A DNA stretch of 64,000 bases from Thomasclavelia ramosa DSM 1402 (GTDB lineage: Bacteria; Bacillota_I; Bacilli_A; Erysipelotrichales; Coprobacillaceae): contig NZ_CP036346.1 in NCBI RefSeq assembly GCF_014131695.1, forward strand, positions 372,001 to 436,000. The letters run 5' to 3'. Position 1 is the first letter of the stretch; the number at the start of each line of letters is the position of its first letter. Shown piece after piece: positions 1 through 64,000 of the stretch. Below the pieces are notes generated by a model, which made no database searches, was not told where the DNA came from, and was given only the letters and a program-made list of their open reading frames with translations. The position numbers were made by a program, and so were the translations under genes.

Positions 1-128
1 TTGAAGCTGGAAAAGATTTAGAAGGTAAAGGATTTGACCCTCGTAAATTATTGGCACCAGGTGCTGCAGCTATCCAAGAATGTGTTAAAGAAAAAATGGA
101 AATCTTTGGTTGCATTGGTAAAGCTTAA
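1..128 (+). CDS. fba: Class II fructose-1,6-bisphosphate aldolase, C-terminal end only
   Basis: The window opens inside this gene; the last 41 codons are present and end at TAA 126-128. The segment FDPRKLLAPG, followed by a helix with VKEKMEIFG and a terminal Gly-Lys-Ala, matches the C-terminus of zinc-dependent class II aldolases of glycolysis and gluconeogenesis (FbaA type). The active-site part lies outside the window. The neighbouring murA and rpmE genes match the conserved fba-murA-rho-rpmE order of Firmicutes, which supports the call. A strong hairpin terminator follows 19 bases after the stop. Confidence 0.8.
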   Translation, partial: EAGKDLEGKGFDPRKLLAPGAAAIQECVKEKMEIFGCIGKA

Positions 129-147
129 TTATAACTATAGTTAATGG

Positions 148-175
148 GGATTTCACATATGTGAAATCCTTTTTT
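148..175 (+). terminator. Rho-independent terminator of fba
   Basis: A perfect 9-bp stem (GGATTTCAC / GTGAAATCC) with a 4-base loop is followed by six T. It lies between the aldolase stop and the IS200-like element. Confidence 0.85.
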
Positions 176-183
176 GTCTGCAA

Positions 184-905
184 TAAAACCCCCAGCTAGG
201 CTGGGGGTCTCAAAAAGCTTTAGCGGAGTGATAATGAAAAACCTCACGTGATATAATATAAATGCGGCTACCAACTGCAAAAATAAGATATCACTGAGGA
301 AATGACAAATGAATAAACAGTATTCAGATGACTTACATAGTTTATCACACACAAAATGGAGTTGCAAATATCATATTGTATTTGCACCAAAATATAGAAG
401 AAGAGCATTTTATGAAGCAAGAAGGGTAGAGGTAGGAGCAATACTAAGACAATTATGTGAATGGAAAGGCGTAAATATAATAGAAGCGGAAGTATGCATA
501 GATCATGTATATATGTTAGTAGAAATACCGCCCAAATATAGTGTTTCAGGGTTTATGGGGTTTTTAAAGGGAAAGAGCAGTCAAATGATATATGAAAGAT
601 GGGCAAATACAAGATATAAGTACAGACATAGAGAGTTCTGGTGTCGAGGATATTATGTAGATACAGTAGGAAAGAATACGAAAAGAATAAAAAATTATAT
701 AGCGAATCAATTAAAAGAAGATCAGGAAAGAGAACAGCTGACACTGGATTTGGAATACCCGTTTAAAAAAGTAAAAGGGAAAAACTAAATAAATACAGAG
801 TGCACGTGGTAGCCGTAGGCATAAGGAATGTCTTGAGACATGCGCTCTGAGAGCAGGGCTATGCCCGCAAATGTAAAACCACCGGCTAAGCCGGTGGATA
901 TTTAT
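184..905 (+). mobile_element. IS200/IS605-family insertion element (IS200 type, tnpA only)
   Basis: A single small transposase gene is flanked by the subterminal hairpins typical of IS200/IS605 elements instead of terminal inverted repeats. The left hairpin is at 188-208 (ACCCCCAGC/GCTGGGGGT with loop TAG) and the right one at 879-897 (CCACCGGC/GCCGGTGG with loop TAA). There is no tnpB. CGGCTACCA at 265-273 is repeated in inverse at 808-816, flanking the gene. The exact cleavage positions cannot be read from one copy, so the ends are approximate (within about 10 bases). The element sits between fba and murA. Confidence 0.8.
309..788 (+). CDS. tnpA: IS200-type Y1 transposase TnpA with altered HUH motif
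   Basis: This is a full-length (159 aa) HUH/Y1 single-strand transposase of the IS200 type. It matches the family through YHIVFAPKYRR near residues 21-31, the IPPKYSVSGFMGFLKGKSS block after residue 72, REFWCRGYYVDTVGKN and the helix IKNYIANQ that carries the expected catalytic Tyr130. The metal-binding HUH motif, normally His-hydrophobic-His, reads His66-Val67-Tyr68; a single C-to-T change (CAT to TAT) would explain it. The copy may therefore be inactive although its frame is intact. The start is the only ATG that gives the family N-terminus. Confidence 0.9.
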   Translation: MNKQYSDDLHSLSHTKWSCKYHIVFAPKYRRRAFYEARRVEVGAILRQLCEWKGVNIIEAEVCIDHVYMLVEIPPKYSVSGFMGFLKGKSSQMIYERWANTRYKYRHREFWCRGYYVDTVGKNTKRIKNYIANQLKEDQEREQLTLDLEYPFKKVKGKN

Positions 906-1304
906 TACTTTAAAGTTGCTAAAATCGTAAATATATTAGGGTGTAAAGGAATACTTTCAGTTAATAAAAAGATGATTGTATAACATTAATAAATTCTTTA
1001 ATAATTGTATTATGAATTGAAGCATATTCATCAGTCATTTTTATGTTTGTTTATCTTTTTGCTTTAATTATTTGTAAACAGATTTGTTCTGCTTTTAATT
1101 TAATTAATCAAGGTTAGTTTGAAGTGATAATAGAGTAGTATTTTTAATGAAATATAGAAAAATTAGAAGCTATTTACATAAAGGTTTCTTTTTTTCGTTA
1201 ATATTGAGTTAATATTAGTTTGGTAGATTTTTTTATGTTTTGAAAATAGAAATATATTAGATATTGTCAAAAAAATTCGAAACTTTTAAAAATACATTTT
1301 TTGG
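906..1304. other. Gene-free AT-rich stretch upstream of murA
   Basis: About 400 bases between the IS200-like element and the murA promoter. I see no open frame with a ribosome binding site, no strong hairpin and no RNA gene. It is probably the original fba-murA intergenic region displaced by the insertion. Confidence 0.5.
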
Positions 1305-1333
1305 TTGTTTTTAACAATAAATTAATATATAGT
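1305..1333 (+). promoter_or_regulatory. Candidate sigma-A promoter of murA
   Basis: TTGTTT (1305-1310) and TATAGT (1328-1333) are separated by 17 bases and lie 33 bases before the murA start codon. Confidence 0.5.
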
Positions 1334-1366
1334 AGTTACGTAGATTAAATTTTAAGGAGGACTAAA

Positions 1367-2635
1367 ATGAGTGAAGTAATTGCCATTGAAGGTGGACACA
1401 AATTGAATGGAACTGTGGTGGTAAGCGGTGCAAAAAATGCAACGGTAGCTCTAATTCCTGCGATTGTCTTAGCAGATAGTCCTGTAACAGTATATGGGGT
1501 ACCAAATATTTCTGATGTCGATGCACTAGGAGTATTGTTAAGAGAATTAAACTGTGAAGTAGATAAAAATGATGATGTGTTAGTGGTTGATCCTTCTAAC
1601 TTAAAAAATATACCTTTAGTAAGTGATGCAGTTGATAAATTAAGAGCATCTTATTATTTAATGGGAGCTTTATTAGGAAAATGCAAAAAAGTGACGATGA
1701 AGATGCCTGGTGGGTGTTTTTTAGGACCACGACCAATCGATTTACATATTAAAGGATTTGAAGCATTAGGTGCAAAAGTTAGTTATAGTGATAATGGAAC
1801 CTATACGATTGAAGCTGATCGTTTAGTTGGGAATAAAATTTATTTGGATTTTGCTTCAGTAGGAGCAACAATCAATATCCTGTTGGCAGCGGTTAAAGCA
1901 GAAGGAAAAACAACAATAGAAAATTCTGCAAAGGAACCTGAAATTATTGATGTTGTTAATTTACTTACGAAAATGGGAGCTAAGATTCGTGGGGCTGGAA
2001 CAGATACGATCACAATTGAAGGTGTAGAAACTCTTTGTGGTTGTGATCATGAAATTATTCCTGACCGAATTGAAGCTGGGACATTTTTAGTGATGGCTGC
2101 AGCGGCAGGAGAAAAAGTAATTATTCAAAATGTTATACCTCAACATTTAGAAGCAGTAACTTCTAAACTAAAAGAAATCGGGGTTAAAATGGATATTGTT
2201 GGTGACAGTATTATTGTTCATGGCGGCCTTGATAATTTAAAACCAATTGATATTAGGACACAGGTATATCCTGGTTTTGCAACCGATTTACAACAACCGC
2301 TAACAGCGTTATTAACTCAATGTCAGGGAGCTTCACAAGTAGTTGAAACGATTTATCCTGAACGCTTTGGACATTGTTATCAGCTGAATTCAATGGGAGC
2401 AAAAATTGATCAAGAAGAAGCAATGTGTTATATTAATGGTCCTACGCCATTACATGGAGCACGTGTTTATGCGACAGATCTACGTTGTGGTGCAGCGTTG
2501 ATCGTGGCAGCTTTAATGGCTGATGGTGTTACTGAAATTGGAAATGTTTATCATATTGATCGCGGCTATGAAAATATTGATCATAAGTTAATTTCACTTG
2601 GAGCTGTGATTACTAGACGTCAAGTCGAAGATTAG
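1367..2635 (+). CDS. murA: UDP-N-acetylglucosamine 1-carboxyvinyltransferase
   Basis: MurA catalyses the first committed step of peptidoglycan synthesis, transferring enolpyruvate from PEP to UDP-GlcNAc in the cytoplasm. The length (422 aa) is normal. The N-terminal SGAKNA motif carries the substrate-binding Lys23-Asn24, and PGGCFLGPRPIDLHIKG carries the active-site Cys117, the residue attacked by fosfomycin. A late motif with PERFGH is also typical. A strong AAGGAGG precedes the ATG by 7 bases. The position between fba and rpmE corresponds to the murAB (murZ-type) copy of Bacillus, so a second MurA may be encoded elsewhere. Confidence 0.97.
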   Translation: MSEVIAIEGGHKLNGTVVVSGAKNATVALIPAIVLADSPVTVYGVPNISDVDALGVLLRELNCEVDKNDDVLVVDPSNLKNIPLVSDAVDKLRASYYLMGALLGKCKKVTMKMPGGCFLGPRPIDLHIKGFEALGAKVSYSDNGTYTIEADRLVGNKIYLDFASVGATINILLAAVKAEGKTTIENSAKEPEIIDVVNLLTKMGAKIRGAGTDTITIEGVETLCGCDHEIIPDRIEAGTFLVMAAAAGEKVIIQNVIPQHLEAVTSKLKEIGVKMDIVGDSIIVHGGLDNLKPIDIRTQVYPGFATDLQQPLTALLTQCQGASQVVETIYPERFGHCYQLNSMGAKIDQEEAMCYINGPTPLHGARVYATDLRCGAALIVAALMADGVTEIGNVYHIDRGYENIDHKLISLGAVITRRQVED

Positions 2636-2741
2636 TGATTAATTTAAAAAAATGACTTGAAATCTAGATATTTTAATGTTATTATACTAAAGCAACTTAC
2701 TTTGTAGCTATATGCTATAAGGCGGAAGGAGATTGATATTT

Positions 2742-2945
2742 ATGAAAAAAGGAATTCATCCAGATTACAAAAAAGTAAAAATCGTTTGTACTTCTTGTGG
2801 AAACGAATTTGAAGGTGGATCAGTTTTAGACGAAGTACGTGTTGATACTTGTTCAAACTGTCATCCATTCTATACTGGTAAACAAAGATTTGCTAGTGCT
2901 GATGGACGTGTTGATAAATTCAATAAAAAATACGGACTTAAATAA
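2742..2945 (+). CDS. rpmE: 50S ribosomal protein L31, zinc-binding type
   Basis: This 67-aa protein of the large ribosomal subunit carries two CxxC pairs (Cys16/Cys19 and Cys37/Cys40), so it is the zinc-containing C+ form. The family signatures [16 protein letters not shown] and [11 protein letters not shown] are present. The ATG at 2742 is chosen because AAGGAGA ends 9 bases before it; an upstream in-frame TTG at 2733 has no spacing from that site. In Bacillus the rho gene lies directly before rpmE, but here rpmE follows murA with only about 100 bases between. Confidence 0.97.
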
Positions 2946-2956
2946 TTACACAAGTA

Positions 2957-2978
2957 AAGGAGCGCAAGCTCCTTTTTT
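2957..2978 (+). terminator. Terminator of rpmE
   Basis: The stem AAGGAGC/GCTCCTT with a GCAA tetraloop is followed by a T run. Confidence 0.9.
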
Positions 2979-2983
2979 GCTGC

Positions 2984-3013
2984 AAAAAAGACTTATGAAG
3001 ATTCATAAGTCTT
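2984..3013 (-). terminator. Terminator of the MATE gene
   Basis: A 12-bp perfect stem (AAGACTTATGAA on the + strand) with a 2-base loop is followed on the minus strand by six T. It overlaps the MATE stop codon. Confidence 0.85.
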
Positions 3014-4352
3014 AAAATTCTAAATGTCTACGGGTTCGCTTCATTAAAATAAAAGAAGTCACTGCAGAGAAAATTTCCGCAATCGGGAAACATAGCCAAA
3101 TTAAGTCTAAGTTACCTGTTAATGATAATACATAAGCACAAGGTAATAATACTAATAATTGTCTGATCAACGAAGTTAAAAGACTATATGTACCTTTACC
3201 AACAGCTTGGAAAGTTGCACTACAAACAATTGAGAAACCTGCAAAAATGAAATGAATAGCAATTATTCTTAAAGCCGGTGTTCCAATTTTTATCATTGCC
3301 TCAGAGGCGTTAAAGAAACCTAAAAGAGTTTGCGGAATTGTTTCAAAGAAGATAACACCAATGATCATCATGCCAGTAGCGTAGATCATTGCCAATTTTA
3401 TTGTATCAAACATTCGTTTCTTTTGTTTAGCCCCAAGATTATAGGCAATGATTGGAATCATACCGTTATTAAGACCGAAAACAGGCATAAAGACAAAGCT
3501 TTGTAATTTGAAGTATACACCAAAAACCGCAGTAGCCGTGGTAGAAAAAGTAATTAAGATAGTATTCATACCAAAAGTCATGACACTACCGATAGACTGC
3601 ATGATGATAGATGGGATTCCTACTGAATATATTTGCTTAACAATATGAGCATTAGGTCGAAACCTTTTAAATTTAAAATGAATATCATGATTAAATTTAA
3701 GATTGAAAAATAGAGCTAAAAGACAAGCAATGATTTGACCGGTTATTGTCGCAAGTGCAGCACCAGCGACACCCATTTTAGGAAAGCCACATAAACCAAA
3801 AATAAAAATAGGGTCTAAAATTATATTGATTATGGCACCTAATCCCTGAGTAACCATAGTAAACAGGGTTCTTCCAGTTGCCTGTAATAATCGTTCAAAT
3901 AGAAATTGACAAAACAATCCAATTGAACAGCCAACTACGATCATTGAATATTGGGTACCGGCATTAACAATTTCAGTATTAGTTGTTTGAACATTAAAAA
4001 AGAGGTTAGACAATGTTAGTCCGGCGATCATAAATATAACCGCCGTGACAAGAAAAATAAATACTGAATTGACTGCTGTCTGGTTAACATGATCTTGATT
4101 CTTCTCACCTAAACTACGTGACAATAAAGCATTGACGCCAACTGCAGTTCCCCCGGCAAAGGCAATCATCAAGTTTTGCAATGGAAATGCTAAAGAAACA
4201 GCAGTTAAAGCGTTTTCGCTTATTTGGGCAACAAAGACACTATCAACGATATTATACATTGCTTGAACTAACATTGAGATAATCATTGGTAGAGACATTG
4301 AAATTAGCAGTTTGTTGACCGGCATTGTTCCCATCTTATTTTCTTGGGTCAC
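3012..4352 (-). CDS. MATE-family multidrug/sodium antiporter
   Basis: A 446-aa, 12-helix membrane protein of the MATE (NorM/DinF-like) superfamily, exporting cationic drugs or metabolites by ion antiport. Family features are the N-terminal PVNKLLISMSLPMIISMLVQ segment, the SVFVAQISENALTAVSLAFP block and the mirrored segments in the second half. Translation probably starts at GTG 4352, which shares one base with the TAG stop of the upstream gene (TAGTG) and follows an AAGGAG site, so the two genes are translationally coupled. The substrate cannot be read from the sequence. Confidence 0.92.
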   Translation of the reverse strand: MTQENKMGTMPVNKLLISMSLPMIISMLVQAMYNIVDSVFVAQISENALTAVSLAFPLQNLMIAFAGGTAVGVNALLSRSLGEKNQDHVNQTAVNSVFIFLVTAVIFMIAGLTLSNLFFNVQTTNTEIVNAGTQYSMIVVGCSIGLFCQFLFERLLQATGRTLFTMVTQGLGAIINIILDPIFIFGLCGFPKMGVAGAALATITGQIIACLLALFFNLKFNHDIHFKFKRFRPNAHIVKQIYSVGIPSIIMQSIGSVMTFGMNTILITFSTTATAVFGVYFKLQSFVFMPVFGLNNGMIPIIAYNLGAKQKKRMFDTIKLAMIYATGMMIIGVIFFETIPQTLLGFFNASEAMIKIGTPALRIIAIHFIFAGFSIVCSATFQAVGKGTYSLLTSLIRQLLVLLPCAYVLSLTGNLDLIWLCFPIAEIFSAVTSFILMKRTRRHLEF

Positions 4353-4936
4353 TATTTTTCTCCTTTTAAAAACAAATCAGCAATGATCGTTGCGACTTCG
4401 TCGATTCCTAAATCACTGTTAATCGTTAAATCGAAATTTTTTAAATGACCCCATTTTTTTGTTGTATAGTAATTGTAATAATTACTCCGACCTTTGTCTC
4501 TTTTAGTAACGTATTTTTTATAATCATCATGTACTTCTTGATAATCCTCTTTAACTCGGCGAATTCGTGATTCTAGTGGTGCATGAATAAAAATAGATAA
4601 AACATCATCATAATCCTCAAGGATATAATCAGCACATCCATTAACAATGATACATGAATCATGATTAGCTAAATGACGAATGATTTTAGACTGCATTACA
4701 AAAACCTGATCATTTAGTGGTAATGAAAAAGCGGAAGATGACATTGTATACATAAAGCTAGATGATTTTTGTTCAGCTACTTTACGGATTGCATCAACAT
4801 CCATTCCCATTTCGCGAGCTGCCAAGTCGATGACTTCATTATCATAGTATACAAGTCCGACTTTCTGAGCAACTTTTTGTGCAATTAAGCGTCCGCCAGA
4901 ACCGTATTCTCTGGCAATAGTAATAATTCTAGGCAT
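4352..4936 (-). CDS. Cytidylate-kinase-like family protein (P-loop)
   Basis: A 194-aa protein of the cytidylate-kinase-like family (Cytidylate_kin2 type). It starts with ITIAREYGSGGRLIAQKVA, whose GSGG segment replaces the canonical GxxGxGK loop, and has the family YKKYVTKRDKGRSNYYNYYT motif around residues 140-160 and an EVIDLAAREMG block near residue 38. A true nucleotide kinase function is not established for this family. It is the first gene of a two-gene operon with the MATE pump, a pairing seen in clostridia-like genomes. Confidence 0.85.
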   Translation of the reverse strand: MPRIITIAREYGSGGRLIAQKVAQKVGLVYYDNEVIDLAAREMGMDVDAIRKVAEQKSSSFMYTMSSSAFSLPLNDQVFVMQSKIIRHLANHDSCIIVNGCADYILEDYDDVLSIFIHAPLESRIRRVKEDYQEVHDDYKKYVTKRDKGRSNYYNYYTTKKWGHLKNFDLTINSDLGIDEVATIIADLFLKGEK

Positions 4937-5027
4937 ATTGAAAATCCCCCTTTATATTCTTATTTTATCATAAAATTTAAAATTAATGACAATATTTTCA
5001 CATCCTGCTTTTTCCAAGACAAATTTA

Positions 5028-5056
5028 TTGTTTTTGTGCATACAAGTTTGTATAAT
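5028..5056 (+). promoter_or_regulatory. Candidate sigma-A promoter of yycJ-rlmH
   Basis: TTGTTT (5028-5033), a 17-base spacer and a perfect TATAAT (5051-5056), 22 bases before the start codon. Confidence 0.7.
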
Positions 5057-5078
5057 AAAACAATAAAAGGAGAAGACA

Positions 5079-5828
5079 ATGGAATTTCATATTTTAGCAA
5101 GTGGTTCAAAAGGAAACAGTACCTTTATTTATGATAATGGTGTGGGAATATTGATTGATTGTGGGATTGCTAGAAAACAATTATTATATAAACTTGGCAA
5201 TCTTGGTTTTCAAGAAAGTAATATTAATTATGTTTTATTAACACACGATCATTATGACCATAATAAAAATATTAGTATATTTGATCAAAGAATCTGTTTT
5301 TGCGGTAAAGGATGTATCAAAGGAATCGATAGCAGCCATGAAATCAAGCCATATAAAAGTTTTCAATTAGCTCATTTTGAAATCATGCCTTTAAGTATAT
5401 CTCATGATGCGACAAGTCCGCTGGCTTTTATCATTACTGGTGTGAATGAATCTATTTTGTATATGACAGATACTGGTTATGTATCTCAAAAAAATCGGAA
5501 ATATCTTAATAATCTAGACTATTATATTATTGAAAGTAATCATGATGTTGAGATGCTGATGGCAACGAAACGACCTTATTTTTTAAAACAGCGTATTCAT
5601 GGTGATCTAGGCCATTTAAACAATGAATATAGTGCAAAGATGATGGTAGAGTTAATCGGTGATAAAACTAAAGAAATTGTTTTAGCGCATTTGAGTGAGG
5701 AAGCTAATACTAAAGAGAAGGCATTAGAAACCTATCGTAAGATTTTTAATCAAAATAATCTAGAGTTCGATAATATTAAAGTAGCTAGCCAAATTGATGT
5801 GGTCAGCGGAGGTAATTATGAAGATTAA
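5079..5828 (+). CDS. yycJ: MBL-fold metallohydrolase, YycJ/WalJ family
   Basis: A 249-aa metallo-beta-lactamase fold hydrolase. The metal-binding signature THDHYDH (His56, His58, Asp60, His61) follows the N-terminal ASGSKGNST stretch that is diagnostic of the YycJ/WalJ family; later metal ligands are probably His132 and the HLGHLNNE region. WalJ proteins act as double-strand DNA exonucleases in cell-wall-stress loci of some Firmicutes, but here no walRK genes are adjacent. The gene overlaps rlmH by 11 bases, so the two are co-transcribed; yycJ and rlmH are near neighbours in many Firmicutes. The exact activity is inferred from family. Confidence 0.88.
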   Translation: MEFHILASGSKGNSTFIYDNGVGILIDCGIARKQLLYKLGNLGFQESNINYVLLTHDHYDHNKNISIFDQRICFCGKGCIKGIDSSHEIKPYKSFQLAHFEIMPLSISHDATSPLAFIITGVNESILYMTDTGYVSQKNRKYLNNLDYYIIESNHDVEMLMATKRPYFLKQRIHGDLGHLNNEYSAKMMVELIGDKTKEIVLAHLSEEANTKEKALETYRKIFNQNNLEFDNIKVASQIDVVSGGNYED

Positions 5829-6297
5829 AATAGTTTGTGTTGGGCGTTTAAAAGAAAAATATTTAGTGGCAGGAATGCAGGAATATTTAAAGAGATTGCA
5901 GGCCTATTGCAAAGTAGAAGTTTATGAAGTAGCAGATGAAAGTATACCGGATAACTGCTCACTGGCCAATGAAACATTAATTAAAGCTAAAGAAGGGCGT
6001 AAGATGCTTGATAAAATTAAGCAGGATGATTATGTTATTTTGCTAGATGTGTCGGGAACGCAAATAGATTCTGTTGAATTATCAAATAAGATGGAAAAAG
6101 CCATGATTTCTGGTAAAAGTACGATTGCATTTGTAATTGGTGGTTCACTTGGTCATGGTGAAGAAATGCTTGATCGTGCTAATTTTAGGCTAAGTTTTTC
6201 TAAGATGACTTTACCGCATCAATTGATGAGGCTAGTCTTAGTAGAACAAATCTATCGGGCATTTAAAATTATGAAAAACGAAACATATCATAAATAA
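5818..6297 (+). CDS. rlmH: 23S rRNA (pseudouridine1915-N3)-methyltransferase RlmH
   Basis: A SPOUT-class methyltransferase that methylates pseudouridine 1915 in helix 69 of 23S rRNA on assembled 70S ribosomes. The product is 159 aa, exactly the usual length. Family motifs are KIVCVGRLKEKYL at the N-terminus, FVIGGSLGHGEE for S-adenosylmethionine binding, and LPHQLMRLVLVEQIYRAFKI at the C-terminal trefoil knot. The ATG at 5818 is chosen over an upstream in-frame ATG because GCGGAGG lies at the correct distance and the protein then begins with the family sequence MKIKIV. Confidence 0.97.
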   Translation: MKIKIVCVGRLKEKYLVAGMQEYLKRLQAYCKVEVYEVADESIPDNCSLANETLIKAKEGRKMLDKIKQDDYVILLDVSGTQIDSVELSNKMEKAMISGKSTIAFVIGGSLGHGEEMLDRANFRLSFSKMTLPHQLMRLVLVEQIYRAFKIMKNETYHK

Positions 6298-6323
6298 GGT
6301 ATTAATAAAAAAGAATATAGATG

Positions 6324-6353
6324 AAAAAACCTAATATTTAAATTAGGTTTTTT
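6324..6353. terminator. Bidirectional terminator between rlmH and the diguanylate cyclase gene
   Basis: An A-rich arm, a CCTAAT/ATTAGG stem with a 6-base loop and a matching T arm form a symmetric hairpin that can serve both convergent genes. Confidence 0.8.
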
Positions 6354-6394
6354 AGTTTCTTTTTATTTGATCTTTATATTGACTTAAACTTTCA

Positions 6395-8527
6395 TTAGTG
6401 TTCATTATAAAAACTAAATCCATTTTTACCTGAATATTTTGAATTATACAGAGCTTGATCCGCATTTTTATATAGAACTTCAAAAGTTGCCCCGTCTATA
6501 GGTGCTACAGCAACTCCAATAGAACCAGTTATTAGAATTGTTTCTTCATGCCATTGATAAGGTAATCGTAATTTTTTAAGCAGGTTATTTAATGATATGA
6601 TGGCATTTTCTTTTTGAACAATATTTTTCATAAATACAATAAATTCATCACCACCCAAACGAGCAATTATATCTGTTTTTCGAAAATTTTCTTTTAATAT
6701 ATTAGCTACCTGCTTTAATACTTCATCACCTTGTAAATGCCCTAAACTATCATTGATTTTCTTAAAATTATCTAAGTCAATGATAATAAAAGCACTCATT
6801 TGATTATTTGATTTATGAAGATATTCTACTATTAAACGCTGAGCACCAATCCGGTTATAGATACCTGTAAGGGCATCTGTATCAGCTGCTTTTTTAATAG
6901 CTTTTAGCTTGTTTTCTTGATTTTTTTGTTTAAGATATTCTTTTGTAATGTCACTTCTTCGAATAAGTACGATTTTATTTTCTTCATCATAATATTGAAC
7001 AGTAATTAATTTTCTCCGATATTCTTTATTTTCATCTAACATACCTAGTTCAATTTTATAAACACTTTGTTCTTGCAGACGATTAAGTATATATTCAGGA
7101 GTCAATTGTTCGATAACTCTGTCTTGATCTTCTAAAACGGTATTTTGTCGTGTGTATTTTATCATTGCTTGAGTATAATTATTGCCTTCTTGAGGAGGAA
7201 TGACAGTACCGTTATCAGTTATCGAAAAATTAGAAAAATAGCCATTTTTTGTATCAAGATAATACAAATAATCCCCTTTTTTATAAACAAATTTTTCTGT
7301 AATTGAATTAATGATATGTTCTCTATCGACATTACTAAATACAAGATATATTTTTTCATTGTTCTTGGGAAGATAGAGAGTTTTTAATTGGACCCATTCA
7401 TAATTTTCTAGTTCCTTTTGGAAACGTAGGTCAAGATGTGATGTTTTTTGTGTTTTAGAAAGTAATCTTAAATTATCAATTGTTAAAAAGTTTTCTAATT
7501 CTTTTTTTTCAAAGTTGATAATTAATCTTTTTTCAAGTAGCAAAAGAAATTGTTTTAGTGAAAATATTTTTTGATCATGATCATTATTGGTAGGTAAAAC
7601 AGATTTTAATATATGTAATTTTTTAGTAGCTAAGTCCACTTCAACAATTGTAGAATATAGATTAAAAAAAGCATCTAATATTTCTTCTTTTTCTTTTACT
7701 AAAGAGGAAATAGTTTTTCTATCAGAAATATCATAAATATAAAATAATAATTTTTTAATTCCCATTACTTGGGCACAAAATATTCTAGCTTCTACCCAAG
7801 TATAATCTCCAAAAATTGTTTTTGTTTTAAACTCAATTTGTTTTATCTTTTTTTTATTGATTATTTGTTCTAGAGATGCAGATACAAAAATATTATCTAA
7901 ACGTGTAATATCGTTTGGGTGTGTCCATTTTCTTATAACAGAAAAAACATTATCCCCATCATCAATTTTATGATATTTTTTCTTTTTATAAAAAATAGTC
8001 TTTATTTCTAAACTATCTATATCAATTTCAAAAAGGCCTTCACAATTTTCGATAAAGTAAGGTGAATATAATCGTAATTTTTTGAAATCGATTATTTTGT
8101 GCTCATTATTTTTGATATCCATCTCAAGTTCATCTGTTATATCATGATAATAGCCTTTAAATCTTATTCCATTTTTATATGATTTATCAAGAAAACCGCC
8201 ACACCGAACCCATGTCCACCCTTTTTCTTCATGTCTCCATGGATACCGTATTTCGGTTCTTTTGTTCTTTTTTATATTTTCGATTGCATCAAAAACTAAT
8301 CCTATATATTCAGAATCAATTCTCTCCATACAAAATGAATAGAGTTCTTCCGGTGTCAGAGTATTGCTGTTTCCTCCTAATAACGAGTACATAATTGTAT
8401 CACCATACATCTTTGGAATTCCGTCGTTAGGATATTCTATTATCCAAAAACCGATTTGCAAATCTGCTAATAATTCGGTTTTATTAACAATATCTGATAC
8501 ATCTTCTCTTATATTCAAATTTTCCAT
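6395..8527 (-). CDS. PAS-domain diguanylate cyclase (GGDEF)
   Basis: A 710-aa cytoplasmic sensor with several PAS-like modules in the first 530 residues (the YPWRHEEKGWTWVRCGG and GDYTWVEARIF segments look like PAS/PAC ends) and a C-terminal GGDEF domain. The active-site GGDEF is intact at residues 625-629, and an RxxD inhibitory site (RKTD, 616-619) stands exactly five residues before it, so a product-inhibited active cyclase making c-di-GMP is expected. There are no membrane segments. It is monocistronic. The signal sensed by the PAS region cannot be read. Confidence 0.93.
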   Translation of the reverse strand: MENLNIREDVSDIVNKTELLADLQIGFWIIEYPNDGIPKMYGDTIMYSLLGGNSNTLTPEELYSFCMERIDSEYIGLVFDAIENIKKNKRTEIRYPWRHEEKGWTWVRCGGFLDKSYKNGIRFKGYYHDITDELEMDIKNNEHKIIDFKKLRLYSPYFIENCEGLFEIDIDSLEIKTIFYKKKKYHKIDDGDNVFSVIRKWTHPNDITRLDNIFVSASLEQIINKKKIKQIEFKTKTIFGDYTWVEARIFCAQVMGIKKLLFYIYDISDRKTISSLVKEKEEILDAFFNLYSTIVEVDLATKKLHILKSVLPTNNDHDQKIFSLKQFLLLLEKRLIINFEKKELENFLTIDNLRLLSKTQKTSHLDLRFQKELENYEWVQLKTLYLPKNNEKIYLVFSNVDREHIINSITEKFVYKKGDYLYYLDTKNGYFSNFSITDNGTVIPPQEGNNYTQAMIKYTRQNTVLEDQDRVIEQLTPEYILNRLQEQSVYKIELGMLDENKEYRRKLITVQYYDEENKIVLIRRSDITKEYLKQKNQENKLKAIKKAADTDALTGIYNRIGAQRLIVEYLHKSNNQMSAFIIIDLDNFKKINDSLGHLQGDEVLKQVANILKENFRKTDIIARLGGDEFIVFMKNIVQKENAIISLNNLLKKLRLPYQWHEETILITGSIGVAVAPIDGATFEVLYKNADQALYNSKYSGKNGFSFYNEH

Positions 8528-9041
8528 TATTTAAAACCTCCCCAATATAAATTTGTATCAAATAATTTGCATATTTTTTATCATTTTTCAGTTAACCATT
8601 ATACAATATCAATTTCTTTTATGAAAGGCTCTTTTAGTTATATCAGTTGATAAAATGATAAAAAAGATTTCAATTTTAAACCATTATATCAAATAAAAAT
8701 AATTTTTTATTTACCATGTTTGTACGACTTCACCTATTGGATTAAGTAGAAAATATAATTATAAAATAAAAATGATAGTTTACTTTAATAGCAAGCTGTA
8801 GGCTTATGAATAATCATGATATGATAAATTTGGAAGTAAGATTAATTGTAATAGAGTTTTTAATTATGATTGATATAGATGGATATTTTACAATTAGCGA
8901 TGGAATAAATAGGGGATAGGGAGACTTTTTTGAAAAATATTTTCTTGTACGTATAAATAATAGACATAAATTTTTTTGATAAGGTAAAATAAATGTGATT
9001 GAGGGAAGAAAATCTTTTAAAATATGTGTAAAAAGGAGTTG
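8528..9041. other. Decayed, gene-free stretch
   Basis: About 510 bases without a convincing gene. A short frame from ATG 8819 runs about 30 codons to a TAG and stays readable for another 20 codons beyond it, which may be the remains of a gene, but I cannot identify it. It borders two recognisable gene remnants, so the whole stretch looks like a site of gene loss. Confidence 0.4.
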
Positions 9042-9189
9042 ACAGTCATGTTCAAAACTGCGATCCTGCCAGACAGTAGGATAGTGTCTGCTTTTTTTGC
9101 ATATATCATTACTTGTTGCAGCCGGAATTCTAATTACTATATTTGTTGTATTAAAGAAAAAGAAAGGATTAAAAATTCTTAGTTTATAA
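9042..9189 (+). pseudogene. Possible remnant of an LPxTG-type cell-wall-anchored protein C-terminus
   Basis: One frame around 9048 reads KTAILPDS, resembling an LPxTG sorting motif. After a frame change near the T run at 9092-9098 a second frame reads ISLLVAAGILITIFVVLKKKKG and ends at TAA 9187-9189. A motif, then a hydrophobic span, then a basic tail is the layout of a sortase signal. The upstream part of such a protein is not visible, so this would be only the last 45 residues with at least one frameshift. The evidence is short and the call is tentative. Confidence 0.35.
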
Positions 9190-9218
9190 ATATAAATCAG
9201 CATTCTGCAGGGGGATAA

Positions 9219-9468
9219 TATGCTAAAATGTATATAGATTCAAATAGAAAAGTTATTTTTAGTTGCTATTTCTTTTGGTATGCATAAGCATGAAACTGGC
9301 AATAATATTAATTATATTGTATCAGGGATGGGTAAAGCCATATGTGATGATGACGAAGAAAGTTTATTTGCAGGAATCTGCCATATTTGTAAAGAAGATT
9401 CTAAACATAGCATTATTAACATTGGAACAGAGGATTTTGCCATGATTACGATCGTTGTTGAGCAATAG
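9219..9468 (+). pseudogene. Cupin-domain protein, frameshifted and truncated
   Basis: A small cupin of the GxHxHE type is readable in two frames. The first frame (from 9219) gives AKMYIDSNRKVIFS, the usual segment before the first metal-binding motif. A frame change near 9265-9280 then gives FGMHKHETGNNINYIVSGMGKAI, followed by ICHICKEDSKHSIINIGTEDF and the stop at 9468. Both cupin motifs are recognisable, but the N-terminal 20-25 residues are missing. An ATG at 9280 could still yield a 62-aa stub. Intact relatives are about 105-115 aa. Confidence 0.65.
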
Positions 9469-9497
9469 GTGCTGATTTTATAATTTAAGACGATATC

Positions 9498-9530
9498 AAG
9501 CGATTAGTCGTTAAGATTAATCGCTTTTTT
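9498..9530 (+). terminator. Terminator after the cupin pseudogene
   Basis: The stem AGCGATTA/TAATCGCT with an 11-base loop is followed by six T. Confidence 0.75.
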
Positions 9531-9665
9531 GTATATAAATACATGATTGATAGACGAAATCTGACGGGAGAATAGATAGTTTTATTGATTTATAAAATTT
9601 ATTATATAAATCAATAAGTTAAGATTTCAATGAATGACATTTTAAATAAACCTTTTTGTTCATAA

Positions 9666-9694
9666 TTGTACTAATGATAATTTGGCAGTATAAT
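9666..9694 (+). promoter_or_regulatory. Candidate promoter of the lipase operon
   Basis: TTGTAC (9666-9671), a 17-base spacer and TATAAT (9689-9694), 30 bases before the start codon. Confidence 0.6.
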
Positions 9695-9724
9695 AAGTAA
9701 AAATATAAGAGATAAGGAAAAATT

Positions 9725-11035
9725 ATGAAATATATAATAAGACTGGTATCAGCAACAATAGTTTTTGTGTTGGCAAATAGGTTGTTATTAGGTTTTTCAA
9801 ACGTATTGTTAATTGGTTTATTAGTGGGGATTTTTATAGTTATTAATGCAATACCATATGTCCCTTATCCTAGACCTCTTTTGAAACGATATCGCATATG
9901 TAAAGCAGGGTGTGAATTATTAAAAATATTTTTAATATCTTTAATAATGACAATTGTTTATATGCTTTATTCATTTTTTAAAGTAGATATTGGCGCATGG
10001 TTAACTAATCTATTAGTGGTAATAATAGTTGAGGCTGTTGTTTTTTGGAATGGCATTATTAGAATTTATTTAACGGCTAACCAATTAGGAGCTAAATGGC
10101 GCATAATCGGGGTTGTTTGGGGATGGTTTCCACTTGTTAATTTGATTATTTTAAGAAAGCTTATTAAAATTGCTGATGATGAAATTATATTTGAAAATGA
10201 AAAAACTATTTTAAATGGAGTTAGAAAAGAACAACAGCTGTGTAAAACAAAATATCCATTGCTGTTGGTTCATGGAGTGTTTTTTAGAGATTTTAAATAT
10301 TTTAATTATTGGGGACGAATTCCCGAGGAACTAGAACAAAATGGAGCGGTCATTTATTATGGTAATCATCAGTCAGCAGCTAGTGTTATTGCTAGTGGCG
10401 ATGAGTTAGCAAAGCGAATCAAAGAAATTGTACAGGAAAGCGGGTGTGAAAAGTTAAATATTATTGCACATTCTAAAGGTGGTTTAGATTGTCGTTATGC
10501 GATTGCAAAGCTGAATATTGCGCCATATGTGGCATCACTTACTACGATCAATACTCCACATCGAGGATGCATATTTGCAGATTATTTATTGGAAAAAATC
10601 CCTGAAAAAATTAAACAAAAAGTGGCTCAGGGATATAATACAGCCCTTAAGAAATTTGGGGACGAGAATCCAGATTTTATTGCTGCGGTCAATGATTTAA
10701 CTGCTTCAACGTGTCAAAAGTTCAATGCGGATGTTCCTGATGTGGCAGAAGTATTTTATCAAAGTGTTGGTTCGAAACTAAATGTTGCTTCAGGAGGTCG
10801 CTTTCCGCTTAATTTTTCGCATCATTTAGTGAAGTATTTTGATGGGCCTAATGATGGATTAGTGGCTGAAAACTCATTTCCTTGGGGTTGTGATTATACT
10901 TTTTTAACAACAAATACGAAAAGAGGAATATCGCATGGTGATATGATAGATTTAAATCGTGAGAATATTGCTGAGTTTGATGTTCGGGAATTTTATGTTC
11001 AATTAGTTAATATGCTCAAAGTACATGGTTATTAG
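9725..11035 (+). CDS. Membrane-anchored alpha/beta-hydrolase, lipase/esterase
   Basis: A 436-aa protein with about four hydrophobic segments in the first 150 residues and a C-terminal alpha/beta-hydrolase domain of the triacylglycerol-lipase type. LLLVHGVFFRDF forms the oxyanion-hole region, AHSKGG the nucleophile elbow with Ser250 (AxSxG in place of GxSxG), TINTPHRGC follows as in bacterial lipases, and GPNDGLVAENSFPWG with a later SHGDMIDL supply the probable Asp and His of the triad. It leads a run of four same-strand genes. The natural substrate is unknown; membrane anchoring suggests lipids or acyl esters. Confidence 0.85.
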   Translation: MKYIIRLVSATIVFVLANRLLLGFSNVLLIGLLVGIFIVINAIPYVPYPRPLLKRYRICKAGCELLKIFLISLIMTIVYMLYSFFKVDIGAWLTNLLVVIIVEAVVFWNGIIRIYLTANQLGAKWRIIGVVWGWFPLVNLIILRKLIKIADDEIIFENEKTILNGVRKEQQLCKTKYPLLLVHGVFFRDFKYFNYWGRIPEELEQNGAVIYYGNHQSAASVIASGDELAKRIKEIVQESGCEKLNIIAHSKGGLDCRYAIAKLNIAPYVASLTTINTPHRGCIFADYLLEKIPEKIKQKVAQGYNTALKKFGDENPDFIAAVNDLTASTCQKFNADVPDVAEVFYQSVGSKLNVASGGRFPLNFSHHLVKYFDGPNDGLVAENSFPWGCDYTFLTTNTKRGISHGDMIDLNRENIAEFDVREFYVQLVNMLKVHGY

Positions 11036-11106
11036 TCTGGAGACACGATAGTTGCTCTGGAAGTCAAAATCATGATATGATAAGAAAGGATGAAGGAGGG
11101 TTATTT

Positions 11107-11385
11107 ATGGAAGTCGCTTTAGTAATAGGGATGTTTGTTTGTACAGCTTTAGCCCTTAATTTTTTGGTTAATGGAAGACGGAAATTATCAGGGACTTTTG
11201 AGATAATTAATTTATGTTTGATTGTAGCAACAGCTTATCAATTTAAATTAGTTAGTTCAATTATTTGGGTTCTTGTAATTTTAGCAATCTTACTGATTGC
11301 AGGATTGATCTTTAATAAAAAAAGAAAAGATAAAAAAGTTGCTAATGAAATAATTGAAGCAAGAATAGTAGATAAAGGAGAATAG
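11107..11385 (+). CDS. Small membrane protein of unknown function
   Basis: A 92-aa protein with two or three hydrophobic segments (about residues 2-20, 30-48 and 50-68) and a charged C-terminal tail rich in Lys and Glu. I do not recognise the family. The ATG at 11107 is chosen because GGAGGG precedes it by 7 bases; an upstream in-frame ATG at 11077 has no such site. It lies between the lipase and cyclophilin genes and is separated from the latter by one base, which implies one operon. Confidence 0.7.
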   Translation: MEVALVIGMFVCTALALNFLVNGRRKLSGTFEIINLCLIVATAYQFKLVSSIIWVLVILAILLIAGLIFNKKRKDKKVANEIIEARIVDKGE

Positions 11386-11386
11386 A

Positions 11387-11869
11387 ATGGAAACAGTAAA
11401 TATTATTATTGAAATGGAAGATGGCGGAGTGATGAAAGGTGAGTTATATCCTGAAATTGCTCCAATTAGTGTGGAAAACTTTTTAAAATTAATTGATCAA
11501 GATTTTTTTGCAGGGTTAATATTCCATCGTGTTATCCCAGGATTTATGATTCAAGGTGGAGGATATGATAAAGATTTCAACCATCATGAGGCTGACAGTA
11601 TTAAAGGTGAATTTAGAAGTAATGGAGTAGCTAATGATTTATTACATACTCGTGGTGTATTATCAATGGCTAGAACAATGGTTCCTGATTCAGCATCATC
11701 ACAATTTTTTATCATGCATGCTGATGCTCCTCATCTTGATGGTGACTATGCGGCTTTTGGGAAAATCACGGAAGGATTAGAGGTTGTTGATCAAATTGCT
11801 AATGCTCCTAGAAATATACAAGATTGCCCTAATCAGCCAATCGTAATTAAAACTATTAAAAGAGGATAA
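11387..11869 (+). CDS. Peptidyl-prolyl cis-trans isomerase, cyclophilin type
   Basis: A 160-aa cytoplasmic cyclophilin accelerating proline isomerisation in protein folding. The core motifs are complete: ISVENFLKLI, FHRVIPGFMIQGGG carrying the catalytic Arg, SMARTMVPDSASSQFFI and LDGDYAAFGKI. There is no signal peptide. It directly follows the small membrane protein gene and precedes a glutaredoxin-like gene by 4 bases. Confidence 0.95.
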   Translation: METVNIIIEMEDGGVMKGELYPEIAPISVENFLKLIDQDFFAGLIFHRVIPGFMIQGGGYDKDFNHHEADSIKGEFRSNGVANDLLHTRGVLSMARTMVPDSASSQFFIMHADAPHLDGDYAAFGKITEGLEVVDQIANAPRNIQDCPNQPIVIKTIKRG

Positions 11870-11873
11870 GGAA

Positions 11874-12128
11874 ATGAAATTATTTATTTTAGAAAATTGT
11901 CCTCATTGTCGTAATGCACGGCGCTGGATTAAAGAATTGCAAGATGAAAACCCAGAATATAATCAAATTGAAATTGAATTGATTGATGAGCAAATCAATA
12001 GTGAATTAGCAGATCAGTATGATTATTATTATGTTCCAGCTTTGTTTGATGGGAATACTAAGTTACATGAAGGTGTTGCCAGCAAAGATGGTTTGAAAAA
12101 AATATTTGATCAATATTTAGGACATTAG
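11874..12128 (+). CDS. Glutaredoxin/thioredoxin-fold small redox protein
   Basis: An 84-aa thioredoxin-fold protein with the redox motif Cys9-Pro-His-Cys12 at the N-terminus and the expected cis-proline in YYVPALFDG near residue 61. CPHC is the DsbA-like dipeptide, but the size and lack of signal peptide point to a cytoplasmic glutaredoxin-like protein. It is the last gene of the lipase-cyclophilin operon; pairing with a cyclophilin suggests a shared folding or redox role, which is inference. Confidence 0.85.
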   Translation: MKLFILENCPHCRNARRWIKELQDENPEYNQIEIELIDEQINSELADQYDYYYVPALFDGNTKLHEGVASKDGLKKIFDQYLGH

Positions 12129-12140
12129 TTTGTCCTTTTT
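12119..12140 (+). terminator. Terminator of the lipase-cyclophilin operon
   Basis: AGGACA/TGTCCT with a 6-base loop and T run; the stem contains the last codons and stop of the redox gene. Confidence 0.75.
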
Positions 12141-12213
12141 ATTTTAAATTTAATATAGTGTATGAGTAATCAAAGAATCTTATTACTATTTGATGTTTTA
12201 TTGTAATATAGAC

Positions 12214-12235
12214 AAAAAGCCTCGCTCAAGAGGCT
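12214..12235 (-). terminator. Terminator of the aminotransferase gene
   Basis: AGCCTC/GAGGCT stem with 6-base loop; on the minus strand it is followed by five T and overlaps the stop region. Confidence 0.8.
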
Positions 12236-13416
12236 AAGAGATTTTTAATAATTTGACCAAGTATTTTAATACCTTGATCAATTGTTTTTAGATCACAATT
12301 AGTATAATTTAATCGTAGAGTTGAAACGTTTCGTTCTTCTTCATAGAAAGGATCACCAGCAGCAATTGCGATGTCATGTTTGATTGCTTCATTTGCTAGA
12401 GCGACAGCAGTTAGTTTTTGGGGTAATGTGACCCATAAGAACATTCCGCCTTGGGGAATTGTATGTTTAACTTCAGCAGGGAAATACTTTTGAATACTAG
12501 TTATCATTTGTTCCGCTTGTTCTTTATAAAGTTTTTTTATTTTTTCAAGGTGTTGTTCAAGACTGTTATCACAAAGATATTGATGAAGGACCATTTGCCC
12601 AAAAATATTAGTATGAAGATCAACGATTTGTTTATAGGCTAAGAGCTTTTGCTTTAAATAAGAGTTTGAACAAGCAATCCAGCCTATTCTCATACCTGGA
12701 GAAACTGTTTTTGAGAAAGTTCCGAGCAGTATCGTTTGATCTTTTAGCAAGGGATAAATAGGTAAAAATGTTTCATCGTTAAAACGAAGATCACCATAAG
12801 GGTTGTCCTCAATAAAGATAGTGTTAGTTTTTTTAAGCAAATTTGCTAGAGCAATTCGGGTTTCATTGTCATAAGTTAAACCGGTAGGGTTTTGAAAAGT
12901 CGGGATAGCATAAAAGAATTTTGGTTTTTGTTCAAGATATGCTGTTAATTCCTGTAGGTCAATTCCGTGATGATTTAAAGTAACCGAGTTGATTTTTGGA
13001 TTATAGAGATGAAATACTTGGAGTGCAGCTAGGTAACTAGGTTTTTCAATAAGAATTTTATCACCTTCATCGATCAGTACTGCCGATAAAATATCGAGTG
13101 CTTGTTGGGAACCGTTAGTGATAATAATATCATTGGCACTAATATCAATTCCTTGTTTCAAATATTGATGTGCAATAAATTGACGTAAGGGTAAATATCC
13201 TTCTGGAATACTATACTGCATAGCGATTGTACCATGCTGATCAAGTACTTTTTGTGTGGCTGCTGCCATTTCCTGAGTGGGAAAAGAGATGGGATTAGGT
13301 AATCCACCGGCGAAAGAAATCAAATTAGGCTTGTTAGTCGCTTGTAGCATCATGTCTAAAAAATCTCCTTGAAAATCGGGTCGGGTAGAGCGAGTTGAAT
13401 AATTAAATGTTTTCAT
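12226..13416 (-). CDS. PLP-dependent aminotransferase (class I, MocR/2-aminoadipate type)
   Basis: A 396-aa fold-type I aminotransferase. FAGGLPNPISFP near the N-terminus and TNGSQQALDIL match the MocR-associated/LysN-like branch; FQNPTGLTYD and ED-NPYGDLRF precede the cofactor lysine in GTFSKTVSPGMRIGW. These enzymes transaminate aromatic, branched-chain or 2-aminoadipate-like substrates. A T-box leader precedes the gene, so its expression depends on charging of a particular tRNA, pointing to amino-acid biosynthesis or salvage. AAAGGAGG lies before the ATG. The substrate is not settled by sequence. Confidence 0.9.
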   Translation of the reverse strand: MKTFNYSTRSTRPDFQGDFLDMMLQATNKPNLISFAGGLPNPISFPTQEMAAATQKVLDQHGTIAMQYSIPEGYLPLRQFIAHQYLKQGIDISANDIIITNGSQQALDILSAVLIDEGDKILIEKPSYLAALQVFHLYNPKINSVTLNHHGIDLQELTAYLEQKPKFFYAIPTFQNPTGLTYDNETRIALANLLKKTNTIFIEDNPYGDLRFNDETFLPIYPLLKDQTILLGTFSKTVSPGMRIGWIACSNSYLKQKLLAYKQIVDLHTNIFGQMVLHQYLCDNSLEQHLEKIKKLYKEQAEQMITSIQKYFPAEVKHTIPQGGMFLWVTLPQKLTAVALANEAIKHDIAIAAGDPFYEEERNVSTLRLNYTNCDLKTIDQGIKILGQIIKNLLAS

Positions 13417-13439
13417 TTTAAATTTCCTCCTTTAGATAA

Positions 13440-13690
13440 AATAAAAACCCTAAGCACTTATGCTAGGGCGAATAGATTATCCGTGGTACCACCTAATTTC
13501 CAAATTTCTTTGGCTCTTGCTTCATGTACGGAGTTAAATACTCGATACACTATCCTGATAACGTAGGAAATACGTTGAAGTCTACTTAAGTTTCCTTGTT
13601 CGATTCACTGCTCGAAGGCTACCTTCAATAATTATGTTGTAAAGATTTTCACCAGCCATCTTTTCTCTAAAACTCCATAATTATTTACTC
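13440..13690 (-). promoter_or_regulatory. T-box riboswitch (tRNA-sensing leader) of the aminotransferase gene
   Basis: On the minus strand the T-box sequence AGGTGGTACCACGG lies at 13494-13481, downstream of a long structured Stem I region containing AGAGAAAAGATGGCTGGTG. The T-box can pair into an antiterminator that competes with the terminator at 13470-13443 (CCCTAGCA/TGCTTAGGG then five T). A GAGTTT/AAACTT pairing can close Stem I. In the 3' arm of Stem I the sequence GAAC-AAG-G suggests an AAG (Lys) specifier, but AAC (Asn) in the adjacent register cannot be excluded. Confidence 0.88.
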
Positions 13691-13771
13691 TTCCCTGTCA
13701 TTGCATTTGTACTTGGATGTTTATTTTTACTCATAATAGTCCTATTTTAAAGAAATGTCAATTGTTTTTTA

Positions 13772-14090
13772 TCATTGATAACTATGTCTTTTTTGAAATC
13801 TTATCATAAATGAATTGCATAAATATCCTTTTGAGTTAATAACAATTTCCCAAATATCTAATATTTTCATATAATATTTTTTACCATTTTTTAAAACTTT
13901 ATATCTACTTGAAAAATCATTACCATTATAATATATTGTTTCTCTAGTAGATGAATAATTATTATTTTCAATAGCGGCTGGGCAAATATTATCATTTGCG
14001 TAAACATTTGGTTTTGATAATGGAACAACGATCCCCATTAGAACTATTATGGACAACAAAGCTGCATTAATTTTTTAACATATTATTTGA
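13772..14090 (-). pseudogene. Small secreted protein with frameshift in the signal peptide start
   Basis: The readable frame (13772-14059) encodes about 95 aa: a hydrophobic stretch LLSIIVLMGIVVPLS, a likely cleavage site PNVYAND, and a mature part with YNGNDFSSRYKVLKNGKKYYM. No ATG begins this frame. Upstream, ATG TTA plus a six-A run (around 14085-14072) leads into a stop, whereas an eight-A run would give a normal signal peptide with Lys-Lys. So either a TTG at 14059 or 14056 starts a shortened protein, or the gene is off through an A-tract slip. The family is not recognised. Confidence 0.5.
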
Positions 14091-14369
14091 TATAATATAA
14101 AATATTTGATTTATTATATCTTTTTCTTTTTCGATATTATTGATACTAGATAAATCAAATTATGAGAAAAACAATAATATTATATGAAAGTTATCTTTTG
14201 TATTATTATATAAAGATTTATACTTTTTGCATTTGTTTTTAATGTATTTCTTTAAATATAGTATATCGTAATTATTTTTTGTCTACTAACACCTTAATGT
14301 GTTCTTTCTAATTTTCGATAGTAATTTTTTTTAAAAGTAATATAATAGTTAGAGCAGGGAGATGATGTA
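14091..14369. other. AT-rich intergenic stretch
   Basis: Nearly 280 bases of very AT-rich DNA between divergent genes. A TATAAT at 14341-14346, 24 bases before the next start codon, is a plausible -10 element, but I see no good -35. No gene or strong structured RNA is evident. Confidence 0.4.
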
Positions 14370-14984
14370 ATGGCAAAATTTGATATAAAAAAAGAATATC
14401 CAAAATTATATCGAGCAACAACTAAAAAGATAAGTAGTTTAACTATTCCGATGATCAAATATATTGCAATAGATGGAATTGGGAATCCGACAGTGCCGGA
14501 ATTTAAAAATAAATCAAAATTATTATTTGAATTTAATAAGGCTTTAAAAGAATATTATTGTCAGCAAGAGATTGTATTTAGTGGTTCAAAGTTAGAAGGT
14601 ATTTGGGACACCTATGATAATAGCCATTTTGATGTTACACGTAAAAAAATGATTAAATATACACTAATGATGCCACAGCCACCGATTTTAACTGATCATA
14701 TTCTTGAAGAAGTGAAGAATGAAGTGTTGACGAAAACGGGTAATTGTTTAGCATTAGACGTATATCTTAAAGAGTTTGAAGAAGGTAAATGTATTCAAAT
14801 GCTGCACATTGGACCTTATAATACGGAAATCAATTCAACTAAACAGATCATGGAATACATAACGGTGGCGAATCTTAAGTTAAGTGGTTTTCATCATGAG
14901 ATATATTTAAATAAACCTGAAAAAGTAGCGCCAGAAGATTTGAAGACAATTGTACGATATCCAGTAGAGGAGGTTTTTCTATGA
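14370..14984 (+). CDS. GyrI-like small-molecule-binding protein
   Basis: A 204-aa stand-alone effector-binding protein of the GyrI-like (SHS2-type) superfamily. The segments YIAIDGIGNPTVPEF, KLEGIWDTYD and EEGKCIQMLHIGPYNTEINS are typical of the family; the conserved Glu in FEEGK and the HIGPY loop usually line the ligand pocket. There is no DNA-binding domain. Such proteins bind hydrophobic ligands, and some hydrolyse cyclopropanoid compounds. The stop overlaps the start of the phosphodiesterase gene by 4 bases (ATGA), so the two are coupled. Confidence 0.85.
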   Translation: MAKFDIKKEYPKLYRATTKKISSLTIPMIKYIAIDGIGNPTVPEFKNKSKLLFEFNKALKEYYCQQEIVFSGSKLEGIWDTYDNSHFDVTRKKMIKYTLMMPQPPILTDHILEEVKNEVLTKTGNCLALDVYLKEFEEGKCIQMLHIGPYNTEINSTKQIMEYITVANLKLSGFHHEIYLNKPEKVAPEDLKTIVRYPVEEVFL

Positions 14985-15532
14985 AATTAATGTTTATTTC
15001 TGATATTCACGGTTCATCTTTGTATGCTCAAAAAGCAATTGATACATATAAGCAGGAAAAAGCAGATAAACTAATTATTTTAGGAGATATTTTATATCAT
15101 GGGCCTCGTAATGATTTACCTGAAGAATATGCTCCTAAAAAAGTTATTTCGCTATTGAATGCTTACAAGAAAGATATTATCGCAGTTCGTGGGAATTGTG
15201 ATGCTGAAGTTGATCAAATGGTTTTGGATTTTCCGATCCGTAGTGATTTTGCAACTGTTGATGTAGATGGACATCATTTCTTTTTAACGCATGGTCATTT
15301 ATTTGATGAGGATAATTTACCAGGCTTGAATGATGGTGATATTTTTGTGTATGGTCATATTCATAAACCGGTTGCTAAGGAAATTAATGGTATCTATATT
15401 ATTAATCCTTCGTCGATTTCTTTGCCTAAAGAGGGAAAGAATAGCTATGGTATTTATGAAAAGGATACTTTTATGATTAAAGATTTTGATCAAACGGTAG
15501 TTAAAAAGATTGATTTTAGAAAATCGCAATAA
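14981..15532 (+). CDS. YfcE-type metallophosphoesterase
   Basis: A 183-aa calcineurin-like phosphodiesterase of the YfcE group. The metal and active-site motifs appear in order: SDIHGS (10 residues in), LGDILYHG, VRGNCDAEVD, LTHGHLF and VYGHIHKP. YfcE enzymes are Mn-dependent phosphodiesterases active on artificial phosphodiesters; their physiological substrate is uncertain. The gene is coupled to the preceding GyrI-like gene. Confidence 0.93.
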   Translation: MKLMFISDIHGSSLYAQKAIDTYKQEKADKLIILGDILYHGPRNDLPEEYAPKKVISLLNAYKKDIIAVRGNCDAEVDQMVLDFPIRSDFATVDVDGHHFFLTHGHLFDEDNLPGLNDGDIFVYGHIHKPVAKEINGIYIINPSSISLPKEGKNSYGIYEKDTFMIKDFDQTVVKKIDFRKSQ

Positions 15533-15545
15533 TTGCGATTTTTTA
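15520..15545 (+). terminator. Terminator of the GyrI-yfcE operon
   Basis: AAAATCGCAA/TTGCGATTTT stem with a TAA loop that contains the region of the stop codon, followed by T. Confidence 0.85.
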
Positions 15546-15673
15546 TATTCTTGGGAGTAAAAAATATTTGTAATAAATTGTCTTAGTAAATAGTTATCAT
15601 ATTATTCGAATAAAAAGATTAAAGTGTTATAATATATAATATAGAAGGACGTTAAAGGAAAGGAGGAAATAAG

Positions 15674-15976
15674 ATGTATAAGATACTATTAGTATGTAAT
15701 GCGGGAATGTCTACTAGTATGCTTGTTCAACGGATGGAAAAGGCCGCAACTGAAAAAGGAATCGAAGCAGAAATTATCGCATTGCCAATTACCGATGCAT
15801 TATCTAAGATGGATGATTGGGATGTGGTGATGTTAGGTCCACAAGTACGTCATGAATTAAAAGGTCTTAGAACTAAAACAGAAACTCCAATTGAAGTAAT
15901 TGAAATGAGAGATTATGGAATGATGAATGGAGAAAAAGTATTAGAAGCAGCTATTAAAGTTATTGATGCAAAATAA
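15674..15976 (+). CDS. celA: PTS lactose/cellobiose-specific IIB component
   Basis: A 100-aa stand-alone EIIB of the lactose/cellobiose (Lac) PTS family. The phosphorylated Cys8 lies in the signature KILLVCNAGMSTSMLVQRM, and LGPQVRHEL matches the family's substrate-side loop. It passes phosphate from a IIA protein to sugar bound in the IIC channel. A GntR regulator and the matching IIC follow on the same strand; no IIA gene lies in the window. Confidence 0.94.
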   Translation: MYKILLVCNAGMSTSMLVQRMEKAATEKGIEAEIIALPITDALSKMDDWDVVMLGPQVRHELKGLRTKTETPIEVIEMRDYGMMNGEKVLEAAIKVIDAK

Positions 15977-15984
15977 TAATAGTG

Positions 15985-16009
15985 AAAAAGTCTCGATAAG
16001 AGGCTTTTT
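15985..16009 (+). terminator. Terminator after PTS IIB
   Basis: AAAAAGTCTC/GAGGCTTTTT with one G-T pair and a short loop, ending in T. Confidence 0.75.
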
Positions 16010-16078
16010 CATTTTGAGAAAAATATACATTTAATTTAATGGTTTTTTATATCTAAAAAAAGTCCGTGCAAATTTATT

Positions 16079-16095
16079 AAAAGTATGGTATTTTT
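16079..16095 (+). promoter_or_regulatory. Candidate operator of the GntR regulator (site 1)
   Basis: AAAAGTATGGTATTTTT, a 17-bp near-palindrome with one mismatch, 29 bases before the regulator's start codon. A perfect version of the same site lies before the PTS IIC gene, which suggests autoregulation. Confidence 0.65.
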
Positions 16096-16124
16096 AAAGA
16101 GAGCTAGATAGAGGAGGGGTAGCC

Positions 16125-16841
16125 ATGGTAAAATACATCGATATTGCTGATGATATTAGATCCAAGATAATAGAAGAGAAATACACCTATGGACAAAAAC
16201 TCCCGTATGAATATGTATTGTGTGTAACGTACCATTGTAATAAAGAAACAATGAAAAAAGCACTAGATATTTTAGTTAAAGAAGGATTGATTGTAAGACG
16301 TCGAGGGGCTGGAACCTTTGTTAAAGATTATAATCCTTCGATGGAGAGTCCTAATAAATCTAATTATTTTACCAAAGGATTAACAGAACGTTTTGCGGGG
16401 ATAAAGAAAATTGATAGTGAGATTATTGCTTTCGAAGTTATTCCAAGTGATGAGACGATATCGAAAAAATTGCAAATAGAAGAGGGTTCGTTTGTGTATC
16501 ATATCATTAGATTCCGCAAACTAGATGATAAGCCGTATTCATTAGAAATAATTTATATGCCAATCTCAATTATTCCTAATTTAAAGGTTGATCATTTGAA
16601 GACATCAATTTATCAGTATATTGAAAATGATTTAAAGCTAAAAATTCAAAGTGCTCATAAAACTGTTCGTGGTCATTTGTCATCACAGCTTGAACAGGAT
16701 TATCTAGGTTTAAAAGAAACAGAGCCATATTTTGAAGTTGAACAAGTAGCTTATTTGAGTAGTGGTGTGATCTTTGAATACTCATTTTCACGTTTCCATT
16801 ACAATGATTTTGAGCTCCAAACTGTTACTGTAGCAATGTAA
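16125..16841 (+). CDS. GntR-family (HutC/UTRA) transcriptional regulator
   Basis: A 238-aa regulator with an N-terminal winged helix (residues 1-70; YIDIADDIRSKIIEEKYTYGQKLPYE and the wing VRRRGAGTFV) and a C-terminal UTRA ligand-binding domain. UTRA members usually sense sugar phosphates. Its place between IIB and IIC and the shared palindrome before both its own gene and IIC point to control of this PTS. GAGGAGGGG lies 8 bases before the ATG. Confidence 0.93.
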   Translation: MVKYIDIADDIRSKIIEEKYTYGQKLPYEYVLCVTYHCNKETMKKALDILVKEGLIVRRRGAGTFVKDYNPSMESPNKSNYFTKGLTERFAGIKKIDSEIIAFEVIPSDETISKKLQIEEGSFVYHIIRFRKLDDKPYSLEIIYMPISIIPNLKVDHLKTSIYQYIENDLKLKIQSAHKTVRGHLSSQLEQDYLGLKETEPYFEVEQVAYLSSGVIFEYSFSRFHYNDFELQTVTVAM

Positions 16842-16843
16842 AG

Positions 16844-16868
16844 CGCTTATTTTTGTAAGCGTTTTTAT
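16844..16868 (+). terminator. Terminator of the GntR gene
   Basis: CGCTTA/TAAGCG stem with T-rich loop and T run. The 3' arm also matches 13 of 15 positions or better of a catabolite-responsive element. Confidence 0.65.
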
Positions 16869-16964
16869 TTTTTTGTAAAAAATTATAAAAAAATTTTTTG
16901 TAAGCGGTTTAGTGAAAAATGGCTATATACCAACGTTTTTTAGGACAATACCGGTTTTATTTTT

Positions 16965-16981
16965 AAAAGTATGGTACTTTT
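16965..16981 (+). promoter_or_regulatory. Perfect palindromic operator (site 2) before PTS IIC
   Basis: AAAAGTA-TGG-TACTTTT is a perfect 7+3+7 dyad. It ends 14 bases upstream of the -35 element of the IIC promoter, so its centre is near -58; this geometry allows activation or looping as well as repression. Confidence 0.75.
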
Positions 16982-16995
16982 GAAAGTAAAAAGCA

Positions 16996-17024
16996 TTGAC
17001 TTTTACCAGTTTAAATTTTATACT
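16996..17024 (+). promoter_or_regulatory. Sigma-A promoter of PTS IIC
   Basis: TTGACT (16996-17001), a 17-base spacer and TATACT (17019-17024), 38 bases before the start codon. Confidence 0.8.
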
Positions 17025-17061
17025 AATAGTGTCAATAGATATTTTAAGGGAGGAAAAAAAT

Positions 17062-18420
17062 ATGGACAAAATGGCAGATGTCCTTGGCCGCGTTGGTGCG
17101 TGGTGTGGGCAAAACAAGTATTTATCTGCAATTAAGAATTCGTTCCAAACATTCATGCCTTTGACTATCGCAGGTGCGATCGGGGTTTTATGGTGTAACG
17201 TATTAGTTAATGCAGATTCAGGGTTAGGTATGTTCTGGGAACCTATCATGGCTTTAGAAGTAATTAACCCAGCGTTTGCAGCAATGCAATTCGCAACAAT
17301 TTCTTGTATCACAGTTGGAATCACTTTTGGTATCGCTCAAGAAATCGGGGAATCAAATGGTGAAACTGGATACTTCGCAGGTTTATTAGGACTTGCTTGT
17401 TGGTTATCAGTAACTCAAAGTGGATGGGCTAACTATGCATTAGTAGATACTGCTAAACAAACTTTATCATTAACAGCTGATGGAGCATTACAAACATTTA
17501 CAGGTGTTGCTGGTGGTGCTTTAGGAGCAACAGGTTTATTTACAGGGATGATCGTTGGGGTTGTTTCAGTAGAAATCTTCTGTGCATTACGTAAAGTAGA
17601 AGGATTAAAATTAAAAATGCCTGAAACAGTACCTCCAGGTGTTGCTCGTGCATTCGAAGTTTTAATTCCAGCTGTAATTACTTTAGCAATCATTGCGTTA
17701 ATTGGACGTGGATGTGAATTAGCTACTGGATTATATTTAAATGACGTAATTTCAACTTACATCCAAGGACCTTTAGGTGCTATCGGTGCTACAGTTCCTG
17801 GTGTAATTATCATTTACATCATTATCATGTTATTCTGGTTAGTAGGTATTCATGGTAACAACATGTTATCTGCAGTAAAAGAAGCATTATTTACACCATT
17901 AATGTTAGAAAATATCGAAACATTCTCTAAAACAAATGATGCAAAAAGCGATGAATTACACATTTTCGCAATGGCATGGTTACAAATGTTCGGTGAATTT
18001 GGTGGTTCTGGGGTTACAATCGGTTTAGTAATCGCAATCATGATTTTCTCAAAACGTGAAGATAACCGTACAATCGCAGGTATCTCATTAGTACCAGGTT
18101 TATTCAACATCAATGAAACAGTTACATTTGGTATCCCAATGGTATTAAACCCAATCTTAGGTATTCCATTTGTATTCGCACCAATTGCTACTTTAGCAGT
18201 AGGTTATATCTTAACTGTAATTGGATTCTGTCCAAAAGCTGTAATCAATACACCTTGGACAACACCACCTATCTTACATGGTTTCTTAACTACAGGAGCT
18301 AATATCATGGGTGCTGTATCTCAAGCAATTGCAATCGTAGTATCTATCTTAGTATACGTACCATTCTTAATTGCTTATGAAAGATATCAAAACAAACAAG
18401 CTGCAGAAGCTGCAGAATAA
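17062..18420 (+). CDS. celB: PTS lactose/cellobiose-family IIC permease
   Basis: A 452-aa EIIC of the lactose/cellobiose family, a roughly ten-helix membrane channel that carries the beta-glucoside across while it is phosphorylated by IIB. Typical features are NSFQTFMPLTIAGAIG, the WLVGIHGNNML segment near the substrate site, and the NETVTFGIPMVLNP motif with the essential Glu. The ATG at 17062 follows GGGAGG and gives the family start MDKMADVLGRVG; an upstream in-frame start at 16996 lies inside the promoter. Codon use is biased towards high expression. The gene has its own promoter and operator. Confidence 0.95.
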   Translation: MDKMADVLGRVGAWCGQNKYLSAIKNSFQTFMPLTIAGAIGVLWCNVLVNADSGLGMFWEPIMALEVINPAFAAMQFATISCITVGITFGIAQEIGESNGETGYFAGLLGLACWLSVTQSGWANYALVDTAKQTLSLTADGALQTFTGVAGGALGATGLFTGMIVGVVSVEIFCALRKVEGLKLKMPETVPPGVARAFEVLIPAVITLAIIALIGRGCELATGLYLNDVISTYIQGPLGAIGATVPGVIIIYIIIMLFWLVGIHGNNMLSAVKEALFTPLMLENIETFSKTNDAKSDELHIFAMAWLQMFGEFGGSGVTIGLVIAIMIFSKREDNRTIAGISLVPGLFNINETVTFGIPMVLNPILGIPFVFAPIATLAVGYILTVIGFCPKAVINTPWTTPPILHGFLTTGANIMGAVSQAIAIVVSILVYVPFLIAYERYQNKQAAEAAE

Positions 18421-18443
18421 TTCAACAAACTTGTTTGATAATC

Positions 18444-18470
18444 GAAAGACGGGTTTCCCGTCTTTCTTTA
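18444..18470 (+). terminator. Terminator of PTS IIC
   Basis: A 10-bp perfect stem GAAAGACGGG/CCCGTCTTTC with TTT loop and T-rich tail. Confidence 0.9.
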
Positions 18471-18517
18471 TTTAATAATATAGTAACTATAAGTTATCAA
18501 TGATTGATAATTTATAA

Positions 18518-18546
18518 TTGTTATAGTATTTAAGATACGTTATAAT
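18518..18546 (+). promoter_or_regulatory. Candidate promoter of the 168-aa membrane protein gene
   Basis: TTGTTA (18518-18523), 17-base spacer, TATAAT (18541-18546). Confidence 0.65.
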
Positions 18547-18575
18547 GATGAAGTTGAGGAAAAAGAGAGGTTATT

Positions 18576-19082
18576 ATGAAAGAAAAAGAGTTTAAAATTA
18601 AATTGAATCCCGCAATACTATACTTTGAAATCTTTTATATGGTATATGTAGTTTATTTATTTATAATTGGACAAATGGTACCTGCGATAGTGTGTGCTAT
18701 TTGTGGATTATTAATTATTGCATATTTTTCTTTATGGCGACCATATAAATATACAATTAATCGTAGAACATTGATAATTAATCGCCGTGTTGGTAAAGAT
18801 AAAGAAATTAATATTATGACATGTGAAACAATTTGTGATCCTGTACCAAAGATGACAAAACTTATAACTAGTCCACGGGCATTAGAAATTTATGCTGAAA
18901 ATAAAAAAAGATTTGTTGTAACACCAAAAGATAGAATGGGATTTATTGAAGCGATTGTAGCTGCTAATAAAAGAATTCATGTGCAATGTACTGAATATGC
19001 AGCTACTCATAGATCATATGAAAAGAAACGCAAAAGAGCTTTGAAAGAAGAAGCTAAAAAAGCAAATATGGATGCTGAATAA
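18576..19082 (+). CDS. Membrane protein with PH-like domain, unknown function
   Basis: A 168-aa protein with two hydrophobic helices (about residues 13-32 and 35-53) and a cytoplasmic part that resembles a bacterial PH-like domain: YTINRRTLIINRRVGKDKEI starts the beta sheet and RFVVTPKDRMGFIEAIVAAN resembles its C-terminal helix. The tail is strongly basic (KKRKRALKEEAKKA). The PH-like assignment rests on pattern only; the function is unknown. It has its own promoter. Confidence 0.65.
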   Translation: MKEKEFKIKLNPAILYFEIFYMVYVVYLFIIGQMVPAIVCAICGLLIIAYFSLWRPYKYTINRRTLIINRRVGKDKEINIMTCETICDPVPKMTKLITSPRALEIYAENKKRFVVTPKDRMGFIEAIVAANKRIHVQCTEYAATHRSYEKKRKRALKEEAKKANMDAE

Positions 19083-19185
19083 GCATCTTTTTCTTTTGTA
19101 AAAATGGAATATTACTTAGTTGTAATAAGTATCTTTAAGTAAACAGTTATAAATAATTTATCATTTTAATAAAGAATTAACAAAA

Positions 19186-19201
19186 TGATAAAAAAATATC
19201 A
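19186..19201 (+). promoter_or_regulatory. Candidate nitrogen-control motif before glnN
   Basis: TGATA-AAAAAA-TATCA, a perfect 5+6+5 dyad, ends 9 bases before the -35 element. Two close variants lie before amtB. Confidence 0.45.
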
Positions 19202-19209
19202 TATAGATA

Positions 19210-19238
19210 TTGACACCTAAATAAAGTAACTGTATAAT
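19210..19238 (+). promoter_or_regulatory. Consensus sigma-A promoter of glnN
   Basis: Perfect TTGACA (19210-19215), 17-base spacer, perfect TATAAT (19233-19238); about 70 bases of leader follow before the start codon. Confidence 0.88.
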
Positions 19239-19307
19239 AACGGCATATAAACATATATTAAGTGTATGGTTATGTGTTGTTTAGAAACTAACAAGGGGGA
19301 ACTTAGA

Positions 19308-21386
19308 ATGGAAATGAATAAGTTATTAGAAGATTACGGATGCTTGGCATTTAGTGATGATGTAATGAAAGAACGGATTCCTAAATCTATTTACAAGGCA
19401 TTCCATGAGTCTTTAGATAATGGTGAAGAATTATCTAAAGAATGCGCAACAGTAATTGCTAATGCAATGAAAATCTGGGCATTAGAAAATGGTGCAACAC
19501 ATTTTACCCATTGGTTTATGCCAATGACTGGTTTGACAGCTGAAAAACATGATGCTTTTTTGGAACCTGACGGTTGTAAAGCAGTATTAGAATTTAGTGG
19601 AAAAACATTAAGAAAAGGTGAACCTGATGCATCGTCTTTCCCGTCTGGAGGATTACGAGCAACATTTGAAGCGAGAGGCTATACTGCATGGGATTGTACA
19701 TCACCGGCATTTGTTAAAGATGGATCTTTATATATTCCAACTTTGTTTTGTTCATATACTGGAGAAGCATTAGATAAAAAGACACCGTTGTTACGATCTT
19801 GTGATGCATTATCTAAAGCTGCATGTCGATTATTGCCTTTGCTTGGTGAAAAAGGAATTACTAAAGTTACTGCATCTGTTGGGGCTGAACAAGAATATTT
19901 CTTAGTTGATGATAAATATTACCAAGAAAGAATGGATTTAAAGTTAACTGGACGTACTCTATTTGGGGCAATGGCGCCGAAAGGACAAGAATTAGAAGAT
20001 CATTACTTTGGTAGTCTTAAACGTAAAGTGTCTGCCTTTATGAAAGATTTAGATCATGAATTATGGAAATATGGAATTCCTTCAAAAACAAAACATAATG
20101 AAGTTGCACCGGCACAACATGAAGTAGCATGCGTATATTCAAAAGTAAATATTACTACTGATAATAACCATTTATTAATGCAAATTATGCAAGATATTGC
20201 TAAAAAGCATGGTTTACGCTGCTTATTACATGAAAAGCCATTTGCTGGGGTAAATGGTTCTGGTAAACATGATAACTGGTCAGTCATTACTAATACAGGT
20301 ATTAATTTATTCAATCCAGGTGCTAATCCTGCTGAAAATAAACCATTTATTGCAACGCTTGCATGTACGATTAAAGCTGTTGATGATTATGCTGATTTAT
20401 TACGGATGAGTATTGCCAGCGCTGGAAACGATCACCGTTTAGGAGCAAATGAAGCACCACCTGCAATTATTTCTATGTTCTTAGGGGAAGAGTTAGATGC
20501 TCTTTTAGCAGAAATTTGTGAAGGTAAGAAAACTAGCAAATCTGATGCGGCACGTTTTGCCACTGGAGTATCAGTAGTACCAACTTTCTCAAAAGACAAT
20601 ACAGACCGTAATCGTACATCACCATTTGCGTTTACTGGAAATAAGTTTGAATTTAGAGCAGTTGGTTCAAGCCAATCTGTTGCTGGACCAAATACTATTT
20701 TAAATGCAATTTTAGCTGACGCAATGGAAAAAATGGCTGATGAAATTGAATCAGGCAAATCATTTGAAGATGTAGTTAAAGAATTTGTTTTAGCTCATAA
20801 ACGAATTATTTTTAATGGCGATGGATATTCAGCAGAATGGGAAGAAGAAGCAGCAAAACGTGGACTTCCTAATAATAAAAATACTGTTGATGCTTTAAAA
20901 TGTTTGAAAGAAGAAAAGAATTTAGAGATGTTAGATCGTTTAGGGGTTTATAGTAGAGTTGAATTAGGATCTCGTTATGAGATATTACTAGAAAACTATA
21001 TTAAAACTATTCAGGTTGAGGGGTTAACAGCGTTAAAAATGGCCAAATCTCAAATTTATCCAGCAGTTTGTGATTATTTATCAAAAGTATCTTCTGAAGT
21101 GATTGCTGCTAAGGAAGCAGGTTTAGATGTTGATTTCTTAGTTGATGATGCTAATGCTTTAGCTAAATTAGTGAAGACAATGAAAGAACAAATGACAACT
21201 TTAGAAACTAATATTGCTGCAGCTCAAGCTTCTGAAGAAGAAATTTTTGAACAGGCAGTTGCATGGCGCGATGATGTTTTTGCAATGATGCAAGCATTGA
21301 GAGAAACAGTTGATCAGCTTGAAGAATCTATTGATGCTGAATATTGGCCAATGCCAACATATTTAGATTTATTATTTGGAATTTAA
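19308..21386 (+). CDS. glnN: Type III glutamine synthetase
   Basis: This enzyme assimilates ammonia into glutamine with ATP. The 692-aa length and sequence (HWFMPMTGLTAEKHDAF, the SSFPSGGLRATFEARGY block, GAEQEYFLVD, HNEVAPAQHEVACVY, NGSGKHDNWS and the late NRTSPFAFTGNKFEFRAVGSS segment) are those of the large GSIII class. The ATG at 19308 follows AAGGGGGA; an in-frame ATG at 19266 lacks a ribosome site. The promoter is near-perfect consensus with an A-tract dyad upstream that is also seen before amtB-glnK, suggesting shared nitrogen control. Confidence 0.96.
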   Translation: MEMNKLLEDYGCLAFSDDVMKERIPKSIYKAFHESLDNGEELSKECATVIANAMKIWALENGATHFTHWFMPMTGLTAEKHDAFLEPDGCKAVLEFSGKTLRKGEPDASSFPSGGLRATFEARGYTAWDCTSPAFVKDGSLYIPTLFCSYTGEALDKKTPLLRSCDALSKAACRLLPLLGEKGITKVTASVGAEQEYFLVDDKYYQERMDLKLTGRTLFGAMAPKGQELEDHYFGSLKRKVSAFMKDLDHELWKYGIPSKTKHNEVAPAQHEVACVYSKVNITTDNNHLLMQIMQDIAKKHGLRCLLHEKPFAGVNGSGKHDNWSVITNTGINLFNPGANPAENKPFIATLACTIKAVDDYADLLRMSIASAGNDHRLGANEAPPAIISMFLGEELDALLAEICEGKKTSKSDAARFATGVSVVPTFSKDNTDRNRTSPFAFTGNKFEFRAVGSSQSVAGPNTILNAILADAMEKMADEIESGKSFEDVVKEFVLAHKRIIFNGDGYSAEWEEEAAKRGLPNNKNTVDALKCLKEEKNLEMLDRLGVYSRVELGSRYEILLENYIKTIQVEGLTALKMAKSQIYPAVCDYLSKVSSEVIAAKEAGLDVDFLVDDANALAKLVKTMKEQMTTLETNIAAAQASEEEIFEQAVAWRDDVFAMMQALRETVDQLEESIDAEYWPMPTYLDLLFGI

Positions 21387-21450
21387 TAATATTTCCTTTG
21401 GGATTTATATCTCAAAGGATTTTTTTATCTATATAATATATTTTAGTGCT

Positions 21451-21846
21451 ACAAAGTTCAACAATGAGGATGGAGGCAATAATAATTATCAAGTTGGTAA
21501 TTCTATTTATGCTGATGAGTTATTTGGAGCATGTTAGTGAATTATTATTTGAGGCTGTTCAAATGGTAATTATATGACAATGGAAATGATTTTAAAACAC
21601 TCAGATTATTTTGCCATAGCTTTCCCAATTTGCGAAGTGTATGAAGATAGTGTAATTACTGATGAACAGATTGAAAGTATTAAAGCTTTCCCAATTTGGT
21701 TTACTTATGCTAAAAACGATAGATCCTGCTAAAAATGCTATTTCAACGATCAAAAGATTAATTGCTACAGGTGATGATATTATTATATATAGATTGGTCT
21801 TAGTACCTAGTCTAGCAATTCTAGTTTCGATGAAAAGAAAACATTA
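21451..21846 (+). pseudogene. Remnant of a secreted esterase/peptidase-like alpha/beta-hydrolase
   Basis: Successive pieces in shifting frames match one alpha/beta-hydrolase. FNNEDGGNNNYQVGNSIYADELFG is followed by two stops, then the nucleophile elbow GCSNGNYMTMEMILKHSDYF, AIAFPICEVYEDSVITDEQIESIKAFPIWFTYAKND, a frame change, then PAKNAISTIKRLIATGDD. At least three stops or frameshifts break it and the N-terminal half is absent. It lies between the glnN terminator region and an unrelated gene. Confidence 0.7.
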
Positions 21847-21994
21847 ATTAAAAGAATCTATGGAGTATATATATTCGATACTAAATAGCGTTTTATAAAA
21901 TTAGTATTTATTGAATTAATAAATATTTGAATAGAATTTCTTGACTATTGTTTTAGACCATAGTGTTTAATAAAAGTGTAAAGGGGGGATAATA

Positions 21995-22552
21995 ATGAAA
22001 CACGATGTTCTGAACAAAATTAGTCGAGTTATTAATTATGAGGAAAGTGAACGTGTTCGATTAAATGTGTATGTTGACCAGCTAGGTGATCAACAAGAGG
22101 AGTATCTTTTGATTGGGGAAGAATTAATCTTAAGACTTGATAATAAAATTAGAAAGATTACATTCGATGAAATCAAAGAGATTAACGTATCGATGTGTTC
22201 ACGCTTATATAATCCAGGAATTGTGGAGTCTAATCTTGAAAAATTAATAATTAAAAGGTGGACTTATGGTAGTACCTTAGCAGTCGGACAACATCTTAAT
22301 TATTATGTGGATCTAGATATCATTTTAGATGATGAAAAAATAATGATTGAGGCTTATAGTTTAAAAAATATTGTTTCTATCATAGAGATATTATCAAGTA
22401 AAGGAATTACAATTAATGATCCCTTAAAAATAAAAGACATTCTTACTAAAGGTTTGGATGATACAGCATTAGAAAAATACCTTGATAATCATTTTCCTAA
22501 GCTCGCTAAAGAATATAATCTTGATAACCCGCGAGGAATAATTATTCCTTAG
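21995..22552 (+). CDS. Conserved-looking cytoplasmic protein of unknown function
   Basis: A 185-aa soluble protein that I do not recognise. The middle part (about residues 35-130) alternates short beta strands, including EEYLLIGEELILRLDNKIRKITFDEIKEINV, as in a PH-like or similar small beta fold. The C-terminal part (about 145-175) is helical and acidic. It has AGGGGGG before the ATG, its own terminator and no obvious operon partner. Confidence 0.6.
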   Translation: MKHDVLNKISRVINYEESERVRLNVYVDQLGDQQEEYLLIGEELILRLDNKIRKITFDEIKEINVSMCSRLYNPGIVESNLEKLIIKRWTYGSTLAVGQHLNYYVDLDIILDDEKIMIEAYSLKNIVSIIEILSSKGITINDPLKIKDILTKGLDDTALEKYLDNHFPKLAKEYNLDNPRGIIIP

Positions 22553-22558
22553 TAATCT

Positions 22559-22587
22559 AAAAACCAGATAAAAATCTGGTTTTTTCT
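22559..22587 (+). terminator. Terminator of the 185-aa gene
   Basis: AAAACCAGAT/ATCTGGTTTT stem with AAAA loop and T run. Confidence 0.85.
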
Positions 22588-22620
22588 TTTCTTAACAAAA
22601 AAATTACTTTTTCTTTAGAT

Positions 22621-22651
22621 AAAAAAAGCTAGCATGATAGTAGCTTTTTTT
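22621..22651. terminator. Second, possibly bidirectional, hairpin
   Basis: AAAAAAGCTA/TAGCTTTTTT with a 9-base loop, 35 bases after the previous terminator. Confidence 0.6.
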
Positions 22652-22715
22652 AATATTGCTTATACTAAAAATAAATAAAAAGAGAAAATAAAGTAGAAAT
22701 ACTACAGGAGAGAAT

Positions 22716-23582
22716 ATGCTAAGCAAAGTGAATTTTAGGATAAAAACAATATACAATATTTTACGTCCATCAGAAAAAAAGGTAGCTGATTATATATTAA
22801 ATTATTGTGGAAAGCTAGAAGATTTATCAATGACGTTATTGGCCAAAGAAGTTGCTGTATCGCAGCCAACTGTAATGCGTTTTGTTAAAGCGATAGGCTA
22901 TGACAGTTTCAAACAATTTAAATTAGAGTTAGCTAAAAATTATGATAAAGAAAATAATATAGATATTTTATATGGTTTTTCAATAAACGCCGATGATAAA
23001 ATTATGGATCTTCCAGGTAAAATTGTAGCTACAGCAACATCGATGCTGGAAAATGCATTAAAATCTCTTTCTTTAGTGAATTATCAAAAAACCGTAGCTT
23101 TAATTAATCAAAGTCAGCATATTTCAATATATGCTGTTGAGAATTCAATGGGTGTAGCTCATGATTTAATGACTAAATTAATATATTTAGGAAAGAGTGT
23201 TACTTGTCATAGTGATTACTATCTCCAAAGTATTGATGCAAGTAATCTGACAAGGGATAGTTTAGCGATTGGAATATCTTATTCAGGAAATTCTAAAAAT
23301 ACAGTCGAAGTCTTGAAGATTGCTAAAGATGCTGGAGCTCAAACGATTGCTATTGTTAATTTTGAAAATACCATGTTAACTCGATATGGTGATATTGTTT
23401 TATCAACAAGTAATGATCAGTTTTTGTATGGAGATGCAATTTTTTCACGAACTGCTCAAATTGCATTAGTCGATATGATCTATATGGGTGTGATTATCAG
23501 TGATTATGATAATTACACTAAAAAACTAGATCACTATAGTAGATTAATTAAACATCGTGGATATCAAAAAGAGGAGCTGTGA
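22716..23582 (+). CDS. RpiR/MurR-family transcriptional regulator
   Basis: A 288-aa regulator with an N-terminal HTH_6 domain (residues 1-75; LRPSEKKVADYIL and AKEVAVSQPTVMRFVKAIGYDSFKQFK) and a C-terminal SIS sugar-phosphate-binding domain (about 125-265; ISIYAVENSMGVAHDL and AIGISYSGNSKNTVEVLKIAKDAGA). RpiR proteins bind phosphorylated sugars or similar ligands. It directly precedes the 2-aminoethylphosphonate operon and ends with its own terminator, so it is the likely local regulator of phosphonate use; this is inferred from position. Confidence 0.92.
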   Translation: MLSKVNFRIKTIYNILRPSEKKVADYILNYCGKLEDLSMTLLAKEVAVSQPTVMRFVKAIGYDSFKQFKLELAKNYDKENNIDILYGFSINADDKIMDLPGKIVATATSMLENALKSLSLVNYQKTVALINQSQHISIYAVENSMGVAHDLMTKLIYLGKSVTCHSDYYLQSIDASNLTRDSLAIGISYSGNSKNTVEVLKIAKDAGAQTIAIVNFENTMLTRYGDIVLSTSNDQFLYGDAIFSRTAQIALVDMIYMGVIISDYDNYTKKLDHYSRLIKHRGYQKEEL

Positions 23583-23615
23583 ATGTAGTTTTTCTACATC
23601 TACCACCTCTTTTTA
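23566..23615 (+). terminator. Terminator of the RpiR-family gene
   Basis: Outer AAAAAGAGG/CCTCTTTTT arms enclose an inner ATGTAG/CTACAT hairpin; the 3' side is T-rich. The 5' arm overlaps the end of the gene. Confidence 0.75.
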
Positions 23616-23706
23616 TTAACGCTTTCTTAACCAAGTTTTAAAGAAAAAAGAATAGATAGAAATTTATTTAGTTAGCTATAATGCAGTTGTTCGAGGAGGA
23701 AAAAGA

Positions 23707-24456
23707 ATGTTAAAACTAGAAAGGATCGTTAAGTCATTTGATGGTATAAATATTTTAAATAATCTTAGTTTGGAGATACCTAAGGGGCAAATTGTTTCAA
23801 TTTTAGGACCTTCAGGAAGTGGGAAAACTACTTTATTAAATCTTATTTTAGGAATTAGTGAGGTTGATAGTGGACGAATTATTTTTGAAAATGAGGATTT
23901 AACTTATGTTCCAATGGAAAAAAGAGGCTTTAATATTGTCTTTCAAGATTATGCTTTGTTTCCTAATTTAAATGCCTATGAAAATATAACGTATGGTTTA
24001 AAGAACAAACCGGATATTTCAACTAAAGAAGAAGTAGATGAGCTGATACACTTGTTAGGATTGGAGAAGCATTTAGATAAAAAGATTGATCAATTATCAG
24101 GAGGACAAAAACAACGGGTTGCATTGGCTCGAACAATGGTAATGAAACCTAAGATTCTTCTTTTAGATGAACCGTTAAGCGCTTTGGATGGAGTAATCAA
24201 GGAATCTATTAAAGAGCGAATTAAGATTATTGCTAAGGAGTACAATTTAACTACTATTATTGTTACTCATGATCCAGAGGAAGCATTAACATTATCAGAT
24301 CAAGTTTTGATTATTAATGAAGGAAAAATATCTCAGTTTGGTAAACCAGAGGAAATTATTAATCATCCAAGTTGTGATTTTGTTCAAGACTTCATTTTAA
24401 ATCAGCTGGAAATAAAAAGAAGAAATATTATGACTTTGTTTAGTCCGGTGGTATAA
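23707..24456 (+). CDS. phnT: 2-aminoethylphosphonate ABC transporter ATP-binding protein
   Basis: A 249-aa ABC ATPase that powers uptake. Walker A GPSGSGKTT, Q-loop FQDYALFPNL, signature LSGGQKQRVALARTMV, Walker B LLLDEPLSALD and the switch His in VTHDPEEAL are complete. It groups with iron/spermidine/2-AEP-type importers. GGAGGAAAAAG precedes the ATG. It starts a five-gene run with a fused permease, a binding protein and both enzymes of 2-aminoethylphosphonate breakdown, which sets the substrate. Confidence 0.9.
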   Translation: MLKLERIVKSFDGINILNNLSLEIPKGQIVSILGPSGSGKTTLLNLILGISEVDSGRIIFENEDLTYVPMEKRGFNIVFQDYALFPNLNAYENITYGLKNKPDISTKEEVDELIHLLGLEKHLDKKIDQLSGGQKQRVALARTMVMKPKILLLDEPLSALDGVIKESIKERIKIIAKEYNLTTIIVTHDPEEALTLSDQVLIINEGKISQFGKPEEIINHPSCDFVQDFILNQLEIKRRNIMTLFSPVV

Positions 24457-24460
24457 AGAA

Positions 24461-26092
24461 ATGAATAAAAATCGAGAAATCAAGTTTATTTATATAATTG
24501 TTATTGCTGTTTTTGGGATATTTCTGTTATTACCAATTGGGTCACTGTTAATACAATCTTTCTATAATAATGGAGGTTTAACGTTAAATAATTATTTACA
24601 AACTTATCAAACAACAGGATTTATGCATGCTTTAAAAAATAGTTTTGTTGTTTCTGGAGTGAGTGCTCTAGTAACAGTAATACTGGCATTTATTGTTGCT
24701 TACACTTTAAATTATACGAATATGTTTAAAGGGTTGAAAAGGATAATTAATAATGTTTCGATGCTGCCAATGTTGTTGCCGACCATTACTTATGGATTTG
24801 CAATTATCTATTCGTTTGGAAAACAAGGGTTGTGGACAAAGTTATTTGGTTTTCAATTATTTGATATATATGGTTTTAAGGGATTGATGCTAGGGTATGT
24901 TATATATACTTTTCCGATTGCTTTTATGTTAATTAATAACGCTATTAGTTACATTGATAAAAAATTTATTATTGTTTCCAAATTAATGAAAGATAGTGAA
25001 TTTAGGACATTAATGATTACTTTGATTCGACCTTTATTAGGAACTTTGGTTGCAGCCTTTATTCAGTCATTCTTTCTAAGTTTTACAGATTTTGGGATTC
25101 CTGCATCGGTGGGTGGAAAGTATGATGTTGTTGCTAGTGTACTTTACAATAAGATGTTGGGAAGTATTCCAAATTTTGCAGGTGGGGCAGTTGTTGCAAT
25201 GACAATGCTGATTCCTTCAATCATCAGTATTATTTTATTGCATCGGCTTGAAAAATATAATATTTGTTATAATAAAATCTCTACGATTGAAATCAAACAG
25301 AATCGTTTTCGTGATTGGTTTTGGGGGACATTGAGCATAACGATTAATGTAATTATTATTGCTGTCTTTATAGTAATTATAATTGTGCCGTTTGTTGGAG
25401 AGTGGCCATATCGAATTAGTTTTACTTTTCAAAATGTTATTAATGTTTTTAGTGATGCAACATTGCTAGGGGTAATAAAAAATTCATTAATCACTGCAAT
25501 CTTTACAGCATTACTAGGAACACTTGTCGTATATGGAGCAGCGCTGGCTAGTGCCCGGAGCACTTTAAATAAATTTTTGAAAAAGATAATTGAAAGTATT
25601 GCTCTAGCTACTAATACTATTCCTGGTATGGTATTAGGGATAGCATACTTGTTAATGTTCTCTGGGACAGTGCTCCAAAATACTTATATCATCATTATTT
25701 TGTGTAATATCGTTCATTTCTTTTCATCGCCATATTTAATGATGAAAAACTCATTGACAAAGATGAATGGTTCATTTGAAACAACTGCGAAACTGATGGG
25801 TGATAGCTGGTTTAAAACGGTTATTAGAGTTATTACACCTAATGCAATTTCATCAATTTTAGAAGTATTTAGTTATTATTTTATTAATGCTATGGTCACT
25901 GTTAGTGCGGTTATCTTTATTGCTGGGGCGCGGACGATGGTGATGACGACAAAGATCAAAGAGTTACAGCATTTTGCTAAATTTAATGAAATCTTTGTTT
26001 TATCAATCTTGATTTTATTAATTAATTTATTAGCTAAAGGAGTATTTAGTTACTTTAGTAAGCAAAGAAGAGAAAGGAAAACATTAAAATGA
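24461..26092 (+). CDS. 2-aminoethylphosphonate ABC transporter permease (two fused domains)
   Basis: A 543-aa membrane protein with two consecutive binding-protein-dependent permease domains of about six helices each (residues ~10-260 and ~280-540). Each domain shows an EAA-like loop, such as SKLMKDSEFRTLMITLIRPLL and AKLMGDSWFKTVIRVITPNAI. The arrangement corresponds to the PhnU and PhnV permeases joined in one chain, as in iron-type ThiP/FbpB permeases. It lies 4 bases after the ATPase gene and overlaps the binding-protein gene by 4 bases. Confidence 0.9.
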   Translation: MNKNREIKFIYIIVIAVFGIFLLLPIGSLLIQSFYNNGGLTLNNYLQTYQTTGFMHALKNSFVVSGVSALVTVILAFIVAYTLNYTNMFKGLKRIINNVSMLPMLLPTITYGFAIIYSFGKQGLWTKLFGFQLFDIYGFKGLMLGYVIYTFPIAFMLINNAISYIDKKFIIVSKLMKDSEFRTLMITLIRPLLGTLVAAFIQSFFLSFTDFGIPASVGGKYDVVASVLYNKMLGSIPNFAGGAVVAMTMLIPSIISIILLHRLEKYNICYNKISTIEIKQNRFRDWFWGTLSITINVIIIAVFIVIIIVPFVGEWPYRISFTFQNVINVFSDATLLGVIKNSLITAIFTALLGTLVVYGAALASARSTLNKFLKKIIESIALATNTIPGMVLGIAYLLMFSGTVLQNTYIIIILCNIVHFFSSPYLMMKNSLTKMNGSFETTAKLMGDSWFKTVIRVITPNAISSILEVFSYYFINAMVTVSAVIFIAGARTMVMTTKIKELQHFAKFNEIFVLSILILLINLLAKGVFSYFSKQRRERKTLK

Positions 26093-27069
26093 AAAAGAAA
26101 TTATTAAAGGGGTTAGTAGTTAGTTCGTTACTTTGTGCTTCACTTTTAACTGGATGTTCTTCATCAAATGATCAGGTTGTTATTTATTCAAATGCCGATG
26201 ATGAAGCTGTAACGGCAATGAAAAATGCATTAGATAAAAATGGTTATGAGGGACAGTATTTATTTCAGACTTTTGGAACCTCTGAATTAGGAGGTAAGTT
26301 ATTGGCTGAAGGAACTAATATTGAGGCAGATCTAGTAACAATGAGCTCGTTTTATCTTGATAGTGCTCAAGAACAAAAAAAGATGTTTGTTGATTTAGAT
26401 TTTGATACTCAAGCATTAGATGAATATCCATCTTATTACACACCGATTACTTCACAAGAAGGGGCTATTATTATTAATACTGAAGAATTAAAAGCAAATA
26501 GTCTTGAAACACCAACCTGTTTAAAAGATTTAGCTAAGCCAGAATACAAAGATATGATCTCAGTTACGGATATAGCATCTTCATCAACAGCATGGTTATT
26601 AATTCAGGCATTAGTAAGTGAATATGGCGAAGATGGAGCAAAGGAAGTATTAAAAGGAATTTATGATAATGCCGGAGCACATATCGAAGATTCAGGATCA
26701 GGCCCAATTAAAAAAGTTCGAGCTGGAGAAGTAGCGATTGGCTTTGGTCTACGTCATCAGGCGGTACGTGATAAAGCTGATGGACTTCCAATCGATTTTG
26801 TTGACCCAACAGAGGGAAATTTTAGTTTGACTGAATCAGTTGCAGTCGTAAATAAAGATGGTAGTGAACATCAAAAATTAGCAATGAAGATGGCACAATG
26901 TATTATTGAAAGTGGACGTAAAGAGCTGTTAGAAACCTACCCTAATCCCCTTTACCAAGGAGAAACTAGTGATAGTGCAAATAAGTCAGCATATCCAAAA
27001 ACTTTTAGTGAAAAATTGACTGCCGAATTATTAGAAAAACATCAAAAATTATCAGAAGAATGTAAGTAG
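26089..27069 (+). CDS. phnS: 2-aminoethylphosphonate-binding lipoprotein
   Basis: A 326-aa extracellular solute-binding lipoprotein. The signal peptide MKKKLLKGLVVSSLL ends in the lipobox LLTGC with the lipidated Cys23. The mature part is a type II periplasmic-binding fold of the iron/2-AEP cluster (VVIYSNADDEAVTAM, KPEYKDMISVTDIASSSTAW, VRAGEVAIGFGLRHQAV). It presents substrate to the fused permease encoded just upstream. Substrate assignment comes from the adjacent phnW and phnX. Confidence 0.9.
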   Translation: MKKKLLKGLVVSSLLCASLLTGCSSSNDQVVIYSNADDEAVTAMKNALDKNGYEGQYLFQTFGTSELGGKLLAEGTNIEADLVTMSSFYLDSAQEQKKMFVDLDFDTQALDEYPSYYTPITSQEGAIIINTEELKANSLETPTCLKDLAKPEYKDMISVTDIASSSTAWLLIQALVSEYGEDGAKEVLKGIYDNAGAHIEDSGSGPIKKVRAGEVAIGFGLRHQAVRDKADGLPIDFVDPTEGNFSLTESVAVVNKDGSEHQKLAMKMAQCIIESGRKELLETYPNPLYQGETSDSANKSAYPKTFSEKLTAELLEKHQKLSEECK

Positions 27070-27078
27070 GAGAAGAAA

Positions 27079-28173
27079 ATGAAAGATTATAAATTATTAA
27101 CACCAGGGCCGTTAACAACAACAGCAACAGTAAAGCAAGAAATGTTATTTGATCATTGTACATGGGATGATGACTATAAAAAAATTACTTTAAAAATTAG
27201 GGACCAATTATTAGAATTAGCTCATGTAAGAGCTGAGCAATATACTGTAGTACTGATGCAAGGAAGCGGGACTTTTGGAGTAGAGTCAGTAATTACAAGT
27301 GTAATTGGCGAAAATGAAAAACTGTTGATTGTCGCTAATGGTGCTTATGGAAAAAGAATGAAAGATATATGTGAGCACGCAAGAATTAATCATGAGATAA
27401 TTGAGTTTGCTGAAAATGAAAATCCTAGTGCAGTAGCTGTTGCTGAAAAATTAGATGAAGAAAAAGAAATAACTCATGTTGCTATCGTTCATAGTGAGAC
27501 AACATCTGGGATCTTAAATGATATTGAGAGTGTAGCAAAAGTAGTTAAAGAAAGAAATAAAGTATTTATCGTTGATGCTATGAGTAGTTTTGGTGGTGTT
27601 GATATTGAGGTAGGAAAATTAGGGATTGATTTTATTATAAGTAGCGCAAACAAGTGTATTCAAGGAGTTCCTGGTTTTTCATTTGTGATTGCTAATAAAA
27701 ATTTATTACTAGCTAGTCGAGGTAAAGCAAGAAGTTTATCATTGGATTTATATGATCAATGGGAAACGATGGATAAAGATGGAAAATGGCGTTTTACTTC
27801 ACCAACCCATGTTGTACTGGCATTTTCAAAAGCGTTAGATGAGATGTTGGAAGAAGGTGGAATAGCTGCTCGAAGTAAACGTTATTATGATAATAATCGT
27901 TTGCTAATTGAAAAAATGGCTGAAATGGGAATGAAAAGCTATGTTGATTTAGCTTATCAAGGACCAATTATTACTACTTTCTATTATCCTGAAGGAAAAG
28001 AATTTGCTTTTAGTGAGATGTATGATTATATAAAAGCACGTGGTTATGCAATTTATCCAGGAAAGTTAACTACTGCTCAAACATTCAGAATTGGTAATAT
28101 TGGTGAAATTTATGAAGCAGATATATTAAATTTATGTTCAATTATTAAAGATTTTTTAGCGGAGGTAGCATAA
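27079..28173 (+). CDS. phnW: 2-aminoethylphosphonate--pyruvate transaminase
   Basis: A PLP enzyme that moves the amino group of 2-aminoethylphosphonate to pyruvate, giving phosphonoacetaldehyde and alanine. The 364-aa length is normal. LLTPGPLTTTATVKQEM at the N-terminus, QGSGTFGVESV and SSANKCIQGVPGFSF, with the cofactor Lys192, are typical of PhnW and close to serine-pyruvate aminotransferases. Its TAA shares one base with the ATG of phnX (TAATG), so the two enzymes are translationally coupled. Confidence 0.96.
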   Translation: MKDYKLLTPGPLTTTATVKQEMLFDHCTWDDDYKKITLKIRDQLLELAHVRAEQYTVVLMQGSGTFGVESVITSVIGENEKLLIVANGAYGKRMKDICEHARINHEIIEFAENENPSAVAVAEKLDEEKEITHVAIVHSETTSGILNDIESVAKVVKERNKVFIVDAMSSFGGVDIEVGKLGIDFIISSANKCIQGVPGFSFVIANKNLLLASRGKARSLSLDLYDQWETMDKDGKWRFTSPTHVVLAFSKALDEMLEEGGIAARSKRYYDNNRLLIEKMAEMGMKSYVDLAYQGPIITTFYYPEGKEFAFSEMYDYIKARGYAIYPGKLTTAQTFRIGNIGEIYEADILNLCSIIKDFLAEVA

Positions 28174-28958
28174 TGAGTAGAATTGAAGCAGTAATTTTCG
28201 ATTGGGCAGGAACTACAGTTGATTATGGTTGTTTTGCTCCTGTTCAAGCATTTAAAGATGCTTTTAATAATTATGGATTAGAGCCAACTAATGACCAAAT
28301 TAGAGAACCAATGGGGATGTTGAAGATTGATCATATTAAAACAATGTTAGAAATGCCAGTATTGAATGAAGCATTTAAGGCTAGATATGATCGTGAATTT
28401 AATGAACAGGATATACATAAAATTTATGATTTATTTGAGGCATCATTAATGACAGGTATTACAAAACATACAGATGTTAAGCCGTATGTTTTAGAAACTG
28501 TGGCAAAACTAAGAGAATTGGGAATTAAGATTGGCTCAACTACTGGATATACAGATATGATGATGGAGCCAGTATTAAAAAGTGCCAAGGAGCAGGGGTA
28601 TCAACCTGATTGCTGGTACTCACCTGATGCTACTAATCACTTTGGACGCCCTTATCCTTATATGATTTTTAAAAATATGATTGAACTGCATATAAGCAGT
28701 GTAAAAAATGTAATCAAAGTTGGTGATACAATTTCTGATATTCAAGAAGGCGTTAATGCAGGGGTAATCGCAGTTGGTGTCATTGAGGGAAGTTCAACTT
28801 TGGGATTGAACGAAGAAGAATTTAATGCTTTAACACCTAAAGAACGGAATCGTGCAATTGAACGGGTTAAAGAAGCATATTTAGATGCTGGTGCTGATTA
28901 TGTAATTAATAACTTAAGCGAGCTAATTGCACTCATACAAGAAGTAGAGTTATTTTAA
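28173..28958 (+). CDS. phnX: Phosphonoacetaldehyde hydrolase (phosphonatase)
   Basis: A HAD-superfamily enzyme that cleaves the C-P bond of phosphonoacetaldehyde to acetaldehyde and phosphate. The product is 261 aa. The nucleophile Asp10 is in VIFDWAGTTVD, and the Schiff-base Lys51 that is unique to this family lies in EPMGMLKIDHI. The late GDTISDIQEGVNAG motif binds Mg. It ends the operon and is followed by a strong terminator. Together with phnW it releases phosphate, nitrogen (as alanine) and carbon from 2-aminoethylphosphonate. Confidence 0.96.
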   Translation: MSRIEAVIFDWAGTTVDYGCFAPVQAFKDAFNNYGLEPTNDQIREPMGMLKIDHIKTMLEMPVLNEAFKARYDREFNEQDIHKIYDLFEASLMTGITKHTDVKPYVLETVAKLRELGIKIGSTTGYTDMMMEPVLKSAKEQGYQPDCWYSPDATNHFGRPYPYMIFKNMIELHISSVKNVIKVGDTISDIQEGVNAGVIAVGVIEGSSTLGLNEEEFNALTPKERNRAIERVKEAYLDAGADYVINNLSELIALIQEVELF

Positions 28959-28979
28959 AAGGGTAGATTACCCTTTTTC
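28957..28979 (+). terminator. Terminator of the phosphonate operon
   Basis: AAAAGGGTA/TACCCTTTT stem with GAT loop and T run, overlapping the phnX stop. Confidence 0.88.
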
Positions 28980-29069
28980 TATTTTTGAAAACGCTTAAAA
29001 AATAGGTTGACTAGATTATTGAAACCGCTATAATAATGCCTATACAAAAAAAGCGAGGTACTAATTAAA

Positions 29070-29711
29070 ATGTTTAAGCGGGTAATAGTTTTGGTGTTTG
29101 GCGTTGTGGTCGTTGCATGTAGTTCAGCTCTAACCTTGAAAGCGGCCATTGGAGTAGGTGCATGGGATGCTTTGGCACAGACAGGGAGTTTAGTTACAGG
29201 GATAGAGGTAGGAACAATTGGTATGTTTTGTAATTTTTTATGTATCTTTGTTCAAGTGGCAATACTTAGAAGAAAATTTAAGCCGATCCAGCTATTACAA
29301 ATTCCTGTTTGCATCTTATTAGGGCTAATTGTTAACTTCATGTTGTATGAAGTATACAGTAATTTTACGATTAATACATATTGGATGAATGTTGGATTAT
29401 TAATTTTGGGATATATCGTCAGTGCTTTTGCAGTAGGAATGGTAATGGTTCTAGATATTGTTACATTTGCTTTGGAAGGAGCTTGTATGGCTGTTAGCGG
29501 AGTTACTGGAAAGAAATTCCATGTTTTACGGCAAGGGGTTGACGTAGTTTCAATTTTATTAGTAATTATAATTGTAATTATTACTGATGTGCCTTTAGCA
29601 GTACGAGAGGGAACTATTATTGGAATGTTTTTATTTGGTCCAATGATGGGGATTTTTATGAAATTGCAAAAACCAGTGTTTAAGAAATTTGGTTTAATTG
29701 ATTATAATTAG
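29070..29711 (+). CDS. YczE/YyaS/YitT-family integral membrane protein
   Basis: A 213-aa protein with about five transmembrane helices. The segment AAIGVGAWDALAQTGSLVTGIEVGTIGM near the N-terminus is the usual signature of YczE-like proteins, which often lie beside regulators and have no settled transport role. The sequence TGAAAACGCTTAAA at 28987 upstream resembles a catabolite-responsive element, suggesting carbon control. Monocistronic. Confidence 0.85.
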   Translation: MFKRVIVLVFGVVVVACSSALTLKAAIGVGAWDALAQTGSLVTGIEVGTIGMFCNFLCIFVQVAILRRKFKPIQLLQIPVCILLGLIVNFMLYEVYSNFTINTYWMNVGLLILGYIVSAFAVGMVMVLDIVTFALEGACMAVSGVTGKKFHVLRQGVDVVSILLVIIIVIITDVPLAVREGTIIGMFLFGPMMGIFMKLQKPVFKKFGLIDYN

Positions 29712-29717
29712 TGATAG

Positions 29718-29746
29718 TAAACAGTATTATTTGTAATACTGTTTTT
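29718..29746 (+). terminator. Terminator of the yczE-like gene
   Basis: CAGTATTA/TAATACTG stem with a TTTG loop, flanked by A and T runs. Confidence 0.85.
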
Positions 29747-29820
29747 AATTAGAAATAATATACCTCATATGTAGTGCCCTCACAAAGTTGAACTTAGGAG
29801 AGCACTGCATTAACAGCAAT

Positions 29821-30249
29821 TTAAATAAATTTTTGCAAATCTCCATATGATTTTTCTTCGAAAGCTTTTAATGTTTCCATGAGCTTAATAATATCTTTTT
29901 TAGCATGATTGTAATCAGCTATATTACGAATTGCATTGATGATTCCCATCGTACTTCCAATCATCATCATTTCTGCAATATGACTAGTTGATTTATCGGT
30001 CAGTGTTTGCATATTGATCATTAAGTAAGTAAGAATTTTTTCAAAAGAACCAATTCCTCTTTCGTCATATCCATGACTATTTAACTTTTCTTTAGCATCT
30101 TTATGGATTTTACAATAGCCTTCATATTTTTCTTTTAAATATCTTTTAAAGTCTTTATCTTCAACGATTTTTTCTAATTGCTCAATCGTTTCAACTCCCA
30201 TTTGCGAGTTTTGATAAATAAAGTTTAATAATTTTACATTATCATTCAT
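29821..30249 (-). CDS. Small helical cytoplasmic protein, possibly ferritin-like fold
   Basis: A 142-aa, almost wholly helical protein. Its four amphipathic helices (about 8-28, 33-58, 70-105 and 110-135) are compatible with a four-helix bundle such as stress-related ferritin-like proteins, but no clear metal-binding ExxH pair is present. The ATG at 30249 is preferred to an in-frame TTG at 30261 because GGGTGA precedes it. Function unknown; I do not recognise a named family with confidence. Confidence 0.65.
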   Translation of the reverse strand: MNDNVKLLNFIYQNSQMGVETIEQLEKIVEDKDFKRYLKEKYEGYCKIHKDAKEKLNSHGYDERGIGSFEKILTYLMINMQTLTDKSTSHIAEMMMIGSTMGIINAIRNIADYNHAKKDIIKLMETLKAFEEKSYGDLQKFI

Positions 30250-30349
30250 TTTTTCACCCAATAATAGTGTGTGCAGCGAAATATTAAATATGCAAAAGCC
30301 TAAGTTTTTTTTTTATTTAGCATATATTAAAATATGGGAGAGGTGAACC

Positions 30350-30649
30350 ATGTATATACCCAATCTTGATCCGTATAGTTTTACTGGAACTGCAGTGATC
30401 TTAGGATATCTATTGACAAATGATTTTACTACGAGTGAGCAAGCTGCTTTGGGAGCATGGTTTAATGTTGTAGGTGATATTTTAGCCTCAAACTCTTCTT
30501 GGTCAGCTGTCTTAGAAGAACGCTCAACGCCACCGAGTGATGATGACAACGATGATCATCAAAATGATCTTGATGTACTTAATGATGCCATTGATAAGTT
30601 AAAAGAAAGTATTGAAAAACTGCAAAATGAAAAGAAGTCTAATGATTAA
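30350..30649 (+). CDS. Small protein with C-terminal coiled coil, unknown function
   Basis: A 99-aa protein. The first half (residues 1-50; FTGTAVILGYLLTNDFTTSEQAALGAWFNVVGDIL) resembles a small conserved protein found in clostridia-like genomes. It is followed by an acidic linker (DDDNDDH) and a coiled coil of about 25 residues (LNDAIDKLKESIEKLQNEKK). GAGAGG lies before the ATG. Its stop lies inside the large shared hairpin with vanZ. Confidence 0.7.
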   Translation: MYIPNLDPYSFTGTAVILGYLLTNDFTTSEQAALGAWFNVVGDILASNSSWSAVLEERSTPPSDDDNDDHQNDLDVLNDAIDKLKESIEKLQNEKKSND

Positions 30650-30696
30650 TCAAAATAACTTAAGTAAAGTTATTTGATTAGTTTAGACTTCTTTTT
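30631..30696. terminator. Long bidirectional terminator hairpin
   Basis: Outer arms AAAGAAGTCTAA/TTAGACTTCTTT enclose a second matching part (GATTAATCAAAATAACTT with AAGTTATTTGATTA), so almost the entire 64 bases form one hairpin. Both convergent genes stop inside it. Confidence 0.85.
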
Positions 30697-31095
30697 TCTT
30701 TGCCATAAAAAGATGATCATAAGCATGATCAAGGCACCAGAAGTGTCAATTAGAACATCTTTAAATTGTCCACTGCGCCCTGGAATAAACAATTGATGAA
30801 ATTCATCACTACAAGCATAAATAAATGTGACTAATAATGATAATGATAAAGTATGCTTAGATATAACGTTACTTAGTGCATAATAAAGTAAGAGTAATAA
30901 GATTGCATATTCACTCATATGAGCGGCTTTTCTAATTATAAAAGTTAATGTATCACGATCAATATTAATAACTTTTAAAATTATTTCAGCAATAAAATTA
31001 CTTTGATTTGAAGAGTCATTACCATTAGTGTGTGACATTATAAAAATAAAGATCATCCAAATTAGGGCAGGAATAAAATATTTTAATTTTTTCAT
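30670..31095 (-). CDS. VanZ-family membrane protein
   Basis: A 141-aa protein with four hydrophobic helices. The VanZ signatures IRKAAHMSEYAILLLLL and SDEFHQLFIPGRSGQFKDVLIDTSGA are complete. VanZ itself gives low-level teicoplanin resistance, but most chromosomal relatives have no shown role in resistance. It faces the small coiled-coil gene across a shared terminator. Confidence 0.93.
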   Translation of the reverse strand: MKKLKYFIPALIWMIFIFIMSHTNGNDSSNQSNFIAEIILKVINIDRDTLTFIIRKAAHMSEYAILLLLLYYALSNVISKHTLSLSLLVTFIYACSDEFHQLFIPGRSGQFKDVLIDTSGALIMLMIIFLWQRKKKSKLIK

Positions 31096-31199
31096 AATTG
31101 TTATTATAGAAGAGAAATGTCGTTTTTACAAATACTTTATTGCAAAAATAAAAAATATTTGCAATTGTATACAATTAGCGTATAATCTTAGTGTATATA

Positions 31200-31366
31200 T
31201 CGGATGATAATGGCGAAAGAGATTCTAATTGAACACCGAAGAATTAAAGATTTCAGGTAAAAGGATCGCTATTGGACGAACCTCTGGAGAGACTTATTAA
31301 ATTAAGCACCGAAGGAGCAAGCCTATTTATAGGTGAAACTCTCAGGTAAAAGGACAGTGGGATGAA
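31200..31366 (+). promoter_or_regulatory. Tandem glycine riboswitch
   Basis: Two consecutive glycine aptamers are visible. The first (about 31202-31275) contains ACACCGAAGAATTAAAG and CAGGTAAAAGGATCGC; the second (about 31285-31362) contains GGAGAGACTT, GCACCGAAGGAGCAAGCC and CTCAGGTAAAAGGACAGTGG. The repeated CACCGAAG and AGGTAAAAGGA cores are the family hallmarks. It lies 54 bases upstream of an amino-acid/sodium symporter gene, which it is expected to control in response to glycine. Such switches often turn on glycine cleavage but may switch off uptake genes. Confidence 0.95.
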
Positions 31367-31419
31367 TAGTTTTTTTCATTATTAATTCCGACTTAATTAT
31401 TTTAAGAAGGAGTTTTTTT

Positions 31420-32790
31420 ATGCAATTTATTACAAATTTACTTACAAAAATTGATGAGCTTGTATGGGGCTTACCGCTTATTTGTCTATTGTTGGGAACT
31501 GGAATTTATTTCACATGTAAGCTAAAACTGTTGCAATTAACGAAATTGAAATTAGCGTTTTCGTGTATTTTTAAAAAACAGGATAATGATGAAGGTGATG
31601 TATCAAGTTTTCAGGCTCTTTGTACAGCACTATCTTCTACGATCGGGACAGGAAATATTGTTGGAGTAGCTACCGCGATTGCGGCCGGAGGACCAGGAGC
31701 ATTATTTTGGATGTGGGTATCAGCTTTTTTTGGAATGGCTACAAAATATGCTGAAGGCTTATTAGCAATTCGTTACCGTATCAAAGATGAAAATAATCAA
31801 ATGGCAGGGGGACCAATGTATTATTTAGAACGGGGTTTAGGAAGTAAATGGTTAGCTAAGATTTTTGCTTTTTTTGGAGTTGCTGTGGCGTTATTGGGAA
31901 TTGGAACATTTACTCAAGTTAAATCAATTTCTGATGCAATGGAGTTATCGTTTAATGTTCCACCAATTGTTACAGCGGTTTTATTAACGATCACTGTAGG
32001 TTTTATTACAATTGGCGGGATTAAAAGAATTGCGAATGTAGCAGAAAAAGTAATTCCTATGATGTGTATTCTTTACATCGGTGGTGTTGTGATTATTTTA
32101 ATTACTCATTTTAACTTAATCCCGCAGACAGTTGTATTAGTGGTTCATAGTGCATTTAATCCTCAAGCAGCTCTTGGTGGTGGTATAGGTATTACTATGA
32201 CAATGGCAATGCAAAAAGGAATTAGTAGAGGAATTTTTTCAAATGAAAGTGGTCTTGGAAGTGCACCAATTGCCGCTGCTGCAGCAAAAACTGATTCATG
32301 TGTAGAACAAGGATTGGTATCAATGACTGGAACGTTTATTGATACAGTTGTTATTTGTACCATGACAGGAATTGCAATTTTACTTACTAATAGCCATACT
32401 AGTGGTTTAGAAGGTGCCGCAATGACTACACAAGCATTTAGTAATGGTTTATTTATTCCTATGATTGGGAAGTATATTGTTAATATTGGATTAATTTTCT
32501 TTGCATTTACTACTATAATTGGTTGGAATTATTATGGTGAGAGATGTATGTATTATTTAAAAGGTTTAAAAGCGATTCCATATTATAAATTTATTTATAT
32601 TGTCTTTATTGCAATTGGTCCTTTTATGTCATTAGAATTTATTTTTATTCTCGCAGATATTGTTAATGGTTGTATGGCTATCCCTAATTTAATTGGTTTA
32701 ATTGGATTAAGAAAAGAGGTCATAGTACAAACTCAAGCATATTTTACTGATGAAGAGGTTATAAATCAAGATGAATTAGTATATGATTAA
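31420..32790 (+). CDS. AGCS-family sodium:alanine/glycine symporter
   Basis: A 456-aa protein with 10-12 helices of the alanine or glycine:cation symporter family. The motifs GTGNIVGVATAIAAGGPGALFWMWVSAFFGMATKYAE, ISRGIFSNESGLGSAPIAAAAAKT and the GTFIDT segment are all diagnostic. The glycine riboswitch in its leader indicates that glycine is a main substrate or at least the regulator. AAGGAG lies before the ATG. Confidence 0.96.
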   Translation: MQFITNLLTKIDELVWGLPLICLLLGTGIYFTCKLKLLQLTKLKLAFSCIFKKQDNDEGDVSSFQALCTALSSTIGTGNIVGVATAIAAGGPGALFWMWVSAFFGMATKYAEGLLAIRYRIKDENNQMAGGPMYYLERGLGSKWLAKIFAFFGVAVALLGIGTFTQVKSISDAMELSFNVPPIVTAVLLTITVGFITIGGIKRIANVAEKVIPMMCILYIGGVVIILITHFNLIPQTVVLVVHSAFNPQAALGGGIGITMTMAMQKGISRGIFSNESGLGSAPIAAAAAKTDSCVEQGLVSMTGTFIDTVVICTMTGIAILLTNSHTSGLEGAAMTTQAFSNGLFIPMIGKYIVNIGLIFFAFTTIIGWNYYGERCMYYLKGLKAIPYYKFIYIVFIAIGPFMSLEFIFILADIVNGCMAIPNLIGLIGLRKEVIVQTQAYFTDEEVINQDELVYD

Positions 32791-32915
32791 AGGGGCTGTA
32801 ACGGATTAAATGATATGCTTCCTTCTAGGTAGACAAGTGAAATAATAAAAAATTGTCACTTAGAAGGGGGGATGTCAAAGATTAAAATTTTTATTCGTTA
32901 CAGTCCTTTTTTGAT
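32790..32915 (+). terminator. Branched hairpin terminator after the symporter gene
   Basis: Distant arms AGGGGCTGTAACG (32791-32803) and CGTTACAGTCCTTTT (32896-32910) pair with one G-T, enclosing an inner CTTCTA/TAGAAG stem with CAAGTGA/TCACTT. The 3' arm is followed by T. At 125 bases it is far longer than the other terminators here and may be a small RNA or a decayed mobile repeat. Confidence 0.55.
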
Positions 32916-33010
32916 TTAAGTGTTTTTGCCAAGAAATAAGTTTAAGATAAAATATGCTATTTAAATAATATAATATTTGTATAAATAGACTGTTGCACTT
33001 ATGTTGATCA

Positions 33011-34540
33011 TTAATATTCTGTATCAGTAAGACTTGTTCCAGCACAAATTTTTAGAAATTGTTTTTCTTCATAATTGGCAATAGCATTCGAAATTTTTTC
33101 TTTCTCGTATAAGGTTGTTCTAGAATCTATTATTACTATAGTATTATTTTGAAAGAAATTGTATGATTTTAATAAATATTCAATTCCTCGAGTAATGATT
33201 ATTATTCTATTTTTTTCAGCGTTCAGATATTCTAAATTATAACTGTTTAAAAGTAACGGAGTTATATTAATTCGATTGCGGGAAAAATTTTTTTCAAGAA
33301 AAAGATTTATCATTTCTATCTCGGACATTAAATCAGATAACAATATGATTGTTACAGGTGGAACAAGTTGTCTTAATATAAATTCAATTTGTGTTGTTAA
33401 ATAGAATATACTTCTTTTATCTGTTGGATATAATATATTATTTGCCTTTTTCCATGAATTTATGATACCTGATACGTCATTATTGGTGATGTAAGTTGTA
33501 GTAGGTGTAGTATCTATATATAGACGCTGATTTGGAATTAGGCATTGTAATTGAAAAAGATGATCCTTAAAAAAATAGATTAAAATTGTTTTGAAAATGT
33601 GAGATTGTTCTAGAAATTTACCATATTTATGACTAAGACGAATATATAAATCATAAAATTTTTGATTGGAAAGAAATATTTTATAAATGTGCTCTTTACG
33701 TTCCTCTGTCCACTGGTTGGCAAAAAGGAAGTTATTAGTACAAAAATAAACTAAATACATATAATCATAGTCTTTTTTTGAAAAATCTATGTTAAGCTGA
33801 TTCCCAATTACATTATGTAAATATTTTTTCAAATCATTGTATATAAAAATCTCTTTAAATTTTTCAAGCTCCTTTGGTATAGATAAATTGTCATTGTGGT
33901 CTTTTCTTTTCCACAAAAGTGACATTAGACATTCAAAATAATCATATTCATTTGTAGCGTTATTAAGAAATTCAAAAGTAATTGACTGGTTAGTAGATAT
34001 AATAAATTCTTTAATAAGTTTTATTGAATATTCATCAATATCGCAACAATCTATACCGCATTTGTAGTATAAAAGAGCAATCAAAAATCGAATTCTGTAT
34101 TCTTCCCCTATAACTTTATTTTTTTTAATATCCAAACCGATACTGCGGATATATTTAATACATTTTTGTCGTATTCGATATGCACTGGATTTTGCAAGAT
34201 AGTTATCTTCCGCAAATATCAAAAAAGAATGGTTTGATTCATTGGTTATCATAAACTTGATACAATGCAATACATTAGAGCTTTGGTATATAGCATGGAG
34301 TAAATCAGAAAATGTAATATCTTCGTATACAATTAATTTAAGTTCCAATGAATTTGTTATATTTATTTCTGCAATTCCATTGAAATCAAAATTCAACTCG
34401 TTAATTATTGAAATTATACTGGTACTGCTAAATGTAAGTATATACTTACATTCTTTTACAGAAGTGACTCTCTTTAAATATAAGATGGAAAAAAGATATA
34501 ATTTCTTTTTTGTAGTGTTTTCTAAAAAATAGTCAAGCAT
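33011..34540 (-). CDS. Mga/AtxA-like helix-turn-helix regulator
   Basis: A 509-aa cytoplasmic protein whose design matches Mga-family virulence regulators. An N-terminal helix-turn-helix region (about 10-60; LKRVTSVKECKYILTFSSTSIISIINEL) is followed by a second HTH (about 100-150; AKSSAYRIRQKCIKYIRSIGL) that corresponds to the Mga domain, then a long helical PRD-like region and a C-terminal EIIB-like end (about 400-505). PRD-type histidines would link it to PTS signalling, though I cannot place them surely. The target genes are unknown; decayed genes lie on its upstream side. Confidence 0.7.
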   Translation of the reverse strand: MLDYFLENTTKKKLYLFSILYLKRVTSVKECKYILTFSSTSIISIINELNFDFNGIAEINITNSLELKLIVYEDITFSDLLHAIYQSSNVLHCIKFMITNESNHSFLIFAEDNYLAKSSAYRIRQKCIKYIRSIGLDIKKNKVIGEEYRIRFLIALLYYKCGIDCCDIDEYSIKLIKEFIISTNQSITFEFLNNATNEYDYFECLMSLLWKRKDHNDNLSIPKELEKFKEIFIYNDLKKYLHNVIGNQLNIDFSKKDYDYMYLVYFCTNNFLFANQWTEERKEHIYKIFLSNQKFYDLYIRLSHKYGKFLEQSHIFKTILIYFFKDHLFQLQCLIPNQRLYIDTTPTTTYITNNDVSGIINSWKKANNILYPTDKRSIFYLTTQIEFILRQLVPPVTIILLSDLMSEIEMINLFLEKNFSRNRINITPLLLNSYNLEYLNAEKNRIIIITRGIEYLLKSYNFFQNNTIVIIDSRTTLYEKEKISNAIANYEEKQFLKICAGTSLTDTEY

Positions 34541-34816
34541 AATTCACCACCTACAACAGAACTTAAGCTATTTATAGTTTTTACAACTATATAATATGAT
34601 AATTATGTGATTAAATTGTTCCCAAATTTTATTGATATAGGATATATTTTTGGGAAAAAATATTATTAAAAATTTAATATGATATTAAAAAGGTATTTAC
34701 TTGTATATTGTATTGAAATTTTGGAGAGTTATTTTGGTTTATTTGATTGATGTATTTTTTAATTCAGTATTTATATTTAAAATGTTTGTGAATAAAGCTT
34801 GAGGGGATAGGTTATT

Positions 34817-35026
34817 ATGCATAGAGATATTTTTAAAGATGTTGTTGATTTAGTATGTTGTAATTATATTTCAGATTTAAGATTTTTAGTAAAAGAAGTG
34901 TATCAAAAGATACATAAAATAAATTTTAAAGAATATGATATATGTGAATTGCAAAAATTTTTTTCATATGTTTTTAATATAGAAATATCTAATTATGAAG
35001 ATATAGAAAAGTTCTTGAATAATTAG
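34817..35026 (+). CDS. Small protein of unknown function
   Basis: A 69-aa, cysteine-containing, mostly helical protein (VVDLVCCNYISDLRFLVKEVYQKI, then ELQKFFSYVFNIE). TTGAGGGGA lies before the ATG at a good distance. No family is recognised. It is divergent from the Mga-like gene and followed by two decayed genes. Confidence 0.5.
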   Translation: MHRDIFKDVVDLVCCNYISDLRFLVKEVYQKIHKINFKEYDICELQKFFSYVFNIEISNYEDIEKFLNN

Positions 35027-35219
35027 CAAATATATTATTTTAGGAAAATTACGAAAACAAGAATATACTACAAAATTTATCTTGCTACGATAAAAAATAG
35101 ATACAATATTATTAATGTAATAGAACAAAATATCGTATAATTATTTTTTGATTAATATTAACGTAAGGCATAAAAAAGTGATATAGTTTTTGTTTTATAT
35201 CTCTTTTGACGGGAAAATA

Positions 35220-35416
35220 ATGAAAAAGATAGTAACTAAAGAGAGCATTGATACTGAAGTTAGTAGTTTTAAAATAATAGATTATAAATGTGAAAACGGA
35301 TGTACTTACTTTTATGTTGCATGTCCCACTTGTGCAAAAAAGTTAATAGATTGATAGCTATAGAGCCAAGTAAAGAAGGAGATATACTTATAGAAGTAGC
35401 CGTAACTAGTGAGTAG
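35220..35416 (+). pseudogene. Small zinc-ribbon-like protein, frameshifted
   Basis: The frame from ATG 35220 reads 44 codons with CENGC and CPTC pairs and then stops at a TGA. The next frame continues without break as LIAIEPSKEGDILIEVAVTSE to TAG 35414-35416. One extra A in the six-A run at 35336-35341 would join the two into a 65-aa protein with four cysteines. Family not recognised. Confidence 0.5.
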
Positions 35417-35519
35417 TTTTTTTACTATTTTAGAATGTTACAGCTCTTTTTAGTTTTGTGAAAAAATTATGCCTTTTTTATAAAATAGATATGCTATGAT
35501 TTTTATATAGTTTATTTTA

Positions 35520-35879
35520 AATAGAAAGATAAAAGGATTAAGTATTTTATCTAAGATACTAATTATATATATATTGTTTTACTTTGTAATTGGAGCAGTT
35601 CTAATTAGAGCTGTGCCAAATGATTTATATATATGATTAATAGTCACAGGTATAACTTTTATAGGAGTGATTTTAATTTCAAAAGAATACTTTAAAAATA
35701 ATTTTGTGAATCATTCTATGTTGGTTATGGAAAAACAGTTTAAAAATGACAATTATTTAATTTTATCTTGTAATGATCTATAGTTTTTTAACTTAAATGA
35801 ATTAATAATAACTGCACTAATATACAATAACGAGTTAATTGGAAACTTATATGCCAATAACTATTTTTATCATATATAA
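35520..35879 (+). pseudogene. Membrane protein remnant with two in-frame stops
   Basis: A single frame of 119 codons is broken only by TGA near 35634 and TAG near 35781. It encodes two hydrophobic spans (SKILIIYILFYFVIGAVLI and LIVTGITFIGVILIS) and a soluble C-terminal part ending ELIGNLYANNYFYHI. It has no visible start codon and resembles no family I can name. Confidence 0.5.
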
Positions 35880-35959
35880 AAATAACAATATTTTAACAAA
35901 TTAAAAAACTATGATAATATCAATGTTTTTTTACGACAAGGTAAACTGAAAATAATTAG

Positions 35960-35994
35960 TGATAAAAAATATCTTGCTTAATAAAAAAATATCA
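35960..35994 (+). promoter_or_regulatory. Tandem nitrogen-control-like motifs before amtB
   Basis: TGATA-AAAAA-TATCT (35960-35974) and TAATA-AAAAAA-TATCA (35979-35994) resemble the perfect TGATA-N6-TATCA dyad before glnN. A TATAAT at 36008-36013 follows. Confidence 0.4.
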
Positions 35995-36035
35995 TCTATA
36001 CTTCCAATATAATCATAAATAAAGGGGGAAGAAAT

Positions 36036-37277
36036 ATGATTGATTCTGGAGATACAGGATTTATGATAATCTGTACAGCATTGGTGTTATTGATGACACC
36101 AGGATTAGCTTTTTTCTATGGCGGAATGGTTAGAAGAAAAAATGTGGTTAATACGATGATGACTTCAATTTTTGTAATTGGAATAGCAATGGTTATGTGG
36201 ATATTATTTGGATATTCCTTGGCGTTTGGAAATGATCATCTAGGAATAATTGGGGATCTAAGCTTTTTGGGCTTGAGTAATGTAGGAACGACGCCAGGTA
36301 ATTATGCCAGTACGATTCCGGATTTAGGCTTTGCAGCATTTCAAATGATGTTTGCAATTATTACACCAGCTTTAATTACTGGCGCTGTAGCGGGAAGAAT
36401 GAAGTTTAAAGCGTTGTTTATTTTTATAATTGTCTGGTCAACAATCGTCTATTATCCTATGGCTCACATGGTCTGGGGATTAGGGGGATTCTTGGCTGAA
36501 ATTGGTTCAGTAGATTTTGCTGGTGGAAATGTTGTTCATATTAGTTCTGGAGTAAGCGCGCTAGTATTGTGTATTATCTTGGGTAAACGTAAGGATTATG
36601 ATCATGCGAAATATCGTATTCATAATATTCCGTTTGTTGTACTAGGTGCAAGCCTTCTATTATTTGGGTGGTTTGGTTTTAATGCCGGAAGTTCTTTAAA
36701 AGCTGACGGATTAGCAATACACGCTTTTATGACAACTGCTGTTGCTGCTGCTTCAGGAATGTTATCATGGATGTTGATGGATGTTTGGAAAATTAATAAA
36801 CCAACTTTAGTGGGAAGTGTAACCGGCCTAGTTGTCGGGCTTGTAGCAATTACTCCTGGTGCAGGATTTGTTCCGATTTGGTCTGCAGTTATTATTGGTT
36901 TTGTTGGTAGTCCAATTTGCTATTTTATGATTTCTAAAGCAAAACAATATTTTGGATATGATGATGCTCTAGATGCATTTGGATGTCATGGAATAGGTGG
37001 TATCTGGGGTGGTATTGCAACGGGGCTTTTTGCTCAAACTTCAATCAATGATGTAGCTAGATGGAATGGGTTATTCTTCGGAGATACAAACTTATTAATT
37101 GCACAAATTATTAGCATTTTACTAACAATAGTAGTTGCTGTGATAGGTACTTTAATTTGTATAGGAGTTGTACGGCTATTTACACCATTACGAGTTGATA
37201 AACGTGATGAACAGATGGGGTTAGATATGTCTGAACATAATGAGACAGCATACCCATCATTTAATGGATTAGAGTAA
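36036..37277 (+). CDS. amtB: Ammonium transporter
   Basis: A 413-aa, 11-helix Amt/Mep/Rh channel that conducts ammonium across the membrane as a trimer. The GFMIICTALVLLMTPGLAFFYGGMVRRKN start, GALAG-like GAVAGRMKFKA, the twin pore histidines in VHISSGVSALV and FGCHGIGGIWGG, and the cytoplasmic tail are typical. The glnK gene follows 13 bases later, the classical pairing in which the P-II protein blocks the channel when nitrogen is plentiful. Confidence 0.97.
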   Translation: MIDSGDTGFMIICTALVLLMTPGLAFFYGGMVRRKNVVNTMMTSIFVIGIAMVMWILFGYSLAFGNDHLGIIGDLSFLGLSNVGTTPGNYASTIPDLGFAAFQMMFAIITPALITGAVAGRMKFKALFIFIIVWSTIVYYPMAHMVWGLGGFLAEIGSVDFAGGNVVHISSGVSALVLCIILGKRKDYDHAKYRIHNIPFVVLGASLLLFGWFGFNAGSSLKADGLAIHAFMTTAVAAASGMLSWMLMDVWKINKPTLVGSVTGLVVGLVAITPGAGFVPIWSAVIIGFVGSPICYFMISKAKQYFGYDDALDAFGCHGIGGIWGGIATGLFAQTSINDVARWNGLFFGDTNLLIAQIISILLTIVVAVIGTLICIGVVRLFTPLRVDKRDEQMGLDMSEHNETAYPSFNGLE

Positions 37278-37290
37278 GGAGGAGTGATTT

Positions 37291-37635
37291 GTGATTAAAA
37301 TAGAAGCATTTGTTCGTGAAGATAAGTTTGAGGATGTTAAAGAAGCTTTAGCTAAAATTGAAGTTCATGGGATTACAGTTTATCAAGTTATGGGGTGTGG
37401 AATTCAAAAAGGCTATCGTGAAGTAATTAGAGGTAATGAAGTAGAAATAAATATGTTACCAAAAATTAAATTTGAAATTATAGTAAGTGATGAAGTTTGG
37501 GAAAAGAAGACAATCAAGGCAATTCAAACCGCAGCATTTACGGGGAATCCTGGAGATGGCAAAATAATTAGTTATGATCTAAAAAGTGCTTTGCGAATTA
37601 GAACCGGTGAAACCGATAAAGATGCAATAAATTAA
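37291..37635 (+). CDS. glnK: P-II family nitrogen regulatory protein
   Basis: A 114-aa trimeric P-II signal protein that binds ATP/ADP and 2-oxoglutarate and gates AmtB. MIKIEAFVREDKFEDVKEAL and the C-terminal GDGKI nucleotide-binding loop are standard. Translation starts at GTG after AAGGAGG. In the T-loop (GIQKGYREVIRGNEVEINMLP) position 51 is Val in place of the Tyr uridylylated in enteric bacteria, so control by covalent uridylylation is not expected. Confidence 0.95.
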   Translation: MIKIEAFVREDKFEDVKEALAKIEVHGITVYQVMGCGIQKGYREVIRGNEVEINMLPKIKFEIIVSDEVWEKKTIKAIQTAAFTGNPGDGKIISYDLKSALRIRTGETDKDAIN

Positions 37636-37666
37636 AATTACTGGATGTTATTCCAGTAATTTTTTA
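37634..37666. terminator. Terminator of amtB-glnK
   Basis: AATTACTGGA/TCCAGTAATT stem with a short loop and T run; can also serve the convergent Na/Pi gene. Confidence 0.88.
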
Positions 37667-37674
37667 TGTAAAAA

Positions 37675-39348
37675 TCAAACATTTAAATATTTAACTTTAT
37701 GATCTTTGTATACCGTAATTGTTGAATTTGCAGTATTTAAAGCAATATCACCAATTCGTTCAATACTAGAAATAATATCAATGATGATAGAAGCAGCGAT
37801 ATTATCTTCACAAATACCGTCACGCATTCGGACTAGATGATTTTGACGACACTCAATTTCTAAAGCATTTAAAGTATGTTCTTTTTTGTTTAAAGAAGAA
37901 AGAAGTTTATTTGCATTATCGTGTTCATAAATATCTAGAGCATCTTGGACCATTTCTAAAGCTAATTTATACATTTTATTTAAATCATCGATTGCTTCGT
38001 TAGAAAATTTACCTTTTTCATCGTAAACAAGTTTGTAATAATTAGCTAAATTACTAACAATGTCACCAATTCGTTCAAGATTTTTGATAATTTGATAATT
38101 TTTAAAGTATTCATTAGTTTGCTTTTTTGCTAATGTGGGCTGTTGAGCAATTTTTAACAAGTATTTGGATAAACGAGAATCATATTTATCTATTAGTGCT
38201 TCAATTTCGATAATTTCATCATAATCTTCACTATTTTTAGAGATTAAATAAGTATAAGATAATTTAATATTGGCTATAACATTTCGTCCCATTCGGAGTG
38301 TATTCTTTTTAGCAACTGCTAATGCTCCGACAGGAAGTTTGTCAATTAAAGTATCATCTAGCTCATCGATATTTTCAATGAGCGTATCATGATGATCATT
38401 CCCAGGAATTAACTTTTCTAATAAAATAACACAATAGCGAACAAAAGGAATAACTAAAATAGTTGAAGCTATATTAAAAATGAAGTGTACTTGAGCAATA
38501 TACATTTCTTGACTGCCGTTTAGCAGCAAATTGACCCAATTAGTTAAATTAACGAATGGTTTTAAAACGAGCATTCCTATTATTGCACCTGCTAGATTAT
38601 AAACAACATGAAACCAGGCAGCTCGTTTAGTTGAAATAGATCCGCCTAAAGCGGCAATAACCGCAGTAATACAAGTACCAATGTTGGCCCCAAAAATAAA
38701 TGCAGCACCAGCAGCAGGAGTGATTGAACCAGTTGTAAAAAGTTTTTGGACTACACCGATAACAGCAGTAGATGATTGCATGATGCCTGTTGCTATAGTT
38801 CCACCTAGAAGTGCCCACCATGGTTTTTTTCCTAACGTTGTCATGATACTTGTAAACCAAGGTTCTTTAGCAAAGGCTATCATTTGATCACTCATTATTT
38901 GTAGACCAACAAAAATTAGTCCAAAGCCCAGAACAACTTTGCCGATGTATCCAATCGTCTTTTTTTTAGCTAAAAACATGATTACAACCCCAATAAAGAC
39001 AAGATAGTAAGCAAATTGTTCCACATTCAAGCCTATCATTATTGAAGTCACACAAGTCCCAATATTCGCTCCAATCGTGATTCCTATAGCCTGTTCCAAC
39101 TTCATTAATCCGGCCCGAACCAGACTGATTGAAATAACTGTAACAGCAGAACTAGAATGGAGGATTGCAGAAATTAAAGTACCCACTAAAATTGAGGTAA
39201 AAAGATTACTTGTATATTTTTCAATATACTCACGGATATGATATCCTGCAATACTTTTGAGGCCATCGCTCATAAGATTGATTCCATAAATAAAGATAGA
39301 TAGGCCTCCAATAATAAACCCAATGATCGTAATTAGTGATTCATCCAT
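37675..39348 (-). CDS. Na+/phosphate cotransporter with PhoU-like domain
   Basis: A protein of about 557 aa of the NptA/YjbB type. The N-terminal 310 residues hold two inverted Na/Pi symporter repeats (SAILHSSSAVTVISISLV with GANIGTCVTSI, and TGIMQSSTAVIGVVQKLF with GANIGTCITAVIAALGG). The C-terminal 200 residues are a PhoU-like helical domain (ERIGDIVSNLANYYK and ERIGDIALNTANSTI). It imports or exports phosphate with sodium. The ATG at 39348 gives the family start MDESLIT; an in-frame TTG at 39366 is the alternative, since neither has a strong ribosome site. Confidence 0.93.
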   Translation of the reverse strand: MDESLITIIGFIIGGLSIFIYGINLMSDGLKSIAGYHIREYIEKYTSNLFTSILVGTLISAILHSSSAVTVISISLVRAGLMKLEQAIGITIGANIGTCVTSIMIGLNVEQFAYYLVFIGVVIMFLAKKKTIGYIGKVVLGFGLIFVGLQIMSDQMIAFAKEPWFTSIMTTLGKKPWWALLGGTIATGIMQSSTAVIGVVQKLFTTGSITPAAGAAFIFGANIGTCITAVIAALGGSISTKRAAWFHVVYNLAGAIIGMLVLKPFVNLTNWVNLLLNGSQEMYIAQVHFIFNIASTILVIPFVRYCVILLEKLIPGNDHHDTLIENIDELDDTLIDKLPVGALAVAKKNTLRMGRNVIANIKLSYTYLISKNSEDYDEIIEIEALIDKYDSRLSKYLLKIAQQPTLAKKQTNEYFKNYQIIKNLERIGDIVSNLANYYKLVYDEKGKFSNEAIDDLNKMYKLALEMVQDALDIYEHDNANKLLSSLNKKEHTLNALEIECRQNHLVRMRDGICEDNIAASIIIDIISSIERIGDIALNTANSTITVYKDHKVKYLNV

Positions 39349-39489
39349 AATTATCCCAGCTTTCAAATATATCTCTTTACTTTATCTTAACATATTTATT
39401 AGTAAATATAATCAGAATAAAATTAATTAATAGCATACTTTTATCTAAACAATATTTTATGATAAAATAGGCAGGAAAGAGGTGGTTAT

Positions 39490-39792
39490 ATGTTAGCGAG
39501 ATTATATGTAATTATTGAAAGTGAAGATATAAAAGATTATCAAATGATTAAAGATTTGTTGTTACAAATAAATCCTAATTTTTCAATTTCACCGAGTCGT
39601 GAGTATGCTGGAAAAAAAGATTGTAGTGAGTTTTTTGTAACAGTTAATTTAGATGTTACAGAGGTACCGCTGTTATTAGAACGATTAAATAATGATTGGG
39701 ATGGAGAAATAGATGATTGCAGCTGTTATGGCTTTAATACTAGAATGTTTCATGATCTAGTTTATTATTTAGAATTTGCTTTGTTTGAGTAA
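39490..39792 (+). CDS. Small protein of unknown function
   Basis: A 100-aa soluble acidic protein. Its pattern of short strands and helices (ARLYVIIESEDIKDYQMIKDLLLQ, EFFVTVNLDVTEVPLLLERLNNDW) suggests a compact alpha/beta fold; the DDCSCYG segment may bind metal. No family is recognised. GAGGTGG precedes the ATG and a terminator follows at the stop. Confidence 0.65.
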   Translation: MLARLYVIIESEDIKDYQMIKDLLLQINPNFSISPSREYAGKKDCSEFFVTVNLDVTEVPLLLERLNNDWDGEIDDCSCYGFNTRMFHDLVYYLEFALFE

Positions 39793-39816
39793 GTGTGATT
39801 TTAGATCACACTTATT
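39791..39816 (+). terminator. Terminator of the 100-aa gene
   Basis: AAGTGTGAT/ATCACACTT stem, 5-base loop, followed by a T-rich stretch. Confidence 0.8.
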
Positions 39817-39914
39817 TATTTTTAGAAAATGAGAAAATTCTTATTTAATTATTATTGTTCTTTAAGCAACAATCGGGCAAAATAGGTTATGATATAGATG
39901 AAAGGAAGATGGGA

Positions 39915-40217
39915 ATGGAAAAGCTGATTATTTATAAAAAACAAATTATAACAACTATAATAATAATCGTCATTAGTGTTATTTGTTTTGGTGTCTATAT
40001 ATTACATACAACTTTAAATAACATTAATTATTCTAAAAGTGAAGCACATGTTGTAGCATTGAAACAATTTCCAGGAACTATCGTATCTTCACAAATTGAA
40101 TATGAGCATATGCAAATATTTTACCATCTTGAAATAGAGAATCAGCAGCAAGAACTGATTGAGATAAATATTAGTGCAAAAAGTGGAAAGATAATTGGAT
40201 TTGAATATAAGGAGTGA
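39915..40217 (+). CDS. Membrane-anchored PepSY-like protein
   Basis: A 100-aa protein with one N-terminal transmembrane helix (about residues 8-31; IITTIIIIVISVICFGVYIL) and an extracellular PepSY-like domain (YSKSEAHVVALKQFPGTIVSSQIEYE and ISAKSGKIIGFEY). PepSY domains are thought to restrain peptidases or sense envelope conditions. The ATG at 39915 has AAGGAAG six bases before it. It is the first gene of an operon with a two-component system and a two-PepSY lipoprotein. Confidence 0.75.
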   Translation: MEKLIIYKKQIITTIIIIVISVICFGVYILHTTLNNINYSKSEAHVVALKQFPGTIVSSQIEYEHMQIFYHLEIENQQQELIEINISAKSGKIIGFEYKE

Positions 40218-40222
40218 TGAAG

Positions 40223-40876
40223 ATGGCAATACTGATAATTGAAGATGAAAAAAATATGTCAGATCTATTAAAGCTAGAATTAACCCATGCAGGTTATTGT
40301 TGTGATCAAGCTTATGATGGTGAAGTTGGGTTAAAAAAAGCTTTAGAGCAAGAATATGAATTAATCTTATTAGATTTAATGTTACCGCGAATTAATGGAA
40401 TCGAAGTATGTCGACGCTTGCGAGAGATTAAACAAACGCCAGTAATTATGCTTACAGCTCGTGATGAGGTGATGGATAAGGTCAATGGTTTACAAGTTGG
40501 AGCAGATGATTATTTAGCAAAGCCGTTTGCAATGGAAGAATTATTAGCGAGGATAAATGCACTATTGAGAAGAATGAACTTTCAAAAAGCACTTCTTGAA
40601 TATAGTTATGGAGAAGTTAAAATTGATCCAAGTAAGCACAAGGTCTTTTTCAAAGATAATGAAGTAAATTTAACAACGACTGAGTTTGATTTATTATCAT
40701 TATTAGTTCAAAATGGCGGTGATGTTGTTAGTCGCAATAAGATTTTAGATCAGGTTTGGGGTTATGATGAAGATGTATCAACAAATGTCGTTGAAGTATA
40801 TATCCGTTATTTACGTAATAAAATTCCCGGAATTAAAATTGAAACAGTACGTGGAGTAGGATACCGTTTATCATGA
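40223..40876 (+). CDS. OmpR/PhoB-family response regulator
   Basis: A 217-aa regulator: receiver domain (1-115) with phosphorylated Asp51 in LILLDLMLPR and the Lys of DYLAKPF, then a winged-helix DNA-binding domain (125-217) ending RNKIPGIKIETVRGVGYRL. Three starts are possible (GTG 40214, ATG 40217, ATG 40223); the last has AAGGAG eight bases before it and gives the normal start MAILIIEDE. It overlaps the kinase gene by 4 bases. Confidence 0.95.
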   Translation: MAILIIEDEKNMSDLLKLELTHAGYCCDQAYDGEVGLKKALEQEYELILLDLMLPRINGIEVCRRLREIKQTPVIMLTARDEVMDKVNGLQVGADDYLAKPFAMEELLARINALLRRMNFQKALLEYSYGEVKIDPSKHKVFFKDNEVNLTTTEFDLLSLLVQNGGDVVSRNKILDQVWGYDEDVSTNVVEVYIRYLRNKIPGIKIETVRGVGYRLS

Positions 40877-41925
40877 AAATTAAATCACTACGACATCAAT
40901 TAGTTAGTACTACTTCAATTATTATTATGACAGTGATCGTAGTATTTAGCTTGATTTTATTACTTTATATGGGTTATTATTTATTGATTATTGGACGAAT
41001 CTATGCAATGGATGAAGATTTGATAACCCCCATAGCTAGTATTGTTGCTGTAATCTTTTTGATTTTAATTATTGTTGCATTGATTACCAGTATTGCCTGT
41101 GGTTTCATGATTAGTAAACGTTTTTTACAAACTGTTGATCAATTTACAAAGAGTATTAAACAAATTAAAAATGAGGGCTTAAGTCACCGGCTTGTTATTG
41201 AGGGAAATGATGAATTAGCTTTATTAGGCAAGGAATTTAATGAAACAATCGATCAAGTGGAAAGATCATTATTACAACAAAATCAATTTGTAAGTGATGC
41301 ATCACATGAATTAAAAACGCCATTGGCAATTATAAAAGGAAATTTAGATATGTTGGAGCGGTGGGGAAAAGATGATCCTGCTATTCTTAGCAATTCACTT
41401 AATGTCACTAGTAATGAAGTTGAGCGATTAATCCAATTGTGTAATGAACTTCTTCATTTAACCCGAGAGATGGATATTCATTGTGAAGAACCAACTGATC
41501 TTAATTTAGTAGTTGATGAAGTAATTACAAATTTTAAAGAAGTTCACCCAGAATTTGAATTTATTATTAAAATAACTGTAACTTCAAAGATATGGATGCG
41601 CATAGAACATTTAAAACAACTTTTAATTATTTTAATTGATAATGCAATTAAATATTCAAGAGAAGAAGAAAAGAAAATTGAATTATTATATGTTGACCAA
41701 AAATTAATGGTTAAAGATCACGGGATTGGGATAGAAGCAGATAAATTAGACTATATATTTAATCGCTTTTATCGGGCTGATGAGTCACGGGCTCAAAATA
41801 ATAACAATTTTGGACTAGGTTTAGCAATTGCTAAAAGAATTTGCAGCTATTATGACTATGCAATTACGGTTGAAAGTATAGTTGATCAATATACAATTTT
41901 TACAATTGATTTTGAAAGGAGATAA
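40873..41925 (+). CDS. Sensor histidine kinase (HAMP-HisKA-HATPase)
   Basis: A 350-aa membrane kinase with two transmembrane helices (about 15-38 and 52-78) separated by a very short extracellular loop, then HAMP (about 80-130), HisKA with phospho-acceptor His145 in SDASHELKTPLAIIKG, and an ATPase domain with N box LIDNAIKYSREE and G boxes KDHGIGI and NFGLGLAIAKRI. The short loop suggests sensing in or at the membrane, possibly with the PepSY partners encoded on either side. Confidence 0.95.
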   Translation: MKIKSLRHQLVSTTSIIIMTVIVVFSLILLLYMGYYLLIIGRIYAMDEDLITPIASIVAVIFLILIIVALITSIACGFMISKRFLQTVDQFTKSIKQIKNEGLSHRLVIEGNDELALLGKEFNETIDQVERSLLQQNQFVSDASHELKTPLAIIKGNLDMLERWGKDDPAILSNSLNVTSNEVERLIQLCNELLHLTREMDIHCEEPTDLNLVVDEVITNFKEVHPEFEFIIKITVTSKIWMRIEHLKQLLIILIDNAIKYSREEEKKIELLYVDQKLMVKDHGIGIEADKLDYIFNRFYRADESRAQNNNNFGLGLAIAKRICSYYDYAITVESIVDQYTIFTIDFERR

Positions 41926-41930
41926 TATTT

Positions 41931-42449
41931 ATGAAGAAAATAATTTTATTTGTATTAATTACAATAGCTTTAGTTGGATGTACTGAAAAAGTTAGTGCCC
42001 TAACATTGGAAGAAGCTCAAGAAATTGCTTTAAAAGAAGTAGAAGGAAAAATCCTTAAGGCTAAAGAAGATAAAGATGATGGGGTAACTTACTATGATTT
42101 TACTATTATAACTGATACAGAAAAGTATGAAATAGAAGTAGACGCAAATAGTGGAAAGGTATTAAAACGGGAAAAAGATGATGATTATATAGGTACGACA
42201 ACTAATCCAGTTGATGGAACAGTTACTCCGATTACTCCTGTTAATACGGCTGTTTCTTTAGAGGAAGCTCAAAAAATCGCTTTTGATCGTGTTGGTGGTG
42301 GTTACTTAATAAAAACAGAGTTAGATTATGATGACGATGATGGAATTAAAAAATATGAGATAGAGATTAAAAATGGTAATAAGGAATATGAATTAGAAAT
42401 TAATGCAGATACTGGTGAAATTATTAAATATGAAGAAGATGTAGAATAA
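41931..42449 (+). CDS. Lipoprotein with two PepSY domains
   Basis: A 172-aa exported lipoprotein. The signal peptide MKKIILFVLITIAL ends in the lipobox LVGC with Cys17. Two PepSY repeats follow (about residues 24-88 and 107-170), each starting LEEAQ-IA and ending with an acidic YELEINADTGEI-like strand, joined by a Thr/Pro-rich linker. It closes the PepSY/two-component operon and is a likely envelope partner or target of the kinase. Confidence 0.88.
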   Translation: MKKIILFVLITIALVGCTEKVSALTLEEAQEIALKEVEGKILKAKEDKDDGVTYYDFTIITDTEKYEIEVDANSGKVLKREKDDDYIGTTTNPVDGTVTPITPVNTAVSLEEAQKIAFDRVGGGYLIKTELDYDDDDGIKKYEIEIKNGNKEYELEINADTGEIIKYEEDVE

Positions 42450-42476
42450 AAGAATTGGTTACAGCCGATTCTTTTA
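42448..42476 (+). terminator. Terminator of the PepSY/two-component operon
   Basis: AAAAGAATTGG/CCGATTCTTTT stem with one G-T pair, 6-base loop and T-rich tail, starting at the stop codon. Confidence 0.82.
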
Positions 42477-42831
42477 TTATTATATAGGAATAATAATTTT
42501 AGTATTAAAAACATGATGTCTTCATTAAATAAAAGTTATTTTTCTTGCTTTTTATCTCATTATTCAGATATAGATAAAGAGGGATTGTTTTTTTATTGCT
42601 GTATTATCAGCATTAAATATATCTATCCGAATCCTATTTTAAAGGAATGATTGAATTCATTAACAAGTGGGAATATTATTTTATTTGATAAAAAAATTAA
42701 GCTATTCGCTAGAAAAGTGGAAATGATTAGTTGCTTTTTCAAAGTTTTGCCTTAATAGAAAATAAAATAATGGAATATGATTTAAAATTAGCTTTAGAAT
42801 ATGAAAAAGGAAATGAGAAGGAAAAATAAAA
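42477..42831. other. AT-rich stretch with only decayed frames
   Basis: No intact gene is visible in these 350 bases. A frame from ATG 42771 (MEYDLKLALEYEKGNEKEK) ends just before the degenerate frame at 42832 and may be the end of a lost gene in the same former operon. Confidence 0.4.
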
Positions 42832-43033
42832 ATGGCTTTATATAAACAAACACTACAAGGATATAAGGATATTAAATGTTCAGAGGAAGAAATCTTGGTG
42901 GGTGAGCAGGCTTAGGCAGTTGATCAGAATAATAGATAAATTGTGATTGAAGCGTTAAAATAATTGCAACAAGAAGGTGAAACAATAATTAATTAGTTAG
43001 TTATGACCCGGTATTTGAAAAGATTGTAGATTA
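42832..43033 (+). pseudogene. Degenerate coding sequence with several stops, unidentified
   Basis: From ATG 42832, preceded by AGAAGGA, a single frame reads MALYKQTLQGYKDIKCSEEE, ILVGEQA, then TAG, AVDQNNR, TAA, IVIEALK, TAA, LQQEGETIIN, TAG. The character of the residues stays protein-like across at least four stops, so this is a decayed gene. It is not identified. Confidence 0.45.
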
Positions 43034-43089
43034 GCAAATTTACTTAAATTAAATAGAAAACATGTTGTTATAATACTATATTTATTAGC

Positions 43090-43126
43090 AAAAAAGCCTT
43101 CTATAGATTTCTATAGAAGACTTTTT
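43090..43126 (-). terminator. Terminator of the GH1 gene
   Basis: Arms AAAAAG-CTTCTATA and TATAGAAG-CTTTTT (one bulged base each side) pair around a short loop; the minus strand ends in five T. Confidence 0.82.
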
Positions 43127-43135
43127 AAGATTAAA

Positions 43136-44554
43136 TTAATCTGATAAATCATCACCATTAGTGGCAATAACTTTTTTGTACCAATAGAATGAATCTTTAC
43201 GATAACGATCTAAAGTTTTTAAATCAAATTCTTCACGGTCTACATAAATAAATCCATAACGTTTGACCATACCTTCATGTGTTGAAATCAAGTCTACTGC
43301 TGACCATGGACAGTATCCCATCATTTCACAACCGTCTGTGATTGCTAATTGTACCTGTTCAAGATGTTTTCTTAAATATTCAATTCGATATTGATCATGT
43401 ACTTTACCGTCTTCTGTTAATTTATCATATGCTCCTAGTCCATTTTCAGTAACGATCATTGGCAGACGATAACGTGAGTACATTTCACGGATTGTTGCCC
43501 GGAATCCCATTGGATCAATTTCCCATCCAAATTCAGTAGTTGGTAAATTAGGATTTTTAAATCCACGATAGAATCCGGCTTCACCACGAGCAGTTTGCTG
43601 ATCAGCTCCAGGATCCATTGTTTCAGTTCCATCACTAGCTTCACAAGTAGCAGTATTGTAATAGTTGAAACCAATAAAATCAGGATGTCCATTTTTCAAT
43701 GCTTCAGCATCTCCAGGTGCAAATGTTGGGCAGGCATCATGTTCTTCTAAGTAAGCCCAAACTAAATTATTATATACACCGTAAACCGCCATATCCAAAT
43801 ATAACCAGTTTCTTATAGCATTATAGTTTTGTGCTGCTAGAACATCTTCAGGTTTACAAGAAGCAGGATAAACTAATGAAATATTTGGTGCAGGTCCGAT
43901 TTTTGCTCCAGGAATCATTTCGTGGCATAATGCCATTGCTTTAGCTTGTGCTACCAGCATATGATGGTTTTGCTGATAGATTTCTTTGATTTCGTTTGTG
44001 CATCCTTCCGGCAAGTGTAATGTACCAATTACCGGTCCAACTAAAGTCAGCATATTTTGTTCGTTGATCGTTAGCCAATATTTAACACGATCACCATAAT
44101 TTTCATACATAACTTTTGCAAAGTTTACAAACCAGTCAACCGATTCTGGATTACCCCAGCTTCCTCTTTCATCTAAAGCAGCCGGCATATCAAAATGGAA
44201 CATTGTTACCAATGGTTCAATACCGTATTTTAAACATTCATTAATAACATTATTATAATATTCAATTCCTTTTGGATTGACTTCACCAGTTCCATTAGGT
44301 AAAATTCTTGTCCAAGCGATAGAGAAACGATAAGTCTTGAATCCCATTTCTGCCATCAATGCAATATCTTCTTTATAACGATGATATTGATCAGCACACA
44401 CATCAAGTTCTGAAGTTCCTTCAGGTACTTTTTTGACATCCTGACAAGATGGTCCTTTTCCATCGATTAAGTTAGCTCCTTCTACTTGATAAGCAGATGT
44501 TGAAGCTCCCCATAAAAAATCACTTGGGAATGGTTTTAGTTTTTTGTGTAACAT
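43136..44554 (-). CDS. 6-phospho-beta-glucosidase, glycoside hydrolase family 1
   Basis: A 472-aa cytoplasmic GH1 enzyme that splits phosphorylated beta-glucosides delivered by PTS systems. The FLWGASTSAYQVEGA start, WLTINEQN with the acid/base Glu, and PMIVTENGLGAYD with the nucleophile Glu are complete; the SAVDLIS and YG-FIYVD segments fit the phospho-specific branch. AAGGAGG precedes the ATG. A palindrome resembling a catabolite-responsive element covers the -35 position. It is monocistronic, distant from the cellobiose-type PTS of this window. Confidence 0.94.
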   Translation of the reverse strand: MLHKKLKPFPSDFLWGASTSAYQVEGANLIDGKGPSCQDVKKVPEGTSELDVCADQYHRYKEDIALMAEMGFKTYRFSIAWTRILPNGTGEVNPKGIEYYNNVINECLKYGIEPLVTMFHFDMPAALDERGSWGNPESVDWFVNFAKVMYENYGDRVKYWLTINEQNMLTLVGPVIGTLHLPEGCTNEIKEIYQQNHHMLVAQAKAMALCHEMIPGAKIGPAPNISLVYPASCKPEDVLAAQNYNAIRNWLYLDMAVYGVYNNLVWAYLEEHDACPTFAPGDAEALKNGHPDFIGFNYYNTATCEASDGTETMDPGADQQTARGEAGFYRGFKNPNLPTTEFGWEIDPMGFRATIREMYSRYRLPMIVTENGLGAYDKLTEDGKVHDQYRIEYLRKHLEQVQLAITDGCEMMGYCPWSAVDLISTHEGMVKRYGFIYVDREEFDLKTLDRYRKDSFYWYKKVIATNGDDLSD

Positions 44555-44582
44555 TTTATTTCCTCCTTGTTTTTACGGCTTT

Positions 44583-44620
44583 ATTATACCTTAAAGTAAT
44601 GTAAATGGAACCGTTTTCCA
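44583..44620 (-). promoter_or_regulatory. GH1 promoter with overlapping cre-like palindrome
   Basis: On the minus strand a TATAAT lies at 44588-44583. At the -35 position sits the near-palindrome TGGAACCGTTTTCCA (44606-44620, + strand), which matches most positions of the CcpA site consensus TGWAANCGNTNWCA. The natural reading is catabolite repression, or a local regulator operator, over the -35. Confidence 0.55.
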
Positions 44621-45006
44621 AAATATGAAAAAAGCACTAAAGAGGGATGGTAAAATCAAAGATTTACTAAGTGTAAGGGTAATACATATTGGCTAAATAT
44701 AACCTTTAAAAATGAAAAATATGCATTTTATTCTAATAATTGCTTTATTTTATAAACTAGAGAAAAATTTTTTTATCTTGGACTAATGTGATGAATTTGT
44801 TATAATTGTAATCGTAAGAGATTTTTGTATATTTCTTTATCAAAAGTATATTATCATGGAGAGCAAGAAAGTTATTATTATTAATTTAAATTAATGTAGC
44901 TTAAATTGGACATTTTTTTAATTTATCATAGTCTGATATGGTCTGCAAAAATATGGCATGATAGAGTATAGTAAAATGGTAGAATAAAGAAAAAGGGAGA
45001 ATTAAC
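44621..45006. other. Intergenic stretch without a gene
   Basis: Nearly 390 AT-rich bases between the divergent GH1 gene and a 48-aa gene. I see no open frame with a ribosome site and no strong hairpin. A weak -10-like TATAGT near 44966 could serve the small gene downstream. Confidence 0.4.
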
Positions 45007-45153
45007 ATGGAAAGTTTAGAAAACATAGCCGAGAGAATTAGTACGACTAAGAAGTCCTTAGAAGAGCACCCAAGACAAAATCTAGAAATTGCAATTAAGG
45101 AATTATTGGAAATTAGCAAAGAGCTGGATCTGGTAAAGAAATCGATTAAATAA
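45007..45153 (+). CDS. Small helical protein (48 aa), unknown function
   Basis: Encodes MESLENIAERIST followed by an amphipathic helix LEIAIKELLEISKELDLVKK. AAGGGAGA precedes the ATG by 7 bases and a proper terminator follows 20 bases after the stop, so it is probably real despite its size. It contains no cysteine or membrane segment. Family not recognised. Confidence 0.55.
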   Translation: MESLENIAERISTTKKSLEEHPRQNLEIAIKELLEISKELDLVKKSIK

Positions 45154-45173
45154 AATTACTAAACGGTTAATAG

Positions 45174-45209
45174 AAAAGAGCAGGATATTTAATTATTTTG
45201 CTCTTTTTT
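45174..45209 (+). terminator. Terminator of the 48-aa gene
   Basis: AAAAGAGCA/TGCTCTTTT arms with a 16-base loop and extended T run. Confidence 0.75.
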
Positions 45210-45414
45210 TATTTAAATATTTGGATTGAAGAATTAAAGTATTTTTATTTCCACTAGATTAGACAAAAAAGTAATGCAATATATGGTTAAGTATAGTAGT
45301 AATGTTTTATTTAACTGACATAATAAATTATTTAGAGCATATATATGTGTTAGTTATTGTGATTTAGATAGTATCAAAGCATGAGTGAATGGCAATACTA
45401 GGAGGTATGGTTGA

Positions 45415-45636
45415 ATGTTACTTAAACCATTAATATTAGGTGTATCAATAGATTTCGGATTGTTATCAATTGCTTTAACATTAAGATTTATAATTTATCC
45501 ACTATATCAGTCTTGGATTAGTCAAAAAAATCTGGTTAATGAAAAAACAATTGTAGAGGATTTAGAAAAAACGATTGAGATACGAATTGAAGAAATTGAT
45601 GGATCTGATCACTATAAACAATATTTAAAGATTTGA
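45415..45636 (+). CDS. Small single-pass membrane protein, unknown function
   Basis: A 73-aa protein with one N-terminal hydrophobic segment (about residues 5-33, LILGVSIDFGLLSIALTLRFIIYPLY) and an acidic cytoplasmic tail (EDLEKTIEIRIEEIDGSDHY). GGAGGT lies before the ATG. It is followed after 13 bases by a DUF3850-like gene, so the two form an operon. Family not recognised. Confidence 0.6.
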   Translation: MLLKPLILGVSIDFGLLSIALTLRFIIYPLYQSWISQKNLVNEKTIVEDLEKTIEIRIEEIDGSDHYKQYLKI

Positions 45637-45649
45637 AAGGAGTTTTAGT

Positions 45650-45874
45650 ATGTGTAGTTTACAGGTTGACAGCCAATATTTTGATAAAATCTGTAACGGT
45701 GTGATTAACCATTTAGTTGTTTGTAAAGAAGAGGGAATTGAGCAGGGGGATTGTGTTTCTTTACGAAAACTAGGAAAAACAAATATCAGTTGTGTAGTAA
45801 AAGTTGAGTATGTTGATTGTGAAGGCTCAGGTGTAGATGAAAATTATTGTATTCTTGGAGTTAAAAGAATATAA
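45650..45874 (+). CDS. DUF3850/ASCH-like small protein
   Basis: A 74-aa protein that follows the DUF3850 pattern (an ASCH/PUA-like RNA-binding fold): an N-terminal LQVDSQYFDKICNGVINHLVV, a turn GIEQGDCVSLRKLG and a C-terminal strand YCILGVKRI. The Lys-Thr-type residues expected in the middle are only partly kept. ASCH folds are thought to bind RNA or modified nucleotides. AAAGGAG precedes the ATG. Confidence 0.6.
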   Translation: MCSLQVDSQYFDKICNGVINHLVVCKEEGIEQGDCVSLRKLGKTNISCVVKVEYVDCEGSGVDENYCILGVKRI

Positions 45875-45895
45875 AAAGCCCTTATTGCAGGGCTT
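45874..45895. terminator. Terminator between the DUF3850-like gene and the ABC-F gene
   Basis: AAGCCCT/AGGGCTT stem with 6-base loop; on the minus strand it is followed by five T and serves the ABC-F gene. Confidence 0.75.
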
Positions 45896-47735
45896 CCCAT
45901 TCTTCCATTAAAGTATTTAACTGATTTTCTAATTCGGAAATTTCATCATTGATCTGATTATATTTCTGATAATCATTTAGAACTTCTTCACTATGAAGCT
46001 GTTCAGTTAAAGTGTTGATCTTGGTTTCTAGTATAGAAATATTAGTTTCTATCTTTTTTATTTTATTTTGCTGTTTACGATAAAGAGCATTTTGCTGTTT
46101 CATATCAAGATAATCAACATTTTCTTTTTTGAGCGGCTTAGCAACGCTTTTATGATTTAAATAAGTATCGTAATTACCATCGTAACTGATGGCTTTTGTG
46201 CTCGTTAATTCGATCACACGAGTTGCTACTTTATTAATGAAATAGCGGTCATGGCTAATAAAGAAGATTGTTCCTTCAAATTGGTTTAAGGCATCTTCAA
46301 GAACTTCTTTAGAAGCAATGTCTAAGTGGTTGGTTGGTTCGTCTAAAATTAAAAGATTTGCTTGTTTTAATAATATTTCAGTAAGTACAACACGTCCTTT
46401 TTCACCACCAGAAAGTAAAGAGATTTCTTTAAAAACATCATCGCCTTTGAAGTTAAATAAGGCAAGACTGTTGCGAATCTCAGTATTAGTCATCTTAGGA
46501 AAATTATCACTAATTTCATTAAAAATAGTTTTATCCATTGCTAGTGTGCTATGTTCTTGATCATAGTAAGCAAGGTCTACTTTACTACCAAATTTAATTT
46601 TACCTTGATAAGCATTTAGCTGATCGAGGATAGTTTTAAAAAGAGTTGTTTTACCCACACCGTTATCCCCGACAAGAGCAATACGCTCTTGTTTTTTTAT
46701 ATCGATATCAATGTTTTTAAATAAAATTTCATCAAATTTAACAGCTAGGTTCTCTATTTTTAAAACATCAAAACCGGACTCACGTTTTGGTTTAAAATTA
46801 ATCGTGATTGTATCTGGCAAGTTCTCAGGCTTGTCAATACGTTCAATTTTAGCTAACTGCTTTTCTTTAGATTCGGCTCGTTTAACTTGTTTTTCACGGT
46901 TATATGATTTTAGTGTATCGATACTCTCTTGAATTCTTTTAATTTCTTTTTGTTGATTTAAATAATGTTTTAAATCAACAGCTCTTTGCTTTTTCTTTAA
47001 AATTGAATATTCGTTATATTTACATTTATAGCTTTTGGATTTTCCATTTTCGACTTCTACAATTTTATTAGAAACTTGATCAATAAAGTAACGATCATGG
47101 CTGACTGTGATGATTGCATGAGGATAATTTTTTAAATATCCTTCTAAGAAATTAATAGCACTATTATCTAAATGGTTAGTAGGTTCGTCAAGTAACAATA
47201 GCTTTGGTTCTTGAAGCAGCATTTTAGCAAGAGCTAAACGTGTTTTTTGACCACCAGATAGCATTGAAACTTTTAAATTGAATTCTTCTTCGCTAAAGCC
47301 CAGTCCCTTTAAAACGCCGGTTAATTTACTGGGATAACTATATCCATCTTTATCATGAAATGATTGAGTTAGACGATCATATTCATTTAAAATACGTTCA
47401 CTATGATCAGTTGTCATTTCATTCTCTAATTGACGTAGTCTATTTTCAATTGTGATCAATGGTGCAAAAACATCAAGGCCAACATCGTAAACTGTTTTAT
47501 CCATCGCTAAGTCATGCTGTTGTTTTAAATAACCTAGTGTTAATTCTTTATTACAAAAAAGGTCACCGCTATCATAGTTTTCTTCGCCCGCAATAATTTT
47601 TAGAATAGTAGTTTTACCAGCACCATTAACTCCGATAATTGCGACTTTATCATGATCATCAATTTTAAAGGTTATATCTTTTAATAAGGGAATCCCTTGA
47701 AATGATTTTGTTATATTTGAACATTCTATTAACAT
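45882..47735 (-). CDS. ABC-F family ATPase
   Basis: A 617-aa soluble protein with two ABC domains and no membrane segments. Domain 1 has Walker A GVNGAGKTT, LSGGQKTRLALAKM and LLLLDEPTNHLD; domain 2 has GDNGVGKTT, LSGGEKGRVVLTE and LLILDEPTNHLD. A charged linker of about 80 residues joins them and a C-terminal coiled coil (about 545-617) is present, as in the Uup/YdiF-like branch. ABC-F proteins act on the ribosome in translation or antibiotic protection; the branch cannot be fixed without a tree. Confidence 0.93.
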   Translation of the reverse strand: MLIECSNITKSFQGIPLLKDITFKIDDHDKVAIIGVNGAGKTTILKIIAGEENYDSGDLFCNKELTLGYLKQQHDLAMDKTVYDVGLDVFAPLITIENRLRQLENEMTTDHSERILNEYDRLTQSFHDKDGYSYPSKLTGVLKGLGFSEEEFNLKVSMLSGGQKTRLALAKMLLQEPKLLLLDEPTNHLDNSAINFLEGYLKNYPHAIITVSHDRYFIDQVSNKIVEVENGKSKSYKCKYNEYSILKKKQRAVDLKHYLNQQKEIKRIQESIDTLKSYNREKQVKRAESKEKQLAKIERIDKPENLPDTITINFKPKRESGFDVLKIENLAVKFDEILFKNIDIDIKKQERIALVGDNGVGKTTLFKTILDQLNAYQGKIKFGSKVDLAYYDQEHSTLAMDKTIFNEISDNFPKMTNTEIRNSLALFNFKGDDVFKEISLLSGGEKGRVVLTEILLKQANLLILDEPTNHLDIASKEVLEDALNQFEGTIFFISHDRYFINKVATRVIELTSTKAISYDGNYDTYLNHKSVAKPLKKENVDYLDMKQQNALYRKQQNKIKKIETNISILETKINTLTEQLHSEEVLNDYQKYNQINDEISELENQLNTLMEEWEALQ

Positions 47736-47950
47736 ATTTTATCACCCAATGTATTCTAACATATTTTCATTGATATTTATAGTAAGGCTTTTGTTTTAAG
47801 AAGAAAAGTAGATATTTTATTTTAGGAATTCACAAATTTATTATTAAAAAAGTGTAATTAAAAATTACTCGATTAAATCAAGTAAATAATAGATTTTTAT
47901 TAAAGTGTTTTATTTTTAGTACATCTTGTGGTAAAATTTGTTCCAAAGGG

Positions 47951-47989
47951 TTGTAATCAAGATTGTTTTTTTGTATAATTGTATGCAAT
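47951..47989 (+). promoter_or_regulatory. Promoter and candidate GntR operator of acn-icd-gntR
   Basis: TTGTAA (47951-47956), a 17-base spacer and TATAAT (47974-47979) form a strong promoter. Directly on its downstream edge lies ATTGTATGCAAT (47978-47989), a palindrome with one mismatch. Its position over the start site is that of a repressor operator, for which the GntR gene at the end of the operon is the obvious candidate. Confidence 0.65.
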
Positions 47990-48014
47990 ATAAGAATAAT
48001 GGGGGTATATCGTG

Positions 48015-49940
48015 ATGGGTATGAATTTAGCATACAAAATTTTAAGTAGTAAACTTAAAGATGGAAATCTTGTTCCAGGAGAACAAATTGGAATTCAAAT
48101 TGATCAAACACTAACACAAGATTCAACAGGTACAATGGCTTATCTTCAACTAGAAGCAATGAATATTAAACATGTTGCAGTAGAGAAAGCAGTGGCATAT
48201 ATTGATCACAACATGTTACAAACAGGATTTGAAAATATGGATGATCATGAATTTATCCGCAGTGTGGCTAAAAAGCATGGGATTGTTTTTTCAAAACCAG
48301 GTAATGGAGTTTGTCATCAATTACAATTAGAAAACTTCTCAAAACCAGGAAAGACTCTAGTTGGATCAGATTCACATACACCAACTTGTGGAGCAATGGG
48401 TATGATTGCTATTGGGGCAGGGGGATTAGATGTCGCAGTAGCGATGGCAACAGGTAAATATTACTTACAATGTCCTAGTGTTGTTAAAGTTAATTTGACT
48501 GGAAAAAAAGCACCATGGGTAAGTGCAAAAGACATTATTTTATATATTCTTCAGCAATTAACGGTTAAGGGTGGCGTTAATAAGATTATTGAATATACGG
48601 GAGATGGAGTTGCTTCATTATCATTGACTGATCGTGCTACGATTTGTAATATGGGGGCTGAATTGGGAGCCACTACATCAGTTTTCCCGACCGATGAAAG
48701 AACAAAAGAATATTTAGCACAACAAGGGCGAGTAGATGATTACATTGAAATGAAAGCTGATGAAGATGCTACATATGATCAAGAATTAGATGTTGATTTA
48801 AGTGCATTAGTGCCAATGACTGCTAAGCCTCATAGTCCAGATGCGGTAGTACCAGTAAAAGAACTTGAAGGAATGAAAGTAAATCAAGTTGTGATAGGAA
48901 GTTGTACTAACTCATCTTTTGCTGACATGATGAAGGCAGCTAAGATTTTAAAAGGACGCAAAGTTGCGGATCATGTTTCTTTAGTTATTGCGCCAGGATC
49001 AAGTTCAATTCTTGCGATGCTTTCACAAAATGGAGCATTAGCTGATATGGTTCAAGCTGGAGCAAGGATTCTTGAATGTGGTTGTGGACCATGTATTGGA
49101 ATGGGTCAAGCACCGCTCTCAAAAGGGATTTCATTAAGAACGATTAATCGTAATTTCAAGGGACGTTCAGGAACAAATGATGCAAGCGTATACTTAGTAT
49201 CACCGGAAATTGCGGCATTGAGCGCAATTAAAGGGTACATGTCAGAAGAATTTGAAGATGATATGTATTTAGAAGAGGTGCCAAATACCCCATTTATTAA
49301 AAATGGAAATTTCTTCATTGATGAATATGACGAAAATAATGAAGTATATATGGGACCTAATATTAAACCGGTTCCACGTGGAGAAAAAATTACAGATGAA
49401 ATTAGTGGAAAAGTTGTTTTAAAAGTTGGTGATAATATTTCGACAGATCATATTGTTCCTTCAGATAGCAAATTATTGCCATATCGTTCAAATGTGCCAC
49501 ATTTAGCAAAATTTTCATTCAGTAAAGTAGATCCTGAATTCTATGATCGTGCAATTGCTAATAATGGGGGATTCATCGTTGGTGGTGATAATTATGGTCA
49601 AGGAAGTTCCCGTGAACATGCGGCTTTAGTACCAAACTATTTAAAGATTAAAGCAATCTTTGCAGTATCATTTGCGAGAATTCATCGTTCCAATTTAATT
49701 AATAATGGTATTTTACCTTTAGTTATTGAAGCTAAAGACCAAGATTTCTTCAATGACCAAGATAGTTATAAAATCGTTAATATCAAAGATGTTGTTGAAC
49801 ATAATGGTAAAGTAAAAGTAATTAATGAAACTACTAATGATTCAATCGAGGCTGAATTAACATTATCACCTCGTGAAAAAGTAATGATTAATTACGGTGG
49901 TTTATTAAATGCAATTAAAGAATTGGGAGGTGAATTTTAA
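48015..49940 (+). CDS. acn: Aconitate hydratase
   Basis: A 641-aa [4Fe-4S] enzyme that interconverts citrate and isocitrate. The cluster cysteines lie in VVIGSCTNSSFADM and ECGCGPCIGMG; HTPTCGAMG and the C-terminal swivel domain with NYGQGSSREHAAL are complete. The length matches the short aconitases of clostridia and archaea. The ATG at 48015 lies 9 bases after GGGGG. It overlaps the dehydrogenase gene by 1 base (TAATG). The operon supplies 2-oxoglutarate for glutamate; no citrate synthase gene lies in the window. Confidence 0.95.
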   Translation: MGMNLAYKILSSKLKDGNLVPGEQIGIQIDQTLTQDSTGTMAYLQLEAMNIKHVAVEKAVAYIDHNMLQTGFENMDDHEFIRSVAKKHGIVFSKPGNGVCHQLQLENFSKPGKTLVGSDSHTPTCGAMGMIAIGAGGLDVAVAMATGKYYLQCPSVVKVNLTGKKAPWVSAKDIILYILQQLTVKGGVNKIIEYTGDGVASLSLTDRATICNMGAELGATTSVFPTDERTKEYLAQQGRVDDYIEMKADEDATYDQELDVDLSALVPMTAKPHSPDAVVPVKELEGMKVNQVVIGSCTNSSFADMMKAAKILKGRKVADHVSLVIAPGSSSILAMLSQNGALADMVQAGARILECGCGPCIGMGQAPLSKGISLRTINRNFKGRSGTNDASVYLVSPEIAALSAIKGYMSEEFEDDMYLEEVPNTPFIKNGNFFIDEYDENNEVYMGPNIKPVPRGEKITDEISGKVVLKVGDNISTDHIVPSDSKLLPYRSNVPHLAKFSFSKVDPEFYDRAIANNGGFIVGGDNYGQGSSREHAALVPNYLKIKAIFAVSFARIHRSNLINNGILPLVIEAKDQDFFNDQDSYKIVNIKDVVEHNGKVKVINETTNDSIEAELTLSPREKVMINYGGLLNAIKELGGEF

Positions 49941-50935
49941 TGAAAGCTGTTTTAATCCCTGGTGATGGAATTGGAAAAGAAATATCAAAGAGTGTCGTTG
50001 ATATCACTAAAGCGATGAAGCTTGACATTGAATGGGTGGAATATCAGGCTGGTGCTGAATATGCAGCTACAACGAAAGAAGTTTTTGAACCAGGACTTGT
50101 TGATGCTATTAAAGAATATAAATGGGCTTTAAAAGGTCCGACAGCAACGCCGATTGGAACGGGATTTAGAAGTGTCAATGTTGCCTTGCGACAACAGTTT
50201 GCAACTTATGCTAATGTTCGTCCAATCAAATCATTTAAAGGAATCAATTCTCGTTATGAAGACATTGATCTGGTTATGATTCGTGAAAATACCGAAGATT
50301 TATATAAAGGGATTGAGTATATGATCAATCCAAATATGGCAAATGGAATTAAATTAATTACTCGTGAAGCGAGTGAAAAGATTTGTCGTTATGCTTTTGA
50401 ATATGCTAAGAACAATAGACGTAAAAAAGTAACAGCAGTTCATAAAGCGAATATTATGAAATATACAGATGGATTATTTTTAGAAGCGTTTAGAGATGTG
50501 GCTAAAGATTATCCAGATATTGAGCCACAAGAGGTTATTGTTGATAACATGTGTATGCAATTAGTAATTCGTCCAGAAACTTTTGATGTTTTAGTTGCAC
50601 CAAATTTATATGGTGATATTGTTTCTGATTTATGTGCTGGATTAGTTGGCGGTCTAGGATTTGCACCAAGTGGGAATATTGGTGATGAATTTAGAATTTA
50701 TGAAGCTGTTCATGGAAGTGCACCAGATATTGCTGGTAAGGGTATCGCTAATCCGAGTGCATTATTATTAGCATTTGCATTAATGTTAGAGGCATTAGGG
50801 AAATTAGATGATGCTAATAAATTGCGTGAGGCTTTAGCAGCTGTAGTTGAAGAAGGAACTATTGTAACACCTGATATTGGGGGTAGTGCTTCAACAGACG
50901 AGTTCACCGCAGCCATCATCAGAAAGTTAGGTTAA
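49940..50935 (+). CDS. icd: Isocitrate dehydrogenase (isocitrate/isopropylmalate family, NAD-type)
   Basis: A 331-aa member of the beta-decarboxylating dehydrogenase family, oxidising isocitrate to 2-oxoglutarate. VLIPGDGIGKEI at the N-terminus, MIRENTEDLYKGIEY, the catalytic Tyr-Lys region, VDNMCMQLV, NLYGDIVSDLCAGLVGGLGFAPSGNIG and HGSAPDIAGKGIANPSA are standard. The short size and the aconitase partner favour an NAD-dependent isocitrate (homoisocitrate-like) enzyme over LeuB, as no leucine genes are nearby. Confidence 0.9.
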   Translation: MKAVLIPGDGIGKEISKSVVDITKAMKLDIEWVEYQAGAEYAATTKEVFEPGLVDAIKEYKWALKGPTATPIGTGFRSVNVALRQQFATYANVRPIKSFKGINSRYEDIDLVMIRENTEDLYKGIEYMINPNMANGIKLITREASEKICRYAFEYAKNNRRKKVTAVHKANIMKYTDGLFLEAFRDVAKDYPDIEPQEVIVDNMCMQLVIRPETFDVLVAPNLYGDIVSDLCAGLVGGLGFAPSGNIGDEFRIYEAVHGSAPDIAGKGIANPSALLLAFALMLEALGKLDDANKLREALAAVVEEGTIVTPDIGGSASTDEFTAAIIRKLG

Positions 50936-50938
50936 ACA

Positions 50939-51622
50939 ATGACAAAGAATTTATTAGAAAATACCGGACATGGGTCGCTTGGAAATAAAATTTTCACCGT
51001 TTTGCGTGATAAAATCTTAAATGAGGAATATACTCAAGGACAAAAATTAAATGAAGTTGCTTTGTCTAAAGAGTTGAATATTTCTAGAACTCCAATTCGT
51101 GAGGCTCTAAAACAGTTGGAATTAGAAGGTTTGGTTAAAAGTATTCCTAATAAAGGAGTTTATGTACTAGGGTTTTCTCATCGTGATATCGATGATATGT
51201 TGGAAATTCGTTATGCTTTAGAAGGGCTAGCAATCCAATTAGCAATTGAGCGAATTAATGATGAGGAACTTGAAAAGATAAAAGAAGTGTATGATTTAAT
51301 GGAATTTTATGCTGAAAAAGGTGATCAAGAGAAGTTTAATGAAATTAATATTGCTTTTCATGAGGCTATTTATCGTTGTACCCAATCAAAGTATTTTGAG
51401 CAATTATTAACAGATATTAATTATTATATTCATGTAACTTCAAGGCATTCAATTCGTCAACCGGATCGTTTAATTTCAGCAGCACAGGAGCATCGAGAAA
51501 TTTATGAGGCAATTTTAGCTCGTGATAAGGATTTAGCTAAAGAAAAAATTCAAAATCATATTCGTAAAACACAAGTGCTGGTAAGAAATTACTATGAAAA
51601 AAAGCAACAGGATAAGGCCTAA
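50939..51622 (+). CDS. GntR-family (FadR/FCD) transcriptional regulator
   Basis: A 227-aa regulator with an N-terminal winged helix (about 12-80; LNEVALSKELNISRTPIREALKQLELEGLVKSIPNKGVYV) and a C-terminal FCD helical domain (about 85-220; DDMLEIRYALEGLAIQLAIERI, with metal or ligand histidines in NIAFHEAIYR and AAQEHREIYEAI). FCD proteins bind organic acids. It starts 3 bases after icd and so belongs to the aconitase operon, which it probably controls in response to a citrate-like acid. Confidence 0.93.
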   Translation: MTKNLLENTGHGSLGNKIFTVLRDKILNEEYTQGQKLNEVALSKELNISRTPIREALKQLELEGLVKSIPNKGVYVLGFSHRDIDDMLEIRYALEGLAIQLAIERINDEELEKIKEVYDLMEFYAEKGDQEKFNEINIAFHEAIYRCTQSKYFEQLLTDINYYIHVTSRHSIRQPDRLISAAQEHREIYEAILARDKDLAKEKIQNHIRKTQVLVRNYYEKKQQDKA

Positions 51623-51634
51623 GGGCCTTTTTTA
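51614..51634 (+). terminator. Terminator of the acn-icd-gntR operon
   Basis: AAGGCC/GGCCTT stem with a 4-base loop and six T, overlapping the stop codon. Confidence 0.88.
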
Positions 51635-51684
51635 ATTAGTCAAAAAAGGTTTTATCAAGTATAATAAATAAATGAGGTGTAAAG

Positions 51685-52368
51685 ATGAAAATAGGTATAC
51701 TAGATGATGAGCGGTCAATGCTACTTAGAATCAGAGGGTATGTAGAGGAGGCTAGAATTAAGGAACCATATACAGTTGAACTTTTTCAAGATGTTGAAGA
51801 GTTTTTTAATTGTGGTAAAAACTTTGATATTCTTTTATTAGATATCGATATGCCAACAATGAGTGGAATACAGGTAGCAAAAAAATTATTGAAACAAAAT
51901 ACGATCATAATATACATAACTAATTATGAAAATAAAATGCAGGAGGCGTTTGATATTAATGTAGCAGGATATTTACTTAAATCAGAATTAGAAACAAAGT
52001 TAACGCCAACCTTGCTTAAAGCGATAAATCGTAGACAACAAAATGATGATATCTGGATCAAGAAAAAGGGAGAGATTTTTCATTTTCGAAGTAGAAATAT
52101 TATTTATATCGAATCAGTAAAAAGATACTTACATTTTTATACTAATGATAATAATTTCTATATTCCTTATATGACGCTTGAAGAAGTTAATCAGTATTTA
52201 CCAGATAATTTTGTCCAAATAAATAAAAGTCAGATAATCAATATTAATATGGTTGTTTCGATGAATGGATATATTTTAAAATTAAAAGGTATTGATGAAT
52301 CGCTAGAAATTAGTAGAAGAAGAAAAAAAGATGTATTTAATCTTTTAATGCAGGAGATCAAAGAGTGA
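51685..52368 (+). CDS. LytTR-family response regulator, AgrA-like
   Basis: A 227-aa regulator: receiver domain (1-120) with Asp53 in ILLLDIDMPTMSG, then a LytTR DNA-binding domain (about 130-227; IYIESVKRYLHFYTNDNNFYIPYMTLEEV and FVQINKSQIININMV). This is the AgrA/VirR architecture. It is followed by an AgrC-like kinase, AgrB and an AgrD-like peptide, so it is the response regulator of the locus. A TATAAT at 51660-51665 lies 19 bases before the start. Confidence 0.92.
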   Translation: MKIGILDDERSMLLRIRGYVEEARIKEPYTVELFQDVEEFFNCGKNFDILLLDIDMPTMSGIQVAKKLLKQNTIIIYITNYENKMQEAFDINVAGYLLKSELETKLTPTLLKAINRRQQNDDIWIKKKGEIFHFRSRNIIYIESVKRYLHFYTNDNNFYIPYMTLEEVNQYLPDNFVQINKSQIININMVVSMNGYILKLKGIDESLEISRRRKKDVFNLLMQEIKE

Positions 52369-53630
52369 TGATTAATTTTTTTATTGAGTATTTATATACA
52401 TTGATATATGTTGTTGCTTTAAGTTATGTTATTTCATTAACCTATCCATATATTCGTAAAGAAAACATGCTTAGAAATATTATGGTTATATTAAGTTATA
52501 CGTTTGTTTTGAATATTGTTACGTATACTTCACCACATAATGGCTGGTTATATGTAATTGGTAATTTAATGTGTATTAGTTTGGATTTTATTTATTGTGG
52601 GGTATTGGTTAAGAGATTTAGGCTTAATAATTTGTTTATCACTACAATTTATTATTCAATTCAAATTATTGTCGGCTCAGTTATGATTGCAGTGGCGCTA
52701 GAAATTTTTGACAATACATATTTGGATATCGTATGGGGGAGTATGCGAGTTGTTTTTCCTTTAGGAAACTATATATCATCAGCATTGATATGCAAATATG
52801 CGGTTCAAAAACGTGATTTTGTGGAACATCAGTTACCTAAAAAATTTTTATATTCGTTTTGTTTGATCAATATTGTTGAAGTGATTATTGTACTGATTTT
52901 AAACGTATTATCAGTTGAACAGGGGGATATTTATATCTTTTTTATATTGATCTTAGCAGGTGTTCAAATGATTTTGGTAAATAATTATATCATCAATTCT
53001 TCCCGTATGTATTTACGTAATAAGGAGTTAGAGTTAGCAAATTATTCATATGCTACAACTCGCCGTCATATTAGTGAATTAGAAAAAGAACAAGAACGTC
53101 TTTATAAGTTTAAGCATGACATTAATAATCATTTACAAGTCCTAGAAGAAGTAGTCGAAACAGAATCAGTCGCTAACCAATATTTAAAAGCAATTAAAGA
53201 AGATTTAAATGCTCCAGTTAAATTGATACGTACGGGAAATATTTTTGTAGATGCTTGTTTAAATGCGAAGATTCGCAATAACGATGAAGTTAATTATGTT
53301 GTAGATGCAGTGATTGATCGCAATGTTAATATTGCTCAAGACAAATTATGTTCTCTATTATTTAATCTGATAGATAATGCTACTGAAGCTGCTTTAAAAA
53401 CAGCGGAGAAGATAGTTGAAATCAAAATTTTTAGTAAAGGCAATATGCTTTTGATCAGCATAATAAATTCGACTAATAGACCTCTTAATTATGAAAGTAA
53501 AAAAGGAAGAGATCATGGAAAAGGATTAATAATCATTAAAGAGGTTGTAGAAACCTATCATGGAACAATGGAATATTTCTATGAAAATAACAAGGTGCAT
53601 TGCGATATTTTACTGAATGTTGATAATTAA
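52368..53630 (+). CDS. AgrC-like sensor histidine kinase
   Basis: A kinase of about 420 aa with six hydrophobic segments in the first 200 residues, a coiled linker and a short HPK10-type kinase core: phospho-acceptor His250 in KFKHDINNHLQVLEE, N box LFNLIDNATEAALKT and a glycine loop GRDHGKGLIII. This is the AgrC/ComD layout that senses cyclic peptides. The start may be ATG 52368 or GTG 52365; both overlap the regulator stop and share the CAGGAG site. Confidence 0.92.
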   Translation: MINFFIEYLYTLIYVVALSYVISLTYPYIRKENMLRNIMVILSYTFVLNIVTYTSPHNGWLYVIGNLMCISLDFIYCGVLVKRFRLNNLFITTIYYSIQIIVGSVMIAVALEIFDNTYLDIVWGSMRVVFPLGNYISSALICKYAVQKRDFVEHQLPKKFLYSFCLINIVEVIIVLILNVLSVEQGDIYIFFILILAGVQMILVNNYIINSSRMYLRNKELELANYSYATTRRHISELEKEQERLYKFKHDINNHLQVLEEVVETESVANQYLKAIKEDLNAPVKLIRTGNIFVDACLNAKIRNNDEVNYVVDAVIDRNVNIAQDKLCSLLFNLIDNATEAALKTAEKIVEIKIFSKGNMLLISIINSTNRPLNYESKKGRDHGKGLIIIKEVVETYHGTMEYFYENNKVHCDILLNVDN

Positions 53631-53654
53631 AAAGCCGTTTATGTCATAATATTG

Positions 53655-53711
53655 ACCGTTAGTGTAGAAAAAAAGGATAAAACCGCAAGCTGTTAAGTTG
53701 TGTAGTATAAT
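53655..53711 (+). promoter_or_regulatory. Candidate LytTR-controlled promoter of an intergenic RNA
   Basis: ACCGTTAGT (53655-53663) fits every position of the LytTR half-site pattern [TA][AC][CA]GTTN[AG][TG]; GCTGTTAAG (53689-53697) fits 7 of 9. A perfect TATAAT follows at 53706-53711 without a good -35, as expected for an activated promoter. Confidence 0.5.
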
Positions 53712-53717
53712 AGATTA

Positions 53718-53917
53718 TGGGAGAGATGTAATAATAATAAAATAAAAAGTATTGTCTTTCTATACATAATCTCCAAGTTATAATATTACTACATGGCCGC
53801 AAGTAATATTTATAGCTATTTCTCACAAACGTCTATTGGATAGAAGTTTGAATTAATAATCTAATCTCTTTTTTTAAAGCTTTGTGCTATTGTCCGGCAC
53901 AAAGTTTTAATTTTTTT
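53718..53917 (+). ncRNA. Candidate 200-nt structured RNA in the agr-like locus
   Basis: Between the kinase and agrB genes there is no coding frame, but there is a promoter-like TATAAT (53706-53711) and a strong terminator, AAAGCTTTGTGC/GCACAAAGTTTT then T7 (53876-53917). Inside lie two more good hairpins: AATATTACT/AGTAATATT (53782-53810) and CAAAC-TCTAT/ATAGA-GTTTG (53826-53850). GAGAGAT near 53720 can pair with ATCTCTT near 53866. It could be a functional regulatory RNA, comparable in position and control to staphylococcal RNAIII, though there is no sequence likeness that I can see. Confidence 0.5.
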
Positions 53918-53942
53918 AGAAGTATTTAATAACAAAATAGGA

Positions 53943-53989
53943 CCGGTTAGTACATTGAAAATATTTTTAGGAAGATTTAATAGTATAAT
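53943..53989 (+). promoter_or_regulatory. Candidate LytTR-controlled promoter of agrBD
   Basis: CCGGTTAGT (53943-53951) resembles the half-site before the RNA promoter, a weaker repeat ATTTTTAGG starts 20 bases later, and TATAAT lies at 53984-53989, 17 bases before the agrB start. Confidence 0.5.
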
Positions 53990-54006
53990 GGACATGGAGG
54001 ATAGAT

Positions 54007-54561
54007 ATGAAACGTTTTTGTGAAAAAATAAGCATATTTTTATTAGATGTTGATAATGTGACTGAGGATGAAATTGATGAAGTAAGATTTGGTATTGAAC
54101 TCATTTTGACTCAAATGATTTTATTTTTTTTGTTGTTAGCAATCGGCATTTTTAGAAATATGGTACTAGAAACAATAATATTTATTATTGCATTAGTTGG
54201 ATTACGGACATTTGTAGACGGTTATCATGCTGATAGTTTTTATCGCTGTATGTTTTTAACGACTTTGTTATATCTTGGTACGCTCTATTTTGCGGATTTT
54301 GAAAATAGCTATCTTCTAATTATGGCAATACTTATTGCTGCTAAAGCATTTATGTGGCAAGAAAATCATGAAGCACGGAATGTGAAAATAAGTAAATTAA
54401 TTTTTTGGGGATGTCTGGCTGTGATTGGATTAATTTATCCTATAGAACCACGACTAAGCATGATAATTGGTTTTACTTTATTTTTTACAGGTGTAAGTAT
54501 GGAGGTGAAAAAACATGGCTATAAAGAAAAAAGTAGTTTCATTAGTGAAAAAAGTATCTAA
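54007..54561 (+). CDS. agrB: AgrB-like accessory gene regulator peptidase
   Basis: A 184-aa membrane cysteine endopeptidase that cleaves and cyclises the AgrD precursor. The catalytic pair His74 and Cys81 lies in DGYHADSFYRC, with the family spacing of seven residues. About four to five hydrophobic helices surround it. ATGGAGG precedes the start. Its C-terminus overlaps the beginning of the agrD-like gene in another frame by 47 bases. Confidence 0.92.
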   Translation: MKRFCEKISIFLLDVDNVTEDEIDEVRFGIELILTQMILFFLLLAIGIFRNMVLETIIFIIALVGLRTFVDGYHADSFYRCMFLTTLLYLGTLYFADFENSYLLIMAILIAAKAFMWQENHEARNVKISKLIFWGCLAVIGLIYPIEPRLSMIIGFTLFFTGVSMEVKKHGYKEKSSFISEKSI

Positions 54562-54622
54562 AAAATATGCAGATAATTATTCACCGGGTGGGATGTACAA
54601 ACCAACAAGAAATAAGAAATAA
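54515..54622 (+). CDS. agrD: AgrD-like autoinducer peptide precursor without cysteine
   Basis: A 35-aa peptide begins inside the 3' end of agrB with GGAGG 8 bases before its ATG. The basic amphipathic N-terminus (MAIKKKVVSLVKKVSKK) is typical of AgrD leaders. The following NYSPGGMYKPTRNKK occupies the place of the autoinducer and C-terminal tail. There is no cysteine, so a thiolactone cannot form; Ser23 could make a lactone, as in the Ser-containing FsrD/GBAP peptide of Enterococcus. The tail lacks the acidic residues common in staphylococcal AgrD. Confidence 0.75.
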   Translation: MAIKKKVVSLVKKVSKKYADNYSPGGMYKPTRNKK

Positions 54623-54628
54623 CAAAAT

Positions 54629-54664
54629 AAAAGATGCTTTTCCATTTGGTAAAGCATCTTTTAT
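54629..54664. terminator. Terminator of agrBD
   Basis: AAAAGATGCTTT/AAAGCATCTTTT stem with a 10-base loop; symmetric, so it may also stop transcription from the IS remnant. Confidence 0.85.
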
Positions 54665-55530
54665 TATACCATTGCGTAATTTAATGAATTATTGGTAGGA
54701 TATTGTGCTGGATTTTCAGTACCATTTAGAGCTTCTAAACGTACTTTCATTGGTACCTTATTATTAAATCTTTCGTTATTGTAGAAGTCAATATGAGTTT
54801 CAATTGCTTTTTTTAATTCATTGAAAGAATTAAATTTGTTAAGATAATACATCTCACTTTTAATAATTCTCCAAAATCTTTTAGCAGAACCGTTATCGAT
54901 ACATTTTCCAACTCTTGACATACTTTGAGTAATATTAGCTTCCTTCAACTTTTTTAAGATAATATTTTTTTCTTTAAGTTCAGATTGGTGTTTTAAACGT
55001 TCGTTTTCATATTGTAATTTTTCTAACTCATTTAATTGTGATTCCTCTTTGCGCTTACCTCTACTGTCTTTTAGACCTTCTTCACCTAATTCTAAATATT
55101 TCTTTACCCATTGATATACTTGTGAGTAAGAAACCTCAAAAAGTTCAGCTGCTGATTTATATTCTTTCTCATAATCTAAATAATATTATACAATTTTAAT
55201 TATTTCTTCTAATGTTGCTTTTTTTGATTTGGTCATGTAGACATCTCCTTTAGGATCATAATCTGTTAATTTTTAGTGACTATTATAACTGATAGCCCAA
55301 CTTCATAAAGATGAAGAAGAATGAGTATTGTATTTATTGCTTAAATCTCTCAAAGAATCTTTACTATTTAAATGCTCTTGAATTATTATTTGTTTTATTT
55401 CTTTAATTCTGTTCTTATACTCTAAAACTGCTTGTATCTTTTTTTATTGTATATTACGTGCCATAAGAAAAGATCCCTCTTTTCATGGACAACTTTATTT
55501 AAGTTGTCTATTTTAGAGAGATCATATCAA
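54660..55530 (-). mobile_element. Decayed IS3-family insertion element
   Basis: On the minus strand the remnants of an IS3-type element can be read: an orfA-like part with two HTH segments (from ATG 55464; MARNIQ, stop, KKIQAVLEYKNRIKEIKQI, and later TLEEIIKIV, stop, YYLDYEKEYKSAAELFEVSYSQVYQWVKKYLEL), a coiled linker, and directly fused to it the last part of orfB. Several stops and a large internal deletion make it non-functional. The element ends are not clear; TAGACAACTT/AAGTTGTCCA at 55485-55513 may belong to one end. Confidence 0.7.
54664..55464 (-). pseudogene. Fused, internally deleted IS3-family transposase (orfAB)
   Basis: Reading the minus strand, the coiled coil LNELEKLQYENERLKHQSEL of orfA runs on into KKLKEANITQSMSRVGKCIDNGSAKRFWRIIKSEMYYL, the C-terminal DDE region of orfB, so about 150 residues that contain the first catalytic Asp residues are gone. 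The usual catalytic Glu of the DNAxxE motif is also replaced (DNGSAK). The last 94 codons (54664-54948) remain open. In-frame stops interrupt the N-terminal part at least three times. Confidence 0.8.
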
Positions 55531-55547
55531 ATTCACGAATTTTTTAT

Positions 55548-56930
55548 TTAGTCTAAATCTCTAGCGATTTCATCTTTTACTGTAACACCAGCTGCTTCTA
55601 ATTCAGCGATCTTATCAGCAAATTGTGGTAAGTGTTTTTTATGAGCAATTAATAATTCATCTAAAACACGTTTAGCATTTTCACCAGAAGGAATTTGTGG
55701 ATTTAAGATAAATGCTTGTAAAGCTAATCCATAATCACCAGTTACAGCAGCTTCTTCAACACATAATTCCATATTTTTCATGCATTGTAACCAACCACGT
55801 TGAGCAGGTTCTAATGGTCCAAAAGCGATAGCTAAAGCTCCAGCTGAACCGATATGAGCAGATACTTCTACAGCACAATCAGCAGGAAGATCAGGTACAG
55901 CACCATTGTTTTTAGTAGTTACAACAAGGTGAGTATTTTTATTAGCATAGATTGATGCGATAGTTTCACATGCAGCATCTGAATAGTGAGTACCACCACG
56001 TTTAGTTAATTGTTCAGGTTTGTAATTTAAATTTGGATCTTTATATAATTCAAATAATTCTGCTTCAGTTTGTTTTACTTGTTGTCCACGAGTTCCAATT
56101 CCATTATATTCTTCAAGCCCATGAGCTAACATTTCTTGTTGACGATAGTAATATCTATGATATCCACAAGGAATTAAATTCATTTGTTTTAATTGTTCTT
56201 TAAAGAATGGGATATCATGAATATTTGCAGGAATACCAGAATCTTTACCTTCATACATTGCATCAATGATTTTTCCAGTTACATCTGTACCGTCTAAATC
56301 AAAAACGCGGTGCCAGTGGAAATGGTTTAATCCAGCAAATTTATAAATTAATTTATCTAAAGTTGTTCCGATTGTTTCTGGTTCAGCCATCATAGCCCCA
56401 ACTGGTACGTTACATAAACCAATTACACGATCCCATTTACCATATTTCATAACTGCCTCAGTAACCATACCACTAGGATTTGTGAAGTTTACTAACCATG
56501 CATTTGGACATAATTCTTTCATGTCTTCAACAATGCTAAGGATTACAGGAATTGTTCTAAATGCCTTGAAGATTCCTCCAGCTCCATTTGTTTCTTGTCC
56601 TAACATACCATAAGAGAATGGAATTCTTTCATCTTTAATACGAGCGTTTAATAAACCAACTCTGAATTGAGTAGTAACGAAATCAGCATCTTTTAAAGCT
56701 TCACGACGATCTAAAGTTAAATGTACTTTAACATCGTAAGGAGAAGCGTCCCACATACGTTGTGCCATAGCACCAACGATTTCTAGTTTTTCTTTACCAG
56801 CTTCAATATCTACTAACCAAATTTCTTTGATTGGAAGTTCATCATATCTTTTAATAAATCCTTCCATTAATTCAGGAGTATAACTACTACCTCCACCAAT
56901 TGTTACAATTTTTACAGGTTTCTTTTCCAT
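55548..56930 (-). CDS. 6-phospho-beta-glucosidase, glycoside hydrolase family 4
   Basis: A 460-aa NAD- and Mn-dependent GH4 enzyme, likely of the LicH/CelF type that cleaves cellobiose-6-phosphate. KIVTIGGGSSYTPELMEGFIKR is the NAD-binding start; NPSGMVTEAV, GLCNVPVG with the metal-ligand Cys, and GLNHFHWHRV with the metal-ligand His are diagnostic. High-expression codon use resembles the PTS IIC gene. The integrated element begins about 130 bases upstream of this gene, so its own promoter probably lies in 56931-57000. Confidence 0.95.
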   Translation of the reverse strand: MEKKPVKIVTIGGGSSYTPELMEGFIKRYDELPIKEIWLVDIEAGKEKLEIVGAMAQRMWDASPYDVKVHLTLDRREALKDADFVTTQFRVGLLNARIKDERIPFSYGMLGQETNGAGGIFKAFRTIPVILSIVEDMKELCPNAWLVNFTNPSGMVTEAVMKYGKWDRVIGLCNVPVGAMMAEPETIGTTLDKLIYKFAGLNHFHWHRVFDLDGTDVTGKIIDAMYEGKDSGIPANIHDIPFFKEQLKQMNLIPCGYHRYYYRQQEMLAHGLEEYNGIGTRGQQVKQTEAELFELYKDPNLNYKPEQLTKRGGTHYSDAACETIASIYANKNTHLVVTTKNNGAVPDLPADCAVEVSAHIGSAGALAIAFGPLEPAQRGWLQCMKNMELCVEEAAVTGDYGLALQAFILNPQIPSGENAKRVLDELLIAHKKHLPQFADKIAELEAAGVTVKDEIARDLD

Positions 56931-56999
56931 CTTATTTCCTCCGTATATTTATTTTACACATAAAGCATACACGTTTATTCAAATAAATGTTTTGTTTTT

Positions 57000-57105
57000 T
57001 CAAGACTTGAAAATATCTATCCATCTTATTGACGATAAATCAAGGGTTTCAAGCGATTAGAAGCAGTTAAATGTACCTCGTAAGTAACAAATAAGTAACA
57101 AAAAT
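57000..57105. other. Probable left boundary of the integrated element
   Basis: This stretch between GH4 and the integrase should contain the attachment site. It holds a palindrome TTTCAAG-A-CTTGAAA (57001 region), a further TTTCAAG near 57049 and the repeat TAAGTAAC twice (about 57080 and 57091). Which of these is the crossover core cannot be told without the right end, which lies beyond the window. Confidence 0.4.
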
Positions 57106-58215
57106 TCAAGACTTAGGAACCTTGATTTTGTTGATTTCTTTATATAGTGTTTCAATTACGGTAGATGTATAAGTATCAAAGGTTATATCTTTCATTTTGT
57201 GACCAAGAATACGTTTTCTTATAAACAGATCAACGTTGTTAGACTGACATAATGTTGCAAATGTATCCCTAGTATCATGTATTGTATGCTTCATATTATG
57301 ATTAGTTAAAAAAGAGGAGAACATAGATGAAAACTGATAGTAGGTACAGTCAATTATTCTTTTCTTTTTCTTCATCAACAGCTGTTTAACAAAAGGTTCG
57401 ATAAAAGTATGAATGGGAATTACTCGATTTTTACCTGTATCAGTTTTTGATCCAGATACTAAATAGGGGAATTCTGTGTTTAAACAAATATTTTTACGCG
57501 GGATATTCAGCAGTTCATTTGCTCTTAAACCGGTGAAAATATAAATAAGTATTATTTTAGCCGTATCGCTGTTATCGCTCATCAATACTCTTATTTCGTC
57601 ATTTGAGAAAGCATAATGTTTAGTGCTTTCTTTTGCTTTGCCGCATTTTATATATTCAGTGTAATCATCGTCACGATTTATATATTTGTGAATAACTGCA
57701 TATTCAAATATTTTGCTAACTAAAACTTTCATATGTACTTTTGTACCGTAACCAGCTTTATCACGATCAAATATTTCCTGCAGATCGGCCAGACTTATTT
57801 GACTGATCTTGTGGTGGTATATACTGTTAAAATGTTTAATCCACGATCTATAACCTTGAGCAGCACTTTTCGATAATGTGCACAATTCTTCCTGATATAT
57901 AATATCAAAGATTTCTTTAAAGGTAGGCATATTCTTTTCACGCTGATCAACAAGCTTCTGGAATGTATCGGGTGCAAGTGCTTCAGCTTCCGTATCAGTA
58001 ATCTTATTTTTTTGACCAAGCCTGTATAAAGTCAAAGCATCATCAGCCTCATCCCAGGTCTCAAAGGTTCCCAGTACTGTTTGTATCTGCCTACCGGTAA
58101 TAATATCTTTTCCAGTAGTTATTTTAGCGCACCAGGGGCGTCTTCGTTTACCTGATAGTTTTATTACTGTTCCTGCTTTGTTCGGCCTGCGCTTAAAAGT
58201 CTGCTTTCTAGCCAT
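57106..58215 (-). CDS. int: Phage/ICE-type tyrosine recombinase (integrase)
   Basis: A 369-aa site-specific recombinase with an N-terminal arm-binding AP2-like domain (about 15-70), a SAM-like core-binding domain (about 95-185) and a complete catalytic domain. The catalytic residues are Arg231 (FTGLRANELL), Lys257 (SGSKTDTG), His313 and Arg316 (HDTRDTFA), His339 (ILGHKM) and Tyr349 (TFDTYT). It lies at the left end of the element and points outward, as usual for prophages of Firmicutes. Confidence 0.96.
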   Translation of the reverse strand: MARKQTFKRRPNKAGTVIKLSGKRRRPWCAKITTGKDIITGRQIQTVLGTFETWDEADDALTLYRLGQKNKITDTEAEALAPDTFQKLVDQREKNMPTFKEIFDIIYQEELCTLSKSAAQGYRSWIKHFNSIYHHKISQISLADLQEIFDRDKAGYGTKVHMKVLVSKIFEYAVIHKYINRDDDYTEYIKCGKAKESTKHYAFSNDEIRVLMSDNSDTAKIILIYIFTGLRANELLNIPRKNICLNTEFPYLVSGSKTDTGKNRVIPIHTFIEPFVKQLLMKKKKRIIDCTYYQFSSMFSSFLTNHNMKHTIHDTRDTFATLCQSNNVDLFIRKRILGHKMKDITFDTYTSTVIETLYKEINKIKVPKS

Positions 58216-58219
58216 AATA

Positions 58220-58256
58220 AAAACACGTCCTTTCTATATTTGCCTTAGACGTGTTT
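58220..58256. promoter_or_regulatory. Inverted repeat upstream of int
   Basis: AAACACGTC (58220-58228) and GACGTGTTT (58248-58256) are perfect inverse copies 19 bases apart. They cover the int leader and the -35 of the divergent RNA promoter, so a single regulator could control both. Confidence 0.5.
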
Positions 58257-58268
58257 AGGTGTTATAAT
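58240..58268 (+). promoter_or_regulatory. Candidate promoter of a small RNA divergent from int
   Basis: TTGCCT (58240-58245), a 17-base spacer and TATAAT (58263-58268). Confidence 0.6.
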
Positions 58269-58274
58269 TAAGCA

Positions 58275-58366
58275 CGTAAAAGGACTTTTGGTTGAGTCTT
58301 TTATAAATATGAAGTATTGGTAGTACTTCATTCGACTTCACTGTTGGTAGCAGTGGAGTTTTTTTA
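58275..58366 (+). ncRNA. Candidate ~90-nt small RNA of three hairpins with a common loop
   Basis: Three consecutive stem-loops follow a good promoter. Hairpin 1 (58279-58302) has loop TTTGGTTG, hairpin 2 (58311-58329) loop TTGGTAG and hairpin 3 (58335-58359) loop TTGGTAG; the last is followed by a T run and is a good intrinsic terminator. The stems differ in sequence (AAGGACT, GAAGTA, ACTTCACTG) while the loops are kept, which suggests that the loops are the functional part, for example as an RNA or protein binding site. There is no coding frame. Confidence 0.6.
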
Positions 58367-58394
58367 TGATTTACCTGTTAGGACTTATGAATTT

Positions 58395-58805
58395 TTATCT
58401 TGATAACTGTCTTATCGCAGTAATTATTGAATCTGTATTCCAACGCACAACAGGATATTGTTGTAATTCTATCGGCATACGTTCTTGTCCACGGGGAGCA
58501 ACTATAATAATTGGTTTTCTAAGTTTTTTAGCAGCTTCAAGTTCGTATTTCATCCATTTTCTGTGAGCGTACATTCCGCCTAATATAATTACACAATTTA
58601 CAGGTTTTATTTTTTTATCAATCGCTTCTTTGATTTGATAATCAAAAGCATTGTTTGATATCGCTAATGGTTTTTCTTTTGGAGCAGAATAATTTCTATA
58701 GTAAAAGTAAGAAGCTTTATCAAGTAAATTAATTAAATTATCATAATCATCGCCGTATAACCAAGCATGACTGATAAAAAGATCATAGGTTTTTAATGAT
58801 GGCAT
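58395..58805 (-). CDS. TIR-like (MTH538/ThsB-type) domain protein
   Basis: A 136-aa single-domain protein of the MTH538/DUF1863 TIR-like family that contains Thoeris ThsB. YDLFISHAWLYGDDYDNLINLLDK at the N-terminus, the NYSAP turn after it, VNCVIILGGMYAHRKWMKYELEAAKKLRKPIIIV and RWNTDSIITAIR are all family features. Glu88 (WMKYE) takes the place of the TIR catalytic glutamate. ThsB proteins detect phage and make an NAD-derived signal for an effector. Here no ThsA is nearby; a SLATT membrane protein is encoded 250 bases upstream on the same strand. AAAGGAAG precedes the ATG. Confidence 0.9.
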   Translation of the reverse strand: MPSLKTYDLFISHAWLYGDDYDNLINLLDKASYFYYRNYSAPKEKPLAISNNAFDYQIKEAIDKKIKPVNCVIILGGMYAHRKWMKYELEAAKKLRKPIIIVAPRGQERMPIELQQYPVVRWNTDSIITAIRQLSR

Positions 58806-58864
58806 AAATTTCACTTCCTTTCTAAAATGAATTTGGTTATAATATAAACAAAGAGGTGGTTCAT

Positions 58865-59065
58865 ATGACAAAATATAAAGTGCGTAAAAAACCAATACTA
58901 GTTGATGCATATCAAACAGATCATTCTTTCTATATAGATACTTTAGAAGGTAGAATGAAGGCTGAAAAAGGTGATTGGATTATTACTGGTGTCAATGGTG
59001 AACGGTATCCCTGTAAACCAGAAATTTTTGAGAAAACTTATGATATTATAATAGAAGAAGGTTAA
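58865..59065 (+). CDS. Small phage-type protein, unknown function
   Basis: A 66-aa protein of a type frequent in Firmicute prophages: KYKVRKKPILVDAYQTD, then a DTLEGRMKAEKGDWIITGVNGERYPCKPEIFEKTY segment with a characteristic GDWIITG turn. AAAGAGGTGG precedes the ATG at 58865; an in-frame GTG at 58856 lies inside that site. It is transcribed against its neighbours and its last 4 bases overlap the end of the SLATT gene. A TATAAT lies at 58838-58843. Confidence 0.8.
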   Translation: MTKYKVRKKPILVDAYQTDHSFYIDTLEGRMKAEKGDWIITGVNGERYPCKPEIFEKTYDIIIEEG

Positions 59066-59499
59066 TCCCTCTTTTTTTCATTTAGTTGAGCCCAATTTTG
59101 ATTTTCTGTTGCCATGATGCTTTCAGAGCGTTCAACAAATAAATTAAAGGCTTGATCATTTTGATAATAATCACTAGATTTTGTTAGAAATAAATATTTT
59201 TCTTGTTTTAACTTTTCACAAGTTGCTCTATATGTAAGAAAGTGTTCATGAAAATCTTTTAATTTATCTAGTGATAGCATAAAGGCAACTGAAAATCCAG
59301 CCATAGCCCCAAAAATAGAGAAAGCGATCTTTAAATCAGTAAAAATATATCCTAAAATAGTTATCATTGATCCAGATGTAGAAACAAATATGCTGCATAT
59401 TGTAATAAAATTATGGCATTTTTTATATTTAATAGATTTTTTATCGTACCAGTCTATTTGATTATCAATTCTTAAAGATATGTAATCATTTTCATCCAT
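59062..59499 (-). CDS. SLATT-domain (DUF4231-like) membrane protein
   Basis: A 145-aa protein with two adjacent transmembrane helices (about 31-52 and 56-78) and a long cytoplasmic helix (about 80-140), the SLATT layout. The N-terminal LRIDNQIDWYDKKSIKYKKCHN and HFLTYRATCEKLKQEKYLFLTKSSDYY match the DUF4231 branch. SLATT proteins were proposed by comparative genomics to be pore-forming effectors in nucleotide-signal defence systems. It lies near a ThsB-type TIR gene on the same strand. GAGGGG precedes the ATG. Confidence 0.85.
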   Translation of the reverse strand: MDENDYISLRIDNQIDWYDKKSIKYKKCHNFITICSIFVSTSGSMITILGYIFTDLKIAFSIFGAMAGFSVAFMLSLDKLKDFHEHFLTYRATCEKLKQEKYLFLTKSSDYYQNDQAFNLFVERSESIMATENQNWAQLNEKKRD

Positions 59500-59524
59500 T
59501 TTAGCCCCTCCCTATAGAATTACT

Positions 59525-59860
59525 TTATTCATTTAAAAACTTTGTAAATTTGTAACGCGCTTCTTCTAAAGAATGAATCATTTTATCAAGGTTTCCATTT
59601 GTTGGTTCAGTGAAACCAAAGGCCATAGCTTCGCTGTAATTTCTTAAAAATTTATTATATACAGTTTGACTTACATTTATTGGCTTTCCAACTCTTTTTA
59701 TTTGCTGTAATCTATTTTTACAACTGTTTTTAAGAATTTTATATTTACTTTTTAATTCACAAGAAGGTAATTGGCGTTCGAAGATCATATTCATTAGCTC
59801 ATTACATTCTTCAGCAGTACTCCTTAATTCATCATATAGTTGCTTTTCATTATGATTCAT
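59525..59860 (-). CDS. Helical protein of unknown function
   Basis: A 111-aa, mostly helical, soluble protein (EKQLYDELRSTAEECNELMNMIFE at the start; VSQTVYNKFLRNYSEAMAFGF in the middle; a last helix MIHSLEEARYKFTKFL). No family recognised. AAGGGAGA precedes the ATG. It lies 25 bases upstream of the SLATT gene on the same strand, so the two are probably one operon and it may be part of the same system. Confidence 0.65.
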   Translation of the reverse strand: MNHNEKQLYDELRSTAEECNELMNMIFERQLPSCELKSKYKILKNSCKNRLQQIKRVGKPINVSQTVYNKFLRNYSEAMAFGFTEPTNGNLDKMIHSLEEARYKFTKFLNE

Positions 59861-59953
59861 AATTTTATTCTCCCTTCGTATTTTATTTATATAAACACTA
59901 TGAAGTGTATTTACCGTATTTGGTTATGTATAGATTCAATTTATCACCTTACG

Positions 59954-61432
59954 CTAATTATTATTTTCAATTTCTAAAGTCTGCCTATATTCTGCAGCAG
60001 TAGGAACTTTAATAAAATCTACTGTTTTATTATAATTTCTTTTTACCACATCTTCTATTTCATCGAGTGTAACCTTAAAGAATTCTTTTCTAAAATTTAC
60101 TTTATTTACACTTCTTTCACGGAATGTTTGGTGCAATATATTTTCTAGTTCAGGGGCATTATCACTAAAAATCATTGCATGAACATCAAATTCAAAAGGA
60201 ACAGAAGCGCTACTTAATTCTTTAATTCTGTCCATAGGCTCTAGTCTACGTGTCATACCAATTTTATAAATATTTTCTCCAAATGAGCCAATGTTAGAAA
60301 TAATATATACAAATCCAGCTCTTGCGTTCATTTCCCTATCAAGAACAACTTGTTTTTCTTCTTCCAATTTTTTTATTTTTTCTTCTAATTCACGTATTTT
60401 ATCCATATATAGTTCTTTTTCAGCATCATTAGAAGTTTTTTGTAGATATTTCATCATTCGTGTAACTTCATTGTTAAATTGCTTCTGGTCTTTTTCTAAT
60501 TTTTGCTTTTGTTTTTCTATTTCTCTTCTTACCTTTTCTTCTTCTACCATCTGCTCTTTAATTGCTTTTTGTATATCTTTTTCATTATTTTTTTTCATTT
60601 CATATAGATATAGCGTGTTTAGTTGATCTAGTTTAATTTGTAACCAGTTTTGATTTAATTGAATACCATCAGTTTCAAAAATCTTATTTAAACTATTGAA
60701 TGAACGAGTTATTTTATTTCGGGAAGTATCGATATTTTTTATAGTGACTTTATTCATTACATTGTCACATTCTGCATTAAATAAACGGGTTATTTGTTTT
60801 GTATTATTTGCTATAAACTTTTTATCCTCAATGTAAGGTGATATAGCAAGTAGGTTGCCATTTTTTAAATCATTCTCTTCATTAATACGAGAAATACTTA
60901 ATTTATTTTTGTATTCTTCAGAAGTGACATTTTCAAAATCAGCAAAATCGAAATGTTTTTTTATTGCTTCTGATTTTAAAGTGTCTAGTTCATTTAATAA
61001 ATTTTGTTTCTCTTCATTTAAGTTTTCAATATCAATTTTGAGATTCTTAACATTGATTGCTAAATTTTTATTTAGATCAGATTCTTTTTCTTTAATGTTT
61101 TTTTCTAAAGTTTGGACTTTTTCAGAATACTCTTTTTCTATACTGGTTATTTTTGCTTCCAAATTCTGAACTTCTTTAGAGTAATTGTTTTTTGCTTCCT
61201 CTAATTTAGAATTGTAATCAATGATACCAAAAACATATTCTTCATGACCTATTAAAGGTTGGTATTGTTGTAGTAATAGTTTAATTTTCTTTTGTCTAAT
61301 GAATTGCAAAGTAATGGCAATTATTAATGGTATTCCATAAAGAACCCCAAAAAATGATAAAAAAATAGCAAAATAAGGACTGTAATACCATTTATTTAAT
61401 TTTTCAAATTCTTCTTTTGTAATTTTGTTCAT
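59954..61432 (-). CDS. DUF4041 and T5orf172 (GIY-YIG-like) domain protein with membrane anchor
   Basis: A 492-aa protein: one or two hydrophobic segments near residues 18-45, a coiled coil (about 75-160), a DUF4041 region (about 165-300; FADFENVTSEEYKNKL and NIDTSRNKITRSFNSLNKIFE), a second coiled coil and a C-terminal T5orf172 domain (about 390-480; GFVYIISNIGSFGENIYKIGMTRRLEPMDRIKELSSAS) related to GIY-YIG nucleases. Such proteins are common in the lysogeny region of phages and may act in exclusion. The ATG at 61432 follows GAGAGGGG; an upstream TTG is less likely. Confidence 0.85.
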   Translation of the reverse strand: MNKITKEEFEKLNKWYYSPYFAIFLSFFGVLYGIPLIIAITLQFIRQKKIKLLLQQYQPLIGHEEYVFGIIDYNSKLEEAKNNYSKEVQNLEAKITSIEKEYSEKVQTLEKNIKEKESDLNKNLAINVKNLKIDIENLNEEKQNLLNELDTLKSEAIKKHFDFADFENVTSEEYKNKLSISRINEENDLKNGNLLAISPYIEDKKFIANNTKQITRLFNAECDNVMNKVTIKNIDTSRNKITRSFNSLNKIFETDGIQLNQNWLQIKLDQLNTLYLYEMKKNNEKDIQKAIKEQMVEEEKVRREIEKQKQKLEKDQKQFNNEVTRMMKYLQKTSNDAEKELYMDKIRELEEKIKKLEEEKQVVLDREMNARAGFVYIISNIGSFGENIYKIGMTRRLEPMDRIKELSSASVPFEFDVHAMIFSDNAPELENILHQTFRERSVNKVNFRKEFFKVTLDEIEDVVKRNYNKTVDFIKVPTAAEYRQTLEIENNN

Positions 61433-61453
61433 ATAGTTGACCCCTCTCTCCAA

Positions 61454-61729
61454 TTATTTAATTCCAAATTTCTTTTTTAATAATTCAATAATATCATGAA
61501 CTTCTTTTTCGCACTGTTCGGCATATTCTTGTGGACACGTAAAATGGTTTTCAAAGATGTGAATAAGTTCATGTATAGCAGTTGTTTGCTGTTGACATTT
61601 GCAGCAGCGTGCATTAATGGTAACTAAATATGACTCACCATTATAATATGCAAATCCCCTCACATAAGAGGACATACTTTCCAGCACTAAACTAATATTG
61701 TGCCATCTTAGAAAGTCCTCAAATTCCAT
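61454..61729 (-). CDS. Short ImmA/IrrE-type metallopeptidase
   Basis: A 91-aa protein carrying the zinc-protease motif HELIH (His53, Glu54, His57) in TTAIHELIHIFENH. It lies 4 bases after the repressor gene. ImmA proteases cut the adjacent repressor and start induction. The protein is shorter than the usual 130-180 aa, though the metal-binding core is complete; a cysteine-rich CCKCQQQ lies just before the motif. Confidence 0.85.
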   Translation of the reverse strand: MEFEDFLRWHNISLVLESMSSYVRGFAYYNGESYLVTINARCCKCQQQTTAIHELIHIFENHFTCPQEYAEQCEKEVHDIIELLKKKFGIK

Positions 61730-61733
61730 ATAA

Positions 61734-62123
61734 TCATCTCGTTTCTTTATTAAATGTATCGATGATTTTTAGTATTTGTTCTAGGTCTTTTGGTTCTAGT
61801 TTTTTCGCTTTATCAAATAAAATTGCAAGTTGATCATTTTTAAGTATTTCCTTATACAGTTCCAACAATTCAGGTTGATTCTTTAAATATTCGACATTTT
61901 CTTCATAGTCACCTAATTGTGAATTTTCCCACCCCATTATATAAGCAGGACTGACATTGAAAATTAATGCTAACTTTTCAATTTTATCACTAGGTATATT
62001 TGTTACTATATTATTTTCATATTTAAATATTGTTTGTCTAGATGTACCAAGTTTATCTGCAATTTCATCTAAGGTATAGTTATTTTTTAATCTTAAATTT
62101 TTTATTCTTTCACCAATTGTCAT
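61734..62123 (-). CDS. XRE-family phage repressor (CI-like)
   Basis: A 129-aa protein with an N-terminal HTH_3 domain (residues 3-62; IGERIKNLRLKNNYTLDEIADKLGTSRQTIFKYEN) and a helical C-terminal oligomerisation part, without a LexA-type peptidase. Cleavage by the ImmA-like neighbour is the probable inactivation route. It is divergent from a Cro-like gene over a 177-base region with repeated TAACTT half-sites. AGGAAGTG precedes the ATG. Confidence 0.93.
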   Translation of the reverse strand: MTIGERIKNLRLKNNYTLDEIADKLGTSRQTIFKYENNIVTNIPSDKIEKLALIFNVSPAYIMGWENSQLGDYEENVEYLKNQPELLELYKEILKNDQLAILFDKAKKLEPKDLEQILKIIDTFNKETR

Positions 62124-62170
62124 TTGTTATCACTTCCTATTATTGAATTTCAATAAAATTATAACATAAA

Positions 62171-62283
62171 TAACTTAACGTGCAACAAAAAACACCTGAA
62201 TAGTAACTTATACGTTTAAAGTTGTACAAAAAATAACTTTACAAGTCACAAAAAGAATGTTATTATGGTAACGTGATAAGTTA
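62171..62283. promoter_or_regulatory. Repressor/Cro switch region with repeated half-sites
   Basis: TAACTT occurs at 62171-62176, 62204-62209 and 62234-62239 and its inverse AAGTTA at 62278-62283. The spacings (33, 30 and 44 bases) are close to whole helical turns. GTAAC-GTGATAA-GTTAC (62268-62284 region) forms a dyad. These are likely operators for the two divergent regulators. Confidence 0.65.
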
Positions 62284-62300
62284 CAAAGGGAGGTGATGAT

Positions 62301-62525
62301 ATGATTGATACACAAAAGTTAAAAGGTCTTATAGCTGAAAGAAATACTTCTCAAAGACAAGTAGCTTTTGCATTGGGAATGACAGAAAAAACATTTTATG
62401 AAAAGATGAAGATTGGTATTTTTGGTAGTGATGAAATTGATAAAATGATTGAATTACTTGAAATACAAGATCCTATGCCTATTTTTTTTGCACAGTTAGT
62501 AACTTTAAAAGTTACTAAAGACTAA
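62301..62525 (+). CDS. Cro-like phage regulator
   Basis: A 74-aa protein with a single helix-turn-helix (residues 5-45; LKGLIAERNTSQRQVAFALGMTEKTFYEKMKIG) and a short tail. It is divergent from the CI-like repressor, the classical position of Cro, and leads the early rightward genes. GGGAGGTGAT precedes the ATG. A perfect palindrome with the switch-region half-site overlaps its last codons. Confidence 0.88.
   Translation: MIDTQKLKGLIAERNTSQRQVAFALGMTEKTFYEKMKIGIFGSDEIDKMIELLEIQDPMPIFFAQLVTLKVTKD
62496..62518 (+). promoter_or_regulatory. Perfect palindrome with switch half-site at the end of cro
   Basis: TTAGTAACTT-TAA-AAGTTACTAA is a perfect 10+3+10 dyad that contains the TAACTT/AAGTTA half-sites of the switch region. 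It may be a third operator or an RNA hairpin; no T run follows, so it is not a normal terminator. Confidence 0.6.
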
Positions 62526-62652
62526 AATACTTCATCGACCAAATAAATTATAACTCTAAATAAAAATAAGTGTCCTGAAAAGACACATATTAAAAGTTAT
62601 AAAAACGGTGTTAAAAGAAATTATTTAAAACAGATTAGGAGGAGTGGCAGGG

Positions 62653-62781
62653 ATGATACATCATTATATAACGAAGTATATAGAGAACAGTGAATTATAT
62701 GTTGAATCATGGATTCAAGTTAATATTTTTTCACTGGTATGGTGTTTTTCTAAGAGGAAGATAAAAATCCCAAAGCAGTAG
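62653..62781 (+). CDS. Small phage-type protein (42 aa)
   Basis: Encodes MIHHYITKYIENSELYVESWIQVNIF, then WCFSKRKIKIPKQ. The pattern YITKY-ENxxLYVESWIQ-N-F---WCFSKRKI is common in small proteins of Firmicute prophages, of unknown function. GGAGGAGTGGCAGGG precedes the ATG. Confidence 0.7.
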   Translation: MIHHYITKYIENSELYVESWIQVNIFSLVWCFSKRKIKIPKQ

Positions 62782-62794
62782 AGTGCTAAGGGAT
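62766..62794 (-). terminator. Terminator of the YjzC-like gene
   Basis: On the minus strand ATCCC-TTAGCA and TGCTTTGGGAT arms pair and five T follow; it overlaps the end of the opposing 42-aa gene. Confidence 0.75.
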
Positions 62795-62800
62795 GGTAGA

Positions 62801-62965
62801 TTATATTTTTTTCCATTTTCTACCTTTTTCTTGGGTTGGTGGTAATCTATCGCCAGGATCTATTGAAACAACTCTAGGCTTAGGTACTTCACCACCACGG
62901 GGACCGACTTCTTTATATTTTCCTTTTGGTTCATTATCGGTACCGGGTTTTACTAATTTAGTCAT
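62801..62965 (-). CDS. YjzC-like small protein (54 aa)
   Basis: A 54-aa protein: MTKLVKPGTDNEPKGKYKEV, a GPRGGEV turn, IDPGDRLPPTQEKGRKWKK. The PGTD-GxY-E-G and GDRLPPTQ-GRKW motifs are those of the YjzC family. GAAAGGAGG precedes the ATG by 8 bases. It lies antisense between two early-type phage genes. Function unknown. Confidence 0.78.
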   Translation of the reverse strand: MTKLVKPGTDNEPKGKYKEVGPRGGEVPKPRVVSIDPGDRLPPTQEKGRKWKKI

Positions 62966-63030
62966 TATATTTTACCTCCTTTCAAGCTAATTATAGCACG
63001 AAAGGGGCAGAAGAAAAAAAGGAGGAAGTT

Positions 63031-63177
63031 ATGGATAGAAAGCAAATTATTGAGACGTTAAAAAAGGAGATTGATATCGAATGGCTAAAAGTTTTAAATA
63101 AGTTCTTAAAATCTTATATAGATTTTTTGGAAATTATAGGCGAATTGGAAAAAGAGATAAAAAAAGAACAAAGTTAA
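63031..63177 (+). CDS. Small helical phage-type protein (48 aa)
   Basis: Encodes MDRKQIIETLKKEIDIEWLKVLN, then LKSYIDFLEIIGELEKEIKKEQS, two amphipathic helices. AAAGGAGGAAG precedes the ATG. Its last 4 bases overlap the end of the convergent DUF4145 gene. Function unknown. Confidence 0.65.
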   Translation: MDRKQIIETLKKEIDIEWLKVLNKFLKSYIDFLEIIGELEKEIKKEQS

Positions 63178-63878
63178 TTGTTCTTAGGTTTGTTTAAAAG
63201 TTCCTCGGCTTTGTAAACTTCTAAATCTGAATCAATAAATGCGACAACTGCGTGAATGAACGATTTTAAGTGTTGAAGATTATAATCTTCGTGTTTACGT
63301 TGATAATGAGTTTCATCGTTTCCTAACCACGAAGAAGCTTTGGCTAATGATTTTATTCTTCTATTGTCAATATAATTATCAATAACCTGAGATAGTTGCA
63401 TTTTAATTATCTTATCAGTGTCACTATTGTTAAATTTAATAGCATAATCCTTAATTAAAAATTCCAGTGCTTTGCGATAGCCCATGCCACAAATTTCAGT
63501 TAAAGCCATATTTTCGGCTTTTAAAGCCTGGTTATATATGTCGATAAATTTATTCGAAAGAATCAATATGTTGTCTGAAAAAGATTCTTGACTTTGAGGA
63601 TATGGATAAACAGAGATTTGATCAACTGTATGAGCTTGATATCCTGAACCGGGATTATCAACAAGATATTCAATTAGATAGCAAGATTCGCAGCGTTGAC
63701 AGAAACAGATAACAAACATGTTGTCGTAACCAAAGTCACTTTTCTCTATGTAATATGCTTGAATTTCGTTGTTATTCGTCGCCGTTTCGCAATGAGGACA
63801 AACTTTTGCCTGATTTATTTCTACTGATATTTTTTCATTAAAATCATTTATGTAAAAAGCTGTAATAATTTTTTTCAT
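63174..63878 (-). CDS. DUF4145-domain protein
   Basis: A 234-aa protein. The N-terminal half holds a zinc-ribbon-like set of cysteines (CPHCETA at about 27-33 and CFCQRCESCYL at about 58-68). The C-terminal half is a DUF4145 domain (about 110-205; IYNQALKAENMALTEICGMGYRKALEFLIKDY and WLGNDETHYQRKHEDYNLQHLKSF). DUF4145 proteins are often found in mobile elements and linked to restriction or other defence loci, without known activity. Confidence 0.88.
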   Translation of the reverse strand: MKKIITAFYINDFNEKISVEINQAKVCPHCETATNNNEIQAYYIEKSDFGYDNMFVICFCQRCESCYLIEYLVDNPGSGYQAHTVDQISVYPYPQSQESFSDNILILSNKFIDIYNQALKAENMALTEICGMGYRKALEFLIKDYAIKFNNSDTDKIIKMQLSQVIDNYIDNRRIKSLAKASSWLGNDETHYQRKHEDYNLQHLKSFIHAVVAFIDSDLEVYKAEELLNKPKNN

Positions 63879-63964
63879 TATTATTTCACCTCACTTTCTA
63901 TATTGGGATTCGACAAATCAATTATAGCATGAGTGAAGGTGATGCATCAAAGGAGGTGAGAAAG

Positions 63965-64000
63965 ATGGAAAGAGTCGAGACTATTACACCTGAAGAATGT
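63965..64000 (+). CDS. Start of an early phage gene, cut by the window edge
   Basis: Twelve codons (MERVETITPEEC) after a consensus AAAGGAGGTGAGAAAG ribosome site. Too short to identify. Confidence 0.6.
   Translation, partial: MERVETITPEEC

Follow-up and report, generated by a model that had tools for sequence, protein, structure and literature searches.

Loops that switch in concert in a small RNA beside the integrase of Erysipelotrichales prophages, a candidate RNAI-like antisense RNA

Next to the integrase gene (int) of a prophage of Thomasclavelia ramosa DSM 1402, we found a small RNA of three hairpins that belongs, with near certainty, to a genuine structured RNA family found in Erysipelotrichales prophages and, beyond these, in a few further phages. 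The stems of this RNA covary strongly, and the loops of its second and third hairpins are usually alike within one RNA and change together from phage to phage. The RNA family is new, the type of mechanism that we propose for it is known, and the setting is new: we suggest a kissing-loop antisense RNA, similar in design to plasmid RNAI, that would act against read-through of the lysogeny operon into int, a chain of steps to which, taken as a whole, we give an even chance. Coordinates refer to the window, that is, the whole stretch of 64,000 nucleotides that was analysed (contig NZ_CP036346.1, positions 372,001 to 436,000).

Anatomy and genomic setting of the small RNA

The promoter of the small RNA matches 10 of 12 consensus bases, has a spacer of 17 and a TG ahead of its -10 element, and came out of a promoter scan as the top-scoring promoter-like site of the region (Table 1), though alone it proves little because such sites as a class are no commoner than in shuffled sequence. 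At the other end, the paired part of the third hairpin spans 58334-58360 and overlaps a T-run at 58359-58365, and this hairpin was called as an intrinsic terminator. Both elements had been part of the original prediction, as had three hairpins with the loops UUGGUUG, UUGGUAG and UUGGUAG, which are borne out by direct reading of the sequence and by a fold of -41.8 kcal/mol (z = -4.4) that none of 200 shuffles equalled in stability. The opposite strand folds less well (-24.1), and the G.U pairs of the stems lie on the RNA strand, which is therefore the one selected for folding. Judging from these sequence signals, the RNA is probably expressed. Rfam holds no family that scores above its gathering threshold for the small RNA and gives chance matches only at E up to 10, in keeping with the earlier remark that no named phage RNA has such a design; a search of the literature found no description of it either, which is weak evidence given that only the open-access set was covered.

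In the window, the start codon of int lies about 60 nt from the 5' end of the RNA, which runs away from int toward mostly minus-strand lysogeny genes (for a CI-type repressor, a PD-Lambda-1-like defence protein, a SLATT protein and TIR/ThsB), and the stop codon of the TIR/ThsB gene lies about 30 nt past the RNA end. From this arrangement, cI, the cargo genes and int probably form one operon. The cargo of the lysogeny module (58395-61453, minus strand) resembles defence genes, with a ThsB-like TIR protein, a SLATT/DUF4231 membrane protein and a PD-Lambda-1-like protein. The prophage measures about 41 kb and has arm-like repeats (TAAGTAACAAATA); neither these nor the att core contain the loop sequence, and a link between the RNA and the attachment site was discarded on these grounds. 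Elsewhere in the window there are an ordinary T-box leader (13461-13710, minus strand), an ordinary tandem glycine riboswitch (31204-31360, plus strand) and, from translations only, what is probably an agrB-like gene with a small agrD-like peptide behind it (54007-54622, plus strand).

Table 1. Features of the small RNA and its surroundings in the window.
Feature	Position	Strand	Details
Likely attL core	56995..57012		TTTTTTCAAGACTTGAAA; second copy about 41 kb on, near position 470216 of genome contig C1
Tyrosine integrase (int)	57106..58215	-	Pfam PF00589, PHROG integrase; divergent from the RNA
Predicted int mRNA leader hairpin	58220..58257	-	AACACGUC...GACGUGUU and U-run; encloses ribosome site GAAAGGAC (58227-58234)
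Promoter of the small RNA	58240..58268	+	-35 TTGCCT 58240-58245, -10 TATAAT 58263-58268; block kept in homologues
Segment a' of the putative read-through int mRNA	58274..58287	-	Complement of the RNA 5' end; GUCCUUU pairs with AAAGGAC
Predicted small RNA, about 92 nt	58274..58366	+	Probable start about 7 nt past the -10 element; fold and covariance
Hairpin 1	58279..58302	+	Loop UUGGUU(G) 58288-58294; sequence reading
Hairpin 2	58309..58331	+	Loop UUGGUAG 58317-58323; fold, homologues, covariance
Hairpin 3, intrinsic terminator	58334..58366	+	Loop UUGGUAG 58344-58350; terminator call, homologues, covariance
TIR (ThsB-like) cargo gene	58395..58805	-	Last gene of the probable lysogeny operon before the RNA, to which it is convergent
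CI-type repressor	61734..62123	-	Upstream on the minus strand

Spread of the family and variation of its stems and loops

In a DNA search of 43 family genomes, the region had clear homologues in about a dozen of them, and the pattern of the promoter block revealed further ones in phage contigs and named genomes including Thomasclavelia, Massilimicrobiota and Faecalibacillus. Of 316 Erysipelotrichales genomes, 27 proved to contain the RNA in the covariance-model search that the original prediction had proposed, and class and phylum samples yielded no carrier beyond this order. Because the loops of 6 and 7 nt had been misaligned by MAFFT, the initial alignment (A1) and its model (R1) were of poor quality, and A2/R2 and A4/R3 were used instead. 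Scanning IMG/VR for the loop pattern added at least L185, L277 and L302 as well as L222, from a phage of 62% GC, among the matches listed; these four were found via their loops and were left out as evidence of loop agreement.

As a rule, the 5' end of the RNA lies 35-95 nt upstream of the start codon of the integrase, and the RNA is directed away from int. Its 5' neighbour is usually an integrase of tyrosine or serine type (serine-like in L104, L127, L131 and L302, judged from translations), and the divergent gene is a different one at a few loci, encoding a lipoprotein in L103 and other proteins in L096 and at the second copy in L035. Past the 3' end, 38 of the 41 cases have their nearest gene on the operon strand; for two of the three exceptions, the L096 and L035 second copies, our script apparently missed a frame on the operon strand (seen in the phage of L096), and L048, with a plus-strand gene past the RNA, is the remaining one. 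Terminators predicted on the operon strand between the 3' gene and the 5' gene occur at only few loci. With an operon-strand gene past the RNA and such terminators rare, the RNA is antisense to what a read-through operon mRNA would carry as its int leader. Two copies in one phage were seen for L096/L095 (G054), with the same loops, and for L035 (G043), with different ones, and an extra hairpin is inserted between hairpins 2 and 3 in L045, L057, L134 and the second copies in L035 and L096.

Covariation was scored on 14 homologues with 7-nt loops. Pairing is intact in 96.5% of their stem cells, and double changes occur at 9 of 17 stem pairs; the score was reached by none of 500 shuffles, and slid controls fail. 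A wider, hand-made set anchored on the loops, and hence biased toward structure by construction, has compensatory variation in all 14 of its 14 pairs.

The loops vary in another manner. Most homologues carry UUGGUAG, and others UUGCCAG, UUACCAG, CUGGUAA or the six-base loops UUGGCG and UUGCAG, with the cores GGU, GCC, ACC, GGC and GCA across phages that are sometimes switched on unchanged stems. Within one RNA, the loops of hairpins 2 and 3 are identical in 13 of 19 clusters against 2.7 expected (0 of 20000 permutations), in a test that loses power at very coarse clustering (6 groups). The loop recurs in hairpin 1 of some members only (L011, L017, L035), and in the window hairpin 1 has UUGGUUG. 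The earlier idea of kept loops therefore stands inside each RNA and fails between homologues, where loops change type. L047 and L015, for example, have identical stems in hairpins 2 and 3 and yet the loops UUGGUAG and UUGCAG, respectively, both loops having changed, and the closely related RNAs L020 and L021 also differ by a switch. Conserved stems with varying loops are, taken literally, what the original prediction had named as evidence against itself, but that both loops change at once argues for a swapped address and not for neutral loops. The loops thus behave as a set under selection, as had been proposed.

Differences between the two loops point the same way. Among six cases in which hairpins 2 and 3 differ by a single base, five are transitions that G.U pairing with a common partner would tolerate (L023, the second copy in L035, L129, L138 (C/U), L547 (G/A); the exception is L045), and in L048 and L128 the loops differ by more than one base. 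Such wobble-tolerated differences favour pairing with one common sequence over recognition by a protein, and we are fairly confident that the loops act by pairing. The heptamer is not enriched in the window (17 occurrences against 16.3 expected), and we also screened 311 distinct terminators from about 1.05 Mb of phage and host DNA for the loop cores GGT, ACC, TGGC and TGCC. As far as the two scans could be matched to each other, such cores (in UU..AG or UU..G) occurred only in the RNA family and in one second phage RNA, so that a general terminator loop preference of these genomes is not supported. The 7-nt frame YU-RSY-AR is its own reverse complement in kind, so that one strand or the other nearly always has a YUNR; the frame is not followed by 6-nt loops, UUGCAG for example. 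A YUNR U-turn has been reported in the sense or antisense loop of kissing systems (PMC4485353).

Three other readings of the hairpins were rejected. Mimicry of tRNA (D-loop GUUGGUAG; anticodon-like YU-NNN-AR) is ruled out by the 6-nt loops and the non-tRNA types, even though the anticodon-like frame of the loop remains. Recombinase core sites with a common spacer are excluded by arms that differ between the two hairpins, by G.U pairs confined to one strand and by the conserved promoter and T-run. Pairing of the loops with the second phage RNA was dropped since, compared by hand, the two are complementary in only about half of the phages.

A possible antisense mechanism at the int leader

We propose that transcription of the RNA begins in front of int and heads outward, opposing the minus-strand operon of cI, cargo genes and int. 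An operon transcript reading into int would carry complementary hairpins with CUACCAA loops; the loops of the RNA would kiss these first, because a pair of identical loops offers several possible starting points, and from there the contact would extend into a duplex. This duplex would be cut or attenuated before int is translated, leaving little integrase in the lysogen, and the loops would drift as a set until each phage lineage has an address of its own. Kissing with a complementary transcript is compatible with the sequence evidence, and from the whole arrangement we infer that regulation is negative and has Int as its output. Several points sit uneasily with the kissing antisense RNA. A pure cis-antisense RNA needs no identical loops, and the reason given above is borrowed from RNAI, where it is unproved too; the sense strand is the poorer folder, since the G.U pairs of the stems benefit the RNA strand; the int ribosome site lies outside the stretch that the RNA covers; and the model is strained by the loci at which the divergent gene is not int (L103, L096, the second copy in L035) and by the plus-strand gene past the RNA in L048.

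Alternatively, the shared loop could be the address for one outside RNA of the host, another prophage or an incoming phage, so that phages with different loops reach different targets. Loop identity within one RNA and wobble-type differences would fit one common partner of this sort as well, and a phage with two RNAs of different loops (L035) is what separate channels would look like. Yet sequences complementary to the loops occupy no shared position across the phage genomes examined and do not occur at phage start sites, and no complementary sites that switch along with the loops were found between related phages of different loop type. In the host, GGAG followed by CTACCAA occurs at 7 sites against 10 in a reversed control. 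The suggestion that CTACCAA might lie near ribosome sites thus found no enrichment in host or phages; pairing with CTACCAA as such is favoured, but the one place that carries it consistently is the strand opposite the RNA at its own locus, and a partner acting in trans appears unlikely to us.

A related proposal is control of superinfection or incompatibility, in which the RNA of a resident prophage silences int or the operon of an incoming phage with the same loop and switching is a means of escape. Switches on unchanged stems (L047 versus L015) and between close RNAs (L020 versus L021) speak for it, as does the resemblance to plasmid incompatibility groups, new ones of which are created by loop mutations in kissing systems (PMC4485353). 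However, copies in one genome or phage do not avoid the same loop type, being the same in G004, G012, G034 and G054 and different in G036, G040, G041, G043 and G197, and we judge this proposal improbable.

For the kissing antisense RNA, the int leader may provide a second lock. Segment a' can pair with the int ribosome site, with a mean energy of -9.85 kcal/mol for cognate and -6.78 kcal/mol for swapped combinations of 16 representatives (cognate value reached in 0 of 20000 permutations), and the ribosome site has a predicted accessibility of 0.28 when a' is present, 0.37 when a' is shuffled and 0.59 when a' is missing. These values are suggestive of a modest fold-back of the leader onto the site, and the matched arms could equally be a DNA operator. 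In the window lineage, the leader hairpin AACACGUC...GACGUGUU is predicted to hide the ribosome site even without a'; its z of only -0.4 is weak alone, and its sequence block is conserved in relatives. Full pairing of the RNA with its complement would free the ribosome site from the fold-back, and activation of int through pairing with a' is therefore conceivable. The better match of a' in cognate combinations would suit an activator, but we find it very doubtful, given the separate hairpin that would hide the site with or without a' in the window lineage and given that, to our knowledge, the well-known kissing antisense RNAs are negative regulators.

Least probable is a CsrB-like sponge that would take up an RNA-binding protein, a design of several hairpins with one loop in one RNA that the phage RNA matches, since the loop type changes between close relatives, neighbouring protein genes vary from phage to phage, and the repeated GGA in loops that marks CsrB/RsmZ is absent from UUGGUAG, UUGCCAG, UUACCAG, UUGGCG and UUGCAG; with loops that change and no matching protein partner found, the protein sequestration originally considered is disfavoured.

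Comparison with known antisense RNAs

Lambda OOP is a small, terminator-ended antisense RNA acting in the lysogeny region (PMC5869508), and the phage RNA would be like it in these respects. OOP overlaps the 3' end of cII, whereas our RNA does not overlap the 3' end of a cII- or xis-like gene and is instead found between the last cargo gene of the operon and int. An OOP-like layout is displayed by the second phage RNA, which is shorter, lies on the opposite strand about 200 nt beyond the window end (G000:C1, about 436200 or 436213) and is also present in G001, G048-G051, G053, G055 and L104: it has a promoter that mostly lies in an inverted repeat and one terminator hairpin with the loop UUGCCG, UUGGCG or CUGCAA, and it overlaps or adjoins the 3' end of a small excisionase/HTH-like gene.

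IS10 RNA-OUT is an outward antisense RNA beside a recombinase gene, and a fold-back hides the ribosome site in read-through transcripts. The phage RNA shares the outward antisense position next to a recombinase gene and, possibly, the hiding of the ribosome site, but in RNA-OUT the pairing extends across the ribosome site of the transposase mRNA, whereas the phage RNA stops 35-95 nt before the start codon and has several hairpins. In pIP501, two 3'-terminal stem-loops of RNAIII contact two target loops (PMC4485353). This two-loop contact design of RNAIII and similar plasmid antisense RNAs, likened here by description, resembles the phage RNA; those RNAs control rep mRNA, whereas the phage RNA sits before int.

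Contact of ColE1 RNAI (RF00106) with RNAII begins by loop-loop kissing (PMC11012335). Like the phage RNA, RNAI is an antisense RNA of about 100 nt whose hairpins 2 and 3 have different stems and a shared loop, the last being the terminator; the loop UUGGUAG itself recurs, and from one relative to another hairpins 2 and 3 change their loops jointly. The ColE1 and p15A RNAI sequences were verified by exact database matches. Across 18 ColE1-like plasmids (L147-L164), the two RNAI loops are mostly identical within a plasmid and change together between plasmids, with UUGGUAG in L161-L164, UUGCCG in L151, L157 and L159, and further UUGCUG, CUGCAA, CCGCAA and CCCC, some of them read by eye from the sequences; loops are mixed in L147, L148, L152, L155, L156 and p15A. 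We have not seen this regularity of the classic system stated by an author, and the sharing of one loop by hairpins 2 and 3, the last a terminator, which the phage RNA also exhibits, is a feature observed here and not a published criterion. The RNAI covariance model does not match the phage RNA at E up to 10, whereas the four ColE1-like loci tested as controls all match. Moreover, the phage RNA adjoins an integrase and not a replication primer, and the rare loci with a different neighbour give no hint of a replication origin; its hairpin 1 is unrelated, and its hosts are mostly Gram-positive. The resemblance to RNAI is one of design and loop vocabulary, not of family membership.

If the kissing antisense RNA is real, RNA control of the ColE1 type would operate in temperate phages of common gut bacteria, at the gene for integration and excision. 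That such plasmid-style RNAs with exchangeable addresses, in two to three loops changing together, amount to a prophage compatibility code at the integration module is a tentative idea that we think will probably not hold. The phage RNA and the ColE1 plasmids appear to follow a common rule by which the hairpins of one antisense RNA keep one loop and switch it together, and this rule can be tested by loop swaps.
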